Below are positions 1-64,000 of a stretch of DNA of 64,000 nt, piece after piece. The first letter of the stretch is position 1, and every line of letters begins with the position of its first letter. Below the pieces are notes generated by a model. The model worked only from the letters and a program-made list of their open reading frames with translations, had not been told where the DNA came from and did not search any database. This stretch comes from Parvicella tangerina (lineage in GTDB: Bacteria; Bacteroidota; Bacteroidia; Flavobacteriales_D; Parvicellaceae): assembly GCF_907165195.1 (NCBI RefSeq), contig NZ_OU015584.1, positions 744,001 to 808,000 of the forward strand. Direction: 5' to 3'. The position numbers and the translations under genes were made by a program.

Positions 1-2164
1 AAGTCACAGAGATGTCGCCACGATGATAAGGGATCATTCGATAACCGTTTCTTGTGCTCCAAACTGTAATTAGTCGATTCTCTGTAAAAGAATAGAACCT
101 TCTTTCAGGAAGAGAAATAGCATTTCCAGTGGCGTACACAAAGATCACGCCTACGTTCCACTGATCAGTAATGTCATACTGCAGTGCAACAGATAAGTCA
201 TGTCTTCGGTCATACTTGGCGGGAAACTCCAAACCACCATCGATATCATCAAATGTTCTCATCGTGCGTGACCAAGTGTAGCCTATCCATCCGTTGAATT
301 TTCCTTTTGCTTTCTTTACAAAGAATTCTGCGCCATAACTGTAGCCATTACCAAACGTCAATTGATTATCTACGTTGTCTGCTACATTGTCCTCTGGTTG
401 TGCATTCTCTTTGTATTCGATGAGGTTCTTCAAATCCTTGTAATATACTTCAACGGAGGTCTCCCAAGCATTGTTGTTGAAGTTTCTGAAATAACCTAAA
501 CTGTATTGAGTGCCGATTTGTGGTTTTACGAGTTCAGATGATGGAAACCATAGATCCGTTGGGAGTGATACAGATGAAATAGATGCGAGGTGAACGTATT
601 GATAATTATGCGCAAAACCAGCTTTGATAGAAGATTTGTCTGGCAGTAGGTATCGCATCGAGAACCGAGGTTCCCAACCATCATAAAAAACTACTTGCTC
701 TCCCTTACCATAAGTTGTGGTGGAGTCTGTTTTTCCATTTATGGGATTTTTGTGATACCTTGTAAAGGGACCAATTTGCTGAAACAGCGAGTAGCGTAAT
801 CCGAAGTTCAAGGTAAAGTTCTCGTTCACGTCAAATTCGTCTTGAATATAAGCAGCACCTTCGTAGGCGAATATTTTTACCGTCTCACCAGTGTCAAACT
901 CGGTTTCACCGCTACTCGCAGAAACGCTCGTTGGGATAAAACGATGATGAATAAAATTCCAGCCGGCTTGGATCTCATTTCTGGTGCTCATAAAGTAGGT
1001 GAGATCCTGCTTGAAATTCCAATCTTGAATTCCAGATGAGATTTCAAATCGAAAGTCATCTACGCTTGATGAAAAGCCAAAATCAAAATCAGTGAATATC
1101 GCTGTTGTATTCAGAAAGAGTTTATCATTAAACAAATGATTCCAGCGCAATGAACCTGTTGCATTTCCCCAAGGGACATCAAAGTTGATTCCAATGTTTT
1201 TGTCTTTGTAAGTAAACACATCTCGACCAAAGTACCCGCTTAAGAATAGCCTGTCTTTATCGGATACAATCCAGTTGAACTTGGCCGTGAGATCATAAAA
1301 GTAATAGCCAGAACCTTTGATAGCCGCTGTCTCTTTGATGAATGGATCAACCAGCACATCAATGTAAGTTCGTCTTGCTGAGATGATGAAGGATGCGGTG
1401 TCTTTTTTTATTGGCCCTTCCAACGTGAATCTTGAAGCAATTAATCCAATGCCACCTTCACCGTGAAACTCTTTGTAGTTCCCATCTTTCATTGTGATAT
1501 CGAGTACAGATGCTAGTTTGGTTCCGTATTTTGCGGGCATACCTCCCTTGATCATGTTGATGTTCTTGATTGCGTCAGCATTAAAAACGGAGAAGAATCC
1601 GAAGAGGTGAGAAGCATTATACACGGGTGCTCCATCCAATAAAATGAGGTTTTGATCGGGACCACCACCTCGAACGTAAAACCCTGTATTCCCTTCCCCA
1701 GAAGATTGAACACCCGGCAAAAGTTGTATGGTTTTGAGAACATCTACCTCACCCATGAATGCAGGAAGTGACTTAATCTTGTCCACGTTCAGGTCAATTT
1801 GCCCCATTTGCGTGGAATTCGTGTTGTCATTTGCTTTCCCTTCGACAATGACCTCTTCCATGACTTGAGAACTTTCGCCTAATTCTACGTTTAATTTAAC
1901 GTCTTCATTGAGGTCAATTTGTTTAGTAACTTCCTCATATCCAACAAAAGAATAGGTTACGTCATAAGATCCTTCAGGAACAGTCAATGAATAAAATCCA
2001 TAGACATTACTGGTTGCTCCTTTTGAAATACTGGGAATATAAACCGTTGCACCAATTAAAACCTCCCCAGAAGCCTTGTCTTTGATATAGCCACTTAACG
2101 TTTGCTTATGCTGAGCAAATGTCAGAATGGGTAAGAGTAGTAGAACCGAAAGAAAGTTTTTCAT
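1..2164 (-). CDS. TonB-dependent receptor, C-terminus beyond window
   Basis: Outer-membrane receptor that imports a bound nutrient using TonB energy. About 721 residues are visible and the C-terminal end of the barrel lies outside the window, so there is no stop codon here. The protein opens with a signal peptide (MKNFLSVLLLLPILTFAQ), then a carboxypeptidase-regulatory-like beta domain (about 20-105), then a plug domain with the GEGNTGFYVRGGGPDQNLIL-type motif near residue 160, then barrel strands. The start ATG at 2164 is supported by the signal peptide and by a TAACTTTG box at 2183-2190 on the minus strand. It is a paralogue of the broken receptor at 51750-54103, with very similar plug and early barrel sequence. 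The ligand cannot be read from sequence. Confidence 0.93.
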   Translation of the reverse strand, partial: MKNFLSVLLLLPILTFAQHKQTLSGYIKDKASGEVLIGATVYIPSISKGATSNVYGFYSLTVPEGSYDVTYSFVGYEEVTKQIDLNEDVKLNVELGESSQVMEEVIVEGKANDNTNSTQMGQIDLNVDKIKSLPAFMGEVDVLKTIQLLPGVQSSGEGNTGFYVRGGGPDQNLILLDGAPVYNASHLFGFFSVFNADAIKNINMIKGGMPAKYGTKLASVLDITMKDGNYKEFHGEGGIGLIASRFTLEGPIKKDTASFIISARRTYIDVLVDPFIKETAAIKGSGYYFYDLTAKFNWIVSDKDRLFLSGYFGRDVFTYKDKNIGINFDVPWGNATGSLRWNHLFNDKLFLNTTAIFTDFDFGFSSSVDDFRFEISSGIQDWNFKQDLTYFMSTRNEIQAGWNFIHHRFIPTSVSASSGETEFDTGETVKIFAYEGAAYIQDEFDVNENFTLNFGLRYSLFQQIGPFTRYHKNPINGKTDSTTTYGKGEQVVFYDGWEPRFSMRYLLPDKSSIKAGFAHNYQYVHLASISSVSLPTDLWFPSSELVKPQIGTQYSLGYFRNFNNNAWETSVEVYYKDLKNLIEYKENAQPEDNVADNVDNQLTFGNGYSYGAEFFVKKAKGKFNGWIGYTWSRTMRTFDDIDGGLEFPAKYDRRHDLSVALQYDITDQWNVGVIFVYATGNAISLPERRFYSFTENRLITVWSTRNGYRMIPYHRGDISVT

Positions 2165-2226
2165 ATTTCTTTTAAAGCTGCACAAAGTTAAGTGGATTAA
2201 GTGAACTGAAGATTAATTTTTAGTGC

Positions 2227-2262
2227 AAAAAAAGTCCGATCCTTCAATAAGAACCGGACTGC
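2227..2262 (-). terminator. Rho-independent terminator of fumC
   Basis: On the minus strand an imperfect hairpin with AGTCCG/CGGACT arms (2233-2260) is followed by a seven-base T run (A run at 2227-2233 on the plus strand). It lies just after the fumC stop. A T run on the other side means it could also act on the plus strand. Confidence 0.75.
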
Positions 2263-2282
2263 ATTTTTTTTATTCAACTAAA

Positions 2283-3680
2283 TTAGTTCATCGAGCCGAT
2301 CATTTTCTTAGGGTCAACCCACTCGTTGTACTCCTCCTCAGTTACATAGCCTAAACGGATCGCCTCTTCGCGAAGAGTGGTTCCGTTTTCGTGAGCTGTA
2401 TTTGCAATCTCAGCCGCTTTGTAGTAGCCAATTTTGGTGTTCAAAGCAGTTACGAGCATTAGTGAATTGTTCAATAATTCATCGATTCTTTTTTGATTCG
2501 CTTCAATTCCCTGAGCGCAATTCTCATCAAACGAACGACAGGCATCACCGATCAATCGAGCCGATTGCAAGAAATTAGCAGCCATCATAGGTTTGAATAC
2601 GTTCAGTTCATAGTGTCCTTGTGTTCCTCCAACAGTAATCGCAACATCGTTCCCCATAACCTGAGCACACACCATGGTCATTGCTTCAGCTTGAGTTGGA
2701 TTAACTTTTCCAGGCATGATGGAAGATCCTGGCTCATTAGCAGGAATAATCAGTTCTCCAATACCTGATCGTGGTCCGGAAGCCATTAGGCGAATATCGT
2801 TAGCAATTTTGTTTAAAGAGACAGCGATTTGCTTCAATGCTCCATGTGACTCTACAATTGCATCGTGTGCAGCAAGTGCTTCGAATTTGTTTTCGGCAGT
2901 TCTAAACGGAAGACCTGTAAACTCAGCAATTTTCTTGGCTACCAAAACATCGTATCCAGCTGGTGTGTTGAGTCCAGTTCCAACTGCTGTTCCACCAAGA
3001 GCTAGTTCTGCTAGGTGATCTAAAGTGTTTTTTAGCGCTTTTAATCCATGATCCAACTGAGAAACGTACCCAGAGAATTCTTGGCCAATGGTTAAGGGGG
3101 TTGCATCCATCAAGTGGGTTCTTCCGATTTTAACCGTGTCCTTGAACTGCTCTGACTTTCTTTTTAACGTATCTCTTAATTGCTCAATTCCTGGAATAGT
3201 ATTTTCAATCACCATTTTATAACATGCGATGTGCATTCCAGTAGGAAAGGTATCATTAGAAGATTGAGACTTGTTGACATCATCATTAGGCTGAAGAACT
3301 TTTTCTCCTTCTCCAATTTTTCTTCCAGCAAGTTCTTGAGCTCGGTGTGCAACGACTTCATTTACATTCATGTTTGATTGCGTTCCAGAACCTGTCTGCC
3401 AAATAACCAATGGAAATTGATCATCCAATTTTCCGGTTAAGATTTCATCACACACTTTTGAAATGAGGTCTCTCTTTTCTTCCGCTAAGACACCTAATTC
3501 GCAGTTGGCATGAGCTGCTGCTTTTTTAAGGTAAGCAAATGCATGAACTACTTCGATGGGCATTGACCCCGCAGGACCAATTTTAAAGTTATTTCTCGAA
3601 CGCTCAGTTTGTGCTCCCCAATATTTGTCAGCAGGCACTTTTACTTCACCAATAGTGTCTTTTTCTATTCTAAAATCCAT
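2283..3680 (-). CDS. fumC: class II fumarate hydratase
   Basis: Interconverts fumarate and L-malate in the TCA cycle; cytosolic, iron-independent and active as a homotetramer in this family. The 465 residues match the usual length. The superfamily signature [11 protein letters not shown] is present near residue 318, together with the substrate-binding [14 protein letters not shown] segment around residue 97 and the [12 protein letters not shown] segment around residue 187. The gene stands alone, with its own terminator and no partner TCA gene. Argininosuccinate lyase and aspartase share the fold, but the overall sequence and MNVNEV context fit fumarase. Confidence 0.96.
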
Positions 3681-3731
3681 TTGTATTAAAATTTATTTTT
3701 ACCTTCGTTTTGAAACTCAAAGTTAGAAGAT

Positions 3732-3887
3732 ATGTTTTTAGGATTTGTAATATTTTTCTGTTTTTTCTTTTTAGCATTTTGGATATTAATTTTTGCTATG
3801 AGCTTTGTAGGTCTTTGGGCTACATGGGGAGGAATTGAAATGGCAAAAGCTAAATTTGCTAAGAAAGGATTTGACGAGCAGGTCTAG
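3732..3887 (+). CDS. 51-residue membrane protein
   Basis: A short reading frame starting at ATG 3732 and ending at TAG 3885-3887. The N-terminal 30 residues are almost entirely hydrophobic and Phe-rich (MFLGFVIFFCFFFLAFWILI onward), enough for one transmembrane helix. A short Lys-rich cytoplasmic-looking tail follows. A good hairpin terminator starts 26 bases after the stop, which supports a transcribed unit. No family was recognised. It could be spurious, but the composition, the terminator and the clean gap between fumC and the tRNA argue for a real small protein. Confidence 0.5.
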   Translation: MFLGFVIFFCFFFLAFWILIFAMSFVGLWATWGGIEMAKAKFAKKGFDEQV

Positions 3888-3912
3888 CCCTGAAGACAAT
3901 AAGATACTATTT

Positions 3913-3953
3913 AGTCCAGACATTTTGATAAGCTATCAGAAGTCTGGATTTTT
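3913..3953 (+). terminator. terminator after the small membrane protein
   Basis: Nine-pair outer stem (AGTCCAGAC with GTCTGGATT, one G-T pair) enclosing a second small GATA/TATC hairpin, followed by a run of five T. Confidence 0.65.
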
Positions 3954-3970
3954 CATTTCATACCACTAAA

Positions 3971-4027
3971 GGGGAATTAGCTCTGCCGAAACTTCGGGAG
4001 GTTAGATCGCCACACTGGTAGAGATTA
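3971..4027 (+). pseudogene. degenerate 5' fragment of tRNA-Ala
   Basis: The first 13 bases (GGGGAATTAGCTC) are identical to the 5' end of the intact tRNA-Ala at 4142. After an unrelated stretch of about 20 bases, a segment at 4004-4022 resembles the anticodon arm (TAGATCGCCACACTGGTAG against TAGAGCGCTACACTGGCAG). The T arm and 3' acceptor half are missing, so it cannot form a tRNA. It reads as the decayed remains of a second copy. Confidence 0.6.
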
Positions 4028-4141
4028 GATTCTTTGAAGTCGTTCTTTTTGAAACTCGTTACCTAAAAGAGTTTCTGAGGTTTTGTTGAATAAAGCCTAT
4101 TATCTTGGTCGGGCTATTTGGTTGCGGTCAGATTTTAATAT

Positions 4142-4218
4142 GGGGAATTAGCTCAGTTGGCTAGAGCGCTACACTGGCAGTGTAGAGGTCAGCGGTTCGA
4201 ATCCGCTATTCTCCACCA
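4142..4218 (+). tRNA. tRNA-Ala(GGC)
   Basis: A full cloverleaf of 77 bases including the encoded CCA. The acceptor stem GGGGAAT pairs with ATTCTCC (one G-T pair), the D arm carries AGCTC/GAGC, and the anticodon stem CTACA/TGTAG holds the loop CTGGCAG with anticodon GGC. The T arm has GGTTCGAATCC. Anticodon GGC reads GCC and GCU alanine codons. A strong terminator starts 8 bases after the CCA. Confidence 0.96.
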
Positions 4219-4281
4219 AGAAAACAAAGCTTGACGCGAAGTGTTGAGCTTTTTCATTTTATGCTGCTGAGAATTTATTTT
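4200..4281 (+). repeat. direct repeat copy 1: tRNA-Ala 3' end plus terminator
   Basis: The last 19 bases of the tRNA-Ala and the following terminator region recur exactly 160 bases downstream. Identity is complete for about 63 bases and then imperfect to about 4281. This copy belongs to the functional tRNA. Confidence 0.9.
4226..4256 (+). terminator. terminator of tRNA-Ala
   Basis: A 12-pair stem with several G-T pairs (AAAGCTTGACGC against GTGTTGAGCTTT) and a GAA loop, followed by a T run. The same structure is repeated at 4386. Confidence 0.85.
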
Positions 4282-4359
4282 CAGCAAAGTATAAAAATGA
4301 AAAAGTTGTCTTTAGACAAAGATTTGTTTTCGGAATTTGGGAGAAAAGGATCATAACAT

Positions 4360-4441
4360 AATCCGCTATTCTCCACCAAGAAAACAAAGCTTGACGCGAA
4401 GTGTTGAGCTTTTTCATTTTATATGGCTGAGAATTCATTTT
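4360..4441 (+). repeat. direct repeat copy 2: orphan tRNA 3' end plus terminator
   Basis: Second copy of the 4200-4281 repeat, offset by 160 bases. It starts within the tRNA T arm (AATCCGCTATTCTCCACCA) but has no 5' tRNA half in front of it; the preceding 80 bases are unrelated. Its terminator hairpin at 4386-4412 is intact and sits upstream of the sigma factor gene. Confidence 0.9.
4386..4416 (+). terminator. duplicated tRNA terminator
   Basis: Exact second copy of the tRNA-Ala terminator hairpin, inside the orphan repeat. It would insulate the sigma factor gene from tRNA read-through. Confidence 0.7.
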
Positions 4442-4528
4442 ACTCTTCGCAAAGGATGTCCCGAAAATTATTTTCTACTTTAGTGGTTAACCTTTTTCAA
4501 ATAGCTCCATAAAGAGAAAAAAGGGATC

Positions 4529-5065
4529 ATGACAGACCAAGAAATTATTACTTTAATCGAAGAAAGACGAGAGCACAAAGCGCTGGTCAAATTGTATAGG
4601 TATGAATCACGAGTGAGTACCTTGATCAAAAAGTATGGAGGCTCCAAAGAAGATGCACAGGATGTGTTTCAAGATGCATTGCTTATTCTTTGTAAGAACG
4701 TTTGGGCAGGAGATTTTAAACTGACCTCAAAACTGGATACCTATTTATATGGGGTATGTTTCAACCTGTGGCGAACAGCGTTGAAGTCCAAAAAAGGAAA
4801 AGAAATCAATTTGCCAGATGAGTATCGACTAGAGGATCAAAATGAACTCGAAGCTTTGATCGCAAAAGAAGGTAAGATCAAACAAGTAGAAGAAGTGCTG
4901 AAGAAGCTTGGAGACCCTTGTTTGAAATTGCTTCAACTGTTCTACTATCAAGCGAAAAAGATCAAGGAGATCATGCAGGAAATGAAGTACAAAACAGAAA
5001 ATACGGTCAAAGTGCAAAAGTACAAATGCATTGAACGAGCAAAGAAAATGATTGCTAAAGTTTAA
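4529..5065 (+). CDS. ECF-type RNA polymerase sigma factor
   Basis: A 178-residue group 4 sigma factor that would direct RNA polymerase to a specific promoter set. Region 2 is visible as GGSKEDAQDVFQDALLILCKN (about 37-58) and LDTYLYGVCFNLWR (about 70-83), the latter corresponding to the -10 binding helix. The C-terminal part from about 115 is a region 4 helix-turn-helix with KIKEIMQEMKYKTENTVKVQ. The gene is followed after 35 bases by a membrane protein with an anti-sigma-like N-terminus, as expected for an ECF pair. The start ATG at 4529 gives the usual length. The regulon is unknown. Confidence 0.88.
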   Translation: MTDQEIITLIEERREHKALVKLYRYESRVSTLIKKYGGSKEDAQDVFQDALLILCKNVWAGDFKLTSKLDTYLYGVCFNLWRTALKSKKGKEINLPDEYRLEDQNELEALIAKEGKIKQVEEVLKKLGDPCLKLLQLFYYQAKKIKEIMQEMKYKTENTVKVQKYKCIERAKKMIAKV

Positions 5066-5100
5066 TTGGAGGTCTGTCACCCTCAGCAAATTAGAGAATC

Positions 5101-7833
5101 ATGAGAAAGGAATTAGAATTAATAAAGATCATCGAGAAATACCTATTTGGGGAACTAAAAGGTGATGACCTCAAACGTTTTGAAGCAAACCTGGCTAAGA
5201 GTGCAACACTTCAAGACGAAGTAGAGAAGCAGCGATTGGTGATGGAAGGGGTGAAAAATGTATCCGTAAGAAGCAAAGTCAAAAAAGCAAAGAAGTCTTT
5301 TAAAATCAATAAGTGGGGTTGGAATGGGTTGATAGCTATTATTACTGCTGGAGTTGTTGCAGCTGGAATTTATGGGTACGATGCCTTCTTTGGGGATAAT
5401 ACGACTAGCGAGAACATTAAGTATGAATTGAATGAAGAGGGAACTACCTTATGGAGCGAAGCAGATGAAATGATAGCTCCCCAATTCTACACAGTGAACA
5501 ATGACGAGGGAACCGTTTTGCAAACAGATGCGGGAATGATCATCGCAATTCCTGATGGAGCATTTTTGGATGAGCTTGGCAATCCCGTGGCTGGATATAT
5601 CGAGTTAGAAGTTAAGGAAGCGTTAGATGGAGAGTCGATCATGTTAGCAGGACTGAGTACAAAAAGTGGAGATGATCTGTTAGAAACAGGAGGAATGTTT
5701 TACCTCAATGGAAGAAAGGATGGTAAGACGTTAAAGATGAATCCGGATCAACCGATCATAGTGGAAGTTCCAACCGATGAGGTGAAGCTGGGAATGGAAT
5801 TGTATCATGGAGTCAGAAAAGAAGATGGAGGGTTGGATTGGCAAGACCCTAAACCAATTGAGCAATTCTTGATTCCAGTGGATATTCATAGTTTGAATTT
5901 ATATCCGCCTAAATATGAACAAGGGCTTGCTTCGTTAGGCTATGGTTCTGAAGGAAAACAGTGGAAGGATAGTGTGTATTATAGTTTTGGAGGTTTTGGA
6001 GCATCAGAAGGGTATCAAACCATTCCTACGGTGCTACATCCTTCTGGACATATCCCTAATCGAGCACCAAAAGGTTGGGAGTTAGATACGCTTGGTTATG
6101 ATCCGTTTGAAGATGAGACGTTGATAGCTGATGGAATAAATGAGGAAGAAGCTATTAAACTTGGTTACTACAGAGTGGATACAATGTGGGGTGGTGCTTT
6201 AGAAATCAACCCCTCAAAAGTACAAGCATTCTGGAATGATGAATTTCAAAATACTTTATTGGCTACGAAAGAATTTGAAGAACGCATGCCTTTCATTCAC
6301 TGTGTAGCAAAAGATAAAGTGCTGGACTTGTATGTTCATAACCTGGATAAAAAGATGAGTACGGTAGATAGTATGGTGGTTGATTATCTGGGAGGTATTG
6401 AAGGGAGTTGGGGAGAGCCGACTGTTGCCGATGTGGCAAGTGATATTGAACATGGTAAGTTGCTTTTCCAAGCGAACTGCGCCAGCTGTCATAAGACGGT
6501 GTCTTATTCTACGGGACCGCCAATGGCTGGTTCCAAAATGCGTTGGGAAGCTTTTGGTGAAGGTGAATTGGTTTATGAGTGGATTAGAGACAATGGAGCT
6601 TTGAGAAGTTCTGGAAAATCAAAGGCTGCTGAGAGTGTTTTTAATCAATACAATGGTAGTGCGATGACATCTTTTCCTACTTTATCAAATGAAGATATTG
6701 ATGATATTTTTGCTTATGCAGAGTGGGATGCTCTAAATGTTCTTAAGGAAGCAAAAGACTGGAAGGACCTGAATGAAGCATATCTAATAGTACTAGAGGA
6801 GACTGGGTATGAGTTTGCTCCAGAGGAAGATTCTGAAGTTTCTGAGGAGAGTGATTTATCTTATGAAGGTACTGAAGAGCTTGATATCTGCCTAGACTGC
6901 GACATCGAACAACTCAAAGCCAAGTTTGCTGAGTTTGCCTTACAAAATAAGGGTAGGGTAGAAATGAGCCTGAAAGCAGTGAAGATGCTGAAGAAGTATT
7001 ATGAGAAGCATGCTAAAGTTTATGCAAAAGCTGCTGAGAAAGTGCAAAAGAATTTTCAAAAGGAATTGACCAATGCGACTAACAAGTACAATAAGGAAAA
7101 GAATGCTAAAGTGTACGAGGATATTGTTAGAGAAGGGCAGAACCTGACAGAAGAGATCGATAAGAATTTGGATGAAACTTACAAGCAATTAGGGATTCCA
7201 AGACCTAAGGTTCAGATCAACCCTAAAGGACCAAAATATACGATTCCGATCACCAATGCAGGTTGGAATAACATTGATAGAAAAGTAATCGAAGGAACGA
7301 TTGCCAGAGAGACCATCAACGTAGAGTACGAAGGTAAAACGGCAGAGATCAAGTATGAATCGGTTAATGTAGAGGTGGTGGATAGAGATGCTTATGATAA
7401 GGTGTTTGTTTATCTCTTGCCTCATGAGTTAAGTAGCTTTCAGCGAATCACAAAGCGTACAGAAAAAGGTGCTTATACCGAGAACCTGAATGAGTTTTTT
7501 CAGTACGATTTAGTCGTGGTAGGTTACAAAGGAAAGGCCATCTACCTGGGGAGGGAGCAAAATGTTCAATCGCAGAGTTATACCATGAAGATCGTTGAAA
7601 CGGACAAAGGCGACCTGAAGTCTGTGCTACATCATACGGGTAAAAAGAGCTATCGAAATTCATTAGTTGATGATATGCTCGATCAGCAGTCGTTAATGTT
7701 GCAAGAAGCTGTCGTCAATAAAATGGAAGATATAGTTGCCTTTCGACAAGAAATGATGGACTACATTTTTAATTGTAACTCATTTGCGACTTCGGTCATG
7801 ACCGATTCAGTTGGGGTATCTCATGCCATGTAA
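5101..7833 (+). CDS. anti-sigma-like membrane protein with c-type cytochrome domain
   Basis: 910 residues with an unusual layout. Residues 1-65 look like the cytoplasmic helical part of Bacteroidota anti-sigma factors (EKYLFGELKGDDLKRFEANL). One transmembrane helix follows at about 72-96, so the rest should be periplasmic. Residues about 120-265 form a beta domain with GTVLQTDAGMIIAIPDGAF, of a kind seen in Bacteroidota surface proteins. Residues about 445-545 are a class I cytochrome c: CASCH heme site at 460-464 and a likely axial Met522 in AMTSFPTLSNEDIDDIFAY. Residues about 600-700 are a charged coiled coil, then a C-terminal domain of unknown type. The gene lies 35 bases after an ECF sigma gene. 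The role as a redox- or heme-sensing anti-sigma factor is inferred; the domains are seen. Confidence 0.8.
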   Translation: MRKELELIKIIEKYLFGELKGDDLKRFEANLAKSATLQDEVEKQRLVMEGVKNVSVRSKVKKAKKSFKINKWGWNGLIAIITAGVVAAGIYGYDAFFGDNTTSENIKYELNEEGTTLWSEADEMIAPQFYTVNNDEGTVLQTDAGMIIAIPDGAFLDELGNPVAGYIELEVKEALDGESIMLAGLSTKSGDDLLETGGMFYLNGRKDGKTLKMNPDQPIIVEVPTDEVKLGMELYHGVRKEDGGLDWQDPKPIEQFLIPVDIHSLNLYPPKYEQGLASLGYGSEGKQWKDSVYYSFGGFGASEGYQTIPTVLHPSGHIPNRAPKGWELDTLGYDPFEDETLIADGINEEEAIKLGYYRVDTMWGGALEINPSKVQAFWNDEFQNTLLATKEFEERMPFIHCVAKDKVLDLYVHNLDKKMSTVDSMVVDYLGGIEGSWGEPTVADVASDIEHGKLLFQANCASCHKTVSYSTGPPMAGSKMRWEAFGEGELVYEWIRDNGALRSSGKSKAAESVFNQYNGSAMTSFPTLSNEDIDDIFAYAEWDALNVLKEAKDWKDLNEAYLIVLEETGYEFAPEEDSEVSEESDLSYEGTEELDICLDCDIEQLKAKFAEFALQNKGRVEMSLKAVKMLKKYYEKHAKVYAKAAEKVQKNFQKELTNATNKYNKEKNAKVYEDIVREGQNLTEEIDKNLDETYKQLGIPRPKVQINPKGPKYTIPITNAGWNNIDRKVIEGTIARETINVEYEGKTAEIKYESVNVEVVDRDAYDKVFVYLLPHELSSFQRITKRTEKGAYTENLNEFFQYDLVVVGYKGKAIYLGREQNVQSQSYTMKIVETDKGDLKSVLHHTGKKSYRNSLVDDMLDQQSLMLQEAVVNKMEDIVAFRQEMMDYIFNCNSFATSVMTDSVGVSHAM

Positions 7834-7840
7834 GAAAAGT

Positions 7841-7955
7841 TTGTCATGCTGAGCGATAGAGAAGCATCTCCCGAATAGTGATTCTGCTCATGATAAGGAG
7901 ATTCTTCACTCCGTTACACTCCGCCTGCCTGCCGATAGGCAGGTTCAGAATGGCA
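7841..7955. repeat. dispersed intergenic inverted repeat, copy 1
   Basis: Outer arms (GTCATGCTGAGC and TTCAGAATGGCA) and inner arms (GAAGCATCTC and GGAGATTCTTC) form a nested inverted repeat. A second hairpin, CCTGCCGATAGGCAGG, sits near the right arm. The same outer and inner arms occur at 60880-60963, so this is a member of a repeat family. Confidence 0.65.
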
Positions 7956-7956
7956 A

Positions 7957-9453
7957 TTAATTAACTGCTACATTAAGCAATCTCCCTCCCCATTCAACAA
8001 CGGTAAAACCTTTTCGTTCCTGATAGAGTTCGGAAAGGTTTTGCTTTTGAATCTCTACTTGATTTTCTAACGGTTGAAACACCATCATCACACGAATCAT
8101 TGTTTCAGGTTGAGGGGTGATATTCAAATCAGCCATTTGGGTGTAAGCATCACTAGCAAAATGAATCAAGTTGTATGGATTGTTCTCCAAATAGGGCATC
8201 CAGAAAATGATGAACTCATTCGTTTCTCGAGCATTCAGTCCCATTTTTGGTAACTCTTCTTCTAAAAAAGCAATCGTCTCACTTCCTTTCAAAATGGTTC
8301 CATTTGGAATAGTTAAAGGAATGTTTTCCTTCCCTTCCCAATATAAAGCATAATATTCTTTGCCTTCTTCATCGATTAACGTTCCATCTGGAGAGGCGGT
8401 TACCTTCCAACCATGCTGGTACTCTGGATAAGTATGAGTTAGTCTTCCGTCAAACTTCAAGTTTACGGCAACTTCCGTTTCTTCCTCAGGGTAAATGTAT
8501 ATGATGGGCTTTGCAACACCATCCATCATGGATTCGTCCATTTTGAAAACTTCTTCGGCATAAACACCATTTTCGAAGATCTCATGGAGCTCAAGGCTTC
8601 CGTACCAGTTGTAGATCTTAATATCACCATGCAGCAATCCGTCCTTGAAGTTGAGCTCAAACTCTGGGAAAGCATCGTAATAAGTAGGGTGCTGATAAGC
8701 CATTAGTTTTCCTGTAAAAGGCTCTCCATTAATTTGGAATACACTATTAAAAGTTGCTTTTTCAATCATCAGATCAAGCGAATTACCTTGTTTGTCCTGA
8801 AAAGAATGCATGATTTCAACCAGACTATCATTTCTTACCCCATTTTCTACATCATTGATGACTAAACTTGCAGTGGGTTGATCAAAGGTCCAATCCACAG
8901 AGAAAGGTTCTTTTCCCGAATATTGCCACACGCCATTTTTATATACGCGTTCAATAATAATATTTCCTTCAGGGTCGTAGAGTGTGCAGTTGCCGTCAGG
9001 CTTACCGTTTTTAACTGAATAGTTAATTGCAAGGTGTTCCTTTATCGCATCATAGTAAAGATTTATGGTGCCAGTATATTCGCCTAATCCTGCGTAAGTG
9101 AGGTCAAAATTATCTCTTCCAATGACTTGCATGGCTGGATATACAACAGTAGTATCATCTGCGCCATAAACGTAAGGTACGATGTCTAAAGAAGTGAAGT
9201 TCAGAATAGATTCTTTATCGTAGTCTCCATAGTTTTCAATAAAAAAATCCTCATCAGGACCGTCCACCATAGCTACAATGGTGGCACCATTACTATAATT
9301 TGTTACAGTTAGGTCTTCTGTGTTCTCAATGTCTGAAACGATCGAGTCTTGAGATTTTTCGTTACCTGACGTTTGGTCTTTAGGAGTTGAGTCATCTGAA
9401 CATGAAATCAGAATCGATCCCGCAAACAGTAGTGGTAGTAAATGTCTGTTCAT
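7957..9453 (-). CDS. lipoprotein of unknown function
   Basis: 498 residues from ATG 9453, chosen because it begins a lipoprotein signal (MNRHLLPLLFAGSILISCSD, lipobox ISC). An upstream start at 9495 would add 14 unlikely residues. Residues about 20-300 are Tyr/Asp-rich with repeated Gly-Lys-Asn turns that resemble loosely conserved MORN-like strands (YDPEGNIIIERVYKNGVWQY). The C-terminal third holds a domain seen in many bacteria, starting PIIYIYPEEETEVAVNL and containing HGWKVTASPDGTLID; its function is unknown to me. The gene follows the sensor kinase gene closely (56 bases) on the same strand, so the two are probably co-transcribed. An envelope-stress or sensing partner role is only a guess. 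Confidence 0.75.
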   Translation of the reverse strand: MNRHLLPLLFAGSILISCSDDSTPKDQTSGNEKSQDSIVSDIENTEDLTVTNYSNGATIVAMVDGPDEDFFIENYGDYDKESILNFTSLDIVPYVYGADDTTVVYPAMQVIGRDNFDLTYAGLGEYTGTINLYYDAIKEHLAINYSVKNGKPDGNCTLYDPEGNIIIERVYKNGVWQYSGKEPFSVDWTFDQPTASLVINDVENGVRNDSLVEIMHSFQDKQGNSLDLMIEKATFNSVFQINGEPFTGKLMAYQHPTYYDAFPEFELNFKDGLLHGDIKIYNWYGSLELHEIFENGVYAEEVFKMDESMMDGVAKPIIYIYPEEETEVAVNLKFDGRLTHTYPEYQHGWKVTASPDGTLIDEEGKEYYALYWEGKENIPLTIPNGTILKGSETIAFLEEELPKMGLNARETNEFIIFWMPYLENNPYNLIHFASDAYTQMADLNITPQPETMIRVMMVFQPLENQVEIQKQNLSELYQERKGFTVVEWGGRLLNVAVN

Positions 9454-9509
9454 TTTAAAAATAAGCTTGATTGAGCAGCTAAGATAGTCAAACACGAATA
9501 ACTTATCCG

Positions 9510-11504
9510 TTACTTTTTAATAGGTATTTCTAGAATGACTTTTGTTCCGCCTTCAGGTAAGTCGATGATAGAAGTCTTCATTTGTGTGGCATGCATCTTA
9601 TTCAAAATCTCAAGTCGCTGTTCGATGTTTTTCATCCCGGTAGACTTGCCAAGTTTTTGATTCTTAGTTTTCATCTCAGCACTGGCTTGACGCCCAATTC
9701 CATTATCCGTGATCGTCCAAGTAAGTGCGTTGTTGTTTTGCTCCACCTTAACAACCAGATTGCCTTTGTGTTCAAGGTATCTCAGTCCGTGCCAAACGGC
9801 ATTTTCAATATATGGTTGTACGAGCATGGGGGGAATCTCCGTGTTTTCAGTCTCAATATTGGGGGCAATGTTGAGCTCGTAGTCAAACTTGTCTTGAAAA
9901 CGCAAGTGCTCCAGTTCCATATACAACTCAATGATCTTTAATTCACTTTCTAGCGATACAAAATCGTACTTGGAATTTTCTAAAACTAACCTCATTAATT
10001 GACTGAAACGTGATAGATACTTGTTGGCACTTCGATCATCGTTTTTTGAGATAAAACTATTTACTGAGTTTAAGCTATTGAAAATGAAGTGTGGATTCAT
10101 TTGAGTACGCAGCGATTTCAACTCCAGTAGCATGTTCGTTTTTGCACGTTTTTGATTGCTTCTTATGATAGCAATTGCGGCTATGGTCATAATTAGAAGA
10201 ATCCCGATCAAAGCATAAATGATGTACAGTTTATTTTGATTTTCAGCTTCTCGTTTTTCAATATCTAGTGCATAAGCTTCTTCTTTTAGGTTCTCATTTT
10301 CCAGCAATAATTCTATCTGCTCATCTTTTTGTTCAAGCTCTAAGGAGAGGTTGTTAGCCAGCAAGGCTTGTTTGTTTTTTTCTTTTTGAATGGAGTCCTG
10401 AAGTTTAACGAGCTCTTGATAGGCAAGAAGTGCTTGTTCGTAATCCCCTTCTTCTTGATATGCCTGTGTAATGGCTTCAAGAGCTTCTTCTTTTGCTTCT
10501 AGCTCTCCAAGCTCATCAGATAGGTTGATTGAATTTCGGAGGTATTCAATGGCTTCCTTATTGTTCTTTTTTTGGAGATTTAACTTTCCTAATTTTAGAT
10601 TGGCCTTGTTGACTTCTTGAGGGTTGTCATTAGCTTCGTTATAGGCTGCCGCTTGTTGGTTTACTTGAATTTGCTCGTCAACCATTCCTCTATTCCCAAA
10701 ATAATTGTCTGCATTAAGAAAGTAAGTGTTCGTTGTCTGGACTGCCAGATCTTGTGTTCCATTCACCTGCGGAACTATACTGTCTGTATTTTGTGTGAGG
10801 GTAGCGCTCTGCGCAATACTCAAAGAAGTGTCAAAATAATTAAAAGCATTTACGGAATCGTTTACGGTTTCATAAAAATTTCCAAGATTGTTTGAAGCGT
10901 TAATAATGCCTTGTGTATTGTTTCTTTTTTGTTCAAAACTGTAGGCTTGCTGATAGTAAACTTCTGAGTCATCGTAATTTTGAAGAGCTTGATTGCATCT
11001 CGCCAGACCGTTAGTCGCAAAGACAATATCATCCTCCTCATTTTTCTTTTTTGCCTGTTTCAGGAACTTATTGTAATAGGAGATGGCGGTTTCGTACTCT
11101 TCCAATTTTTCATAAGATGCTCCAATGTTTTTTAAGGAGGAGTAATATCCAATCTCACTGTCTTCAAACCCCTCAAACAGGGTAAGTGCATTTTTGTAAT
11201 ACTTAACCGACTTCTCAAATTTTCCAAGAGTGAATTGCAGTCCTCCAAGTGAATTGTAACAATATGCCTCACCCCTCACGTTGTCAAGATCAAGCGATAG
11301 TTTTAATCCTTCTTCAATGTAATCGACTGCTTTTGAAGGGTTGGATTCAGATATCTTGTTGGCAGCGTTGATCCATTTGAAAATCTTGTCATCCGAGTCT
11401 GGAAGGCTGTTAATGGATATAAATGTGCTGTCCTTTTGAGCGGAAACCTCTTTAAATGGTAGTGTAAGAACACTAAGGATGAATATGATGAGTAGTTGTT
11501 TCAT
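9510..11504 (-). CDS. TPR sensor histidine kinase, LytS/YehU type
   Basis: Membrane sensor kinase of the His_kinase (PF06580) family. From ATG 11504 there is a signal peptide (MKQLLIIFILSVLTLPFKEVSAQ), then a periplasmic run of tetratricopeptide repeats (about 30-370), a coiled coil, one transmembrane helix near 430, and the kinase core with NPHFIFNSLNS (His472) and an ATPase domain with ENAVWHG and DNGIG motifs. The start is fixed by the signal peptide and by a promoter at 11520-11550; the longer frame from 11549 would begin inside that promoter. The usual LytTR response regulator is absent next to it. It is followed by a lipoprotein gene. Signal unknown. Confidence 0.9.
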   Translation of the reverse strand: MKQLLIIFILSVLTLPFKEVSAQKDSTFISINSLPDSDDKIFKWINAANKISESNPSKAVDYIEEGLKLSLDLDNVRGEAYCYNSLGGLQFTLGKFEKSVKYYKNALTLFEGFEDSEIGYYSSLKNIGASYEKLEEYETAISYYNKFLKQAKKKNEEDDIVFATNGLARCNQALQNYDDSEVYYQQAYSFEQKRNNTQGIINASNNLGNFYETVNDSVNAFNYFDTSLSIAQSATLTQNTDSIVPQVNGTQDLAVQTTNTYFLNADNYFGNRGMVDEQIQVNQQAAAYNEANDNPQEVNKANLKLGKLNLQKKNNKEAIEYLRNSINLSDELGELEAKEEALEAITQAYQEEGDYEQALLAYQELVKLQDSIQKEKNKQALLANNLSLELEQKDEQIELLLENENLKEEAYALDIEKREAENQNKLYIIYALIGILLIMTIAAIAIIRSNQKRAKTNMLLELKSLRTQMNPHFIFNSLNSVNSFISKNDDRSANKYLSRFSQLMRLVLENSKYDFVSLESELKIIELYMELEHLRFQDKFDYELNIAPNIETENTEIPPMLVQPYIENAVWHGLRYLEHKGNLVVKVEQNNNALTWTITDNGIGRQASAEMKTKNQKLGKSTGMKNIEQRLEILNKMHATQMKTSIIDLPEGGTKVILEIPIKK

Positions 11505-11519
11505 TTCGTTTAACAAATA

Positions 11520-11550
11520 CAAATCTAACGCCAAAAATCGGTTTAACAAA
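11520..11550 (-). promoter_or_regulatory. Bacteroidota promoter of the sensor kinase gene
   Basis: On the minus strand TTTG (11550-11547), 19 bases, then TAGATTTG (11527-11520). This matches the published TTTG-N19-TAnnTTTG pattern exactly and lies 16 bases before the ATG at 11504. Confidence 0.75.
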
Positions 11551-11708
11551 ATCGTTATCTCCCATGAATTAAGGGTTTTGAGGTGTTTTTGGAGGCCTCA
11601 CGTTGCCGTTTAATACATTCACTAATTCAGAAGGTTCATTCACGAAGTCTACCTTTTTTTTGTTTTTTTTTCGTGGGATGTTTGTGGTGAACATTAAACC
11701 ACAGAGTC

Positions 11709-12527
11709 ATGAAAAAGTCAATCCTATTTATCGCAACGATCATTTGTTCTGGTGCTATAGTGGCGCAATCACGAGGAGGTAGAGGCGGATTTCAATCGAA
11801 TGAGAATAATAGCAACATTAATCAACTCGATAATAACGTTAGTAACGTTTACTTTAATCAAGTACAAACCGCAAACGAGAGTAATGTTCAACAGCAGGTT
11901 AATTTCAACCCAAGAAATGTGGATATTGCTACGAACAGAAATGTTCAAATCAATAATGTTGCGCTTGAAAATGTTCAGTTTGCTGACTCTCGGGGAAATA
12001 GAGACGGAGATAGCCCCAGCTGGAATAATATCCCAGTATCAAGAGGGAATACGAACGTTGTAGTTCAGACCAATGACTCTCCAGAGGTCGTGCAACAACA
12101 AGAGAGCTTCATACCCACGGAGCAGCAGGTTGTGGATAATGTTGGTAATGACTTAGCATTAAATGTTAATCCTCAGATAAATGTGCCAAGCATTAACCTC
12201 AATGTAGATGTTGATCTGGATTTGAATAATCACCAAAGAAGCGATTCTGAAAAATCGATTGATGAAAAGAAAGATAAGGATATTAATATTGGTGGAGGTT
12301 TGAATTTGCCAAATATTGATTTGGATTTCAATAACAAGTCTGCCACATCAAAGAAGGTGTCAACTAAAAAGACTAAGCGAACAAGAAACCGTAAGAATCA
12401 TGGATATAAGCAACACGTTTCTATAGTTGAAGCCATCAAATCAAAGTCTTCAATGATTAAGAAATTGTTGAAAAAGAAGAAGTCGAAGAAACCAAAATGC
12501 TTGTCAGTAGTTTGTTATCAGTTTTGA
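11709..12527 (+). CDS. Asn-rich secreted protein of unknown function
   Basis: 272 residues with a clear signal peptide (MKKSILFIATIICSGAIVAQ). The mature part is extremely rich in Asn, Gln and Val (N about one in six) with repeated NVQINNV, NVNPQINVPSINLNVDVDL-like stretches and almost no aromatic residues. The last 60 residues switch to a very basic Lys/Arg/Ser tail ending in KKKKSKKPKC. No known domain was recognised. The composition suggests a flexible or beta-solenoid surface or matrix protein; this is inference. Its TGA stop is directly next to the stop of the convergent barrel gene, with no gap. A T-rich stretch (11650-11671) precedes the start. Confidence 0.7.
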   Translation: MKKSILFIATIICSGAIVAQSRGGRGGFQSNENNSNINQLDNNVSNVYFNQVQTANESNVQQQVNFNPRNVDIATNRNVQINNVALENVQFADSRGNRDGDSPSWNNIPVSRGNTNVVVQTNDSPEVVQQQESFIPTEQQVVDNVGNDLALNVNPQINVPSINLNVDVDLDLNNHQRSDSEKSIDEKKDKDINIGGGLNLPNIDLDFNNKSATSKKVSTKKTKRTRNRKNHGYKQHVSIVEAIKSKSSMIKKLLKKKKSKKPKCLSVVCYQF

Positions 12528-14045
12528 CTAGTACCGCTGATTTTTAAGTTTCTTTTTACGATAGTAACCTACTCTCACTGAATATTGCATGTAGTTAACA
12601 TGGGGATTAATGTTGTAATCTGCGCTTATCCCAATCACGAAGAACTTGGAGCTTTTTAATCGGAGTCGAACGTCTGCTCCTGCTCCGACTTTAAAAATCG
12701 GAAAGAAAGAAGCTGATCGCCAGTCGGGTTCGTCTTTTAAGAATGAAGGAACATCATAGTCCATAACCATACTTGCCGTTCCTTTAACAAAAGGATCAAT
12801 TGGGAGCATTCGCTTAGAAATGTAAACGGCTGAATTCATTCCAACAGCGAGTTTAGATTTAGACCAGTATTCTTGATAGGAGTTGTCTGGTTCGCTTCTA
12901 AGGATCTCATCACCAAAAGAAGTAACTTCGTTACCATTTTGACTTACGTTTCCAAAAGAGGTATAGCTTTCTTCATACATGCTCAAGCCAAGTCCCATCA
13001 TCCAGCGATGCGTAAAGAATGAGTTGAGCATCATTTCGAAACCAATATTGGGTTGAATGTAGTAGCCATTGGTGGTCACCATCAATGAGTCATTGTCTTC
13101 CAGGAAGAATGATGTGCTCGGATCTTCATTAGTGTAGCTTCCTCTTTTATCATGCGGAAAACTAAATTGTAAATAGGAGAATTTATCTCCTTGTCTATAT
13201 TCAGCAGCTCGAGTTTGAGATAAATGCTGATATTCATCATAAATTACTTGCTCTCTTCCTAAGTGCGTTTCTTTAAAGAGTTTTGAGTAAGTTACTTGTG
13301 CAAAGTTTTCTTTGAGCTCTAGAGGTGCCATTTTTCTTGTGATCGCTCCAAGGTTTGAGCCGAGTCTTATTCCAAGTGAGTTTGATCCCATTCTGATGGT
13401 TAATCCGAGATAAACAGATGGAATAATATTTCTGTGGTTTAAGGAGCTTCCAAAATGAGCAGTTATAGAATCAGTTGAATTATGAATGTTTTTATTGAAG
13501 TCTTGAAAGAACGAAAACCTTCGTTCAACGAGTACTCCAGCATCAGCGTAAAGTGCTAAATTCTTATAATTAACAAGTTCTCTTTTATAGCCTAGGTGCA
13601 GCCGAATTGCAGGATATATTCCTCGAATTGCAATTCCATTGTTCGCTCCGAGATAGTCCTGCCAAATGGAGCTATCACTTTTAACGCCTTCAAATTTTGT
13701 TGTATCGAGGTTGCCAGAATTTGACTTTTTTTCGAGATCAAAAGAGTAGTCGTAAAGGTTTACACCAAGTGAAAGATCTGCTACGACAATATTTTTTTTG
13801 ATTAAAAAATGATTTTTAAACCCTCCAAACAAGCTAATACTGGATACTTCATTGAGTCTCACCTCAAACATGTCGTCATAGCTAATGGAAGGAAAATCCA
13901 GTACCATGTTGTACTTGGCAACGGAGTCCCAGTTCTGATTTTTCAAGCTGTAGTCAAAAGTCATTCCAGTGATCCATGACTGTGCCTCCATATTTGAGAC
14001 AACAATGCTTAATAGTAATATGAAACTAAACCTTATTTTTTCCAT
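12528..14045 (-). CDS. outer-membrane beta-barrel protein, partner of WD40-caspase
   Basis: 505 residues with a signal peptide (MEKIRFSFILLLSIVVSNMEAQ) and alternating hydrophobic/polar strands throughout, such as LALYADAGVLVERRFSFF and PSVYLGLTIRMGSNSLGIRL, typical of an outer-membrane barrel. The C-terminus holds barrel strands (YMQYSVRVGYYRKKK) but ends in a basic tail rather than the classic terminal Phe. The start overlaps the end of the WD40-caspase gene by 13 bases, so the two should be translated together. No specific barrel family was recognised. The stop is immediately next to the stop of the convergent gene. Confidence 0.75.
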   Translation of the reverse strand: MEKIRFSFILLLSIVVSNMEAQSWITGMTFDYSLKNQNWDSVAKYNMVLDFPSISYDDMFEVRLNEVSSISLFGGFKNHFLIKKNIVVADLSLGVNLYDYSFDLEKKSNSGNLDTTKFEGVKSDSSIWQDYLGANNGIAIRGIYPAIRLHLGYKRELVNYKNLALYADAGVLVERRFSFFQDFNKNIHNSTDSITAHFGSSLNHRNIIPSVYLGLTIRMGSNSLGIRLGSNLGAITRKMAPLELKENFAQVTYSKLFKETHLGREQVIYDEYQHLSQTRAAEYRQGDKFSYLQFSFPHDKRGSYTNEDPSTSFFLEDNDSLMVTTNGYYIQPNIGFEMMLNSFFTHRWMMGLGLSMYEESYTSFGNVSQNGNEVTSFGDEILRSEPDNSYQEYWSKSKLAVGMNSAVYISKRMLPIDPFVKGTASMVMDYDVPSFLKDEPDWRSASFFPIFKVGAGADVRLRLKSSKFFVIGISADYNINPHVNYMQYSVRVGYYRKKKLKNQRY

Positions 14046-16954
14046 AATACAAAGTCGTTGTCAATGTTTTCTGTTCGATAAGTAGGTACTTGATAGCCAT
14101 GCGTCATAATAGGCACATTGATCTGAAGGTATAGCAAGAGGTCTGATACTGTTGTAACGCCATTTGCGTCCAAATCGGTTTGTCCAGACTTTAATCCTTT
14201 GGTTAGACAGTAGGTGAACGCTCCATTTTCCCATTGATCACTTTCTACGGCATAATCGGCACCTCCAGCACTAGATATAACGGTAATACCGTTGCTCTCC
14301 TTTAGGTCCGCAAACACAGCCTTTACAGCATCCAGAGATTCTCCTTGGTCTATAGCTACACCACCTGCACTCCTAAAGATGATTTCCTTTCCAATTTCCA
14401 CATCACCATCCTTAATAATAGCGCTATTGGTATCCACTTCACCGCTATGGCAAGCATCAAGAAAGAGAAGTTTTTTTCTGCTTTCGCAAGCTATTAACTT
14501 ATCCTCTAGCTGTTGGTAGGGTATTCCTTTTTCCTCTGGTTTGAAAAAGTTGTTGTCATAAGTCGCCAGAAAATACTCGAGTTCTTTATTGAGCATTCCA
14601 TGACCGGCATAATAAACAATTACAGCATCACTCACTTTAGCGCTGGCTAGAAAGTCATCGATAATACCTAAACTATCTTTGCCCACCTGATGATTGAAAA
14701 GCGTCATGGAGTGTATTTTGTTAAAGGTTTTTGATTTCTTTAACGTGTTTTCAACATCTACGATGTCTTTTGTGGCATATTTCAGGTTTTTAGCAGAATC
14801 GAGGTACTCTGAAACTCCGATACCCACAAAGTAAAGGTCAGGTTTTGCTGGTTTTTTGTCATACCGGATGTAAATCGTTTTACTTAACGAAGCTACGTTG
14901 TTAGTATTGATGGCGGTGATCTCAATTTTATTAATTCCTCCTTGAAGTTTGACCGTTAATGTGGTGTCTATAGACGTTTTACCAAAGTGATATTTGGTTG
15001 TTGTGAAGGTAGGAACACCGTCAATTTTGACTTGACAGTTTCTAATGCCGATCTTGTCAGTAGCGACTACTTTTACTTTTGCCTCACTTGATTTGGTTAC
15101 AGGTCCAGATAAAGAAGTGATTTTCACTTGTGGAGGGTCAGCGTTTGGATCACTGTTTAACCCAAGGGACTTGGCGCGTTCCATTCGTTTTTCATGCAAT
15201 TTTTCAAGCATGCTGATGATTTCAGAGTTGCCGTAAGGGATTGATTGATAGACAATTTCAGGACGGTTATATTCTAGGTCAAACTGCTGAAATGATTGAA
15301 TTTCATGACCATCCGCAAATCCAACGTACTGTAGTGCTCCTTTTGTCGCATAGTAGTAGTTGTCTGTATTTACAATAACAAAATCATCCACCCCAAGTGC
15401 AACAAGGCTAGCGATCATCTTTCGGTTACTGTTGTATAGCAGTACTTTCCCATCCCAGCTTGCTGTGATATAAATATCCTTATCAAGATGGTAATCCACG
15501 GAGGTTAAAGGGTTAGAATGTGGAGTTTGAAAGCCCGTGTTTTTGGCATCATCATTAAGGTATTCATCTACAAAAGTTCCGTTCCCTACGATGAAGATGG
15601 AGTCATTCTGAAACACAAGGTTTTGTTTATCAACAATGGTGCTATAGTCAGCAACGCCAAGGTCATAGTTATTTACAAATCGTTGCGTGAACGTTTTTTG
15701 ATTACTGTTGATATTCCAGGTGAAATCATAATAGCGGGTTTCTTTAAAATAAACAGTTCCTGGATAGGGTTTGGTCAGCGCTACCTTGAACGTGTAAAGG
15801 CTATCATTATGGTCAGTGAGGGAAAGTACTCTATAACGCCACCCTTTCTTCATTTGACGGTTGGTCAATTGAAATTTGTAGGTACGAATTGTACCTCCGT
15901 ATTGTAAGTCCCAAACACGAATTAATCCAGCGTCATATCCAAGAATAACTTTGTTTCCATCAGGAGAGAACTTTGCAAAATTAATCGATGAACTATTGCT
16001 TTTGAACTCTCTGATGAGTACTCCTGTTTTGATGTCCCAAAGATAAATTTTGCCATCATTCGCACCTGTGATAATAAGGTCTTTTGATGGGTGGATTTTA
16101 ACAGCATTTGCCTTGTAATAATTACTTAAGAAAACTTTCTCTTCTAACCCCGTTTGTTTGTTGATCAGACATGCCGCATTGTTTTTTGTCATGTACAGGA
16201 TCAGGTCATCACGCGTGGAAAGATCCCTAATTTCATTGAACTTACCCAAGCCAGTTTTTAGGGTCTTTTTGAATTTCGCTTTTTTATCGCCCTCATGGTA
16301 GAGGTTGATATTACCATTTTTTGATGCAGTAACAAATTGGCTCATATCATCCGCATCTTGGTCGCAGTATAAGATGGAGCCATTTCCTTTGACAATTGTT
16401 GTGTCTCTTAGTTGGTAGTGCCGAATAGATTTTGTGTTTCCAAATAGCACGGTGCCAGAGTTCAAGGCATATACGTAGTTGAACGGCCTTCTTTTAGGAG
16501 ACTTTAAAACAGTGAGCTTGTTGCTTTTTAAGTCGTATTCATAACATATTTTGGCTGTGATGTACCATTTGCGATTCAGCTTGTTATAAGACATTGCAGT
16601 GGGTAGGAAGGTTGTTTTTGTTGAGGCAATCTCCTTTCCTGTATACGTATCCCAAAAGCGGATTGTGGAGTCGTTTGAACAGCTCGCTAAAATACTATCT
16701 CCAGGCATAAATGCTATTGCGTTGATCGTAGCCCGATGTCCAGCAAGCATACGCAATTGCTTTCCAGACTCTAACTCCCAAAGTATAATGTTATGGTCCA
16801 TACCAGCAGAAGCAAAGATGTCTCCATCATGCGAGAAAGCTAGCTGGGTTACTTCTGATGAGTGACCTGACTGTACAACGAAATCACCATTTTTTTGAGA
16901 CCACAAAAATGATGAAAAACAAAGTAGCGTAATTAATCCGAGAAACTTATTCAT
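14033..16954 (-). CDS. exported WD40-repeat caspase-family (C14) protein
   Basis: 973 residues from ATG 16954. A signal peptide (MNKFLGLITLLCFSSFLWSQ) leads into a beta-propeller region of WD40 repeats (about 25-560; for example SGHSSEVTQLAFSHDGDIFA and AGHRATINAIAF), an Ig-like beta domain (about 610-705), and a C-terminal caspase p20-like domain (about 715-970). The catalytic pair is seen as His785 in YYAGHG and Cys835 in DACHSG, so the peptidase should be active, with caspase-fold (C14) specificity for basic or acidic P1 unknown. The start is supported by a consensus promoter at 16975-17005; the frame from 16996 would overlap it. It is exported, unlike most metacaspases. It overlaps the downstream barrel gene by 13 bases. 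Confidence 0.88.
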   Translation of the reverse strand: MNKFLGLITLLCFSSFLWSQKNGDFVVQSGHSSEVTQLAFSHDGDIFASAGMDHNIILWELESGKQLRMLAGHRATINAIAFMPGDSILASCSNDSTIRFWDTYTGKEIASTKTTFLPTAMSYNKLNRKWYITAKICYEYDLKSNKLTVLKSPKRRPFNYVYALNSGTVLFGNTKSIRHYQLRDTTIVKGNGSILYCDQDADDMSQFVTASKNGNINLYHEGDKKAKFKKTLKTGLGKFNEIRDLSTRDDLILYMTKNNAACLINKQTGLEEKVFLSNYYKANAVKIHPSKDLIITGANDGKIYLWDIKTGVLIREFKSNSSSINFAKFSPDGNKVILGYDAGLIRVWDLQYGGTIRTYKFQLTNRQMKKGWRYRVLSLTDHNDSLYTFKVALTKPYPGTVYFKETRYYDFTWNINSNQKTFTQRFVNNYDLGVADYSTIVDKQNLVFQNDSIFIVGNGTFVDEYLNDDAKNTGFQTPHSNPLTSVDYHLDKDIYITASWDGKVLLYNSNRKMIASLVALGVDDFVIVNTDNYYYATKGALQYVGFADGHEIQSFQQFDLEYNRPEIVYQSIPYGNSEIISMLEKLHEKRMERAKSLGLNSDPNADPPQVKITSLSGPVTKSSEAKVKVVATDKIGIRNCQVKIDGVPTFTTTKYHFGKTSIDTTLTVKLQGGINKIEITAINTNNVASLSKTIYIRYDKKPAKPDLYFVGIGVSEYLDSAKNLKYATKDIVDVENTLKKSKTFNKIHSMTLFNHQVGKDSLGIIDDFLASAKVSDAVIVYYAGHGMLNKELEYFLATYDNNFFKPEEKGIPYQQLEDKLIACESRKKLLFLDACHSGEVDTNSAIIKDGDVEIGKEIIFRSAGGVAIDQGESLDAVKAVFADLKESNGITVISSAGGADYAVESDQWENGAFTYCLTKGLKSGQTDLDANGVTTVSDLLLYLQINVPIMTHGYQVPTYRTENIDNDFVLWKK

Positions 16955-16974
16955 CTGGGCAGTTATATGCGCTA

Positions 16975-17005
16975 CAAAATTACGAAATCCAACCATGTAA
17001 CCAAA
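16975..17005 (-). promoter_or_regulatory. Bacteroidota promoter of the caspase-barrel operon
   Basis: On the minus strand TTTG (17005-17002), 19 bases, TAATTTTG (16982-16975), then 20 bases to the ATG at 16954. The spacing equals that of the kinase promoter. Confidence 0.72.
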
Positions 17006-17047
17006 ATCAATTTCATAGTTAAAGGAATAGAACTAAAACCTAAAGCT

Positions 17048-17896
17048 ATGACATCACTTTTTATTGCTCCATTAATTTTATTCGCTTCACACAGCATTGA
17101 ATCACCTAAAGAAATTACACTTCAAGAGGCTATGGCTAATAACTTGGTGGAAGTGTCTATCGAGTCTGTTGGCGGTTATTCGGGTAAGTGTGTTGCCCTG
17201 CATGTTAATTCGGACTCGAGGAAGAAATTTAATCTCATTGTTGAGCCTGGGGATCTGTTCATTTCTGAATTTGATGAGAATCAGAATATCTTGGTGGTAG
17301 AAGAGCAGGTGTTAGCCATGGAGGATGTGGAGGATGATTTTAGAATTGAAGGGTTTTGCTGTGAAGCGCACGATTCCTCTCCAGGTGAGGGAGATGGTTT
17401 TACCTTAACCAAGGTGAAAAATGAAAAGTTGGCAAAACTTGCTAATTACATTAGTGGAAAGGGAGTAGACTTAGATAATAAGCAGTCAGCGATTTGGGCA
17501 GTAAGTGATGGTAATTCCGTTTCAGATATTTACCCAACGAATAAGGCTTCAAAGCCGCTGCGAAAGTATGTTTGCGAATTAACGGGGCAGAAAGATGTAT
17601 GGTTCAACACAAAAAAGAATTACCACGTTACCGAGTCGCGCCAGATTGTGTCAGAACCAGTTTTGATCACAGGTGAAGTGAAGTATGACGTGAAGGAACC
17701 AGGCAAGGTGTATTGCTCTGTCTATGATTCTGAAGGGAATGTAATGCTTGAACTTGTGAAAGGAACTCAGATTCCTTATGCAGCAGATCTAAGCTTTGAG
17801 TTTCAAGGTAAAGTTAAAGGTTGGGATGAGGGAGATTATTTTGTGAAGGTTTTTCTGGATGAAAAGGAAATCCACTCACAGAAGTTTACGGTATAA
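17048..17896 (+). CDS. secreted protein of unknown function
   Basis: 282 residues from ATG 17048, chosen because it starts a signal peptide (MTSLFIAPLILFASHSIES); the frame is open further upstream to 16967 but that would run through the promoter of the divergent gene. The N-terminal 150 residues form a conserved-looking beta domain with several Cys (GKCVALHVNS, GFCCEAHDSS) and the segment QSAIWAVSDGN. The C-terminal part from about 195 looks like a separate Ig-like beta domain. I did not recognise the family. It is divergent from the WD40-caspase gene, with 93 bases between the starts, so co-regulation is possible but unproven. Confidence 0.7.
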   Translation: MTSLFIAPLILFASHSIESPKEITLQEAMANNLVEVSIESVGGYSGKCVALHVNSDSRKKFNLIVEPGDLFISEFDENQNILVVEEQVLAMEDVEDDFRIEGFCCEAHDSSPGEGDGFTLTKVKNEKLAKLANYISGKGVDLDNKQSAIWAVSDGNSVSDIYPTNKASKPLRKYVCELTGQKDVWFNTKKNYHVTESRQIVSEPVLITGEVKYDVKEPGKVYCSVYDSEGNVMLELVKGTQIPYAADLSFEFQGKVKGWDEGDYFVKVFLDEKEIHSQKFTV

Positions 17897-17924
17897 AAAA
17901 AGTCCTGCCAAAAATGACAGGACT
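17895..17924 (-). terminator. terminator of the dnaJ-grpE unit
   Basis: On the minus strand AGTCCTG/CAGGACT (17901-17924) followed by seven T. It lies 12 bases after the dnaJ stop. On the plus strand the hairpin lacks a T run. Confidence 0.8.
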
Positions 17925-17935
17925 CTTATGATGAT

Positions 17936-19042
17936 TTAACTAAAGTGTTCTTTTACTCGTTGAAAGAAGCCTTTCGCCTCTTTCTTGTCAGGCTGAAAGC
18001 TTTCATTGTCTCGCAATCCTTCAAGGATAGTTCTTTCTTCCTTTGTAAGCTTTTGAGGAGTCCAAACTTGTATGTTGATGAGTTGATCTCCTTTTCCATA
18101 GCCGTTAATGTCTGGAACACCTTTGCCTTTCAGACGAAGAATTTTTCCGCTTTGAGTTCCAGGTTCTATTTTTATTCGAGCCTTTCCATCTACCAATGGC
18201 ACTTCAACACTAGTTCCTAATGCTGCATCAATAAAACTAATGTGGAGGTCATAATGAATGTCCGATCCGTGTCGTTCCAATTCATCGTGTTCTTCACCGA
18301 TAATTTGAATGAGGAGGTCACCAGGAATCCCACCAGGAATTTCATTTCCATTTCCTTGCATGTTTAACTGCATACCGTCTTCAACACCCGCAGGTATTTT
18401 GATCGTTATGACTGACTCTTTTTTCTCGAGTCCATTTGCATCAACACCTGGAGGTCGGTTGCCAATGATCTGTCCTGAGCCATTACAAGTGCCACAGGTT
18501 GTTGCCATTTGCATCTGCCCAAGTACAGTGTTGGTAACTCTTACGGTTTGACCAGTTCCATTACACGTTGTACAAGTCTTAAAGTCAACTCCTTTGGCAG
18601 CTACCATTTTGTTGACCTTGATTTTCTTTTCGACTCCGTTAACCATCTCAGAAAGGGTTAACTTCATTTTCACTCTGAGGTCAGAACCTTTTCGTCTAGC
18701 TCTTCTTCTTCCTCCTCCACCTCCTCCAAAGGCACCACCGAATGCGCTACCAAAAATGTCTCCAAATTGAGAGAAGATATCGTCCATGTTCATTCCTCCG
18801 CCACCAAATCCTTGGCCGTCTACACCAGCATGACCAAATTGGTCATACCTTGATCTCTTTTGAGGATCACCTAGAACATCATAAGCTTCAGCAGCTTCCT
18901 TAAACTTTTGCTCAGCAGCAGTATCTCCTGGGTTTTTGTCTGGGTGAAATTTGATAGCCAACTTACGGTAGGCTTTTTTGATCTCTACTTCAGACGCTCC
19001 TTTGCTTAATCCTAATATTTCGTAATAATCTCTTTTACTCAT
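17936..19042 (-). CDS. dnaJ: chaperone DnaJ with two zinc repeats
   Basis: Co-chaperone that delivers unfolded proteins to DnaK and stimulates its ATPase. The J domain (1-70) has the HPD motif in [11 protein letters not shown], followed by a Gly/Phe-rich linker (76-118, with an [11 protein letters not shown] run) and the two substrate-binding beta domains. The zinc domain has only two CxxCxGxG repeats (CTTCNGTG and CGTCNGSG) where most DnaJ proteins have four. I recall this short form from flavobacterial DnaJ sequences, so it is probably a lineage trait and not damage. The gene follows grpE by 8 bases on the same strand; dnaK is not in the window. Confidence 0.95.
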
Positions 19043-19050
19043 CTTAATCT

Positions 19051-19617
19051 TTATTGTCCGACAACAACTTTAGCAAAACGAAGAACTTTGTCGTTTAGCA
19101 AGTATCCTTTTTCTACAACATCTACCACTTTACCTTTGAGGTCTTCAGAAGGTGCGGGGATTTGTGTTAAGGCTTCGTGCTTGTTCACGTCAAACTCCTC
19201 ATGCATTGACTCCATAGGTTTTAGCCCTTTATTGGTAAGGTTATGAATCAATTTGTTGTGAATCAAATTAAAACCTTCCTTGATGGATTCGATATCTTCT
19301 GCGTTCTGATTGTTCGCCATGGCGCGTTCGAAATCATCGAGGATGGGCAGCATCTCTTTCATGATATCACCACCCGCAGAAGCCATAAGATCGAGTTTTT
19401 CCTTAGCTGTTCGCTTTCTGAAATTGTCAAATTCACTGAATAGTCGAATATATTTGTCATGAAGCTCTTTGTACTCCATTTCTTTCTTTTCAAGTTCCGA
19501 AAGCTCTTCTGTTGGCTCGGTCTCTACAGTTTCCTCTTCTTTGCTGTCAGAATCATTTTGTGCAGAAGTAACTTCTTCTTGTTCTTCTGCTTTCTTCTCA
19601 ACGTTTTCTTTGCTCAT
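19051..19617 (-). CDS. grpE: nucleotide exchange factor GrpE
   Basis: Releases ADP from DnaK. 188 residues from ATG 19617. A GTG at 19638 would add seven residues, but MSKENVEKK is the more usual beginning. The first 50 residues are acidic and Glu/Ser-rich, as in other GrpE proteins. The long helix (about 45-90) and the family core are clear: [27 protein letters not shown] and [20 protein letters not shown], ending in [10 protein letters not shown]. The operon order grpE-dnaJ is the same as in many Bacteroidota. Confidence 0.95.
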
Positions 19618-19728
19618 TTTCTTGAAAATTTTTTTCACGAGATGCTCAACTCAAATTCGTTGCCAACCTTCAGAATTGGTCAGAATGGCAGAAAATAATA
19701 ATGATTTATAGCTGATTGCTGACAATCA

Positions 19729-19742
19729 TGACAAATTTGTCA
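19729..19742. promoter_or_regulatory. palindrome upstream of grpE
   Basis: Perfect 14-base palindrome TGACAAATTTGTCA, with another TGACA (minus strand TGTCA) 9 bases to its left. It lies 112 bases before the grpE ATG and just after the stop of the glycosyltransferase gene. It could be an operator for grpE-dnaJ or part of a weak terminator; no CIRCE element (TTAGCACTC type) is seen. Confidence 0.35.
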
Positions 19743-19744
19743 CT

Positions 19745-20788
19745 CTAAAGAAGCGTAATCACCTCCCAGATTTTGTCTCTCCATTCTTCGGGAGAAGCTT
19801 GAGGTAGCTTATTGGCCGTTTTAACTTTTGCCAGGTTGAACTCACTTTGTTTACAATAGCCGATTCCTGATTGTTCATAATGGAATTTCGCGAGGTATTC
19901 TTGTTCCGTTTGTCCTGGTGTTGGAACAAAGAAAATAGGTTTCTGGAGTATCGAAAAGTCCATTATTGTGCTGTACCCAGAGCGTGATATGATTACCTCA
20001 CTTGAGGAGACGGCTTCATAAAAATCAGGTGTTCCGAGGTGAGGAAAATAAGTAATGTTTTCGATTTGGTTGGATTCCTTACTTAATGGTTCTCCACCGA
20101 TAATAGCGCAAGGTTCGTCAATTTCTAAGAATTTTTCTTCTAGCAATTTACAGAATGCACTTTTTTGAGGTTCTGGACCAGAAGCAATTCCAAGATATTT
20201 ATATTTGGTTTGGTCATCAGTTGCCGCTTTTTTGAATCGACTTACCGGACCAATGTATTTAAATCGCTCAATGTTCGTTTTCGACAAGTCACCAGCCAGC
20301 AGGCTGTCACTTGTGTCAGGAATCCAGCAGTGGTGGAAGTTGTCAATATAGCTTTTATGTAATCCAAAAAGAATAGGTTTGATGATTGCAGGGCCCTGAA
20401 TATTGATCTGATGAGTAATGTAAACATTCTCCACTCTTGGGTGGTAGAATCCAAAACGATTATCAGAAATAATAAAATCTTGTGGGTTTTCATCAATAAA
20501 CTCCTCCAGCCACTTATTCTCTCGTTTGATGTTGCGCGTGATCTTAGGACTCTGCTTAATCATGTTCCAGGCCATAGAAGTATTCAGCGAATACTCCACA
20601 TCATAACCATCCAGATGAACGAACTTAATGGTGGGATAATCCTTTTTGATTAATGCTTTTTGTCTGTCATTACAGGCCACGGTAACCTTATGCCCTTTAT
20701 TAATGAGAATATCAATGATCGGGAGGGTTCGAGTAGTATGCCCGAGGCCCCAATCTAATGGTGATATGAGAATTCTTCTTGCGTGCAA
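19745..20788 (-). CDS. glycosyltransferase, MurG/GT28-like fold
   Basis: 347 residues. The N-terminus ILISPLDWGLGHTTRTLPII is the nucleotide-sugar transferase signature of a family related to MurG and UDP-GlcNAc transferases, and the C-terminal part has SRSGYSTIMDFSILQKPIFFVPTPGQTEQEYLA, the donor-binding segment. It is probably cytosolic and membrane-associated. The only canonical start before the conserved core is TTG at 20788, directly after the in-frame engB stop TAA, so the gene must begin there or at a rarer codon. The acceptor is unknown. Confidence 0.85.
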   Translation of the reverse strand: MHARRILISPLDWGLGHTTRTLPIIDILINKGHKVTVACNDRQKALIKKDYPTIKFVHLDGYDVEYSLNTSMAWNMIKQSPKITRNIKRENKWLEEFIDENPQDFIISDNRFGFYHPRVENVYITHQINIQGPAIIKPILFGLHKSYIDNFHHCWIPDTSDSLLAGDLSKTNIERFKYIGPVSRFKKAATDDQTKYKYLGIASGPEPQKSAFCKLLEEKFLEIDEPCAIIGGEPLSKESNQIENITYFPHLGTPDFYEAVSSSEVIISRSGYSTIMDFSILQKPIFFVPTPGQTEQEYLAKFHYEQSGIGYCKQSEFNLAKVKTANKLPQASPEEWRDKIWEVITLL

Positions 20789-21391
20789 TTAGGGATTGAA
20801 TAACGTGTTTGTTTCAGCGATGAAATCCAGAATTTCATCTCTACCAGTTCCTTTTACCGCTGAAGTAAAGAACATTGGTGGAAGTGCGTTCCATGATTCG
20901 AGTAATTTTTCCTGATATAAGGCAATGTTTTTTTCTTTTTCCGTCTTTTTGAGTTTATCAAATTTAGTGAAAACAATTACAAAAGGAATTTTTTTTGTGC
21001 CACAGAATTCAAAGAACTCTAAATCTATCGTTTGGGGCTTGATTCTGCTGTCAACTAATACGAACGTACACATTAGATTCTCTCGATTTCTAAGGTAATC
21101 TAATGTGAAATTGTGGAATTTAGTTCTCTTGACTTTCGAAACCTTGGCATATCCATATCCTGGTAAGTCAGCTAGGTACCAATTATCATTAATCAGAAAG
21201 TGATTGATCAATTGCGTTTTTCCAGGGGTAGAGGACACTTTAGCCAGACTTTTTCTTTGGCATAGCATATTGATCAAAGATGATTTTCCAACATTACTTC
21301 TACCAATAAAGGCATACTCTGGTAATACCGGCTTGGGACATTTGCGCCAATCGGTATTGCTCATTACGAATTTTGCCTCTTTCAGGTCCAT
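20789..21391 (-). CDS. engB: ribosome biogenesis GTPase EngB (YsxC/YihA)
   Basis: TrmE-Era-like GTPase needed for large ribosomal subunit assembly. The 200 residues contain all G motifs: GRSNVGKSSLIN (G1, about 30), STPGKT (G2), DLPGYGYAKV (G3), FTKFDKLKK (G4) and the SAVKGTG segment (G5). The length is normal for the family. The next gene starts with TTG right after its stop, so the two are translationally coupled. Confidence 0.96.
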   Translation of the reverse strand: MDLKEAKFVMSNTDWRKCPKPVLPEYAFIGRSNVGKSSLINMLCQRKSLAKVSSTPGKTQLINHFLINDNWYLADLPGYGYAKVSKVKRTKFHNFTLDYLRNRENLMCTFVLVDSRIKPQTIDLEFFEFCGTKKIPFVIVFTKFDKLKKTEKEKNIALYQEKLLESWNALPPMFFTSAVKGTGRDEILDFIAETNTLFNP

Positions 21392-21474
21392 AGGTCTTGA
21401 TTTACAAGGGGCACGAAGTTAAGAAGAAATTATTGACTATCAGCAACTTGATAGTTGATATTTAGAAGGCGCTA

Positions 21475-22032
21475 TTAATAGGTCTCCTCAGGAGTGAACT
21501 TGTACTTATCAAGAAATGTATTCCAATCCCAAAGATAATTCTCCATTACAGTATCCAACCGTTTCAGGAATATAGGGTTAGGGGCATCAAGCTGAGCAAA
21601 ATATTCATCTTGATATTGCCCTAGTTTGTACTTGTAAAATACAGCCTTAGACATCCCGTAAAGCATGTTCTTAGATGGGTGATTGACCCTGTAAATAAAC
21701 TGTCCAAAATCTTTGAAGATGGCAGCCATTTCATCGTAACTCATGCCAAATACATTAGCAAATTTCTGAGTTATTTTCCCCTTTAGAACCACTTCCTCAG
21801 CGTTGCTGAAATAGCGGTTGAGGTAAGATAAATTTCCCACCACAACGATCATCAGGAACTTGTCGCTATCTGTTTTGTCCATCAAAGGTCTTACCTTAAA
21901 CTCCTGATCGTTGGAAATGGAGTCTACTACATCTCCGAAACTTTCGTCAACTGCCTTCAGCATCGAATTGACAAAGATGTTTGCCAATTTGTCTTCCGTA
22001 ATCTTCTTCTTTCCAAATAATGTTGATATCAT
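21475..22032 (-). CDS. conserved protein of unknown function
   Basis: 185 residues, soluble, no signal peptide and no transmembrane segment. The N-terminus MISTLFGKKKITEDKLANIFVN and the aromatic C-terminal half (YRVNHPSKNMLYGMSKAVFYKYKLGQ, ENYLWDWNTFLDKYKF) look well conserved but match no domain I know. A TATTTTTG -7 box at 22055-22062 (minus strand) precedes the ATG at 22032 and suggests its own promoter. It lies upstream of engB on the same strand, 83 bases away. Confidence 0.7.
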   Translation of the reverse strand: MISTLFGKKKITEDKLANIFVNSMLKAVDESFGDVVDSISNDQEFKVRPLMDKTDSDKFLMIVVVGNLSYLNRYFSNAEEVVLKGKITQKFANVFGMSYDEMAAIFKDFGQFIYRVNHPSKNMLYGMSKAVFYKYKLGQYQDEYFAQLDAPNPIFLKRLDTVMENYLWDWNTFLDKYKFTPEETY

Positions 22033-22227
22033 ATCGTGTAGTCTTTCTCAAATACAAAAATAAACGATACCATAGCGATTGCAGGGTGATGGTTTTTGTC
22101 TTTTTAACAAAGTTATTAACCGTATATAAATCAGGGATTAAGAGGGGTTTGTTGATAACTACAGAACGATTCATGGCAAAGGCTGTCTAAAGGCCATAGA
22201 TTTGTACCATCCCAAGGTTTAAAGATT

Positions 22228-23334
22228 ATGAAATTTGCATTGTTTTCAGCTCTAATTTTTGTCGCTTTTCAAACAGTATCTTCACAGGAAATACCTGAAC
22301 GCGGGCAGTTTTCGTTAACTGATTTTTATGATTATGATCCTGATCTAGAACGAAAAGTAGATGAAGTCTTTAATACACTAAATGATACACTAATTGTTGG
22401 GCAGTTGATTGTTCCAGCTGTTGGTAAGCACGGTAAAGAGACAACTCATGTCGTAGAGTTGGCTGAAAAGGGAATGGTCGGAGGGGTTCTTTTGTTAAAC
22501 GGAAACGTGACTTCATTTAGTAATTTTGTTACTCAGTTTGACAGCATTGCAAATGTGAATGGTTATCTGAGACCAATCTATAGTGCAGATGCGGAGCCAA
22601 CATTGATTAGGTATAAGATCAAAGAAACTACTCCAGTTCCAAAAACCAATGAGATCAAAACTCCGGAGGAAGTAACCGAAGTAGCCAAAACGATTAGTAA
22701 GGACTTAAATGCAATTGGGATTACCCAGAATTTTGCCCCAGTTATCGATGCTTCACCAAATCAAACGGTTAGCAATAGGAGTTTTGGTCTGAATATGGAT
22801 ACGGTAATCAACTTTTCTAATTTGTTCATTGAGGAAACACAGAATAATCAGATCATTGCTACTGCGAAGCATTTTCCTGGACATGGATTTGTTCAGGGGG
22901 ATACACATAAACAACTGGTCTATATTGACGGGGAAATGAAGGAGGTTAGGAATTACGTTCCCGTCATTGAGAACGGTGTGCTTTCGATCATGGTTGCGCA
23001 CATCGCAGTTACGAATAATGAGTCGTATGATACAGAAGGCCTACCTTCAACCTGTTCTAGAAAGATAGTCACTGATTTGTTGAAAGGAGAATTGGATTTT
23101 AGAGGGTTAGTAATTACTGATGCTATGAATATGGGAGGAGTGAGAGAAGTTCCTAATAGTGGTCTAAAGGCCATTATGGCAGGTTGTGATCAGTTGCTGA
23201 TGCCAGTAGAGGAAATGGATGATGTTTATGATATTCTTGCTGAAATGAAAGTAAATGAAGACTTTCGTCAACAAGTGTACACATCGGTTAAGAAAATCAT
23301 TCGATTAAAGATTTGTTTAGGAATTGTTGAGTAG
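22228..23334 (+). CDS. glycoside hydrolase family 3, beta-N-acetylhexosaminidase-like
   Basis: 368 residues with a signal peptide (MKFALFSALIFVAFQTVSSQ), so likely periplasmic. The fold is GH3: KHFPGHG at 214-220, the SADAEP substrate segment, and the nucleophile Asp298 in VITDAMNM. The length fits the NagZ type (single TIM barrel), which removes GlcNAc from muropeptides. Bacteroidota often carry such enzymes fused to beta-lactamase domains; here there is no fusion. A TAGATTTG box at 22197-22204 precedes it. Whether the substrate is peptidoglycan or another glycan is open. Confidence 0.88.
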   Translation: MKFALFSALIFVAFQTVSSQEIPERGQFSLTDFYDYDPDLERKVDEVFNTLNDTLIVGQLIVPAVGKHGKETTHVVELAEKGMVGGVLLLNGNVTSFSNFVTQFDSIANVNGYLRPIYSADAEPTLIRYKIKETTPVPKTNEIKTPEEVTEVAKTISKDLNAIGITQNFAPVIDASPNQTVSNRSFGLNMDTVINFSNLFIEETQNNQIIATAKHFPGHGFVQGDTHKQLVYIDGEMKEVRNYVPVIENGVLSIMVAHIAVTNNESYDTEGLPSTCSRKIVTDLLKGELDFRGLVITDAMNMGGVREVPNSGLKAIMAGCDQLLMPVEEMDDVYDILAEMKVNEDFRQQVYTSVKKIIRLKICLGIVE

Positions 23335-23354
23335 ATTCGAGTGATGTATATTTG
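23323..23354 (+). promoter_or_regulatory. promoter of the cyclophilin gene
   Basis: TATATTTG at 23347-23354, 14 bases before the ATG, with ATTG at 23323-23326 (N20), a one-base change from TTTG. Confidence 0.55.
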
Positions 23355-23368
23355 CCAAAAATTTTATC

Positions 23369-23806
23369 ATGAAGAAGGCAATTATACATACCGAAAAGGG
23401 AGACATGCACGTAGACTTTTATCACAAAGATGCTCCTAAAACAGTTGAGAATTTTATCAAGTTATCAGAAGAAGGATTTTATGATGGTTTGACTTTTCAT
23501 AGGGTTATTCCTGAATTTGTGATCCAGGGAGGATGTCCTCAGGGTACAGGTGTAGGAGGTCCGGGATACACCATTGACTGCGAGTTAGATGGAGATAATC
23601 AGTATCATGATAGAGGCGTTTTGTCCATGGCTCATGCAGGAAGAAACACAGGAGGATCGCAGTTCTTTGTTTGTCATAACAGAAAGAACACGGCTCATTT
23701 GGATAGGAACCACACATGCTTTGGAAAAGTGACAACCGGTATTGAAGTGGTGGATGAAATTCGTCCAGGTGATAAAATCAATAGTATTGAGGTTATTGAA
23801 GATTAA
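23369..23806 (+). CDS. peptidyl-prolyl isomerase, cyclophilin type
   Basis: 145 residues, cytosolic, no signal peptide. It accelerates cis-trans isomerisation of peptide bonds before proline. Signatures: [15 protein letters not shown] (catalytic Arg and Phe-X-Met/Gln region), [19 protein letters not shown], and [12 protein letters not shown]. This is the short PpiB-like form. A terminator follows directly after the stop. Confidence 0.94.
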
Positions 23807-23813
23807 CTAAATG

Positions 23814-23838
23814 AAAGCGCTCGTAGAGCGCTTTTTTT
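23814..23838 (+). terminator. terminator after the cyclophilin gene
   Basis: AAAGCGCTC/GAGCGCTTT nine-pair stem with a GTA loop and seven T. The last T is directly followed by the ATG of the next gene. Confidence 0.8.
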
Positions 23839-24633
23839 ATGAAAGAATCCATTGTCATAGAAGAGAGAATATTGGCAGATATCACATTTGCTGAGAATAG
23901 TGAATGGATGGTCGTTTTCTGTCATGGTTACAAGGGCTATAAAGATTGGGGAGCCTGGAATTTAGTAGCTGATCATTTTAGTAAGAATGGGATTGATTTC
24001 CTGAAGTTCAATTTTTCCCTGAATGGAGGTACACTCAGTGACCCGATTGACTTTCCTGATCTTGATGCCTTTGGCAGAAACACTTACTCTCAGGAGGTGA
24101 TAGATACGAATGCAGTGATCTCATTTATATGCGAAAATTATCCCGAAAAAGAAATTGCAATTATTGGGCACAGTAGGGGAGGAGGAATAGCAACTTTAGT
24201 CGCAGCACAGAATGATTGTGTATCCAGGTTAATTACCTGGGCCGGAGTATGTGATTTTAAGAGAAGATTTCCAAAGAATAAAGAACTGGAGGAGTGGCAG
24301 CGAACTGGTGTACGCTATGTGCTAAATGGACGGACAAAACAAAAAATGCCTCACTTTTACTCGTTCTATGAAGATTTCTTGATACATGAGAAAGAACTTG
24401 ATATTTTGAACTGGACTTCAAAGATTACTATTCCTCATTTGATTATTCATGGTGAAGAAGATGAAGCGGTAAACTCCTCTGAGGCTAAGGAATTACATGC
24501 AGTCAATCCAGAATCTGAACTGTTGATCGTTACGGGGGGACATACGTTTGGTAGTAAGCATCCATGGATTAAAAAAGAATTACCTACTGCGCTAAGAACA
24601 GTTGTTGATCAATCTATAAAATTTGTTAAATAA
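23839..24633 (+). CDS. alpha/beta-hydrolase
   Basis: 264 residues, cytosolic. The alpha/beta-hydrolase fold is shown by VVFCHGYKGYKDWGAWN (oxyanion hole), the nucleophile elbow GHSRGGG, an acidic residue in IHGEEDEAVNSSEAK and a catalytic His in GGHTFGSKHP. It resembles the dienelactone-hydrolase/peptidase-like group, but no exact substrate can be given. The ATG follows a terminator T run with no room for a ribosome site, so transcription either starts elsewhere or reads through. It is the last gene before the TetR promoter. Confidence 0.85.
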   Translation: MKESIVIEERILADITFAENSEWMVVFCHGYKGYKDWGAWNLVADHFSKNGIDFLKFNFSLNGGTLSDPIDFPDLDAFGRNTYSQEVIDTNAVISFICENYPEKEIAIIGHSRGGGIATLVAAQNDCVSRLITWAGVCDFKRRFPKNKELEEWQRTGVRYVLNGRTKQKMPHFYSFYEDFLIHEKELDILNWTSKITIPHLIIHGEEDEAVNSSEAKELHAVNPESELLIVTGGHTFGSKHPWIKKELPTALRTVVDQSIKFVK

Positions 24634-24664
24634 ACCTAATGGAAACGATTTTAGTCTAAAAATG

Positions 24665-24695
24665 TTTTCAGCGTATTCTTTTTCTATTACATTTG
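24665..24695 (+). promoter_or_regulatory. promoter of the efflux operon
   Basis: TTTT (24665-24668), 19 bases, TACATTTG (24688-24695), nine bases before the ATG at 24704. One base differs from TTTG-N19-TAnnTTTG. Confidence 0.6.
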
Positions 24696-24703
24696 TCCCT
24701 GTT

Positions 24704-25330
24704 ATGGAAAATGAATACAAATTAGAATTGACACAAAAGATTGCTGAGGTCTTTATGAGACTTGGTATCAGGAGTGTGAATATGGATGATTTGGCAAGAA
24801 ATTTATCAGTTTCTAAGAAAACGCTATACAAGTACTTTAAGGATAAATCTGATGTTGTTAAACAGGTCACACAGACAATTTTTAATACTGAAGAAGAATT
24901 GATTGCTGGAGTAGTTGAGACTTCAGAGAATGCTATCGATGAGAATATAAGAATCTTTGAGATTGCTAACAGAATGTTAAAAGATCTGCATCCTTCGGTA
25001 CTTTTTGATCTTCAGAAGTATTATCCTGAATCATTTCAGATTTTTCACGACCACAAGAATAAATTTATCAAAAGTTGTGTCGTGGCAAACCTGGAAAGAG
25101 GAATTGAAGAGGGATTGTATCGTCCGAATCTGAATGTTAAGATCATAGCCGGATTATACTTAACGAGAATAGGAATAATATGGGATGAAGAGCTTTTTCC
25201 ATCAGGAGAATTTAAACACTCAGAAATACATCTGGAGATTATCAGGTATCACATAAGAGGCATCGCTTCTCCAGAGGGCTTAGAATATTTATCAAAACGA
25301 ATATCACAAGAATTTCCAAATTTATTATGA
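24704..25330 (+). CDS. TetR-family transcriptional regulator
   Basis: 208 residues from ATG 24704. The frame from 24623 would add a non-family extension and would overlap the promoter. The N-terminal helix-turn-helix is NMDDLARNLSVSKKTLYKYF, the typical TetR signature; the rest is an all-helical ligand domain. It is the first gene of the efflux operon, overlapping tolC by four bases (ATGA), so it probably represses its own operon and responds to a pump substrate. The ligand is unknown. Confidence 0.92.
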   Translation: MENEYKLELTQKIAEVFMRLGIRSVNMDDLARNLSVSKKTLYKYFKDKSDVVKQVTQTIFNTEEELIAGVVETSENAIDENIRIFEIANRMLKDLHPSVLFDLQKYYPESFQIFHDHKNKFIKSCVVANLERGIEEGLYRPNLNVKIIAGLYLTRIGIIWDEELFPSGEFKHSEIHLEIIRYHIRGIASPEGLEYLSKRISQEFPNLL

Positions 25331-26649
25331 AGAACATGAAAGTACTAACCTCATTACTGTTGATTGGACTTGGTTTTCAGATCACAGCACAGAACTCTTT
25401 TAGTTTGGAGTCTGCCAAGCAATATGCATTAGAGCATAACAAAGACTTTCAAAATGCACGGTTGGATGAGTTGATTATGAAGAAAAAAGTGTGGGAAACG
25501 ACTGCACAGGGATTACCACAAATTTCCGCAGAAGGGAAATTTCAGAATTATATAGACATCCCAACTCAGCTTGTGCCGGCACAAACGTTTAACCCAATGG
25601 CTCCTGAGGGTGAATTTATTGGTTTGAAGTTTGGAACAGATTATAATGTAAATGGAACGCTATCTGTGTCTCAGTTAGTGTTTAGTGGAAATTATATCGT
25701 AGGACTTCAGGCCGTTAAGGCAAGTCAGGAAATGTATTCTGTGCTAAGTGAGAAAAAAGCAATTGATATAAAAGCGAATGTAACAGAAGCTTATTACACC
25801 GTATTGGTTCTTAAGGAGAATAGATCTATTCTGGATAGTACATTTTACACAATGCAGGAATTGCTTGAATCAACTCAGAAATTAGTAGATGAAAAAGTGA
25901 TGATAGCAACAAATGCATCTCAGTTAGAACTTTCTGTACTTCAGGTTCAAAATGCAATTTCGCAGATCGATGCACAAATTGAAATGGCAAAAGACCTACT
26001 AAAATATCAGATGGGGATGAAGCTTTCTGAACAGATCTCTCTTGAAGGTAATATCGAAAATGTAGAGCTAGGTGAATCACAAAAAGTAGATCCAACGCAG
26101 AATATTGATTATCAGGTAGTGAACTCACAACTTACGTTGAACGAATTGAACCTGAAGAATATGAAAGCAAACTATCTTCCCACTTTGGGAGCATTTTTTT
26201 CGCATCAACAGGTTGCTCAAAGGAATGAATTTAACTTCTTTGACGGTGAGGAAGATTGGTTCCCAACAACTATATGGGGATTGCAGTTAAGTATTCCGAT
26301 TTTTAGCAGCGGACAGAAAGCTGCTCAGGTAAGTCAAGCCAAAATTGAAGTTGAAAAGACACAAAATCAACTTGACTTTGTTGAGCAAGGATTACAATTG
26401 CAGGTTAATCAGGCAACAACTAATTATGTGTTGGCAAAGAAAACACTTGCATTAAAAAAGAAATCAATAGAGGTTGCGCAACAAGTATTTGATGATAATC
26501 AGATTCTCTATAAAGAAGGAGTTGTTTCAAGTATTGAATTAACGCAATCTCAGAGTCAGTTATTACAAACACAAACAGAATATACTAATGCACTTTATGA
26601 ACTAGTAAAAGCAAAAGTGGCATTAGACAAACTAGCTAACAAATTATAA
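25327..26649 (+). CDS. TolC-family outer-membrane efflux protein
   Basis: 440 residues with a signal peptide (MKVLTSLLLIGLGFQITAQ from Met4). It forms the trimeric outer-membrane channel of the tripartite pump. Two halves of long coiled helices with Ala/Gln/Asn-rich heptads are visible, typical of OEP repeats (KALLVLQNAISQIDAQIEMAK-like and the QVFDDNQILYKEGVVSSIELTQSQSQ segment). The ATG overlaps the TetR stop. Start at MKNMK rather than the second Met is not certain. Confidence 0.93.
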   Translation: MKNMKVLTSLLLIGLGFQITAQNSFSLESAKQYALEHNKDFQNARLDELIMKKKVWETTAQGLPQISAEGKFQNYIDIPTQLVPAQTFNPMAPEGEFIGLKFGTDYNVNGTLSVSQLVFSGNYIVGLQAVKASQEMYSVLSEKKAIDIKANVTEAYYTVLVLKENRSILDSTFYTMQELLESTQKLVDEKVMIATNASQLELSVLQVQNAISQIDAQIEMAKDLLKYQMGMKLSEQISLEGNIENVELGESQKVDPTQNIDYQVVNSQLTLNELNLKNMKANYLPTLGAFFSHQQVAQRNEFNFFDGEEDWFPTTIWGLQLSIPIFSSGQKAAQVSQAKIEVEKTQNQLDFVEQGLQLQVNQATTNYVLAKKTLALKKKSIEVAQQVFDDNQILYKEGVVSSIELTQSQSQLLQTQTEYTNALYELVKAKVALDKLANKL

Positions 26650-26667
26650 CGCATTACAACTATAAAA

Positions 26668-27822
26668 ATGAAACAGACATTAATTATTCTTGGAGTAGCA
26701 GTAGGATTGTTCTCATGTCAATCTGAAGTTGAAAAGCTCGAGTCAGAAAAAGAGGCTTTACAGTCTTCTATATCAGAAGATACTAAAAGGTTGGATGAAG
26801 TAACCAGATTGCTTGATTCGTTGAAAAACGGAGCGGAAATAGACTATCCGGATGTGACTGTTGCTAGTGTAAACGAAGGGCAGTTTGAACATTATATAAC
26901 TGTTCAGGGGATTGTTGCTTCAGATGAGATCGTTCAAGTTGTTCCTGAAATGGGAGGAATGATAACTTCTTTACCTGTAAAAAAGAAAGAAGGTCAACTG
27001 GTAAATAAAGGTGAATTGCTTGCGTCAATTGATAATTCTATTATTTCGAAGAATGTACAGGAACTTCAGGAGCAGATAGATCTTGCGAAGTACATGTTTG
27101 AAAAACAACAATCTCTTTATGAAAAAGGAGTAGGGACAGAATTTGACCTTAAGCAAGCTGAAGCACAATACAAGTCGTTGCTAAAGTCTAAGGAATCGTT
27201 AAAAACCCAACAGGGTAAGTATAATATCTATGCACCTTTTACGGGAATTGTAGAAAAGGTAGATGCTGTTCAGGGACAAATGGCAGGTCCTCAAACTCCA
27301 ATCGCAATGATTGTTGGATTATCTGATAAGAAAATTAAAGCAAATATCTCTGAGGCTTATTTGGCTTACCTGAATAAAGGAGCAAAAGTTTCAGCTGAGT
27401 TTGCCGCTTTAAAACAAACTTTTGAAGATTTAAAGGTTTCCAGAATTGGAAGTTTTGTTGATCCATCCAGCCGAACGATTCAGGTAGAAGTCCAATTGCC
27501 ACAATCCGAAAAGCTGGTGCCTAATTTAACTTCAACAGTTAAGATTAGGGATTATGTGGACAGTGCAGCACTAATTATTCCATCCAAAGTAGTCTTAAAG
27601 GGAGCGAACAGTTCTTCTTACGTTTATGTAACAAAGTTGGATACAGAAGCTTCCAATGATTCGATCCAGCGATTTAATGTGGAAAAAAGAAACGTAGAAT
27701 TAGGAATGACTTACGATGGCAATGTGATTGTAAAATCCGGACTAGAAAAGGGAGAGCAAGTAGTAGAGAGAGGTAAGTCTGAAGTTTACGAAGGAATTGT
27801 CGTAGAAGTAGTAGAAGAATAA
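26668..27822 (+). CDS. efflux RND periplasmic adaptor (MFP), lipoprotein
   Basis: 384 residues. It bridges the inner-membrane pump and the TolC channel. Lipoprotein signal MKQTLIILGVAVGLFSCQ (lipobox FSC) is followed by a coiled coil, then the lipoyl and barrel-sandwich segments (GGMITSLPVKKKEGQLVNKGELLASI) and APFTGIVEKVDAVQGQM, ending in a membrane-proximal domain. It lies between tolC and the pump gene with 18- and 22-base gaps. Confidence 0.94.
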   Translation: MKQTLIILGVAVGLFSCQSEVEKLESEKEALQSSISEDTKRLDEVTRLLDSLKNGAEIDYPDVTVASVNEGQFEHYITVQGIVASDEIVQVVPEMGGMITSLPVKKKEGQLVNKGELLASIDNSIISKNVQELQEQIDLAKYMFEKQQSLYEKGVGTEFDLKQAEAQYKSLLKSKESLKTQQGKYNIYAPFTGIVEKVDAVQGQMAGPQTPIAMIVGLSDKKIKANISEAYLAYLNKGAKVSAEFAALKQTFEDLKVSRIGSFVDPSSRTIQVEVQLPQSEKLVPNLTSTVKIRDYVDSAALIIPSKVVLKGANSSSYVYVTKLDTEASNDSIQRFNVEKRNVELGMTYDGNVIVKSGLEKGEQVVERGKSEVYEGIVVEVVEE

Positions 27823-27844
27823 GAACAACCAAAGTATTAAAGGA

Positions 27845-30800
27845 ATGAGTTCAGATAAAAAAGAAAATTCAGGAGAATTCAAGTTGTCCACCGCTTCTGT
27901 GAAGAATAGAAAAACGGTCTACTTGGTCATAATGATTCTCTTGTTAGGAGGGATTTCGGCTTACCAGAACTTGAGTCGAGAGAGTTTTCCAGAAGTACAG
28001 ATACCAAAGATATTTGTGAATGTACCATATCCAGGAAACTCACCAGATATTGTTAGGGATAAGATTATTAAGCCAATAGAAAAAGAGTTGAATAATCTTA
28101 AAGGAGTTGAGAAAATTGAGGCAAATGCTCTTCAGGATATGGGGTATTTGATTGTTGAATTTGATTTCTCAGTATCTTCTAAAGAGGCAAAGGACCTGGT
28201 TACCGATGCTGTTACCGATGCGAAGTCGGATAAGAACTTTGCTACAGATCTTCCTTATGAACCAACAATTCAGGAATTAGACGTAAACGATATGCCAGTT
28301 GTGAATATTAACCTTTCGGGAGATTTTCCAATTGAAGTATTGAATGCGAAGGCGGAGTATTTGCAAGATAAAATTGAAGCGCTTGCTGAGATTAATGAAG
28401 TAGATATTCGTGGAGTTCAGGATCAAAAATTGAAGATTGAGGTAAAGCAGGATATGGCCGAAAGTAAAATGGTAAGTGTAGATGATATTGAAGCTGCCAT
28501 TTCACGAGAGAATGTTAATGTAGGAGCAGGAAGTTTAAAGATTGATGGAGTAGAACACTTTGTAATGCTTGAAGGGAAGTTTACAACAGTGGATGAGATT
28601 CAAAACATGGTGGTTAAACATGACGGTGATAAAGATGTTTACATGTATGAGGTGGCTAATGTTTCCTTCGGTGATGCAGATACTACAAGTTATGCCCGAG
28701 AAAACGACTTGCCAGTGGTAATGCTGGATGTGAAGAAACGTGCTGGAGCAAACATCATTAATGCAATTGATCAGATAAAAGACATTGTGAATGACGCTAA
28801 GGATGATGGTACATTGGCAGGAATCAATGTTTCATTTACCAATGATCAGTCCGATAAAATCCGATCTCAAGTAAGTAACCTGGAAAACTCTATTATTTTA
28901 GGTGTGATTTTGGTTGTGGGAGTTCTGTTATTCTTTCTTGGATTGAGAAATGCATTGTTTGTAGGTGTCGCTATTCCGCTATCAATGTTTATGAGTTTTA
29001 TGTTGCTGCATGCCGCAGGTGTAACGCTCAATGTAATGGTGCTGTTTTCATTGGTGCTTGCACTGGGAATGTTGGTGGATAACGGTATCGTTGTGGTAGA
29101 GAATGTCTACCGTTTGATGGATGAGGGCTATGATGGGTTTCAGGCAGCAATAAAAGGTGTTGGTGAGGTGGCTTGGCCAATTATTGCATCAACAGCAACA
29201 ACTTTAGCCGCCTTCGTGCCGTTGGCAATCTGGCCGGGGACGATGGGTGAGTTTATGAAGTTTCTCCCAATAACTTTAATGATAGTATTAGGGTCTTCAT
29301 TATTTGTGGCGTTGGTCATCAATCCTGTTTTAACAGCAGTAATGATGAAATTGAAGGAAGAGGACAAAAAGTTGGAGACAAGAGATTTTATCGTTGTCAT
29401 TGCGGCAAGTGTGTTGTCACTGGCAATGGCTTCACCGCAAGCTATGATTGTTGGAGGAATTGGTTATGCTATTTTGATCGGTTATTCATTGTTTAGGTTT
29501 GTACTTCACTCAAAAGATACTGCGAAAACATTTTCTTTGATTCCGGCAGTAATAATCATAGGATTTGCATTCTTGCATTATATGATGGTTTCATTGGCTG
29601 CAGGAAACGGACTAATGCTGGTAGGAGGATTTATTTTGTTCAATAGGTTCTATTCAATTCCCGTAACAGATTGGTTCCAGAACAAGGCACTTCCAAAAAT
29701 GGAAAATGGTTATCGCAATGCATTAGCCTGGATCATGAATGGGAAACGCCCTATCTGGGTGTTCTCTGGAACGTTTGGTATCTTAATCCTGTCTTTTGTG
29801 TTGATAGCAAAATTTCCAACCGAAACAGTATTTTTCCCTGATAATGAGCCGAATTATGTAAATATCTATATCGAATATCCGGTAGGTACAGACATTGAAG
29901 TGACGAATAATACCACTAAGGAAATAAAACAGTTAGTGGACGAGGTGCTGAATGAGGAGGTTGAAAATTCAGGAGAGCATAAGATCAATTGGAAAGCCGA
30001 TACATATACCTATAATTCTGTATATAATTTAAAGAAAGTGAAAGATGCTGGTGGAGAAATTCACTATGATACGGTTCCTTTCATTTCTTCTGTGCTAGAA
30101 CAAGTAGGTGCCGGAGCTGGAAAAGATAGGTTTGGAGGTAGTGCAAATGGTACACCGCACAAATCAAAAATTACGATCAAATTTTCAGAGTTTGAACATA
30201 GAAAAGGACTTAACACCAGTATTGTTAAGAAGAAAATTGAGGATAAAATCCATTATTGGAATGGAAATATTGCCGATTTGAAAATTCTTGTTGATAAAGA
30301 AGAGGTTGGGCCTCCTACCCAGGATCCAATCTATATTGAAGTAACAGGTTCAGAAAATTATGATCTGTTGGTGGAAGCAGCAACAGAAATTAAGAAGTTC
30401 ATCAATGCTCAGCAGATTGATGGTATGCAAAAAGTAGATACCGATGTAAAAATTAGTAAGGCAGAGTTTAGGATCATTTTTGATCGTGTGAAACTGAGAA
30501 CGTCTGGAATGAGTTTTGGGCAGGTGGCTTCAACAATCAGAACGGCATTGTTTGGTAAAGATGTTTCAACTTTTGAGAAGGGAGATGAGATCTATGACCT
30601 GAACATTCGTTTTGAGGATGAATTTAGAGGTGATATTGACGCGTTGTTGAATCAGAAGATTATGTTTAGAAATAATCGTGGTCAGTTCCTGACTGTTCCT
30701 ATCATGTCTGTAGTGAAAGATTATGAGATTGTTTACAAGAATACATCTATTCGAAGAGAGGATATGGAAAATATGGTTATTGCTTCAGCAGGTGTTGAAG

Positions 30801-31576
30801 AAGGTGCTAATGGTAATAATCTTGTGAAGATCACAAAAGAAAAGATGGTGGAATTTGAAAAGTCTGATGTTTGGCAAAAGTATGAATCCCAGGGTATTAA
30901 GTATAAGTTTGGTGGGGAGATGGAAGAACAGCAGAAGGAAATGTCATTCTTAACAACGGCCTTGCTAATCGCAGTGTTCTTGATCCTGTTGATTATTGTG
31001 ATGCAGTTTAATTCATATTCAACACCATTGATTATTGTGATGTCTGTTGTGCTAAGTTTAGCGGGGGTATTCCTGGGAATTGTGATCGGAAGGAATCCGT
31101 TTGTCATTATGATGACCATGATTGGAATCATATCTCTTGCAGGTATCGTTGTAAACAATGCAATTGTATTGATTGATTATACCAATTTACTGCGTACCAG
31201 AAGAAAAGAGGAGTTGGGAATGACAGATGAAGATCAGTTATCCATTGCCGATGTTAAAGAAGCAATCATTACAGGGGGACAAACTCGTCTCCGTCCTGTT
31301 TTGCTGACGGCAATCACTACGATCCTTGGCTTGATTCCAATGGCTACTGGTATGAACCTTGATTTTTATTCACTGATGTCTGATCTTGATCCAAAAATCT
31401 ACTTTGGAGGAGATAATGCAATGTTCTTTGGTCCAATGAGTGTGGCGATTATTTACGGATTGACGTTTGCAACATTCTTGACATTGATCGTAGTGCCTGT
31501 AATGTATTACTTATTGTTCAGGCTAAAACTATGGTTTTATAGAGTCTCTGGCTGGCAGCTAAGGGAGAAAATTTAA
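27845..31576 (+). CDS. RND multidrug/solute efflux pump, HAE-type, with extra membrane segment
   Basis: 1243 residues, inner membrane. Both RND halves are complete: TM1 near 25-45, porter domain, TM2-TM6 with the family motif ALGMLVDNGIVVVENV (about 402-417), then the second half with TM8-TM12 and GIVVNNAIVLIDYTN. It is about 200 residues longer than AcrB. The excess includes a stretch at about 510-610 with three or four hydrophobic helices (DFIVVIAASVLSLAMA, MIVGGIGYAILIGYSLF, FSLIPAVIIIGFAFLHYMM) between TM6 and TM7. The proton-relay Asp pair is DN rather than DD. The substrate is unknown. A strong terminator follows. Confidence 0.95.
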   Translation: MSSDKKENSGEFKLSTASVKNRKTVYLVIMILLLGGISAYQNLSRESFPEVQIPKIFVNVPYPGNSPDIVRDKIIKPIEKELNNLKGVEKIEANALQDMGYLIVEFDFSVSSKEAKDLVTDAVTDAKSDKNFATDLPYEPTIQELDVNDMPVVNINLSGDFPIEVLNAKAEYLQDKIEALAEINEVDIRGVQDQKLKIEVKQDMAESKMVSVDDIEAAISRENVNVGAGSLKIDGVEHFVMLEGKFTTVDEIQNMVVKHDGDKDVYMYEVANVSFGDADTTSYARENDLPVVMLDVKKRAGANIINAIDQIKDIVNDAKDDGTLAGINVSFTNDQSDKIRSQVSNLENSIILGVILVVGVLLFFLGLRNALFVGVAIPLSMFMSFMLLHAAGVTLNVMVLFSLVLALGMLVDNGIVVVENVYRLMDEGYDGFQAAIKGVGEVAWPIIASTATTLAAFVPLAIWPGTMGEFMKFLPITLMIVLGSSLFVALVINPVLTAVMMKLKEEDKKLETRDFIVVIAASVLSLAMASPQAMIVGGIGYAILIGYSLFRFVLHSKDTAKTFSLIPAVIIIGFAFLHYMMVSLAAGNGLMLVGGFILFNRFYSIPVTDWFQNKALPKMENGYRNALAWIMNGKRPIWVFSGTFGILILSFVLIAKFPTETVFFPDNEPNYVNIYIEYPVGTDIEVTNNTTKEIKQLVDEVLNEEVENSGEHKINWKADTYTYNSVYNLKKVKDAGGEIHYDTVPFISSVLEQVGAGAGKDRFGGSANGTPHKSKITIKFSEFEHRKGLNTSIVKKKIEDKIHYWNGNIADLKILVDKEEVGPPTQDPIYIEVTGSENYDLLVEAATEIKKFINAQQIDGMQKVDTDVKISKAEFRIIFDRVKLRTSGMSFGQVASTIRTALFGKDVSTFEKGDEIYDLNIRFEDEFRGDIDALLNQKIMFRNNRGQFLTVPIMSVVKDYEIVYKNTSIRREDMENMVIASAGVEEGANGNNLVKITKEKMVEFEKSDVWQKYESQGIKYKFGGEMEEQQKEMSFLTTALLIAVFLILLIIVMQFNSYSTPLIIVMSVVLSLAGVFLGIVIGRNPFVIMMTMIGIISLAGIVVNNAIVLIDYTNLLRTRRKEELGMTDEDQLSIADVKEAIITGGQTRLRPVLLTAITTILGLIPMATGMNLDFYSLMSDLDPKIYFGGDNAMFFGPMSVAIIYGLTFATFLTLIVVPVMYYLLFRLKLWFYRVSGWQLREKI

Positions 31577-31585
31577 CATTCGAAG

Positions 31586-31612
31586 AAGGCAGCTTTACGG
31601 CTGCCTTTTTTT
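31586..31612 (+). terminator. terminator of the efflux operon
   Basis: AAGGCAGC/GCTGCCTT eight-pair stem with a six-base loop and a seven-T run just after the pump gene stop. Confidence 0.85.
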
Positions 31613-31715
31613 ATTTCCGTTAAAATAGAATATCAACCATTCATGTATTTGGACGAATCATAAGCAACCGCTGCTCAGTTAATGTATTCTTGTGATAAAC
31701 TTATTCAAACTATTG

Positions 31716-33023
31716 ATGATGAAGAGAATTTTACTTTCTGCCTTATTGTTAGGAACCTTGAGTCTTGCAATGGCACAAGACCCTGCTGATTATGTAATGG
31801 GAACGACTGGAGTAATCAACGATGCGAAATTTGTTGAAGATGTGCTCGAAAATAAATATCCAGGATTTAAAGAAGCTGTTCAGACTTCATTTGACAATGC
31901 GCATCAATTTTCCACAAAAAGTGGTCAGGTTCATGAAGTGAATGTGGTGGTGCATGTTGTTTACAGCGCACCGGAGATTAATCTGCCAGATTCGGTGATC
32001 TACAATCAAATGGATATTTTGAATGCAGATTACAATCGTACCAATGCAGATAGTATGAATTTGAGAACCATTTTTCAGCCGATTGCTGGAAATCCACACA
32101 TCCATTTTAATCTGGTAAGCATTGAGCGAGTATCTACTACGGCTACTTTTGCATTGGGATTTGCCGGAATGCCTGATGAGGTAAAGCAATCTGCAGAAGG
32201 TGGTAGCGATGCATGGGATACAGAACACTTTTTAAATATCTGGGTTTGTAAATTAGAAAATTCATTTGGAGCACTCTTTGGGTATGCTTACCCTCCGGCT
32301 GGACTGTCTAACTGGCCATCAGGAAGTAACGCTCCGAGCCCGGAACTGGATGGAGTGGTTTTAGACTATAGAACGGTAGGGAATAATAATCCTAATCCTT
32401 ATCCAAATCCACAAGGAGGTGGGAACTTTGATCTTGTGGGAAGAACTGCTGTTCATGAAGTAGGGCACTACCTGGGACTTCGACATATCTGGGGAGACGG
32501 TGGTGGCCTGTTTGGAGGTGAATCATGTGGGGATGACGATGGTATGAACGACACACCAAACCAGGGTTACCAAAGTGAGTTCAATTGCGATACAACTTTG
32601 AACACATGTATTGATAGTGTAGGTGGACAGCCAGATCCAAACGATTTACCTGATTTGATTGAAAACCACATGGATTACTCGGCTGAAACTTGTAAAAACA
32701 TGTTCACAGTAGAGCAAGCAATGCACATGAGAGGGGTGTTAGAGAATGAAAGAGTCGGATTGTTGGATGATTTAGCAGGTGTAGAGGAGTCATCGGTAGA
32801 GTTTGGTCTGTACCCAAATCCAGCTCGCGAAATAATCAATGTTTATTTACCAGATTCCAGAGGAGATTTAATGATCTATGATGCTTTTGGAAGATTAATG
32901 CTGAAGGTAAGTCAGTCAAATGAATTGACCAGAATTGATTGCTCCAATTGGTCAAAAGGAATCTATTACATTTCATATCATTCAGAGAATGTTGTGATGA
33001 ATAAGACTTTTGTAAAGGAATAA
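31716..33023 (+). CDS. M43 (cytophagalysin-type) metalloprotease with T9SS sorting domain
   Basis: 435 residues from ATG 31716, chosen because it begins the signal peptide (MMKRILLSALLLGTLSLAMAQ); an upstream Met at 31692 is less likely. The zinc site is HEVGHYLGLRH (His247, Glu248, His251, His257), the extended metzincin motif, and a Met-turn follows near ENHMDYSAETC. The C-terminal 75 residues (GLYPNPAREIINVYLP to KTFVKE) are a type IX secretion sorting domain, so the enzyme should be secreted across the outer membrane and perhaps anchored. Alone in its unit, followed by a hairpin terminator. Confidence 0.93.
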   Translation: MMKRILLSALLLGTLSLAMAQDPADYVMGTTGVINDAKFVEDVLENKYPGFKEAVQTSFDNAHQFSTKSGQVHEVNVVVHVVYSAPEINLPDSVIYNQMDILNADYNRTNADSMNLRTIFQPIAGNPHIHFNLVSIERVSTTATFALGFAGMPDEVKQSAEGGSDAWDTEHFLNIWVCKLENSFGALFGYAYPPAGLSNWPSGSNAPSPELDGVVLDYRTVGNNNPNPYPNPQGGGNFDLVGRTAVHEVGHYLGLRHIWGDGGGLFGGESCGDDDGMNDTPNQGYQSEFNCDTTLNTCIDSVGGQPDPNDLPDLIENHMDYSAETCKNMFTVEQAMHMRGVLENERVGLLDDLAGVEESSVEFGLYPNPAREIINVYLPDSRGDLMIYDAFGRLMLKVSQSNELTRIDCSNWSKGIYYISYHSENVVMNKTFVKE

Positions 33024-33046
33024 TTAATATTCCGATATTTCTAAGG

Positions 33047-33081
33047 AAAAGGGAATGGTGTTTTGCTGCTGTTCCCTTTTG
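33047..33081 (+). terminator. terminator of the metalloprotease gene
   Basis: AAAAGGGAA/TTCCCTTTT nine-pair stem with a 16-base loop and a short T run. Confidence 0.65.
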
Positions 33082-33089
33082 TTGTTTAC

Positions 33090-33097
33090 TATATTTG
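33090..33097 (+). promoter_or_regulatory. -7 element of the DUF808 gene
   Basis: TATATTTG, 16 bases before the ATG. No good TTTG at 19-21 bases upstream. Confidence 0.45.
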
Positions 33098-33113
33098 CAT
33101 CAAACAATTACCA

Positions 33114-33995
33114 ATGGCTTCAGGTTTTTTTGTGCTTCTAGATGATATTGCCACGTTGATGAATGATGTGGCTACTATGGGGAAGATTGCAGGTAAGAAA
33201 ACGGCTGGTATTTTAGGCGATGATTTAGCCGTGAATGCAGAAAAAGCTTCTGGCTTTGTCTCGGAAAGGGAGTTGCCGGTGCTTTGGGCAATTACAAAAG
33301 GCTCCTTCATCAACAAACTTATTATTTTACCGATAGCTTTTCTGTTGAGTTATTTTCTGCCCTGGATAGTGGTGGCCATATTGCTGGTAGGTGGTTGCTA
33401 TCTTGCCTATGAAGGCGTGGAGAAAATACTGGAATATATTTTTCCGCATGAAACCGAAGAGGAAACAAAGCCTTCGATAAATATGACAAAAGAAGAAGTG
33501 ATGGACTTCGAACAATCAAAGATTAAGTCGGCTATCATTACCGATTTTATACTCTCGGTTGAGATTGTGATCATTGCTCTTGGAGCAGTCTCAGGTGAAT
33601 CGATCGGTACGCAAATCATTGTAGTTACATTAATAGCAATGCTCGCAACAGTTGGCGTATATGGTATTGTTGGTTTGATAGTGAGAATGGATGACTTTGG
33701 TTTTAAGTTGGTAGCAAACGGAATACGTCAAAATTTAAAGTCAAAGATCCGGGTAGGTCGCTTTTTCATAAAAGCACTGCCCTGGGTGATTAAATCCATT
33801 GGTGTTTTAGGAACAATAGCACTTATGCTGGTGTCGGGAGGGATGTTTGTTCATTACATTGATTTCATTCACGAATTATTACACGCCTGGCCAGCTGTTG
33901 TTGCAGAGCTGACCGTAGGTTTGGTGGTTGGGTTCTGTATGGTCGGTTTAGTGAAGTTTGCCAGGTGGGTTATTGGAAAAATTAAGAAGACTTAG
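33114..33995 (+). CDS. DUF808 (YedI) family inner-membrane protein
   Basis: 293 residues from ATG 33114, where the family-typical start MASGFFVLLDDIATLMNDVA lies. The frame is open upstream to 33063 but that runs through the promoter box. The conserved KTAGILGDDLAVNAEKASGF segment and five or six hydrophobic helices (such as PIAFLLSYFLPWIVVAILLVGG) fit the family. The function is not established. Single-gene unit. Confidence 0.9.
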   Translation: MASGFFVLLDDIATLMNDVATMGKIAGKKTAGILGDDLAVNAEKASGFVSERELPVLWAITKGSFINKLIILPIAFLLSYFLPWIVVAILLVGGCYLAYEGVEKILEYIFPHETEEETKPSINMTKEEVMDFEQSKIKSAIITDFILSVEIVIIALGAVSGESIGTQIIVVTLIAMLATVGVYGIVGLIVRMDDFGFKLVANGIRQNLKSKIRVGRFFIKALPWVIKSIGVLGTIALMLVSGGMFVHYIDFIHELLHAWPAVVAELTVGLVVGFCMVGLVKFARWVIGKIKKT

Positions 33996-34065
33996 CAACT
34001 AATAAATTAAAACTCGTCACATTGCTGACATTTTGACTAATTTCACCAATCAACATCAGTTGAAC

Positions 34066-35790
34066 ATGAAGTACGTTTTGTTATTTTCTTTATGCTGGGT
34101 AACCGCTTCGTTTTTTTCGCAACAGAAATATTGGGTTTTTCTTGCGGACAAGGATGGAGTAGAGTTTGACCCCTATACCTACTTCGATGCAAAGGCAATC
34201 GAAAGGAGAATAAAGAATGATATTCCAATCTGTCATGAGTCAGATAAACCTTTAAAGACGGATTATTACACAGCAGTTTCTCACCTTTCTGATACAGTAA
34301 CTGGTCATTCCAGGTGGTTTAATGCAATGGCTTGTATACTTACAGAGGAACAGTGTCAAGAAGTGAGTGCTTTGTCTTTTGTAAAGGAAGTTGTTCCAAT
34401 GATGAGCACAGCCTTTATGGCAGAGGAATTTAAGTTTGGAGATCTCAAGAATGGAGAGAAACTATTGCTAAAAGAGCAAACAAAATGGTTAGGCGCTGAT
34501 GTGTTCAGAGAAAAAGAAATTACCGGCAACGGAGTTCGTATATGTATTATTGATGCTGGTTTTCCCAGTGTGGATTATGCGGATGAGTTTGAGCACCTAA
34601 GGGGAAATATTAAAGGAACCTGGGATTTTCATAAGAATAGATCAGATGTCTATCGTTTTAATAATCATGGAGCAGCAGTTTTAAGTTGTGTAGGAGGTAC
34701 TACCGAAGATGGGGTTGACATTGGAATGGCCACCGGTTCGGAATACTTGCTTGCCAGAACCGAGTTGATCTTTAAGGAAGGACTTAGTGAAGAAGAGGAT
34801 TGGTTGATGGCTGTGGAGTGGGCAGATAAGAATGGAGCAGATATTATCAATAGCTCCCTGGGATATACTACCTCTCTCTATTTTAAGGAGGACATGGATG
34901 GGGAAACAGCCTTGATCTCAAGAGCAGCAAATATGGCGGCCAGGAAAGGGATTTTAGTTGTGAATGCAGCCGGAAATGACGGTGACGGTTATTGGAAATA
35001 CATTGGAGCGCCCGCAGATGCAGACAGCGTATTGACAGTAGGTGGTATAAATCCCTGGACTGGTATTCACACTTCATTTAGCTCTTATGGTCCCACTGCT
35101 GATATGCGCATGAAGCCCAACGTAAGTGCATTTGGACATGTCATTGCAGCTAACGGGAAAGGTAAACTTTCTGAAACACAAGGAACCTCGTTCGCCAGTC
35201 CGCTGATGGCTGGTTATGCAGCATGCGTCATGGAAATGTACCCAGACCTGAAAGTGATGGAGATCTACCAGATGATTGAGGCATCTAGTCACCTTTATCC
35301 CTATTTTGATTATGCCCACGGATTTGGAATCCCAAATGCGTCCCGATTGGGCAAAGCGCAAATTGAAAGTCAGGAGGTGCTTAACTATCGTTACGAAGGT
35401 GATTCGATTGTTGTGAGCATTAATCCAGATCACTTTAGATTAAACGATGAGGTCGTGATAAATTATCATTCCAGATTTTTGTTGGATAAAGCACCGAAGT
35501 ACCTCCACATACCAGATGCATTTATTTCTGATGACTCTTCTCCTAAAAAAGCTTTGCCGAACTATGTATATTACCATACTGAAGAAAATGGAGTGTTGGA
35601 TGAATACGCGTTGGTAGCTCCCAGGCAAATGGACGTGATAAAACTTGCTGTTAATGACCATGTAGGGAAGGTCCTTAGAGTATGGTATGACGATGAAATG
35701 CTGGAGGTGGTTATCTCTATGCCAGAAGAAGGGGAACAAGAAGAGGATAGTAATGAGACTAAAGTAAATGAACAAGAGGTTAATGATTAG
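34066..35790 (+). CDS. secreted subtilisin-family (S8) serine protease
   Basis: 574 residues from ATG 34066 (MKYVLLFSLCWVTASFFSQ signal peptide). The catalytic triad is visible: Asp163 in ICIIDAGF, His201 in NNHGAAVLS, and Ser375 in GTSFASPLMAGYAA. An N-terminal region (20-130) precedes the S8 domain and may be a prodomain. The C-terminal about 130 residues are beta-rich and end in an acidic tail (EEGEQEEDSNE); no T9SS domain is present, so it is probably periplasmic or surface by another route. Its last 23 bases overlap the start of the barrel gene, which suggests translational coupling. Confidence 0.92.
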   Translation: MKYVLLFSLCWVTASFFSQQKYWVFLADKDGVEFDPYTYFDAKAIERRIKNDIPICHESDKPLKTDYYTAVSHLSDTVTGHSRWFNAMACILTEEQCQEVSALSFVKEVVPMMSTAFMAEEFKFGDLKNGEKLLLKEQTKWLGADVFREKEITGNGVRICIIDAGFPSVDYADEFEHLRGNIKGTWDFHKNRSDVYRFNNHGAAVLSCVGGTTEDGVDIGMATGSEYLLARTELIFKEGLSEEEDWLMAVEWADKNGADIINSSLGYTTSLYFKEDMDGETALISRAANMAARKGILVVNAAGNDGDGYWKYIGAPADADSVLTVGGINPWTGIHTSFSSYGPTADMRMKPNVSAFGHVIAANGKGKLSETQGTSFASPLMAGYAACVMEMYPDLKVMEIYQMIEASSHLYPYFDYAHGFGIPNASRLGKAQIESQEVLNYRYEGDSIVVSINPDHFRLNDEVVINYHSRFLLDKAPKYLHIPDAFISDDSSPKKALPNYVYYHTEENGVLDEYALVAPRQMDVIKLAVNDHVGKVLRVWYDDEMLEVVISMPEEGEQEEDSNETKVNEQEVND

Positions 35791-36532
35791 GTGTTTGATG
35801 CTAATAATGTTGCTGATTGCAGGGGGGGGTGGATATACACAAACAATTATCCTAAAGCAATCTGTTCCAGAATCTCTGGAAGATGATGATGATGACTTTG
35901 GTCCCAATCGAAAATTCTTCTCACACCCTTATACTGGAATTGGTTTTGTGGTTGGAGGATATGATCATGAGAGCGATACCTTACCTCCCGTTAAGTTTGG
36001 AAACAGTTTTTCGTTCGTCACAGGAACAAGATATTACAGAAATTATAACCCTTTTATTGCTCGGGTACTTGATTATGAGATTGGCTATGAGCAGCACAGT
36101 TTGAATTTTAGTAAGGATCACGATATTGGTATACCGGTAGATAATGCGGATATTAAAAAGGCAAAGTACTGGTTAGTGAAAGTAGGGCTCGCCTGGAGTT
36201 ATCAATTCAACTTTAAAGTAAAGAGGGGCAATCAATTAGGAACTTATTTGTCCATTGGCGCTTATGGAGACTACCTATTGTTCAGAAGATTTACTGCTTC
36301 TTATGAATCCAGACAATCTAATTATGCTGATAATATTAAGATTGCCTTAAGTAAAATTGATTTCTTTAATAAATGGGATTACGGTGCGCTTGTTCGATTC
36401 GGAAAAACGAATTGGAGTTTGTTTGCAAAATATCGATATGCCAACTACTTCAATGACAAAGCCTCTGAAAATAGCATCAAAGAGTTGCCTCGGTTTATTG
36501 TGGGGTTAAACTTCTTTCCTGGAAATATTTAA
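35768..36532 (+). CDS. outer-membrane barrel-like protein coupled to the subtilase
   Basis: 254 residues with a signal peptide (MNKRLMIRCLMLIMLLIAGGGGYTQ) followed by an Asp-rich linker (EDDDDDFGP) and alternating beta strands with aromatic girdles (ARVLDYEIGYEQHSLNF, FAKYRYANYFNDK) ending in PRFIVGLNFFPGNI, fitting an outer-membrane barrel of about eight strands. A run of eight G at 35822-35829 encodes the Gly stretch in the signal peptide. The start overlaps the subtilase by 23 bases; a second ATG at 35783 is possible. Confidence 0.75.
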   Translation: MNKRLMIRCLMLIMLLIAGGGGYTQTIILKQSVPESLEDDDDDFGPNRKFFSHPYTGIGFVVGGYDHESDTLPPVKFGNSFSFVTGTRYYRNYNPFIARVLDYEIGYEQHSLNFSKDHDIGIPVDNADIKKAKYWLVKVGLAWSYQFNFKVKRGNQLGTYLSIGAYGDYLLFRRFTASYESRQSNYADNIKIALSKIDFFNKWDYGALVRFGKTNWSLFAKYRYANYFNDKASENSIKELPRFIVGLNFFPGNI

Positions 36533-36538
36533 TGCTGC

Positions 36539-37516
36539 ATGCTCAAGGATAATCACGGTAGAGAACATAGTTATTTACGGATCTCTCTAACAGAGAAATG
36601 CAACTTAAGATGTACCTATTGCATGCCAGAGGATGGCGTGGATCTCCGTCCCTCCAGAGAATATATGACGGTTAAAGAGGTGCTGAATTTAGCAAGGCAA
36701 TTTGTTGAACTTGGAGTCAATAAGATTCGCCTCACCGGAGGCGAGCCTCTAGTCTTTAAAGGATTTTCCGAAGTCCTGATTGGTTTGGCCGAACTTCCTG
36801 TAGAATTAAGTATTACAACGAATGGAATCCAGCTCCATAAGTATTTTGATGAATTGCAACGAGCCAATGTGAGTAAAATCAATATTTCTATTGATACGCT
36901 GGAAGAAGAAAAATTCAATGTTCTAACCAGAAGAAAAGGATTCTCTAAAGTATGGCAGTCGATTCGTGAAGCGATAAAACGAGGTTTTCATGTAAAGTTG
37001 AATATGGTAGTGATGAAAGGGTTTAATGATAACGAGGTTGTTGATTTTGTTGCCTTGACCAATGATCTGCCAATAGAAGTAAGGTTTATTGAATTCATGC
37101 CGTTTGATGGTAATCAATGGAATTGGGATAAGGTGGTTCCAGAAGCACAATTGATGAACGTAATTGAACAACATTTTGGTCAATCAAGTTTGCAAACCTT
37201 ACCACTGGAAAAAAACTATATTGCCCGAACTTTTTCTCTACCTGACGCCAAGGGTTGTTTTGGGTTCATCAGTACGATGACTCACTCGTTTTGTGGTGGT
37301 TGCAATCGTATCCGTTTAACCGCAGATGGACATATTAAAAATTGTCTATTCACAGACGATGAAATCGATCTATTAACCCCATTGCGCGAAGGGAAGTCGG
37401 TGGTGCATTTAATTGAGCAATCCATAAAAAATAAGCATCCAAGAAATGGTGGGATAGACTTTGAGAATCCAGCTTCGATCCATGCGCATCGGTCAATGAT
37501 CTCAATAGGAGGCTAA
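36539..37516 (+). CDS. moaA: GTP 3',8-cyclase MoaA
   Basis: Radical SAM enzyme for the first step of molybdenum cofactor synthesis, converting GTP to 3',8-cH2GTP. 325 residues. The N-terminal cluster motif is CNLRCTYCMPEDG and the C-terminal cluster motif is CGGCNRIRLTADGHIKNCLF, both complete. The C-terminal GG tail needed for GTP binding is present (SIGG). It is close to the barrel gene (6-base gap) but unrelated to it in function. No moaC, mog or moeA gene lies in the window. Confidence 0.97.
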   Translation: MLKDNHGREHSYLRISLTEKCNLRCTYCMPEDGVDLRPSREYMTVKEVLNLARQFVELGVNKIRLTGGEPLVFKGFSEVLIGLAELPVELSITTNGIQLHKYFDELQRANVSKINISIDTLEEEKFNVLTRRKGFSKVWQSIREAIKRGFHVKLNMVVMKGFNDNEVVDFVALTNDLPIEVRFIEFMPFDGNQWNWDKVVPEAQLMNVIEQHFGQSSLQTLPLEKNYIARTFSLPDAKGCFGFISTMTHSFCGGCNRIRLTADGHIKNCLFTDDEIDLLTPLREGKSVVHLIEQSIKNKHPRNGGIDFENPASIHAHRSMISIGG

Positions 37517-37577
37517 TAGGTTTTCAACATTTAATTTGAATTCATCGACAATCCCAAGTGTGGTACTGAAAAAATCG

Positions 37578-37585
37578 TAAATTTG
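37578..37585 (+). promoter_or_regulatory. -7 element of the aldolase-accD unit
   Basis: TAAATTTG, 32 bases before the fbaB ATG. Confidence 0.4.
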
Positions 37586-37617
37586 CCGTCTAAATTATTT
37601 AGCAAATACTAGAAAAA

Positions 37618-38676
37618 ATGTCAAAAACGATTGAAATTTTAGGTGCAGATGGCGAGGCACTTTTGAATCATAAATGTGAGACGATCAGTAAGGACCTGCT
37701 AACACTTCCAGGTGCTGATTTTGTAGATAGAAGTTTTGGAAATTCAAACAGAAGTCCTCAGGTTTTAAGAAGCCTTCAAGCTTTGTATGGTACAGGAAGA
37801 TTGGCTAACACTGGGTATGTTTCCATCCTACCTGTTGATCAGGGCATCGAGCACAGTGGTGGAGCATCTTTTGCGCCAAATCCTATTTATTTTGATCCAG
37901 AAAACATAGTAAAGCTTGCTATTGAAGGTGGATGTAATGGTGTAGCTTCTACATTCGGAGTGTTAGCTTCATGTAGTAGAAAATATGCGCATAAAATTCC
38001 GTTTATTGTCAAGTTGAACCACAACGAAATGTTAACCTATCCAGAGAAATTTGATCAAATCATGTTCGGTAGTGTTGATGAGGCCTGGAACCTTGGAGCT
38101 ACAGCAGTGGGTGCCACGATCTATTTTGGTAGTGAGAACAGTAACAGACAAATTATTGAGGTAGCTGCAGCATTTGAAAGAGCGCACGAATTAGGTATGG
38201 CAACCATCCTTTGGTGCTACACTAGAAATAGCGCTTTCAAAAAAGATGGTGTAGATTATCATGTGGCAACGGATTTAACGGCTCAGGCAAATCACTTAGG
38301 CGTTACTATTCAGGCAGATATCATCAAACAAAAGCTTCCGGAAAGAAATGGAGGGTATACGGCTGTTGGATTTGGAAAAACGCATCCTAAAGTTTATAGC
38401 GAATTATCTACGGATAATCCTATCGATTTGACAAGATATCAAGTAGCCAATTGTTACATGGGAAAAAACGGACTGATCAACTCAGGAGGTGCCTCTACAG
38501 GAGATGGACAGTCTGACTTGAACCAGGCAGTGACCACAGCGGTGGTAAACAAAAGAGCTGGAGGACATGGTTTGATCTCCGGACGAAAAGCTTTCCAAAA
38601 AGACATGAAAGATGGTGTTGCGTTGTTGAACGCCATTCAGGATGTTTATTTGGATGAATCAATCACGATTGCTTAA
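37618..38676 (+). CDS. fbaB: class I fructose-bisphosphate aldolase, FbaB/DhnA type
   Basis: Cleaves fructose 1,6-bisphosphate in glycolysis by a Schiff-base mechanism. 352 residues. The [10 protein letters not shown] segment, [12 protein letters not shown], and the Lys in [10 protein letters not shown] fit the DhnA class I aldolases, not class II zinc enzymes. accD follows after 23 bases with no terminator, so the two are co-transcribed. Confidence 0.93.
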
Positions 38677-38699
38677 ACGCAATAAAAAAAACTAAGCCT

Positions 38700-39542
38700 A
38701 TGAGTTGGTTTAAAAGAAAACTGAAAGGAATAGTTACCCCTACTAAAGAAAAGAAGGAAACTCCTGATGGACTTTGGTACAAGACTCCCAAGGGAGATAT
38801 CATAGATACCAAGGTGTTGGAGGAAAACCTCTATGTAACTCCAGAGGAAGGTTATCACGAAAGAATCGGTTCCAAAGAGTATTTCGACATCATTTTTGAC
38901 GACCATAAATACAAAGAGTTAGATAAAAATCTTAGTTCAGCAGATCCATTGGAGTTTGAGGATACTAAGAAATATGTAGATAGAATTGAGGCTGGGAAGA
39001 AAAAAACAGGTTTAAACGATGCGGTTGCAACAGCCTTTGGAAAAACCTCTGGTCATGACCTTGTTGTAGCTTGTATGGATTTCGGTTTTATCGGAGGATC
39101 TATGGGGTCAGTTGTTGGTGAGAAAATCGCCAGAGCAATTCAGTATGCGATCAAAAAGAAATGTCCGTTTATGATGATCTCCAAATCAGGGGGTGCACGT
39201 ATGATGGAAGCAGGCTTCTCTTTGATGCAAATGGCTAAAACTTCAGCAAGATTGACACAGTTATCAGAAGCTGGTCTGCCTTATATTTCATTCTTGACCG
39301 ACCCTACAACTGGAGGTATTACAGCTTCCTTTGCAATGTTGGGAGATATTAATATTGCTGAGCCTGGAGCGCTAATCGGTTTTGCCGGTCCTCGTGTAGT
39401 AAAAGATACGGTAGGTAAAGATTTACCCGAAGGGTTCCAAACTTCAGAATTCTTATTGGAACATGGTTTCTTAGACTTCATTGTCGATAGACGAGAGTTA
39501 AAAGAGAAACTCGAACAGGTGATTCGATTATTTGAAAACTAA
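38700..39542 (+). CDS. accD: acetyl-CoA carboxylase carboxyltransferase subunit beta
   Basis: Transfers CO2 from biotin-carrier to acetyl-CoA to make malonyl-CoA. 280 residues. The crotonase core is complete: [25 protein letters not shown]-like segment, [38 protein letters not shown] and GFAGPRVV. The zinc ribbon that normally sits near residues 25-55 is replaced by KTPKGD and VTPEEGYH; all four Cys are gone. I recall the same loss in other flavobacterial AccD, so this is a lineage trait. The alpha subunit is not in the window. Confidence 0.95.
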
Positions 39543-39562
39543 TTTCAGACAGAATATTTTAG

Positions 39563-39589
39563 AGAGGCTTCCAAATGGGAGCCTCTTTT
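39563..39589 (+). terminator. terminator after accD
   Basis: AGAGGCTTCC/GGGAGCCTCT ten-pair stem (one G-T), AAAT loop, then TTTT. Confidence 0.8.
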
Positions 39590-39614
39590 GTAGATTCTAC
39601 ATCGTAATCATAGA

Positions 39615-39983
39615 TTAGTCAAGCACCTCTTGACTTGAGCTAAATACTTCATTCGAATATTCTTGTCTTAAGAACTCACTTACTTTGTCTCTTACCAGCT
39701 TTTGTTTCCTTAAAACAGTAAAATGCCAGATAAGAAATGGAATAAGAATGCCAAATAAAAAAATACTCAGAACAAAAAGCATTTGTGCACCAATTGTTGG
39801 AAATCCTTCAATAATTCTAATGAAGCCTTTTTTTTCTCCAAGAATGCTCGCTCCAACAAAATTTGTTTCGGCTATTATTAGCATTTTAGTTCCTCTAAAA
39901 GACATTTTATACTCTGGAAAATGTTCCTCTAGTTTTGATTTAATCTCGATTAGAGTATACGGGTTTTCTACTTTTACTTTCAT
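39615..39983 (-). CDS. small membrane protein of unknown function
   Basis: 122 residues. A short cytosolic-looking N-terminal half (MKVKVENPYTLIEIKSKLEEHFPEYK), a hydrophobic hairpin near 67-90 (IGAQMLFVLSIFLFGILIPFLIW), then a basic C-terminus (HFTVLRKQKLVRDKVSEFLR). No recognised family. It is isolated, convergent with accD. A 200-base gap with no other signal lies on its upstream side (40003-40205). Confidence 0.6.
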   Translation of the reverse strand: MKVKVENPYTLIEIKSKLEEHFPEYKMSFRGTKMLIIAETNFVGASILGEKKGFIRIIEGFPTIGAQMLFVLSIFLFGILIPFLIWHFTVLRKQKLVRDKVSEFLRQEYSNEVFSSSQEVLD

Positions 39984-40205
39984 GTTTTTTTATCTTAAAT
40001 AACCGAAATTATAGTTTTTACCGAGAATTCGTGTCTACTCAGTTCAAATCCTTAGTAAGTTTAATCAATTACCAAATGAAAATAGGTACAGAAAAGGAGG
40101 TGTACGGACATATTATGCTATCTATTATATACAATTGTGGCTAACTGATTTTAATCATTTTGCAGATTCAATTCCCGTCCTAGCTTTGCCGAAAATTTTG
40201 AAGCT

Positions 40206-41423
40206 ATGTGGAAGAAGAAATCACAAGAAGAGATCAAAGCGCATGTGTTTAGTGCATTAGAAAAGAATGTGAACTATCAGGAGGCGACCATTTTAGGTAT
40301 TCCAGCCTCTCATTTGGATGATCACGTTTTTTCACAGGACGCGGCTTTTCTGAAAGACGCACCTTTCATGTCTACTTTGGTACAGAACCCGAACAACATC
40401 GGTTGTCACACCTTAGGTAAATCAGAGTCGTTTTTTGCGGGTTCTCAAGAGATCGAAAAAGAAGTGTTAGAGATCTGTGCGGAAGATATTCTAAAATGTC
40501 AACCAGGTCAATACGATGGCTACGTAGCTTCAGGAGGAACAGAAGCAAACATACAGGCGTTGTGGATTTATAGGAATTACTTCCAGCAGGAGCATAAGGC
40601 TCAATTGAATGAAATCCTGATCTTGTGTAGTGAGGATAGCCACTATTCCATGGACAAAGGAGCGAATCTTTTGGCAATTGATATCCAAAAAGTTCCTGTG
40701 AATCCTGATGATCGAACACTCGAGAAAGAGGAGTTGGACCAGTTGATCAAGGAAGCGCAAGCAAACGGAAAGAAGTACTTCATTGTAGTGATCAACATGA
40801 TGACGACCATGTTTGGTTCGGTGGATGATGTGGAGGTTTATATCGCTGCACTTGAGGATAACAAGGCGAAGTATATGCTACATATTGACGGTGCTTACGG
40901 AGGTTTCTATTATCCTTTTACGAAGAATGCGGAAAATTTAAACCTGTCGCACCCTAAGATTTCTTCGGTGACGCTGGATGCGCATAAAATGGCTCAAGCG
41001 CCTTATGGTACCGGAATATTTTTGGCGAAGAAAGGCTTGATTCAATATGCTAATACGAAGGAAGCGAGTTATGTCGAAGGAGAAGATTATACACTCATCG
41101 GAAGTCGCTCTGGAGCTAACGCAACAGCGGTTTGGATGATCTTATCAAAGAATGGTCCCTACGGTTGGCAAGAAAAAGTATTTGTTTTACAACGAAGATG
41201 CGAATGGATGTGTGAGCAGTTGGATCAACTGAATATTGAATATTACCGCTATCCCAATTCAAACATCATCACGATTAGAAGCGAATTTGTACCTGCTGAA
41301 GTCGCCAAGAAATACGGTTTGGTGCCGGATAATCATCAAAATCCAAAATGGTTTAAGATCGTAGTAATGGATCATGCTACGATTGAGAAGCTGGAGATGT
41401 TGGTGGAGGATCTTAGAGGTTAA
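40206..41423 (+). CDS. PLP-dependent group II decarboxylase
   Basis: 405 residues, cytosolic. The PLP lysine is Lys261 in LDAHKMAQAP, with the upstream His in CSEDSHYSMDKGA stacking on the cofactor and Asp in HIDGAYGGFYYPF binding the pyridine nitrogen. This is the group II amino-acid decarboxylase family (histidine, glutamate, tyrosine or aspartate decarboxylases), and the substrate is not clear from sequence. The N-terminal part has QPGQYDGYVASGGTEANIQALW, the substrate-channel segment. Confidence 0.88.
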   Translation: MWKKKSQEEIKAHVFSALEKNVNYQEATILGIPASHLDDHVFSQDAAFLKDAPFMSTLVQNPNNIGCHTLGKSESFFAGSQEIEKEVLEICAEDILKCQPGQYDGYVASGGTEANIQALWIYRNYFQQEHKAQLNEILILCSEDSHYSMDKGANLLAIDIQKVPVNPDDRTLEKEELDQLIKEAQANGKKYFIVVINMMTTMFGSVDDVEVYIAALEDNKAKYMLHIDGAYGGFYYPFTKNAENLNLSHPKISSVTLDAHKMAQAPYGTGIFLAKKGLIQYANTKEASYVEGEDYTLIGSRSGANATAVWMILSKNGPYGWQEKVFVLQRRCEWMCEQLDQLNIEYYRYPNSNIITIRSEFVPAEVAKKYGLVPDNHQNPKWFKIVVMDHATIEKLEMLVEDLRG

Positions 41424-41434
41424 TTTTTTACGCT

Positions 41435-41442
41435 TACATTTG
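41435..41442 (+). promoter_or_regulatory. -7-like element before the small membrane gene
   Basis: TACATTTG, eight bases before ATG 41451. This would make the transcript nearly leaderless. Confidence 0.35.
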
Positions 41443-41450
41443 TTGGATCG

Positions 41451-41894
41451 ATGGATTTAGGAAAGATCATAGCAAATGTTTTTGTTGCAGGAGTATCTAC
41501 TGGTGTGCCAACAGTTCTGATTTTTGGTGTTTTGTTATTAATGGACGATATCTCAGGAAAAGGTTTAGATGGTTCTGACCAAGCCGCAAAAGCTGGGTTC
41601 TACTTAATTACCCCTGTTTTGTTTGGAGTTGTCGGTATGATTGTTCAATTTATACTAATGGCTGTTTACAGAAGTAACCGCGGTAAGTCTTATCAGTTAA
41701 TACTGTTTGTGGCAGTGACTATATTTCTTAGTGTGGTAACTGCGCTAATGTGGTACGTTCTTTTAAAGGTCCCTAAACTAAATGAATTCAAATTGTTTTG
41801 GATTTTATTAGCAGTAAGCAGTAGTTACTTTCTAGTTTCCCAAACGATTTTTGTATTGTTCGAAAGATTTTGGTTTAATTCTCAACCCTCATAA
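41451..41894 (+). CDS. four-helix membrane protein of unknown function
   Basis: 147 residues with four hydrophobic helices (for example VFVAGVSTGVPTVLIFGVLLL and LILFVAVTIFLSVVTALMWY). No family was recognised. It runs 13 bases into the convergent lysA gene at its 3' end. Confidence 0.6.
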   Translation: MDLGKIIANVFVAGVSTGVPTVLIFGVLLLMDDISGKGLDGSDQAAKAGFYLITPVLFGVVGMIVQFILMAVYRSNRGKSYQLILFVAVTIFLSVVTALMWYVLLKVPKLNEFKLFWILLAVSSSYFLVSQTIFVLFERFWFNSQPS

Positions 41895-43048
41895 TAAACC
41901 ACCTCAGGAATTTTCCTCAAATTATACTGATTCGCCATTACCTGTCCGTATGCCCCCGCACATCGTATGGCTACGATATCCCCACGCTCGGTTTGAGGGA
42001 GTTTTACGCGTTTGCCAAAACAGTCGCTGGATTCACAAATAGGACCAACTACATCGTAAAATTCATCAGCATTATGGGTTGACTTCGAAATGTTTTCGAT
42101 CTTGTGATAGGCCTGATAAAGTGCAGGACGGATCAATTCGGTCATACCCGCATCTACAATCGCAAAGTTCGTGCGCTGACCATTCTTGATGTAAAGTACT
42201 TTAGTAATTAACTCTCCCATGGTGCCCACTAAAGCCCTTCCCAATTCAAAGTGTAATTCCTGGTGCGGTTGTAACTCCAAAAAATCATTAAAGATGGCAA
42301 AGAACCCCTCGAAATCAACAATTGGATTGAGGTCGGGCTGGTAATAGTCAATACCTAATCCGCCTCCCACGTTGATATGTTCTAATAGGATTCGATGCTC
42401 AATAAACCATTGCTGAATTTCATTGACGCGCAGACACAAACTTCTATATGCACTCAGGTCCACAATCTGACTCCCAATGTGGAAATGAAGTCCCGTCAGT
42501 TTAATGTTCTGACATTGTTCCAGCGTCTTTAAAATGGTCTCAAACTCCCAACGATTGATACCGAATTTATTCTCTTCAAGTCCCGTAGTAATGTACTTAT
42601 GGGTGTTCGCATTTACATTCGGATTGATACGTAACGCTATTCTGGCAATCTTTCCTTTTTTCTCTGCTAGTTCATTGATGACCTCAATTTCCTGAATGCT
42701 CTCGCAGTTGAATGTAAATATTTCCGTATCTAATCCGATATTGATCTCTTCATCCGTTTTTCCAACACCTGCAAAGGCAGTATGATTGGGTGAGAAACCA
42801 TTTTCTATTGCCGTTAGAATCTCTTGTCCGCTAACACAATCAGCACCGAAACCATAACTGGAAATCGTGCTCAGTACATGGGAATCAGAATTCGCTTTGA
42901 GGGCATAGTGAACCTTATAGTTGTACTTGTCCGCAGCATTTTTGCAGGCATCCAGCGTAGCTGTTAATAAGTCCATGCGATACAAATAAAATGGAGTAGG
43001 GTATTGCTCCACTTTTTGTAGAATGTAATCTCTATTCAATTCCATCAT
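41882..43048 (-). CDS. lysA: diaminopimelate decarboxylase
   Basis: Last step of lysine synthesis, meso-diaminopimelate to lysine and CO2. 388 residues. PLP lysine in VHYALKANSD, glycine-rich phosphate loop GGGLGIDY, substrate-binding HFHIGSQI, and the C-terminal signature GPICESSDCFG with the conserved Cys. The ATG overlaps the lysC stop (ATGA), so the two lysine-pathway genes are coupled. Confidence 0.96.
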   Translation of the reverse strand: MMELNRDYILQKVEQYPTPFYLYRMDLLTATLDACKNAADKYNYKVHYALKANSDSHVLSTISSYGFGADCVSGQEILTAIENGFSPNHTAFAGVGKTDEEINIGLDTEIFTFNCESIQEIEVINELAEKKGKIARIALRINPNVNANTHKYITTGLEENKFGINRWEFETILKTLEQCQNIKLTGLHFHIGSQIVDLSAYRSLCLRVNEIQQWFIEHRILLEHINVGGGLGIDYYQPDLNPIVDFEGFFAIFNDFLELQPHQELHFELGRALVGTMGELITKVLYIKNGQRTNFAIVDAGMTELIRPALYQAYHKIENISKSTHNADEFYDVVGPICESSDCFGKRVKLPQTERGDIVAIRCAGAYGQVMANQYNLRKIPEVVYYEG

Positions 43049-44376
43049 GCAACTGTTTTAGTTGTAAACAGACCTGAATGCAAGGCTTTCAACGCTCCCT
43101 CTTTGTCTGATTCATTTACAAGAATAGACACATTGTTGTTACTCCCTCCATAAGAGATCATGCGTATTGGAATGTCTTTCAGTGAACCAAAGATCTGTTC
43201 GGCATAGCCTTTTTTCTCCGACAAGAAGTCGCCAACTACGCAAACAATGGTTTGCTTATTATCAATTTCTACGTGCGCATATTTTTTTAGCTCGTCTAAG
43301 ATGTCACTTAGTCTCGTGTCATCATCTATGGTCAGGGAAACTGCTACCTCAGATGTAGTGATCATGTCGATAGGTGTTTTGTACCTTTCAAATACCTCAA
43401 AAACATTTCTCAAAAAACCATACGCATTCAACATTCGTCCGGATTTGATTTTGATCGCTGTAATTCCATCTTTAGCAGCAATTGCAGTGACGCGATCTTT
43501 GTCTGTGTGTTCAGAAATAATGGTTCCTCTGGCTTCTGGCTGCATTGTGTTCTTTAAGGCAATTGGAATCCGGTGTTCTTGAGCGGGCCAAACGCAAGAG
43601 GGATGAAGGATCTTAGCTCCGAAATAAGCTAACTCAGCTGCTTCATTGTAGGATAGTGCTTCAACGGGATGTGTGCCTTCTACAATTCTTGGGTCGTTAT
43701 TGTGCATGCCATCAATATCGGTCCAAATCTGTACTTCATCGGCATTAATCGCAGCACCGATCAAGGTTGCGGTGTAATCACTGCCTCCTCGCTTCAAATT
43801 GTCAATTTCACCAAAAGCATTTCTACAGACGTACCCCTGAGTAATGAAAATAGATGTGTCTTCATGAGCTACCAGCTCTTTCTCTAAGTTAGATTGGATA
43901 TAATACTCGTCAGGTTCCAGGTTTTTATCGATCCTCATGAAATCTAAGGCAGGAATGAGTTCGGTTTTAATACCTATTTCATCACAGTAAATCTTGAATA
44001 AGTTCGTAGATAGTAATTCTCCTTGTGCAAGCAATGCTCTTTCTTCATAAACCGTGAATAAGTCTTTGGTGAATGAGATCAAATAATTAAAGTTCTCCTC
44101 AATAAGCTCATTGGCCCTAGTTAGACTTGCTTCGGTGGAGTATAGTTCTGCTATCAAGGCTTCATACTCTGAACGTAATGTCATGATTTTGGAAGTAGCA
44201 TCTTCTTTTTTCTGTTTATACAGTGCATCACCTATTGCTACCAATTTATTAGTCGTTCCACTCACAGCAGAGAGTACAACAATTTTTTTGTGCGAATCCA
44301 TAGTGATCAACTTCGCAACTTCTTTCATCCGTTCAGCACTTCCTACAGAAGTACCTCCAAATTTCATAACTAGCAT
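43045..44376 (-). CDS. lysC: aspartate kinase, monofunctional
   Basis: Phosphorylates aspartate, first step to lysine, threonine, methionine and diaminopimelate. 443 residues. KFGGTSVGSAERM at the start, the FITQGYVCRNAFGEIDNLKRGGSDYTA active-site region, and two C-terminal ACT domains for feedback control. No homoserine dehydrogenase fusion. Upstream of lysA with a four-base overlap, so product and next enzyme are expressed together. Feedback by lysine is likely but not proven here. Confidence 0.96.
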   Translation of the reverse strand: MLVMKFGGTSVGSAERMKEVAKLITMDSHKKIVVLSAVSGTTNKLVAIGDALYKQKKEDATSKIMTLRSEYEALIAELYSTEASLTRANELIEENFNYLISFTKDLFTVYEERALLAQGELLSTNLFKIYCDEIGIKTELIPALDFMRIDKNLEPDEYYIQSNLEKELVAHEDTSIFITQGYVCRNAFGEIDNLKRGGSDYTATLIGAAINADEVQIWTDIDGMHNNDPRIVEGTHPVEALSYNEAAELAYFGAKILHPSCVWPAQEHRIPIALKNTMQPEARGTIISEHTDKDRVTAIAAKDGITAIKIKSGRMLNAYGFLRNVFEVFERYKTPIDMITTSEVAVSLTIDDDTRLSDILDELKKYAHVEIDNKQTIVCVVGDFLSEKKGYAEQIFGSLKDIPIRMISYGGSNNNVSILVNESDKEGALKALHSGLFTTKTVA

Positions 44377-44466
44377 ATCTAAATGATTTAGGGGACACGA
44401 ATATAAGGGATAATTGCGTTCTAAGTGTACTTAAGAGATACAGTTTAATTAGATTTGTCCTCTCGA

Positions 44467-45843
44467 ATGAAAAAAGACTCCTTATTACCAACGATGTCGA
44501 TTACCCTTGGGTTTTTGATTCTGGCATTTCCTCTATTTAGTAAGGGAATGTTCATGGATGGCACCATCTACGCTGCCGTAGCGAGTAATCTGTCTCAGGG
44601 CAATGGATCGTTTTGGAGTTTGAAGTTTAGTGAGACGATCATGAATCCGTTTTACGAACATCCTCCTTTGGCGATATGGATGGAAAGTTCATTTCATTGG
44701 TTGTTCAATGATTCCATGTGGTCGGAACGAATATATTCATTGGCGATGTGGCTGCTCAATGCTGGGTTGATCATGAAAATTTGGGAGCAATTGAGACCAA
44801 ATTCGCCTGTGAAATGGGTTCCTATACTATTGTGGAGCATGCTGCCCATTGTTGTTTGGTCTTTCTCAAATAACATGTTAGAAAATACAATGGGGGTTTT
44901 CGTGAGTTCGAGTGTGCTGTTTTTTCTGAAGGGTATGAAAAGCAGAACGGTTTTGTGGAATGGTTTGAGTGGAGCTATGCTCACATTAGCCTTTTTATCC
45001 AAAGGTTTTGTTGGCTTATTTCCTTTTGCTTTGCCGCTGTTGTACACGTTGTTTTTCTTTCGAGAACGCTCTCTTGTTCAACATCTTTTGAGCGGTTTCT
45101 ATATGTTATTGGGATTTCTATTGCTACTGGCACCTTTTCTGATGAATTCGGTAAGCAACGAGTTTTTAATGATTTATCTTGATCACCAAGTGAAAAATAG
45201 TGTTGAGCATATACAGACCGTATCTCATCGCTTCAGAATTCTAGAGTACTTTTTGATTCAGGTTTTTCTTCCACTAGCTATCGGAGCGTTGGTGTTTTTT
45301 GCTGCTAAGTCAAAGGCCCCATTGGGAGCGTCAAATAAAAAGTGGGCTGGTTTATTATTGGTGTTGTCATTGTGCGGGGTGTTGCCCATAATGATTAGCC
45401 TTAAACAACGGGATTTTTACATTCTCACGGTTTACCCATTTGCTATTCTTGCGATTGTCTTGTTTGTTGAAAATGGATTTTTAAGTCTGCACAAGGGTTT
45501 GATGAAAAGAATCAAGAAGCCTCAATGGCTTGTGATTACTATGTTTTTTCTTGCCGTAGCTCTTGCAATTGGATCTTCATCCGTTTACAAACGAGATAAA
45601 GAAATCCTCAGGGGAATCGAAGCACTAGAAGAAAGCGAGTTCTCTGATCGAATACTTCATTGCAGCAATAATATTAGACATGACTGGTCAACAATGGCTT
45701 ATTTATCTCGAATTGCTAAGATCAGTGTGGAGGTCGGATATGAATCAGATTATAAATTAACATTCTCAAATGAAGAGTCATCTGGATTAGCGATTCAATT
45801 TCATGGACTAAAAATATCAAAGCGAGATAAACAAGGGAACTGA
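44467..45843 (+). CDS. membrane glycosyltransferase, ArnT/PMT (GT39/83) type
   Basis: 458 residues from ATG 44467; a TTG at 44455 would add four residues but would lie inside a TAGATTTG promoter box (44450-44457). It has about ten hydrophobic helices and the family's first periplasmic loop with FMDGTIYAAVASNLSQG and NPFYEHPPLAIWMES, which carries the catalytic acidic residue. Such enzymes use polyprenyl-phosphate sugars to modify envelope lipids or proteins. The acceptor cannot be read. Confidence 0.85.
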   Translation: MKKDSLLPTMSITLGFLILAFPLFSKGMFMDGTIYAAVASNLSQGNGSFWSLKFSETIMNPFYEHPPLAIWMESSFHWLFNDSMWSERIYSLAMWLLNAGLIMKIWEQLRPNSPVKWVPILLWSMLPIVVWSFSNNMLENTMGVFVSSSVLFFLKGMKSRTVLWNGLSGAMLTLAFLSKGFVGLFPFALPLLYTLFFFRERSLVQHLLSGFYMLLGFLLLLAPFLMNSVSNEFLMIYLDHQVKNSVEHIQTVSHRFRILEYFLIQVFLPLAIGALVFFAAKSKAPLGASNKKWAGLLLVLSLCGVLPIMISLKQRDFYILTVYPFAILAIVLFVENGFLSLHKGLMKRIKKPQWLVITMFFLAVALAIGSSSVYKRDKEILRGIEALEESEFSDRILHCSNNIRHDWSTMAYLSRIAKISVEVGYESDYKLTFSNEESSGLAIQFHGLKISKRDKQGN

Positions 45844-45876
45844 TGGTTAATGGCCAATAGAGGATTCAGCCTTGAA

Positions 45877-46800
45877 TTAGATCAGCCGAGTAATTAAAAC
45901 AGCGAGCCAACCTATTACGGTCGTAAAAAAAGTGCCCAATGCTATTATTTTTAATTGAGGGTCAAGATTTTTGGGGTCAAGATTTTTTCGCACGAAAACC
46001 AAATTCTTGAAGAATAAGATGAATGGTAGTAAAGAAATTAATAGAAGGTAATTTCCCATGGTGTTGGATAGAATAATCACTCCCGAGATCCAGGCGATCA
46101 TTCCTAAGGTTAACAAAGTGGTGTGATAATTCTTGGCCTTATCAAATCCCATTTTAACGACTATTGTGTTCTTCCCACTATTTTTATCATTCTCAATATC
46201 ACGCATGTTATTCATATTCAAAACAGCCATGCTCATAAAACCTGTAAAGCATGCTGGAAAAAAAATAAACAGGTCTAATGATCGCGTGTGGAGATAGTAT
46301 ACGCCAACGACACCGACTAGTCCAAAAAAGATAAACACGAAAAGATCACCTAACCCAGAATATCCGTAAGCTTTTTTACCAATGGTATAAGTGATAGCAG
46401 CAAGAATACTGAGAACTCCAAGACCAATAAAGACATAGATATCTTGTGTGGAAGCATCTTTTAGCGCATAATAAATAAGAATGATCCCACTTCCAAATGC
46501 AAGTAGACTGTTAATGATAATAGCATTTCGCATCGCTTTAATACTGATTTTTTGACTTTGAACAGCCCTGGCGGGACCAACTCGGTGTTCATTGTCGGTT
46601 CCTTTGACTCCATCTCCATAGTCATTGGCAATATTCGACAGCACTTGCAGCAAAATCGTGGTAATTGCTGCTAAAAGCATGATATTACCGTCAAACTCAT
46701 CTTTCGCGTAGGCAAATAAACTACCTGCAAGAATACAGGACAAAGCCAGTGGTAACGTTCTCAAGCGAAACGATGATATCCAGTCTTTAACCGATGCCAA
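45877..46800 (-). CDS. menA: 1,4-dihydroxy-2-naphthoate polyprenyltransferase
   Basis: Membrane prenyltransferase that makes demethylmenaquinone. 307 residues, about nine helices. The two Asp-rich motifs are present: NDYGDGVKGTD (about 60-70) and NMRDIENDKNSGKNT (about 197-212). The start is ATG at 46800. Menaquinone is the main quinone in Bacteroidota. The DUF4254 and thioesterase genes lie just upstream on the same strand with 5- and 6-base gaps, making a likely operon; thioesterase may act on the DHNA-CoA step but this is not shown. Confidence 0.94.
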   Translation of the reverse strand: MASVKDWISSFRLRTLPLALSCILAGSLFAYAKDEFDGNIMLLAAITTILLQVLSNIANDYGDGVKGTDNEHRVGPARAVQSQKISIKAMRNAIIINSLLAFGSGIILIYYALKDASTQDIYVFIGLGVLSILAAITYTIGKKAYGYSGLGDLFVFIFFGLVGVVGVYYLHTRSLDLFIFFPACFTGFMSMAVLNMNNMRDIENDKNSGKNTIVVKMGFDKAKNYHTTLLTLGMIAWISGVIILSNTMGNYLLLISLLPFILFFKNLVFVRKNLDPKNLDPQLKIIALGTFFTTVIGWLAVLITRLI

Positions 46801-46805
46801 AGGGA

Positions 46806-47411
46806 TTATTTCTTAGTGTTGTATAAAACCGGGTTTAACGAGTCGTCATTGTACATTTTCATCTGGCGATAAACCTTGATTTTCTTATTGCCAGCTTCAT
46901 AGTCTGTCAGCAATTCATCAAAAGATGCAGATAGGTCTTCTTGTTGCTCCAACAGTATGTCTAATTTTTGCTGACACTTTTGAATGTGTTCTTGATCAGC
47001 GTCCTTACGATTCACTTGCTCTTGCATATGGTAAATCTTCAAGCATAGAATAGATAAACGATCCACTACCCAAGCCGGACTTTCTGTGTTGATTTTAACG
47101 CCTTCTTTCGGAGTTACACCTTTGAATAGGTTAATATAGTAATCATCAATATGTTCAACAGTGTCCGTACGGTGCTGATTAGATTTATCAATTCTGCGTT
47201 TGATTTGCATACCGTATGCTGCATCAATCTGTGGATCTCTCACGATATCTTCTAAATGCCATTGTACGGTGTCAATCCAGTTTTTTAAGTACATCAAATG
47301 TTCTACAGAATCACTGGGGAAAACCGTTGGCATCTCAGCATCTACATGATCGGTTTTATGGTAGTCGTTGATGGATCGATTGAATATCTCAATACACTGT
47401 TTAGCCTTCAT
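46806..47411 (-). CDS. DUF4254 protein
   Basis: 201 residues, soluble, highly helical. The family features are visible: N-terminal CIEIFNRSINDYH, the WHLEDIVRDP segment, and the conserved C-terminal helices. Function unknown. It lies between menA and an acyl-CoA thioesterase with gaps of 5 and 6 bases, so it is in their transcript. Confidence 0.85.
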   Translation of the reverse strand: MKAKQCIEIFNRSINDYHKTDHVDAEMPTVFPSDSVEHLMYLKNWIDTVQWHLEDIVRDPQIDAAYGMQIKRRIDKSNQHRTDTVEHIDDYYINLFKGVTPKEGVKINTESPAWVVDRLSILCLKIYHMQEQVNRKDADQEHIQKCQQKLDILLEQQEDLSASFDELLTDYEAGNKKIKVYRQMKMYNDDSLNPVLYNTKK

Positions 47412-47417
47412 ATAAAC

Positions 47418-47942
47418 TTATTGGGTTAATGGTACAAAGATCTTTTTGAGTTCAGTTGCGTCATCTGGCTTAAGCCTGCCACTTAAGATCAAACTTAACT
47501 GTTTTCTTCTTAAAGCACCTTCATACCTTTTCTTTTCTTCTGTGGTGACAGGGTTCAACTGGGGCACTGGCAATGGTTTACCATCTTCGTCCATAGCAAC
47601 AAATAAAAAAATTGCCTCATTACATTTCGAACGATTTCCATCTCTCGTTTCTAGATAAACATCCACGTAGATTTCCATGGAAGTTTTGAATGCCCGTGAA
47701 ACTTTTGATTCAAGAATCACATACGAACCTAATGGAATAGGCTGAGTAAATGAAACATTATTAATGGACGCTGTAACCGCAACATTTCCGCAATGTCTGA
47801 ATGCTGTGATACTGGCCACTTCATCCATCCAGGCCATAAGCTGACCACCGAATAGGTTGCCTAACTGGTTGGCATCGTTCGGCATAACCAAATGCGTTTG
47901 AATCGTCAATGATTCGTGTGGCGTTTTAGGTGTGAGACTCAT
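47418..47942 (-). CDS. acyl-CoA thioesterase, hotdog fold (YciA-like)
   Basis: 174 residues. Hydrolyses acyl-CoA. NQLGNLFGGQLMAWMDEVASI is the family active-site helix and loop. The first gene of the likely thioesterase-DUF4254-menA transcript; a TAACTTTG box at 47960-47967 on the minus strand lies 18 bases before the ATG. A DHNA-CoA thioesterase role is possible from context, though YciA types are broad. Confidence 0.9.
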   Translation of the reverse strand: MSLTPKTPHESLTIQTHLVMPNDANQLGNLFGGQLMAWMDEVASITAFRHCGNVAVTASINNVSFTQPIPLGSYVILESKVSRAFKTSMEIYVDVYLETRDGNRSKCNEAIFLFVAMDEDGKPLPVPQLNPVTTEEKKRYEGALRRKQLSLILSGRLKPDDATELKKIFVPLTQ

Positions 47943-48005
47943 ATTTCAAGTGTTTGACGCAAAGTTAGCCAAACTTCCAGACTCACGACCTTTTGAGAAA
48001 AAGAA

Positions 48006-48461
48006 TCAGTATTTATAAGTTAAAAATCCTTCATAGCCATTCATGCCGACCATAACGGTATAATCACTTGACTTACTAGGTGATTTAACTGCATCCAATT
48101 GGAATTTTAGGGTCTCCGTAACAACACTTCTGCAATTATCTCCATGATCTATGTGATGGATAAAAATGCTTGCCTTGGGTGGCATAGATTTCATAAAAAG
48201 TCCGTTGAAATAAGCATTGAATTCGTGTTCTTCACATCCTCCAGAATAACTCACTTCAAGAGTAAGAATATCACCATCTATGGAAGCGTTAAGAATCTCA
48301 AAGTTTCCATTTTCTTTAGGTTGCTGATAGTTCATGTCAAGCACCACTGCCTTTGGTTCGTCAGTTTGAGCAACAGAGGTGTCTGTTTCAGAGCTGGTTG
48401 CTTTTTTAGCTTTACAGCTCAACATGAAAAGAGTAATTATTGTTAAAATGAAATATTTCAT
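48006..48461 (-). CDS. lipoprotein of unknown function
   Basis: 151 residues. Lipobox LSCK in MKYFILTIITLFMLSCKAKK. The mature part is a small beta domain with GGCEEHEFNAYFNG and HHIDHGDNCRS, carrying two Cys that could form a disulfide and three His/Asp that could bind metal; no family recognised. Single gene. Confidence 0.7.
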   Translation of the reverse strand: MKYFILTIITLFMLSCKAKKATSSETDTSVAQTDEPKAVVLDMNYQQPKENGNFEILNASIDGDILTLEVSYSGGCEEHEFNAYFNGLFMKSMPPKASIFIHHIDHGDNCRSVVTETLKFQLDAVKSPSKSSDYTVMVGMNGYEGFLTYKY

Positions 48462-48497
48462 GGCTATTGTCTTTATCTTTGGTTAAAAGTACTGCTT

Positions 48498-48806
48498 TTG
48501 AATAAAAAGACAAATATTGCGCCAGAAGGAAAAAGTGAGTTTTGGAAAAAGCTATATACTAACTTCAATGTTGGTATTCTCGCAATGCTCATGGGCATCC
48601 TGCTCCCCTTTGTGGTCCCCATTATGGGGCAGTTTTTTTCGCCCATCTTTTTTATTGGAGGGATAATAGCGGTCTTGTGGTCTAAACAACCCATTTGGAT
48701 GAGGGTGTTAGCGGTAGTTGTATTTATAATACCCTTGATTTTACTGTGGGACCAATATGTTTTGCTCATTTACAACTTCATGAACTGGGTTAGTCAACCT
48801 GCTTAG
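48498..48806 (+). CDS. small membrane protein, TTG start
   Basis: 102 residues with three hydrophobic helices (NVGILAMLMGILLPFVVPIMG, FFIGGIIAVLWSKQ, VLAVVVFIIPLILLWD). The only start that includes the conserved N-terminus is TTG at 48498; the first ATG would remove the first helix. A TATCTTTG box at 48474-48481 precedes it. Family unknown. It overlaps the convergent glycosyltransferase gene by 17 bases. Confidence 0.6.
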   Translation: MNKKTNIAPEGKSEFWKKLYTNFNVGILAMLMGILLPFVVPIMGQFFSPIFFIGGIIAVLWSKQPIWMRVLAVVVFIIPLILLWDQYVLLIYNFMNWVSQPA

Positions 48807-49935
48807 CGAAATGCAGTGCTTCACTGACAAAGAAATCCCATTCGTATTGTTTTTTTTCTGAACGAACCCCTTCAATAAATCTTGTTTTGAGTTCTTTTTC
48901 ATAAAAGAGTTTGATGGCACTTGCAAATTCTTCAGTAGATGGTGGGACAACTATTCCTGCTAAACCGTGAGGAACAATTTCGGGTAATCCGCCAACATCG
49001 GAAACAATCATAGGTACTTCAAAGTGATAGGCAACCTGCGTAATTCCACTTTGGGTAGCAGATTTATAAGGTTGAATAACAGAATCAGCGACTGAGAAAT
49101 AGTATTTTACATCTTCAGTTGGGATGTAAAAATCATAAAGGTGAATACGACCTTTCAATCCTAATTGCTCGATAAGTGAGATATACTTTTCTTTTTTATC
49201 ATAAAACTCTCCAGCAATTATAAGATGTACATTTTGGTCATTTACCATGGATAGTGCTTCAATAGCGATATCAAGGCCTTTGTATTCTCGAATTAGTCCA
49301 AAAAACAACAAGTATTTTCTGCTAGGATCTAATTGTAGTTTTGCACAACCTTCCTCTCTAGTGCAAGCTTCACCAAAAGTGTCATATACTGGATGCGGCA
49401 ACATGATCTTTTGTGGGTTGTCAGTAAAAAGAGAAATGTCTTCCAAAACGGATTTAGACATGGTAATAAAGCCATCACAATGACTCAAGAAGTACTTGGT
49501 GAGCGGTTTGTCGCCTGGGCGTTTTTCGTGCGGAATTACATTATCAGTAATGCCAATTACTTTGATCTCCTTCCTTCGTAATCTCTTTGCTATATTTCCA
49601 AGAGCTGGTCCCATAAATGGTAGCCAAAATCGAATAAAGACCACATCAGGTTTCTCTTGATCGATTAGACGGGCCGTTTTACTCCACGACCAAGGCTGAA
49701 TAGAGCCTATCGTGTTTTTTATTTGGAGGTTTTCAGGTGGATTTTCATTATTCTCGTATTGAGATTTTCCTGGAAAAAGAAAATTAGGGTATTGGTAATA
49801 AAATGAAAATAACTTCACCGTATGACCTTCTTTGGTCAATGCGTTTGCGAAAGCTTCGTTAAAGTTAGCAATACCTCCTCTTAGCGGATAAGCCGGACCT
49901 ATGATAACGATATGCTGATGAGCTTCATCATTCAC
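48790..49935 (-). CDS. GT4 glycosyltransferase
   Basis: 381 residues. PAYPLRGGIANFNEAFANAL is the acceptor-side GGxxxF loop; the C-terminal half holds the GT-B donor site (LLFFGLIREYKGLDIAIEAL and SGITQVAYHFEVPMIVSDVGGLPEIV). Cytosolic, may build a cell-surface glycan. Overlaps the upstream GT2 gene by eight bases, so they are one unit. Confidence 0.9.
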   Translation of the reverse strand: MNDEAHQHIVIIGPAYPLRGGIANFNEAFANALTKEGHTVKLFSFYYQYPNFLFPGKSQYENNENPPENLQIKNTIGSIQPWSWSKTARLIDQEKPDVVFIRFWLPFMGPALGNIAKRLRRKEIKVIGITDNVIPHEKRPGDKPLTKYFLSHCDGFITMSKSVLEDISLFTDNPQKIMLPHPVYDTFGEACTREEGCAKLQLDPSRKYLLFFGLIREYKGLDIAIEALSMVNDQNVHLIIAGEFYDKKEKYISLIEQLGLKGRIHLYDFYIPTEDVKYYFSVADSVIQPYKSATQSGITQVAYHFEVPMIVSDVGGLPEIVPHGLAGIVVPPSTEEFASAIKLFYEKELKTRFIEGVRSEKKQYEWDFFVSEALHFAKQVD

Positions 49936-50896
49936 TGAAGTTCGATTTTTCTTTGATCAAATAACTATTTCGCTGAGGGTTGTTTCGGGCAATCATTTCA
50001 CCTAAGAAACCAGCCAAAAACATCTGCACACCCATGATCATAGCAACCAGAGCAACGTAAAACTCCGTCCGATCTGCAAGTAATTTTGAACCTGTATCAA
50101 TAAACAACTTGTAAATGCCCAGCCATAAGAAAAAGGCAAATCCAATGAAGAACATTAGCGTACCGATAAACCCAAAGAAATGCATGGGACGTTTACCAAA
50201 TTTTCCCATGAAGGTAATGCTGAAAAGATCTAAAAATCCATTGATAAATCGCTCCAATCCAAATTTCGTTACTCCGTATTTACGTTCACGGTGCTGGACT
50301 ACTTTTTCTCCAATTTTGGTAAAACCAGCCCATTTAGCAATGACCGGAATATATCGATGCATTTCACCGTACACTTCGATGCTCTTGACAACATCTTTCT
50401 TATAAGCCTTCAAACCGCAATTAAAGTCATTTAACCGAATGCCGCTCATTTTTCGAGTAGCCCAATTAAACAGTTTTGTAGGAATAGTCTTACTGATTGG
50501 GTCATAGCGTTTCTTTTTCCATCCAGAAACCAGATCAAACCCTTCTTCTTGAATCATTTGATAGAGTTCAGGAATTTCATCAGGGCTATCCTGTAAATCT
50601 GCGTCCATCGTAATGACAACCTTCCCTGAAGTGTGCGCAAAACCAACGTTGAGTGCTGCTGATTTGCCATAATTACGGTTAAATGAGATCCCTTTCAACG
50701 AATAAAATTTGTTGGACAATTCTTGAACCACTTTCCAGGAGTCATCTTTGCTGCCGTCATCAATCATGATCACTTCATAGCTGAGGTTGTTTGAATTACA
50801 AACCTGATCGATCCATTCCATTAACTCAGGTAAGGATTCTTCTTCATTAAAAAGAGGAACGACTACTGATATGTCCAATTCGTTGGCGTCTTGCAT
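49928..50896 (-). CDS. GT2 polyprenyl-phosphate glycosyltransferase
   Basis: 322 residues. Cytosolic GT2 domain with VVPLFNEEESLPEL, IMIDDGSKDDSW and the DXD-type DADLQDSPDEIPELYQ. The C-terminal 90 residues hold two transmembrane helices (IGTLMFFIGFAFFLWLGI and VALVAMIMGVQMFLAGFLG), the DPM1/ArnC/GtrB type that loads sugar onto undecaprenyl phosphate. This could feed the ArnT-type transferase at 44467. A TATATTTG box at 50901-50908 (minus) lies just before the ATG. Confidence 0.92.
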   Translation of the reverse strand: MQDANELDISVVVPLFNEEESLPELMEWIDQVCNSNNLSYEVIMIDDGSKDDSWKVVQELSNKFYSLKGISFNRNYGKSAALNVGFAHTSGKVVITMDADLQDSPDEIPELYQMIQEEGFDLVSGWKKKRYDPISKTIPTKLFNWATRKMSGIRLNDFNCGLKAYKKDVVKSIEVYGEMHRYIPVIAKWAGFTKIGEKVVQHRERKYGVTKFGLERFINGFLDLFSITFMGKFGKRPMHFFGFIGTLMFFIGFAFFLWLGIYKLFIDTGSKLLADRTEFYVALVAMIMGVQMFLAGFLGEMIARNNPQRNSYLIKEKSNFSE

Positions 50897-50900
50897 CGAG

Positions 50901-50908
50901 CAAATATA
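50901..50908 (-). promoter_or_regulatory. -7 element of the GT2-GT4 unit
   Basis: TATATTTG on the minus strand (CAAATATA on plus), only four bases before the ATG at 50896, so any transcript from it would be almost leaderless. Confidence 0.4.
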
Positions 50909-50951
50909 GCTATTGCTTCTGAATTGGTTTCTGCTTGGTCGTTAAATTGTG

Positions 50952-51746
50952 TTATTCGATGACAATCGTATCTCTTGAAATGTTGTAGGCACCAAAATAA
51001 CCAAGAGCATCATTGCTCAGGTTAGAAATAGGATTTCCAGGTGCTGCCGTTTGTCCTCCAGTCACTTGATTGAGCGCATACCAGTATTTGAAATTATGCT
51101 CATCAATTTCCATGAGATCTACGATGACTGAATCTCCAAGGTCAAAAGATCTTGTAAACAAAGGAATACCGGTTCCGATTCCGTTAAAGAGCGCATCTTC
51201 AGTTATGGATATGCTAGGATCCGGAGTATATCCTTGATCTCCTGGAGATCTTACCCAGTTGTTGTACTTGTAATAGTTTCTTTCACTACTTTCGTCTGTC
51301 CAGTAAAGAAAGGCGTTGTATCCTTCAGCACCAAAGAACGATCCTGCTACAAAGGGTATGCTATCAATAGTTGTATTTCCCGGCATATAAGTAGAGGCGC
51401 TGATTTCTTCACCGTCAATGATTACACTAAGATCATAAGAAGTATAGGATGTGGCTGTAAAGCCTGATGCCTTATAAATACCCGGTTCACTCTCCGTAAA
51501 AACGGTAGCATTACCATTATCATCAGTCACCGTAACGGAAGCACCTGAGATTGCTTCAAAATCCTCGGTTTCATAGAAATCATCAGATTTGGTGATTTTC
51601 ACGAAGTTCAATTCTTCAAAGTTGGTGATCTGCCCTTCAATAACGTAGGTTCTGTCGGCTTCATTAAGCTCCACTTGAATAACTTTCTCACAGGATGAGA
51701 GTAGAATGGCAACTGCGCTGGCAATATATAAGAGTGATTTCTTCAT
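50952..51746 (-). CDS. DUF4249 lipoprotein, partner of TonB receptor
   Basis: 264 residues. Lipobox SSCE in MKKSLLYIASAVAILLSSCE. The mature beta-rich protein begins KVIQVELNEADRTYVIEGQI, the DUF4249 family start. DUF4249 proteins are regularly encoded right after a TonB-dependent receptor in Bacteroidota; here the receptor gene ends three bases upstream. It likely sits on the outer-membrane surface and helps the receptor bind substrate, but that is inferred from context. Its receptor is broken by a frameshift. Confidence 0.88.
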   Translation of the reverse strand: MKKSLLYIASAVAILLSSCEKVIQVELNEADRTYVIEGQITNFEELNFVKITKSDDFYETEDFEAISGASVTVTDDNGNATVFTESEPGIYKASGFTATSYTSYDLSVIIDGEEISASTYMPGNTTIDSIPFVAGSFFGAEGYNAFLYWTDESSERNYYKYNNWVRSPGDQGYTPDPSISITEDALFNGIGTGIPLFTRSFDLGDSVIVDLMEIDEHNFKYWYALNQVTGGQTAAPGNPISNLSNDALGYFGAYNISRDTIVIE

Positions 51747-51749
51747 GAT

Positions 51750-54103
51750 TTAGAAATTGAAACTGTAAGTAATTGAAGGCACTGCTTTAAATAATGACAA
51801 CTGAACAGCTTCCGTTTGTCCAGTATCTTCATTCTCTTCAAAATTGATCTGGAAAGCATTTTCCCTTGCATAAGCATTGTAAACAGAGAAATTCCAGTTG
51901 CTTTGAAATTTCTTTTCCTTCTTGATTTCTTCACCAGTATCTGGATCGATCGAAGTTTTAAACTTTTTACCATAAAGCGTTAGACCAAGGTCAAGACGGT
52001 GATAGGTTGGCATTCTGTATCCATTTCGCTCGCTGTAGTAGTTATAAACAACCCCATTCATTTCATACTTTCCACTAGGGAAAGTTACGGCATCACCAGT
52101 GTAATAAATCCACGAAGCAGAAGCTGCAACACGCTCAGAAAATGAATACATGGTTACCACACTAATGTCGTGAATACGGTCTTGTCTAGCAGGATACCAA
52201 TTTCCATCATTAACGCCATCAACCTGACGAAGGGATCTTGACAAGGTGTATCCAACCCATCCTGTAAAGTCTCCTTTTTTCTTTCTTAATAAAAGTTCTA
52301 CTCCATAAGCCTTCCCTGCACCATACAGAAGGTCTCCTTCTACAAAATCGTTAAAGTTGGTTTGTGCTCCCGTTCGGTAATCAATTAGGTTATCCAGCCA
52401 CTTGTAGTAACCTTCTACGGAGAATTCAAACATGTTCTTCTTGAAGTTTCTAAAGTACCCAAGCGTTACCTGATCACTTTGCTGAGGTTTAATGTTGTTA
52501 CTACTTGGCAACCAAATGTCAGTAGGAGATCCAGAGGTACTATTGCTTAAAAGGTGCACATATTGATTGTTTCTCGCATAAGAAGCTTTTACAGAACTCA
52601 CATCGTTAAGAATATAATTCATTGCAAGTCTTGGTTCTAAATTATGGTACCACTGATAGAATTCTCCTGAAGCATACGTAGTTGTATCTATTACGTCACC
52701 GTCCGCATCGTATGAATAAATATCTCCAGGTCCCATGGCTCCGTAATTCGAATACCTAATCCCGTAAACTACGTTGAATAGACTTGATACTTTGAATTCA
52801 TCCATAATGTATGCCGCACCTTCAAGACCATAGCTTTCTTGTACATCTTCATCCGATATAGGCGCTCCTTCTTCCACTTCAATTTCTCCAGGAGAGAAAG
52901 TGTGGTAGATGGCGTTCAGGCCAAAAATTTTACATTGTGTTTATCATTAGCAAACCATTGGAAGTCTTGTTTGAAGTTCCAGTCTCGAATGTTTGAACCA
53001 AACGCAAATCCAGCAGCACCAATGTTAAGTCTATACTTATAATCGCTAAAGATCACGGAAGTATTGGAGAATAACTTGTTGTTATAAATGTGATTCCATC
53101 TAATCGTACCAGTTGCATTTCCCCAATCAAAGCCAAATGAGTCTCCAAAGCTGAAATTATCCCTGCCAAAATAGCCACTTAGGAAAATCCGATCTTTGTC
53201 TGAAATGTTATAATTCGCCTTAAGGTTGAGATCATAGAAATACAACCTGGAGTCCCTTATTGATGTATCTGGAGCAAACCGCAAGAAAATATCTGCATAG
53301 GTTCTTCTCCCTGAAATAAGGAATGAACCTTTGTCTTTTACAATAGGGGCTTCAATGGTAAGCTTCGAGGAAATAGTTCCTATTCCACCGGTCATGCTTA
53401 ACCCTTTACTGTTTCCCTCTTTCATTTTGATATCCATTACTGATGATACTCTTCCTCCATATTGAGCAGGCATACCTCCTTTAATCAAGTTGATATCTTT
53501 CAGTGCGTCAGAGTTGAAGACGGAGAAAAATCCAAGTAAATGAGAGGCGTTGTAGACAGGAGCCTCATCCAAAAGAATCAGGTTTTGATCGGCACCTCCA
53601 CCTCGAACGAAGAATCCAGAGTTTCCCTCTCCTGCTGTTTTTACACCAGGTAGTAGGGTGACTGTTTTTAAAACATCTTTCTCTCCGAATAGTACAGGGA
53701 TAGTTTCAATCTCTTTAGGGTTAAATTTGATGGTGCTGATCTCATTAGATGTAATGTTTTCATCGTCCTTTTCTGCGTTAACGTTAAACTCTTCAAGAAC
53801 TGCTGACTCTGGAGCTAGTTCCATGTTTTTAACCATATCTTCATTGAGCGTTATGGTTTCTTCAATTGTTTGATAGCCCACAAAACGATAAATAATGGTG
53901 TAGGTTCCAGGATCTAACGAAACAGAATAAAAACCATATACGTTCGAAGCTGCACCAGTCCCGGGTAGTTCTTTTACCAGAACATTTACACCAATTAAAT
54001 CTTCTCCGTTGGTTTTGTCTTTTACTGACCCGCTTAACGTTACTTTTTGGGAGTAAAAACTAGTGAGGAATAGTGAAAGACTAAAAAGTAATAACAATCT
54101 CAT
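51750..54103 (-). pseudogene. TonB-dependent receptor with frameshift
   Basis: The two reading frames at 52916-54103 and 51750-52877 together form one receptor of about 785 codons. The first part has a signal peptide (MRLLLLFSLSLFLTSFYSQ), the regulatory-like domain and the plug with GGGADQNLILLDEAPVYNAS, and stops at TGA 52916 after VKFLA. The second frame resumes with GLNAIYHTFSPGEIEVEEGAP in another phase and continues to the barrel end (ITYSFNF). A T5 run (A5 at 52923-52927 on plus) lies at the break. Adding one T or removing two restores the frame, giving VKF(F)GLN, which matches the paralogue at 1-2164. True mutation, phase variation or assembly error cannot be told apart here. Confidence 0.85.
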
Positions 54104-54215
54104 AGCTTATTGTTTGTGCTTCGCAAAAGAAACAACCATCTTTCAAATTTGTTGTCTGATGACCTTAAAAAAACACACTTTTATGATAAGCGGTAATATT
54201 GTGGGATAAAAGAAG

Positions 54216-54845
54216 TTAGTGCTCCAGTTCCTTGAGCTTATTCTTAACTTCTCTAAAGGCTTCGATGGGTGTTTGATGCTCATTATTCCAAATGTACCCT
54301 AAAACACATACTCCAGAAAAACCAAGTTCTTTACATTCTTCTAGTTTGTCTGGCGTAATGCCTCCCAAGGCATATACAGGGGATTTAGAAGTAGAAATAT
54401 ACCTTTTTAACGAACGATTTCCGAAATTGCCTGAATGACCGAGTTTTGAGATGCTGTCATAAATAGGGCCTAAAAAAACATAATCGTATTTCGTCTTGTT
54501 TTTTGTCAGCGAAGAAAGCTTGCTGAAAGTACGTGTGAACTTTAGCTTTCGCGAAAATTTACGCAATTTGAACATTTTCCACCAAGAGTTATACTTCTTT
54601 TTTCGATGTGTTCTACTAAGGTGTAATCCTCCTAGTTTAAACGATTTTCTTAACTTATGATTGGAGTGGAGAATGATGTATCTATGGTATTTTGGAGGAA
54701 TCACTTTCAGGTACTCTTCCATTTCGTGTCGCTCAAAACCTGATTTTTTGATATGAAAAGCCCTAAGACCTTCCTCAAACATTTGAGTAACTTCTCTAGC
54801 TTCTGATAAAGATCTATCCGTTGTACTAAATACGACTAACTTCAT
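54216..54845 (-). CDS. ThiE/TenI-like protein
   Basis: 209 residues from ATG 54845. A TIM-barrel of the thiamine-phosphate-synthase/TenI group: GLRAFHIKKSGFERHEMEE at the start, YDYVFLGPIYDSISKLGH and YALGGITPDKLEECKELGFSGVCVLG at the C-terminal phosphate site. A very basic segment (RTHRKKKYNSWWKMFKLRKFSRKLKF) replaces the usual substrate loop, so it may not make thiamine phosphate. No TPP riboswitch was seen before it. Stands between the TonB receptor and GGGP synthase. Confidence 0.7.
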   Translation of the reverse strand: MKLVVFSTTDRSLSEAREVTQMFEEGLRAFHIKKSGFERHEMEEYLKVIPPKYHRYIILHSNHKLRKSFKLGGLHLSRTHRKKKYNSWWKMFKLRKFSRKLKFTRTFSKLSSLTKNKTKYDYVFLGPIYDSISKLGHSGNFGNRSLKRYISTSKSPVYALGGITPDKLEECKELGFSGVCVLGYIWNNEHQTPIEAFREVKNKLKELEH

Positions 54846-54913
54846 TCTCTTGTTAATACACAAGTCGTTGACCCCACAAGTTTACAAAATCATAACGTTT
54901 GAGCAAAATATTT

Positions 54914-55651
54914 TCATTCCTGTATCTGCAACTGCACCTTTTTAAGCTCTTCTAACAGCACGACTTTTTCTTCAAAGCCATTACCCACAACGAGTATGTC
55001 AGCTCCAGCTTCCCAAAGTTTTGATGCTTGTTCTGCACTTCTGATTCCTCCGCCTACGATAATTGGTTGTGTAGAAATATCTTTCACACGTCTCACAATT
55101 TCTGAAGATACTGTTGCCTTAGCACCGCTGCCTGCCTCTAGATAGTGAAGTTGATGGCCCATAAACTGACCAGCAATCACTGTATCTAAAATGAGGTCCA
55201 GGTTGTCCTGGGAGATGGGCTCCGTTTCACTAACTTGCTGAACACTAGTGCTATTCATTCCATCAATCAAAAGGTAGCTCGTTGGAATCACCAACCCAGG
55301 GAAGGAGGTTAATGATTTGGCAGCTTTTACATGTTGGCCAATGAGATATTCTGGGTTTCGACCAGAAATCAATGACAAAAGTAAAATACCATGCGCATAA
55401 GCGTTGATCTGCTCATGACTGCCAGGAAAGATTATTACCGGACATAATTTAACATTGAACAATGCCGATGAGATCTCATCAAAGCGTTTTTTTTCTACTT
55501 CGCTACCACCTACAAAAATGAAGTCTGGTGTGTGATTTGTAAGATGTTGAATCAGCAAATTGACATCGCTAACCTTGTCAGGGTCAACAAGTACCGCCAG
55601 CATTTTCTTGTTAGCATCTTTTTGCGCTCGTATGTGATCAAGTATGTTCAA
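54914..55651 (-). CDS. geranylgeranylglyceryl phosphate synthase
   Basis: 245 residues. Couples sn-glycerol 1-phosphate to geranylgeranyl or heptaprenyl diphosphate, the archaeal-type ether-lipid step. The (beta/alpha)8 barrel has AVLVDPDKVSDVN at the start, FVGGSEVEK, VIIFPGSHEQINA, YLLIDGMNSTSV, LHYLEAGSGA and the phosphate site IVGGGIRSAEQASKLWEAGADILVVGNG. Such group II enzymes are known in Flavobacterium and Cytophaga. The ATG overlaps the stop of the phosphopantetheinyl-transferase gene by four bases. The lipid product and glycerol-1-phosphate source are not shown here. Confidence 0.9.
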   Translation of the reverse strand: MNILDHIRAQKDANKKMLAVLVDPDKVSDVNLLIQHLTNHTPDFIFVGGSEVEKKRFDEISSALFNVKLCPVIIFPGSHEQINAYAHGILLLSLISGRNPEYLIGQHVKAAKSLTSFPGLVIPTSYLLIDGMNSTSVQQVSETEPISQDNLDLILDTVIAGQFMGHQLHYLEAGSGAKATVSSEIVRRVKDISTQPIIVGGGIRSAEQASKLWEAGADILVVGNGFEEKVVLLEELKKVQLQIQE

Positions 55652-56247
55652 ATCGTGTAAGCCAAATAAAGCTCATCAATTTTTTGCACTTCCAAAGTTA
55701 CATCTTTCAAATAATCAGGGTGAAGGATTTTTGCATGAACTCGGTTTTGGCTGAAGGATAGTAATCTCATGTGTTCTTTGAAGTAGATCAACGGATCACC
55801 ATGAATTTTATAGATGGCTTCTTTGATGCACCAGGCAATGGTTAGTCCGATCAATTCATCTTTAGACAGCACATCGTCTTGTGGATCAAAGAATTTATGC
55901 TTTACACGAAGAACTTTTGGTGAGATGTGCTGAAGGTCAATGCCGCATTCTTGTTCTGAGATCATTACGGCAACATAATTGTGATCATGCGTGATAGAAA
56001 CATGTCGTTCTTTTAGTGTTGGTTTACCGTTGATGTCTTTAGTTAATTCGCTATCTAATGATTCTTGTTCCAGAATAATTCGGGAGGCCATGTACTGCTT
56101 TCTGCTGCTCTCTGCTTTTCGAGATTTTGCAATATCCACATGAACAGGATTGTTAAGTAGCTGAATAAGTTCTTTTTCTGATTCCGTGATCTTCCAAACA
56201 ATGATTCTGGCGTCCTTTTTGATGAATATTTCTCTATATCTTGGCAA
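55648..56247 (-). CDS. 4'-phosphopantetheinyl transferase
   Basis: 199 residues. Transfers phosphopantetheine from CoA to acyl or peptidyl carrier proteins. Sfp-type motifs: CGIDLQHISPKVLRVKHKFF (metal Asp) and the WCIKEAIYK segment (Glu, Lys). The frame has no ATG before the conserved N-terminus, so the start is TTG at 56247; MPRYREIF then KDARIIVWKI fits the family. It overlaps the GGGP synthase gene by four bases. The carrier it serves is not in the window. Confidence 0.88.
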   Translation of the reverse strand: MPRYREIFIKKDARIIVWKITESEKELIQLLNNPVHVDIAKSRKAESSRKQYMASRIILEQESLDSELTKDINGKPTLKERHVSITHDHNYVAVMISEQECGIDLQHISPKVLRVKHKFFDPQDDVLSKDELIGLTIAWCIKEAIYKIHGDPLIYFKEHMRLLSFSQNRVHAKILHPDYLKDVTLEVQKIDELYLAYTI

Positions 56248-56252
56248 ACGCT

Positions 56253-56260
56253 TAATTTTG
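56253..56260 (+). promoter_or_regulatory. -7 element of the WG-repeat gene
   Basis: TAATTTTG, with TTTC at 56229-56232 (N20), about 40 bases before the start. Confidence 0.4.
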
Positions 56261-56302
56261 CATTAATACAGCAAACATAAAAACTATTTAAAAAAGATCC
56301 GC

Positions 56303-57253
56303 TTGAAACCTATTATAACCCTTCTTCTTCTAATGTCTCTTAGTACATTTTCTGCTCAATGGTTTCCTGTGCCTGATGGTTGGATTTCTAAAAGTGGGGA
56401 GCTGATCAAAAAGAATATAGATACTAGTTTTTATTCTTCTCAGGGGTATGCTCGATTTAAAAAAGAGGGATTGTTTCAATTTGTAAAATTAAATAACCCA
56501 GACTACGTGTCTGAAAAGTATGAAGCCTTAACTGATTTTAACGAAGGTTATGCCATGGCTAAACAGAATGGAAAGTGGTGGGTGATGGATACGGCTGAGC
56601 AAAAAATTAAGGAAATAGCCTGCCACTACGCCTATCGTTTTCAAGAAGGTTTAGCGCGAATTCAGCTAGGTAATCGATTTGGGTTTATTGATACCAAGGG
56701 TGAATTAGTGATTCCGGTGAAATACTACGGAGCACATGATTTTTCAGAAGGTAGGGCGAGAGTTTATCTTAACGACAATTGGGGCGTGATCAACAAGCAA
56801 GGGCAATGGGTTGTAAAGCCAATCTATAACTACATTTGGGATTACAGTGAAGATGTTGCCTGTGTTATGAAATCTGATAAGGGGAAAGAGACATGGGGAT
56901 ACATCAATAAAGATGGTGTAACAACGATTGACTTGAAATTTGATTACGTTTTTCCTTTTTCCAGTGGCATGGCATTGGTTCGTTCAGGAGACTATTTTAA
57001 CAATGACTTGAAATTCATCGATAAGGAAGGAAAGATTATTTATGATGTACCTTATGTAGATATATTTCCTTTTTCGGATGGTTTAGCCTGTTTTTATCAG
57101 AATGAGAAGTGGGGGTACATCAATGAGAAATTTGAGGTAGTGATTGAACCAAGATTTGATCATCCCAGCGATTTTAAAATGGGCTTAGCCCAAGTGTATA
57201 TGGATGGAAAGCTGATGTATATCGATCAGGATGGGAATGTACTTTGGGAGTAG
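56303..57253 (+). CDS. exported WG-repeat protein
   Basis: 316 residues, starting at a TTG that begins a signal peptide (MKPIITLLLLMSLSTFSAQ); I could not fix the start to the exact base by counting, so treat it as plus or minus one. About six WG repeats follow, such as RFGFIDTKGELVIPVKYYGAHDFSEG and WGVINKQGQWVVKPIYNYIWDYSE, ending in MYIDQDGNVLWE. WG repeats form a beta-rich scaffold of unclear role in bacteria. Divergent from the phosphopantetheinyl-transferase gene, which also starts with TTG. Confidence 0.85.
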   Translation: MKPIITLLLLMSLSTFSAQWFPVPDGWISKSGELIKKNIDTSFYSSQGYARFKKEGLFQFVKLNNPDYVSEKYEALTDFNEGYAMAKQNGKWWVMDTAEQKIKEIACHYAYRFQEGLARIQLGNRFGFIDTKGELVIPVKYYGAHDFSEGRARVYLNDNWGVINKQGQWVVKPIYNYIWDYSEDVACVMKSDKGKETWGYINKDGVTTIDLKFDYVFPFSSGMALVRSGDYFNNDLKFIDKEGKIIYDVPYVDIFPFSDGLACFYQNEKWGYINEKFEVVIEPRFDHPSDFKMGLAQVYMDGKLMYIDQDGNVLWE

Positions 57254-57315
57254 TTGGAACAACTTTTTAGGGGATTAATTGTTGATTAACAGAACACATC
57301 GTATTTTTGGAGTTT

Positions 57316-57996
57316 ATGAATAAGGAAGAAAAAACAGTAGCAATGGGAGAAGATCACTATTCATCTTCATTGGATAACCCGATGAAGCAAGGTGCCTTTG
57401 ACCTGTCTGATGAAGAGAAAATGAAGAAGATTGCTGAGCATTTTGAGGCGATCATGGACATTATGGGTATGGATCTGACGGATGACAGTCTGGCGGGTAC
57501 TCCTGCTAGAGTTGCGAAAATGTACATCAAAGAGATTTTTTCTGGTCTTAATCCTGCGAATGAGCCTACAGTTTCCTTGTTTGATAACAATTACCAGTAT
57601 GATGGAATGCTGGTGGAGAAAGATATTGAACTTTACTCTTTGTGCGAACACCACTTTGTTCCGATAGTAGGAAAAGTGCATGTTGCCTATTTTGCAAAAG
57701 ATCATGTTATCGGTCTTTCTAAGATCAATAGGATTGTGCAGTACTTTGCCAAGCGTCCTCAAGTTCAGGAAAGAATGACCATGCAGATTGTTTCAAAACT
57801 TCAGGATGTGCTGAAGACAGAAGATGTGGCCTGCGTAGTGGATGCTAAACACTTTTGTGTCTGCATGAGAGGAGTGAAAGATAGCAGCTCTACTACTGTA
57901 ACTTCTCAGTTTAGAGGTAAATTTGCAGAATCAAAGTACAAGCAAGAATTCTTACAGCACATTTCTTCTGAGCTGAAAATAGACGGTTTGTCTTAG
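57316..57996 (+). CDS. folE: GTP cyclohydrolase I
   Basis: Makes 7,8-dihydroneopterin triphosphate from GTP, first step to folate. 226 residues from ATG 57316; a TTG at 57307 adds three residues but lies in a promoter box (TATTTTTG, 57302-57309). The zinc site is SLCEHHFVPIVGKVHVAY (Cys, His, His) with a second Cys in FCVCMRGV. N-terminal 35 residues are variable and charged. Single gene. Confidence 0.95.
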   Translation: MNKEEKTVAMGEDHYSSSLDNPMKQGAFDLSDEEKMKKIAEHFEAIMDIMGMDLTDDSLAGTPARVAKMYIKEIFSGLNPANEPTVSLFDNNYQYDGMLVEKDIELYSLCEHHFVPIVGKVHVAYFAKDHVIGLSKINRIVQYFAKRPQVQERMTMQIVSKLQDVLKTEDVACVVDAKHFCVCMRGVKDSSSTTVTSQFRGKFAESKYKQEFLQHISSELKIDGLS

Positions 57997-58043
57997 TCGA
58001 GAACCGTTTGTCAATTTTACCCCCTAAACCCAATTGATAATTG

Positions 58044-58051
58044 TATATTTG
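58044..58051 (+). promoter_or_regulatory. -7 element of cysS
   Basis: TATATTTG, 29 bases before the ATG at 58081. No clear TTTG at 19-21 bases upstream. Confidence 0.45.
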
Positions 58052-58080
58052 TTACCCTTCAAAAGGTAGATTAGAACGTA

Positions 58081-59577
58081 ATGGCAAAATTTGAGAATCA
58101 AACGATTTACATTTATAATTCGTTAACTGGAAAGAAAGAACGCTTTGAACCTATTAATGCGCCTCATCTTGGGATCTATGTTTGTGGTCCTACGGTGTAT
58201 AGTAATGTTCATTTAGGGAATTGTAGGACTTTTTTGTCGTTCGATACCATTATTCGATACTTTAAGTTCCTTGAGTTTAAAGTACGTTACGTAAGAAATA
58301 TCACGGATGCTGGTCACTTGACTGATGACGGAAACGTAGATAACGATCGTTTTGTAAAACAATCTCGACTAGAGAAGTTAGAGCCGATGGAGATTGTTCA
58401 GAAGTATTCTATTTACTTTCATGATATCATGAAACAATTTAATGCCTTGCCACCAAGCATCGAACCTACGGCAACTGGTCATATCATGGAGCAGATCGAA
58501 ATGATCCAAACGATTCTGGATAAAGGATTAGCTTATGAGTCGAACGGGTCTATCTATTTTGATGTGAAAAAGTACATGGAGCAAGGAGGAGAGTATGGAG
58601 AACTTTCCGGAAGAGATATTGAAGAGTTGATGTCTGGGTCGAGAGATTTGGATGGACAAGATGAGAAGAGGAATCCTACTGATTTTGCACTTTGGAAAAA
58701 AGCTTCTCCGCAGCATATTATGCGCTGGAATTCTCCGTGGAGTGATGGTTTTCCTGGGTGGCATTTGGAATGTAGTGCAATGGGTAAGAAATATTTAGGC
58801 AATCAATTTGATATTCATGGCGGAGGAATGGACTTAAAGTTTCCGCATCACGAGTGTGAAATTGCTCAAGGAAAATCAGCCAATGGTTGTGCTCCGGTGA
58901 GGTATTGGATGCATGGAAATATGCTTACCCTAAACGGAAAGCGTATGAGTAAATCAACTGGGAATACCATTTTGCCTCATGAGTTGTTTAGTGGAGATAA
59001 CGACATTATGGAAAAAGCATTCTCTCCTGCTGTAGTGCGGTTTTTCATGCTTCAGGCACATTACAGAAGTGTGTTAGATTTTTCAAGTGATGCTTTAATG
59101 GCAGCTGAGAAAGGATATAAGAAGATGATGGCAGCTTATGATTTATTAGAGAAAGTAGCGTTTAAATCAACAGCTTTAAATCAACAGGAAGATGCATCTG
59201 TGAAGGAGTTGTGTGATACTTGTTACAAGGAGATGAACGATGATTTCAACACGCCTAAAACAATTGCTGCTTTATTTGAATTAGTTGCCAAGATTAATTC
59301 GTTTGCCACCAATAATTCCTTTGGTCAGTTGTCAGAGGAAACCTTTGCCTATTTACAAGAAACCTTCTTTGGTATGATTTCTGACGTTTTCGGGTTGCAA
59401 AAGGAAGAGTCTGGTAATACTGATGTGCTGGACAAAAGCCTTCAAATCCTAATTGACATGAGGGCTCAGGCGAAACGAGATCGTAATTTTGCCATGGCAG
59501 ATGAAATTCGCGATCGATTATTAGCTGCAGGGGTTCAACTGAAAGACGGTAAAGAAGGAACAACGTATAGTATTTAA
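58081..59577 (+). CDS. cysS: cysteinyl-tRNA synthetase
   Basis: 498 residues. Class I enzyme charging tRNA-Cys. The HIGH-type motif is HLGN in YSNVHLGNCRTF, the zinc Cys is in YVCGPTVYSN with GWHLECSAM and FPHHECEIAQG, and the KMSKS motif is KRMSKSTGN. The C-terminal anticodon-binding helical domain is complete. The exported C1 peptidase gene follows after 19 bases. Confidence 0.97.
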   Translation: MAKFENQTIYIYNSLTGKKERFEPINAPHLGIYVCGPTVYSNVHLGNCRTFLSFDTIIRYFKFLEFKVRYVRNITDAGHLTDDGNVDNDRFVKQSRLEKLEPMEIVQKYSIYFHDIMKQFNALPPSIEPTATGHIMEQIEMIQTILDKGLAYESNGSIYFDVKKYMEQGGEYGELSGRDIEELMSGSRDLDGQDEKRNPTDFALWKKASPQHIMRWNSPWSDGFPGWHLECSAMGKKYLGNQFDIHGGGMDLKFPHHECEIAQGKSANGCAPVRYWMHGNMLTLNGKRMSKSTGNTILPHELFSGDNDIMEKAFSPAVVRFFMLQAHYRSVLDFSSDALMAAEKGYKKMMAAYDLLEKVAFKSTALNQQEDASVKELCDTCYKEMNDDFNTPKTIAALFELVAKINSFATNNSFGQLSEETFAYLQETFFGMISDVFGLQKEESGNTDVLDKSLQILIDMRAQAKRDRNFAMADEIRDRLLAAGVQLKDGKEGTTYSI

Positions 59578-59596
59578 AAAGTAAAACAATAACCAT

Positions 59597-60820
59597 ATGA
59601 ACAAAATGATAAAACTTGGTTTGTTAGGTGTAGCAACTGTCTGCTCAATGGCATTGAGCGCACAGGAAACATTTAGCAACAAAAAAGGAAGTGAGTACAA
59701 ATTCACTACAGTAGTAGATCTTGACGAGACCAGTGTCAAAAATCAAAACAGAACAGGAACGTGTTGGAGTTTTTCTTCACTTTCATTCTTTGAGAGTGAA
59801 TTGATGAGAATGGGAAAAGGAGAGCATAATTTGTCTGAAATGTACATTGTAAGAAATGCCTACATTGGTAAGGCAGAGAATTACCTGAGAATGTACGGAA
59901 CATTCAACTTTGGTCAGGGAGGTGCATTTCATGATATTCCATGGGTGATTGAGCGATATGGGATTGTGCCAGAGGAAGTTTATAAAGGATTGGAGTACGG
60001 AGAAGATGCACACAATCACGATGAGATGGAAGCAATCATGACAGCTGCTGTTAAGGCTTTGGCTAAGAAACCTCAAGGGGATAGGTTAACTCCAAACTGG
60101 AAAGCTGCGTTTGAAGGTATTGTAGATGCTTATTTGGGCGAAATTCCAACAAATGTGGAGGAGTTTACATTTACTTATGAAGGGAAAGAATACAATCCTA
60201 AGACATTTGCTGATCAGCTAGGGCTGAACATGGATGATTATGTTTCATTGACTTCTTACACTCACCATCCTTTCTACAAGCCTTTTGTGCTTGAAGTGCA
60301 GGATAATTGGGCGATGAGAACTGGATATAACCTCCCAATTGACGAATTGATGAGTGTGATGAAAGACGCTTTAAAGAATGGATATACGTTCGCATGGGGA
60401 GCTGATGTTTCAGAAAAAGGATTCTCTTACAGAGATGCGCTTGCTATCAATCCAGAAGATCCATCAACTATTAAAACGAAAGGTACAGATGAGAAATTCT
60501 TCAATGATGCCGGTGCTGAGAAAATTAGTAACGCTTTCCTTTCCCCAACAAAAGAGAAAATGGTTTCGCAAGCAGAAAGACAAGCTGCTTTTGATTCGCA
60601 AGAAACAACTGATGATCACGGAATGCACATCACAGGATTGATCAAAGATCAGAATGGTACAGATTACTTCGTAGTGAAAAACTCATGGGGTACTGATCAT
60701 AATGAGTGTGATGGTTATTTCTATGCTTCTGAAGCTTACGCAAGATATAAGACCATGAATATTATGGTACATAAAGATGCGCTATCGAAAGACATGAAGA
60801 AGAAATTAGGAATTAAGTAA
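59597..60820 (+). CDS. exported C1-family cysteine peptidase (bleomycin-hydrolase-like)
   Basis: 407 residues with a signal peptide (MNKMIKLGLLGVATVCSMALSAQ). The papain-fold active site is Cys56 in GTCWSFSSLSF, His344 in DDHGMHITGLIKD and Asn in YFVVKNSWGTD. The sequence is close to PepC/bleomycin hydrolases, which usually are cytosolic; the signal peptide places this one in the periplasm. The gene follows cysS by 19 bases, so it may be read through, and it has its own terminator. Confidence 0.9.
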   Translation: MNKMIKLGLLGVATVCSMALSAQETFSNKKGSEYKFTTVVDLDETSVKNQNRTGTCWSFSSLSFFESELMRMGKGEHNLSEMYIVRNAYIGKAENYLRMYGTFNFGQGGAFHDIPWVIERYGIVPEEVYKGLEYGEDAHNHDEMEAIMTAAVKALAKKPQGDRLTPNWKAAFEGIVDAYLGEIPTNVEEFTFTYEGKEYNPKTFADQLGLNMDDYVSLTSYTHHPFYKPFVLEVQDNWAMRTGYNLPIDELMSVMKDALKNGYTFAWGADVSEKGFSYRDALAINPEDPSTIKTKGTDEKFFNDAGAEKISNAFLSPTKEKMVSQAERQAAFDSQETTDDHGMHITGLIKDQNGTDYFVVKNSWGTDHNECDGYFYASEAYARYKTMNIMVHKDALSKDMKKKLGIK

Positions 60821-60839
60821 TAGCTAACTGAAACTATTA

Positions 60840-60876
60840 AAAACGGCATTTGTCTTTGGATGAATGCCGTTTTTTA
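60840..60876 (+). terminator. terminator after the C1 peptidase gene
   Basis: AAAACGGCAT/ATGCCGTTTT ten-pair stem with a 14-base loop followed by TTTT. Confidence 0.75.
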
Positions 60877-60879
60877 TTT

Positions 60880-60963
60880 GTCATTCTGAGCATCGCGAAG
60901 AATCTACCGACTCTCGCAGTGAGCTAAATTGGATTTGATTCTTCGTCTATATTCAGAATGCCA
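60880..60963. repeat. dispersed intergenic inverted repeat, copy 2
   Basis: Outer arms GTCATTCTGAGC / TTCAGAATGCC and inner arms GAAGAATC / GATTCTTC give the same nested inverted-repeat plan as 7841-7955, in a simpler form without the GGCAGG hairpin. Confidence 0.65.
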
Positions 60964-61021
60964 TTATGGAGAAGGGGTGGGTGGATTTATTCGTAACTTC
61001 ACCCAAATAAATTGATCAATT

Positions 61022-61804
61022 ATGAAACGTTCCAACCTATTCGAATTCGAAGATTTCCAATGGTTTCCGAATATCTGGAGGAAATCAATGACCAGGTTGA
61101 TTGTTGTGGTGCACAAGATGTTTAAAACGGAACCAGTGATCACAAATCTGATCGATGAGGTGCTAAAGAAATCTAATGAGAATAGGATAGTCGACTTGTG
61201 CTCTGGAAGTGGAGGGCCGATGGAGGATGTTTTTAAGAACCTAAAACAACAACATCCGTCTTTAATACTGACGATGACGGATTTATATCCAAATCAGGAG
61301 ACTGTTGCAAGCGTCAATGAGTTTCAAGAGCAAGGGTTAGAGTTTGTTTCCGAGCCTGTTGATGCAGCTGATGTTCCTGCAGTATTGGAGGGAGTCAGAA
61401 CCATGATCTGTAGTTTTCATCACATGCCTCCGAAAGTGGCAAGAGAAATACTAGAGAATGCAAAATCAGCTCAGCAGCCTTTGGTCATCTTTGAATTGAG
61501 TGATAATAGTTTTCCAAAGCTATTGGCATGGACGGCATTTCCCGTTAACATTATTCTTTGCTTTTTTATCACACCATTTGTACGCCCCATGACCTGGTAT
61601 CAGTTAGTGTTTACTTATTTGATTCCGGTGATTCCTTTATTTTATGCTTGGGATGGAGCCGTTTCTAATTTAAGAACGTATACAGAAGATGATCTGGATG
61701 AACTGTTGAAAGGCTTAGATGATACAACCTACACTTGGAAGAAAGAGGTGATCAAACAGGGTAACAATAAGTTTTTGACCCTTGTGGGGATGCCTTCTAG
61801 CTAG
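61022..61804 (+). CDS. class I SAM methyltransferase-like protein with membrane helices
   Basis: 260 residues. The glycine motif IVDLCSGSGGPMED (about 58-71) with TMTDLYPNQE and the PDAADVPAVLEGVRTMICSFHHM-like segment fits a class I SAM-dependent fold. From about 165 there are two hydrophobic helices (LLAWTAFPVNIILCFFITPF and WYQLVFTYLIPVIPLFYAW), so the protein may be membrane-bound. Substrate unknown. It overlaps the convergent gene by eight bases. Confidence 0.75.
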   Translation: MKRSNLFEFEDFQWFPNIWRKSMTRLIVVVHKMFKTEPVITNLIDEVLKKSNENRIVDLCSGSGGPMEDVFKNLKQQHPSLILTMTDLYPNQETVASVNEFQEQGLEFVSEPVDAADVPAVLEGVRTMICSFHHMPPKVAREILENAKSAQQPLVIFELSDNSFPKLLAWTAFPVNIILCFFITPFVRPMTWYQLVFTYLIPVIPLFYAWDGAVSNLRTYTEDDLDELLKGLDDTTYTWKKEVIKQGNNKFLTLVGMPSS

Positions 61805-62357
61805 GGTCTCTCATCTTGAAAGGCTTTCCGAGAATAAGGTCAATTACATTTTTAACGATAAGGATAAGCCCCAGGAATACGGGTTGAATGATGAAGGATG
61901 ATCTAAAATCTAACAACATGGCAATTGAGTTATACATAACTAGCGTAAGCAATACCTTGATAGCGAACAGAATTCCAACAGTTTTATAGTCAAAGATTGT
62001 TTTATACGATTGCTTTTTAAAATGCTTCTTCCAAATGGGGAGCAGTATTAATAGTGATGTGACTGATCTGCTAATGAAATAATGTAGGTAAATCTTTACA
62101 GAAAACACTTCTTGGCTGAGGTCGAATCCTAAAATACCAACGAGAACGGCTAAATTGCAAAGGATCAAAGTCGTGACTGTTCCAAAAATCTTTTTATACT
62201 GTCCCGTTCTGTAGAGGTTAACTCCATACAGGTAGGAAGCATAGTAAGGCGATAAGAAGATAAAAACTAAGGCAATAGATGCCTTAGAATGAAGGTAAAC
62301 CTTCTTTTGTGTGTTGTTTTTTTCAAAACCTTCGTCAAGCAATTCTTCCGAATCCAT
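61797..62357 (-). CDS. membrane protein of unknown function
   Basis: 186 residues with a cytosolic acidic start (MDSEELLDEGFEKNN) and about four hydrophobic helices (ALVFIFLSPYYASYLYGVN, LILCNLAVLVGILGF, SLLILLPIWKKHF, ILFAIKVLLTLVMYN, FIIQPVFLGLILIV). No family recognised. Convergent with the methyltransferase-like gene. The 83 bases upstream hold the terminator at 62376-62412 of the receptor operon. Confidence 0.65.
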   Translation of the reverse strand: MDSEELLDEGFEKNNTQKKVYLHSKASIALVFIFLSPYYASYLYGVNLYRTGQYKKIFGTVTTLILCNLAVLVGILGFDLSQEVFSVKIYLHYFISRSVTSLLILLPIWKKHFKKQSYKTIFDYKTVGILFAIKVLLTLVMYNSIAMLLDFRSSFIIQPVFLGLILIVKNVIDLILGKPFKMRDPS

Positions 62358-62375
62358 AATTTGCTAAAGATAAAA

Positions 62376-62412
62376 AAACAAAAAATCCCGCTACTTCCAG
62401 CGTAACGGGATT
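62376..62412 (-). terminator. terminator of the third TonB receptor unit
   Basis: On the minus strand AATCCCGTTAC/GTAGCGGGATT 11-pair stem (one G-T), seven-base loop and a run of six T. It lies 28 bases after the small lipoprotein gene. Confidence 0.82.
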
Positions 62413-62440
62413 CGTTGTTAAGAGAGAAAAACTGCTCGAA

Positions 62441-62860
62441 TTACTGGGCAGTAAGTGTTAGCATTTCGTGCTTGCTAATACCATCTCTATTGGTTATGGT
62501 AAATGTGTACAAGTGCGAGTTTCCTGAAGTAGTGTCTGAGAAGGTAAAGTTGTAATCGTGCTCGTACTCTTTGTCCTCCAGTTCTTCTTCGTAAACGGTG
62601 CTTGCCGTCCCTCCGTTTACGGATTCAGTGATCGTAAACTTAATGATCGGGTCTTTTTTCTTTTCTGTTTCAGCTTCGATTCCAATCTTTACTGAAGTGC
62701 CATCATTAATCGTAGCATCTGCATAGGTATATCCCGTTTCCTTTTTAAATTCAATGTCTAACTCATCTTCTTCATCTTCTTTTTCACATGAAACAGAGAC
62801 AGCGAAAAGAGCTGTTAATACAAATGTTGTTTTGATGAATGAATTAATATATGTTTTCAT
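62441..62860 (-). CDS. small acidic lipoprotein, partner of TonB receptor
   Basis: 139 residues. Lipobox VSCE in MKTYINSFIKTTFVLTALFAVSVSCE, followed by an acidic linker (KEDEEDELDIE) and a small beta domain (YTYADATINDGTSVKIGIEAE). The start overlaps the receptor stop by four bases (ATGA), so the two form one unit. Family not recognised; a surface role in uptake is inferred. Confidence 0.75.
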   Translation of the reverse strand: MKTYINSFIKTTFVLTALFAVSVSCEKEDEEDELDIEFKKETGYTYADATINDGTSVKIGIEAETEKKKDPIIKFTITESVNGGTASTVYEEELEDKEYEHDYNFTFSDTTSGNSHLYTFTITNRDGISKHEMLTLTAQ

Positions 62861-64000
62861 AACTTATTTTTTATTTGATTTTTAAAATTGATATTAAATT
62901 GTAAACTGACATCTCTACCAATGTTCAGCAATCCAAAATTTTTAAACCTTGAAAGGTGATCGTAGTATGCTTCGTTTAGCATGTTCTTAACTACTAATTT
63001 CAAAGCGAAATTTGCATTGTCGGTAGACCAGCTGTACCCTGTTCCAAGATTAATGATTTGATATCCTGGTGAATTGTCTTCATAAGGGTTGACCAGTTGT
63101 TGTGACGACACAATGTTGGCATTACTGAACACGTAGAATGTCCTATTCTTTAGTGTGCGTTCATACCTTACTTCAGGAGTGAGTTTATTCGCGGGCATAT
63201 ATGGTAAATACTCGCCATTTTCTAATTCTCCGATAAGTAAAGCATAACTTCCTGAAAGCTTGATTCCTTTCAGCTTTTTCAACGCATAAGAGACGGTTGC
63301 CTCTGCACCATATATAGCGGCATCGTATTGAACAAATCGAGATACGGGAAATCCGTACCAACTCTCAGTAGTAGGTTGTAAGTAGATGTAGTTTTTAAAG
63401 TAATTGTAAAAACCAGAAATACTAAGACCTACAAGGTTACCAGTCCGATAAACTCCAATATCCGCATTCACATTCCGCTCATTTTTCATGTTGGGATCTC
63501 CTATTTCATAAGTGTAAATCCCTTCATGAAGTCCATTCGCGGATAGCTCTGCCAAATTCGGAGCTCTAACTCCAGTTGATAGGTTGAGCTTGATGTTCCA
63601 GTGTTTGTCAGGAATCCAACTTGTGCCCAGCATGGTATTCATATAAGTACGGTTTTGGTGAAACGGATCCATTTCCTTCTCATCCGAGTTAACCGTAGGT
63701 GTGAGGAATGTTTGAATGTTTTTTATTCCTGCACCTAGTCCATATTCCAGTACTACTTTTTTTCTCATGAACTTTAAATATGCTGAAGCAGATGACTCCA
63801 TCATAACTGCATCTGGAACGATCTTCCTTTTTCCGTAGTTGGTGTTGTTCTCAAAATTGCTGCTATTGGCAACAATAAGTAACCAGTCATTACTCAGCAT
63901 CTTTTCCCATTTCAACGCATATTGCCCCGTTAGTAAAAGCATTTTTAAGCTAAGCTCTCCACCTCCCTCATCCTCTGATCTGTAATTGGATTGTAGTCCA
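62857..64000 (-). CDS. TonB-dependent receptor, N-terminus beyond window
   Basis: The last 380 or so residues of a TonB-dependent receptor; the frame stays open to the window edge (codons before the first Met read GLQSNYRSEDEGGGELSLKM). The C-terminal barrel is clear: LNLSTGVRAPNLAELSANGLHEGIYTYEIGDPNMKNERNVNADIGVY-like strands and the final segment DVSLQFNINFKNQIKNKL. It is closer to CirA/HmuR-type receptors than to the two carboxypeptidase-domain receptors elsewhere here. Partner lipoprotein follows with ATGA overlap. Confidence 0.92.
   Translation of the reverse strand, partial: GLQSNYRSEDEGGGELSLKMLLLTGQYALKWEKMLSNDWLLIVANSSNFENNTNYGKRKIVPDAVMMESSASAYLKFMRKKVVLEYGLGAGIKNIQTFLTPTVNSDEKEMDPFHQNRTYMNTMLGTSWIPDKHWNIKLNLSTGVRAPNLAELSANGLHEGIYTYEIGDPNMKNERNVNADIGVYRTGNLVGLSISGFYNYFKNYIYLQPTTESWYGFPVSRFVQYDAAIYGAEATVSYALKKLKGIKLSGSYALLIGELENGEYLPYMPANKLTPEVRYERTLKNRTFYVFSNANIVSSQQLVNPYEDNSPGYQIINLGTGYSWSTDNANFALKLVVKNMLNEAYYDHLSRFKNFGLLNIGRDVSLQFNINFKNQIKNKL

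Follow-up and report, generated by a model that had tools for sequence, protein, structure and literature searches.

What would a respiratory-type cytochrome do in a protein that looks like the keeper of a sigma factor? In Parvicella tangerina, a gene for an ECF sigma factor is followed by one for a membrane protein with a cytochrome c domain in its predicted periplasmic part. We analysed this pair in a window of 64,000 nucleotides (positions 744,001 to 808,000 of contig NZ_OU015584.1), in whose own numbering all coordinates are given. A sequence-only reading of the same DNA had proposed that the second protein, here called the partner, allows gene control by periplasmic redox state, oxygen or heme.

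The sigma factor and its membrane partner

Both open reading frames of the proposed pair were confirmed. The sigma gene (178 aa; 4529..5065, from the ORF list and profile searches) and the partner gene (910 aa; 5101..7833, from the ORF list, profiles and a census of relatives) are separated by 35 nt; these and all features below are on the + strand. The 178-aa protein matched the NCBIfam sigma70-ECF model (TIGR02937, E 4.4e-17, covering aa 18–174) and Pfam Sigma70_r2 (E 2.9e-6), and the Pfam search gave no match for region 4. ECF sigma factors have regions 2 and 4 and lack regions 1 and 3, and by its length and profile span the protein is classed as one.

We assigned the first 70 residues of the partner (5101..5310) to an anti-sigma-like helical domain from a structural model and its nearest solved structures. 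Modelled as aa 1–75, this part forms a helical domain with a mean pLDDT of 86.8. In a VIA search with the model the six top rows were all class I anti-sigma domains (Z 4.1–5.9, with RsiW, RslA, MucA, RskA and RseA nearest; following row 2.9), scores at which, by the structure tool's own warning (Z below about 13), helical bundles may match through a common arrangement. Foldseek returned class I anti-sigma chains in 10 of 28 rows, with a top E-value of only 2.2, and a profile comparison with profile A3 brought up RslA at E 0.98. There is no Cys/His zinc motif in the sequence of the domain. An HMM check against anti-sigma models, which the earlier reading had suggested, came out negative: the partner had no Pfam anti-sigma match, NF052375 stayed below its cut-off (E 0.079), and no curated family recognises the domain.

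Gene linkage was assessed in a census of 93 relatives, distinct by core sequence (close pairs such as L069/L081 and L074/L078 are included) and found without using the sigma sequence. Counting 94 of 100 relatives that matched the 910-aa protein as orthologues was rejected, because many of the matches listed reach no further than the cytochrome (ActA) or the beta domain. Among the 80 relatives that keep the N-terminus, 79 have a sigma gene upstream and the 80th lies at a contig edge; the distance is within 100 nt in 77 of the 79 and longer in L169 (157 nt) and L055 (637 nt). The nine uncut members without the N-terminal domain have no sigma gene anywhere in the fetched locus, and L045, the second L054 copy, L072 and L090, all without the domain and cut by contig ends, were set aside. 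The sigma profile was made from the sigma genes of these loci, themselves found by BLAST with the window's sigma. With 79 of 80 relatives so arranged, the pairing of sigma gene and N-terminus exceeds chance. Strict linkage and class I structure matches together support the anti-sigma-like N-terminus; an anti-sigma role is a strong inference, and binding and inhibition of the sigma factor are predicted.

The pair resembles class I anti-sigma systems in that the sigma gene lies directly upstream of a single-pass membrane protein, that protein begins with a small helical domain whose predicted fold is similar, and a promoter-like motif precedes the operon. It differs from them in that the partner has neither a curated family match nor a zinc motif, and in that its periplasmic part is large and contains a cassette that can be exchanged. 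Class I anti-sigma domains are reported beside 6% of Bacteroidetes ECFs compared with an average of 32% (PMC7406223), a count suggesting that such Bacteroidetes pairs may have been overlooked.

The single transmembrane helix, beta domain and coiled coil previously read from the partner are all present in sequence and model. The transmembrane helix takes up about aa 76–97 (5326..5391, limits judged by eye), and in the AlphaFold2 model of the full-length partner (mean pLDDT 72.9) a helix of aa 35–96 spans this stretch, with low confidence there; the model is poor in the cytochrome, so packing there was left unread. The beta domain (aa 125–262; 5473..5886) is ZU5/GAIN/FIIND-like in the model, with weak matches (Z 4.6–6.4). 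Autoproteolysis is described for some ZU5 domains (PMC3482391); with matches this weak we do not claim it for the partner. Residues 305–368 (6013..6204) recur in another protein of this genome, 301 aa long (79.7% identity across 64 aa; 138/183 nt), and are missing from the aligned relative G001. They are followed by a conserved helical ATKEFEER module (aa 369–431; 6205..6393, from sequence comparison), the cytochrome, a long helix or coiled coil (aa 624–697; 6970..7191, from the full-length model) and a C-terminal beta domain (aa 706–845; 7216..7635, from sequence and the same model).

The cytochrome and its slot

Profiles and alignment agree with the cytochrome c domain noticed earlier in the partner. 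It covers aa 447–544 (6439..6732), in a slot after the ATKEFEER module, and Pfam Cytochrome_CBB3 (E 9.7e-8) and Cytochrom_C (E 1.4e-6) matched within aa 448–539, both above their curated cut-offs. The heme c attachment motif, CASCH (aa 460–464; 6478..6492), is the one CxxCH in the whole partner, and Met522 (6664..6666) is the presumed axial ligand, in a column that holds Met in 24 of 30 family cytochrome domains and lacks it in the other 6. All 30 have CxxCH within the domain, in a search that demanded CxxCH somewhere in the protein. A Met ligand is more in keeping with an electron-transfer heme than with one that binds gas. At the sequence level, a CxxCH and a downstream Met in a cytochrome c domain make this a class I cytochrome c, and a covalent heme is predicted on the outer side of the membrane. 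Pfam Cytochrom_C was found in 17 of the 35 members of A2, the window included; PF07635 (PSCyt1) found nothing in the P. tangerina genome or in controls.

Profile A2 matched subunit A of alternative complex III (ACIII; 6btm_A) with an E-value of 2.1e-12. The nearest sequence to the window cytochrome is the ActA encoded in the same genome, at 56% identity, in a weakly supported grouping (93/65). In the same tree the ActA group, whose own split is weak (33/5), leaves out 15 of the 21 other family copies. Two of 40 rows, a fragment and a duplicate, had been dropped before this tree was made, and the trees come from short alignments and contain many weak forks. The partner is like ActA in having the same kind of class I cytochrome domain, but it has a single CxxCH and no pentaheme part, and it lies outside the act operon, which is found elsewhere in the same genome, away from the sigma/partner pair; here the cytochrome is fused to an anti-sigma-like protein. 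The N-terminal heme domain of ActA is described (PMC8552683) as mobile, shuttling from ActE to cytochrome aa3.

Periplasmic heme c sensor domains are described in the Geobacter chemoreceptors GSU0582 and GSU0935 (PMC3460858) and among heme c Cache domains (PMC12889525), which share with the partner a covalent heme c, predicted in our case, on the outer side of a signalling protein. As described, those are PAS-like or Cache folds, whereas the partner, a predicted sigma-control protein, contains a complete class I cytochrome c. Judging by titles and abstract openings, we did not find this layout described; subscription papers lay outside that scope, and it may be in print. The words cytochrome and heme are absent from the main text of PMC8103513.

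Co-conservation had been proposed as a check on the link between sigma and cytochrome. It holds for the sigma gene with the partner and fails for the sigma gene with the cytochrome, which is present in 26 of the 80 relatives with the N-terminus and absent from 54. In 24 it sits in one insertion slot and in two, the window and G001, in another; among the 34 A2 relatives, G001 alone has it in the window's slot. The main slot of other members holds DsbD_N-like, TonB_C, CarboxypepD_reg or parvulin domains. An HMM built on 4 of the proteins concerned put the number with a DsbD_N-like domain at 11; with Pfam DsbD_N, L075 (E 3e-5) and L041 (E 0.0086) scored below the cut-off, and L077 and L088 gave no match. 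Close relatives carry unlike cargo: L074 has a cytochrome, whereas L041 and L077 have DsbD_N-like domains, at 85 and 82% identity in the sigma factor, 80 and 77% in the N-terminal part and 70 and 74% in the C-terminal part. The cytochrome label switches 18 times or more across a quick tree of 90 rows. With so many relatives lacking a cytochrome and non-redox domains in the slot, the cytochrome is one cassette among several, and redox input is no property of the family as a whole.

A promoter-like motif ahead of the operon

Comparison of the DNA upstream of the sigma genes yielded a promoter-like motif, GGTTAACCTTTTT-N9-CCATAAA, at 4485..4513, starting 44 nt before the sigma start codon. A strict form, written after inspecting the discovery set, occurs in 29 of the 40 loci of that set (40 of 43 had usable upstream DNA, and the second sigma of L088 was dropped), in 27 of 35 later loci (35 of 36 had enough upstream DNA) and in 0 of 78 control stretches; a loose form occurs in 31 of the same 35 and in 1 of 78 controls. 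None of the nine members without the N-terminal domain has the motif in 700-nt stretches. For Fluviicola loci of the L074 and L077 types, the candidate promoter has the form GTTTACCTTT-N10-AACAC.

A genome-wide search for the motif, also suggested at the outset, found the window form once in 3.98 Mb at up to two mismatches, as an exact match at its own operon; the reversed control gave 1 match. GGTTAACCTTTN11CCAT, at up to two mismatches, had 16 sites in the same genome, its own operon included, compared with 19 in the reversed control, so a wider regulon is not shown. With the GGTTACC pattern there were 3 sites (2 exact), and 4 in its control, for which mismatch numbers are not given. In three other genomes the exact sites, one in each, and a single two-mismatch site stand at sigma genes. 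The relatives G513, G515 and G529 (one contig each) and G082 (5 contigs), one of them a genome already among those three, had 29 sites at up to two mismatches compared with 36 in the control. Sigma genes account for all three of their exact sites and for one of the three sites with a single mismatch, the other two of which precede an OmpA-family and a leucine-rich-repeat protein; sites with two mismatches lie, among others, at another sigma gene and at a transglutaminase-like protein. The motif of the paralogue has an exact site before a GldN-domain protein. No respiratory gene was seen behind the motif in the searched genomes, where exact sites stand at sigma genes or at the GldN-domain protein.

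What the cassette may report

The explanation we favour, at about even confidence, is a two-gene, probably self-activating ECF sigma/transmembrane anti-sigma system with interchangeable periplasmic input cassettes, here a respiratory-type cytochrome. The N-terminal helical domain would hold the sigma factor at the membrane, and the periplasmic core (ZU5-like beta domain, ATKEFEER module, long helix and C-terminal beta domain) would relay a signal inward. In this genus the cassette would be a c-type cytochrome, a relative of ActA's mobile electron-shuttle domain, and its input would most likely be redox state or electron traffic at the periplasmic end of the respiratory chain, from ACIII to the terminal oxidase, and hence perhaps oxygen or respiratory stress. 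Once freed, the sigma factor would transcribe its own operon from a promoter of the GGTTAACC type, a motif observed there. Redox sensing is a plausible candidate function of the partner, and the putative gene control by periplasmic redox, oxygen or heme first proposed is possible. More tentatively, and with somewhat less than even confidence, we picture a plug-in anti-sigma platform: a conserved membrane scaffold that lineages would have fitted, time and again, with existing periplasmic domains (respiratory cytochrome, thiol-redox-like, TonB_C, PPIase). Each insertion would tune one common kind of self-activating sigma switch anew, and the cytochrome version would listen to the respiratory chain through a relative of its electron-shuttle domain.

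The motif searches could be read another way. A single window-type motif in the genome, at its own operon, and exact sites at sigma genes in other searched genomes would fit a sigma factor that mainly makes its own partner, the partner being a working envelope protein, either electron carrier or structural, whose amount is self-titrated by its anti-sigma tail. In the nine members lacking the N-terminal domain the periplasmic core persists with no sigma gene, which suggests that the core has a job of its own. However, the search covered long near-exact motifs only, true targets may have weaker sites, and varying cargo is also compatible with input domains; we consider this reading unlikely.

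The nature of the cargo bears on two further readings. Cytochrome c, DsbD_N-like and parvulin domains, all among the exchangeable cargo, could be bait clients of periplasmic maturation (heme attachment, thiol-disulfide exchange and prolyl isomerisation), with unmatured cargo turning the partner into a protease substrate and freeing the sigma factor; the pair would then report pathway health, not redox potential. This seems improbable to us, as CarboxypepD_reg and TonB_C are also among the cargos found, and neither has a known need of special maturation. Nor do we put much weight on permissive slots that merely tolerate insertions, with cargo that has no signalling role. Such capture would suit the frequent changes of the cytochrome label, and the window protein has also gained aa 305–368, common to the otherwise different 301-aa protein, but CxxCH is kept throughout the cytochrome cargos and Met in most of them.

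If the favoured sigma/anti-sigma explanation is true, electron flow would be coupled directly to transcription, through a sigma switch whose input is a respiratory-type cytochrome. The partner family would constitute a concrete, testable Bacteroidetes anti-sigma set with a promoter-like motif, and its natural cassette differences among close relatives are ready-made material for domain exchange.

Linkage of the sigma gene to the N-terminus of its partner

The window covers bases 744001-808000 of a genome that consists of one 3.98 Mb contig. In it, an ECF sigma factor gene (4529-5065) is followed 35 nt later by the gene for its 910-aa partner (5101-7833); the coordinates and residues that the sequence-only reading had assigned to both were correct. 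The partner starts with a helical domain and a single hydrophobic segment, continues with a beta domain, the conserved helical ATKEFEER module and a class I cytochrome c domain, and has a long helix and a second beta domain towards its C-terminus. Residues 305-368 are a further addition: a 301-aa protein encoded elsewhere in this genome shares them, and the congener’s partner lacks them. An 82-nt intergenic repeat lies upstream of the sigma gene in two direct copies (4200-4281 and 4360-4441, 95% identical).

A scan of named genomes with an alignment of the partner yielded 40 loci, and whole-genome searches added more; none of the census queries included a sigma sequence. With the window’s own genome counted in each, these searches found the ATKEFEER module in 61 genomes out of 399 from the order, and in 4 out of 395 drawn from across the phylum. 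The N-terminal domain is present in 80 of the 93 distinct family members, and 79 of those 80 have a sigma gene upstream, no more than 100 nt away in 77 cases; in the one exception, L200, merely 161 nt of DNA precedes the partner. Thirteen members lack the domain, and four of these were set aside because they are cut by a contig end. Searching the entire fetched locus of the other nine gave no sigma match. This linkage census is our strongest evidence for a role of the N-terminus in handling sigma.

The same genome carries a second pair of the family (L046, G000:C1:2153000-2168000, at 5872-9864), whose 1142-aa partner has no cytochrome and ends in TonB_C. At L088 (8690-10236), the partner is adjoined by a second sigma gene, together with a 306-aa protein that matches the family by its N-terminal domain alone. 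Two record titles look doubtful: L066 (CP034120) is titled Glaciecola amylolytica and groups with Fluviicola and Taishania, and L086 (CATLPG010000090.1), a MAG titled Saccharospirillaceae that carries this Bacteroidota family, is probably mistitled or contaminated.

An AlphaFold2 model of the partner’s N-terminus has helices at residues 2-15, 21-33 and 35-74 (mean pLDDT 86.8). Class I anti-sigma factor chains made up 10 of its 28 Foldseek rows against the PDB, where the best E-value was 2.2 and none was significant. The six best VIA rows were RsiW, RslA, MucA (twice), RskA and RseA, with Z from 5.9 to 4.1 and the next row at 2.9, values of a size that, as the tool warns, can be common for helical bundles. 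Since no single E-value is significant, Z values of this size can be common and curated profiles do not recognise the domain, we infer an anti-sigma-like fold from the consistency of the set and do not regard it as proven. The two proteins look like a sigma/anti-sigma pair and probably are one; among the papers listed by our literature searches, none describes this system.

A variable, presumably periplasmic cassette

The cytochrome c domain is a cassette of the partner family, carried by 26 of the 80 members with the N-terminal domain. In 24 it follows the beta domain and precedes the ATKEFEER module; in two, those of the window and its congener, it comes after the module (residues 369-431 in the window’s partner). 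Counting four members without the N-terminal domain, CxxCH is present in 30 of 30 family cytochrome domains, the selection having required one somewhere in the protein, and 24 of the 30 have Met at the ligand column; heme binding is predicted. A relative with neither sigma gene nor N-terminal domain (L049, 1687-3774) has a C-terminal cytochrome c domain, a third cassette position.

Other members carry different domains in the first slot. A DsbD_N-like domain occurs in 11, two of them together with the cytochrome, as counted with an HMM that we built from four of the 11 proteins; Pfam DsbD_N matched L075 (E 3e-5) and L041 (E 0.0086), both below its cut-off. The slot holds TonB_C in L184 (E 4.6e-18) and L170 (E 1.1e-14), CarboxypepD_reg in L034 (E 9.1e-16) and a parvulin-type PPIase in L059 (E 2.1e-12). 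L074 (cytochrome) has a sigma 85 and 82% identical to those of L041 and L077 (both DsbD_N-like) and flanking parts 70-80% identical, whereas the slot content differs in kind. Loss of one of two domains may explain this difference as well as exchange does, since L060 carries both. Mapped on a core tree (49 rows), the cytochrome label has to change 10 times; a quick tree with 90 rows requires 18 changes, 10 of them imposed by well supported branches.

Relation of the cytochrome to ActA

The family profile matches the cytochrome domain of subunit A of alternative complex III (6btm_A, E 2.1e-12). Among the 38 rows of a domain tree, the window’s cytochrome is nearest to the ActA of its own genome (56% identity), with weak fork support (93/65). 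Six of 21 family copies, including those of the window and congener, fall with the 16 ActA domains and 15 fall apart from them, a split that is itself weak (33/5). We named the gene in the window’s genome ActA because it combines the cytochrome domain with cytochrome c7-like domains and has Fer4, NrfD and ActD genes after it. For Flavobacterium johnsoniae ActA, one account describes the N-terminal heme domain as membrane-anchored and mobile, and as a suggested electron shuttle from ActE to cytochrome aa3 (PMC8552683).

A promoter-like motif and a proposed mechanism

The motif TnACCTTT-N12-CAT (or CAC) precedes the sigma genes, at a distance of about 40-85 nt from where sigma homology begins. 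It was found in 29 of 40 discovery-set loci (200 shuffles: mean 0.03, maximum 2) and in 27 of 35 fetched later, in none of 78 control stretches (150 nt before the partner start), and in none of the nine uncut members lacking the N-terminal domain, for which 700 nt upstream were searched. The window’s form, GGTTAACCTTTTTN9CCATNAA, occurs once genome-wide, exactly, at 4485-4513, with one reversed-control match at up to 2 mismatches. Exact sites of the related GGTTACC form lie at the paralogous sigma gene and 62 nt ahead of a protein whose start is signal-like and which combines a GldN domain (E 7.1e-16) with a MORN-like match that falls just short of its cut-off (L093, G000:C1:2567809); the control gave four matches. 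In Fluviicola-type genomes, one search found three exact sites at sigma genes and another also found three; the two sets probably overlap, since G529 of the second is apparently the genome of L066 in the first. Two one-mismatch sites there lie ahead of genes for an OmpA-family protein and a leucine-rich-repeat protein, and the count at up to 2 mismatches was not above control. We conclude that the sigma operon is likely autoregulated; the patterns searched show few further targets.

We propose that the partner most likely sequesters sigma through residues 1-75, and that a change in its periplasmic part would free it. Observed here are the layout, the linkage, the differing cassettes, the kinship of the cassette with ActA, and the motif; sequestration of sigma, heme binding, a redox response and release are the predicted steps. 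A purely redox reading is opposed mainly by the 54 of 80 members that lack a cytochrome and by the occurrence of non-redox cassettes. In the window’s genus, the input domain would be a respiratory-type cytochrome; for this reason electron traffic or oxygen would be the likeliest cue for the window’s system.
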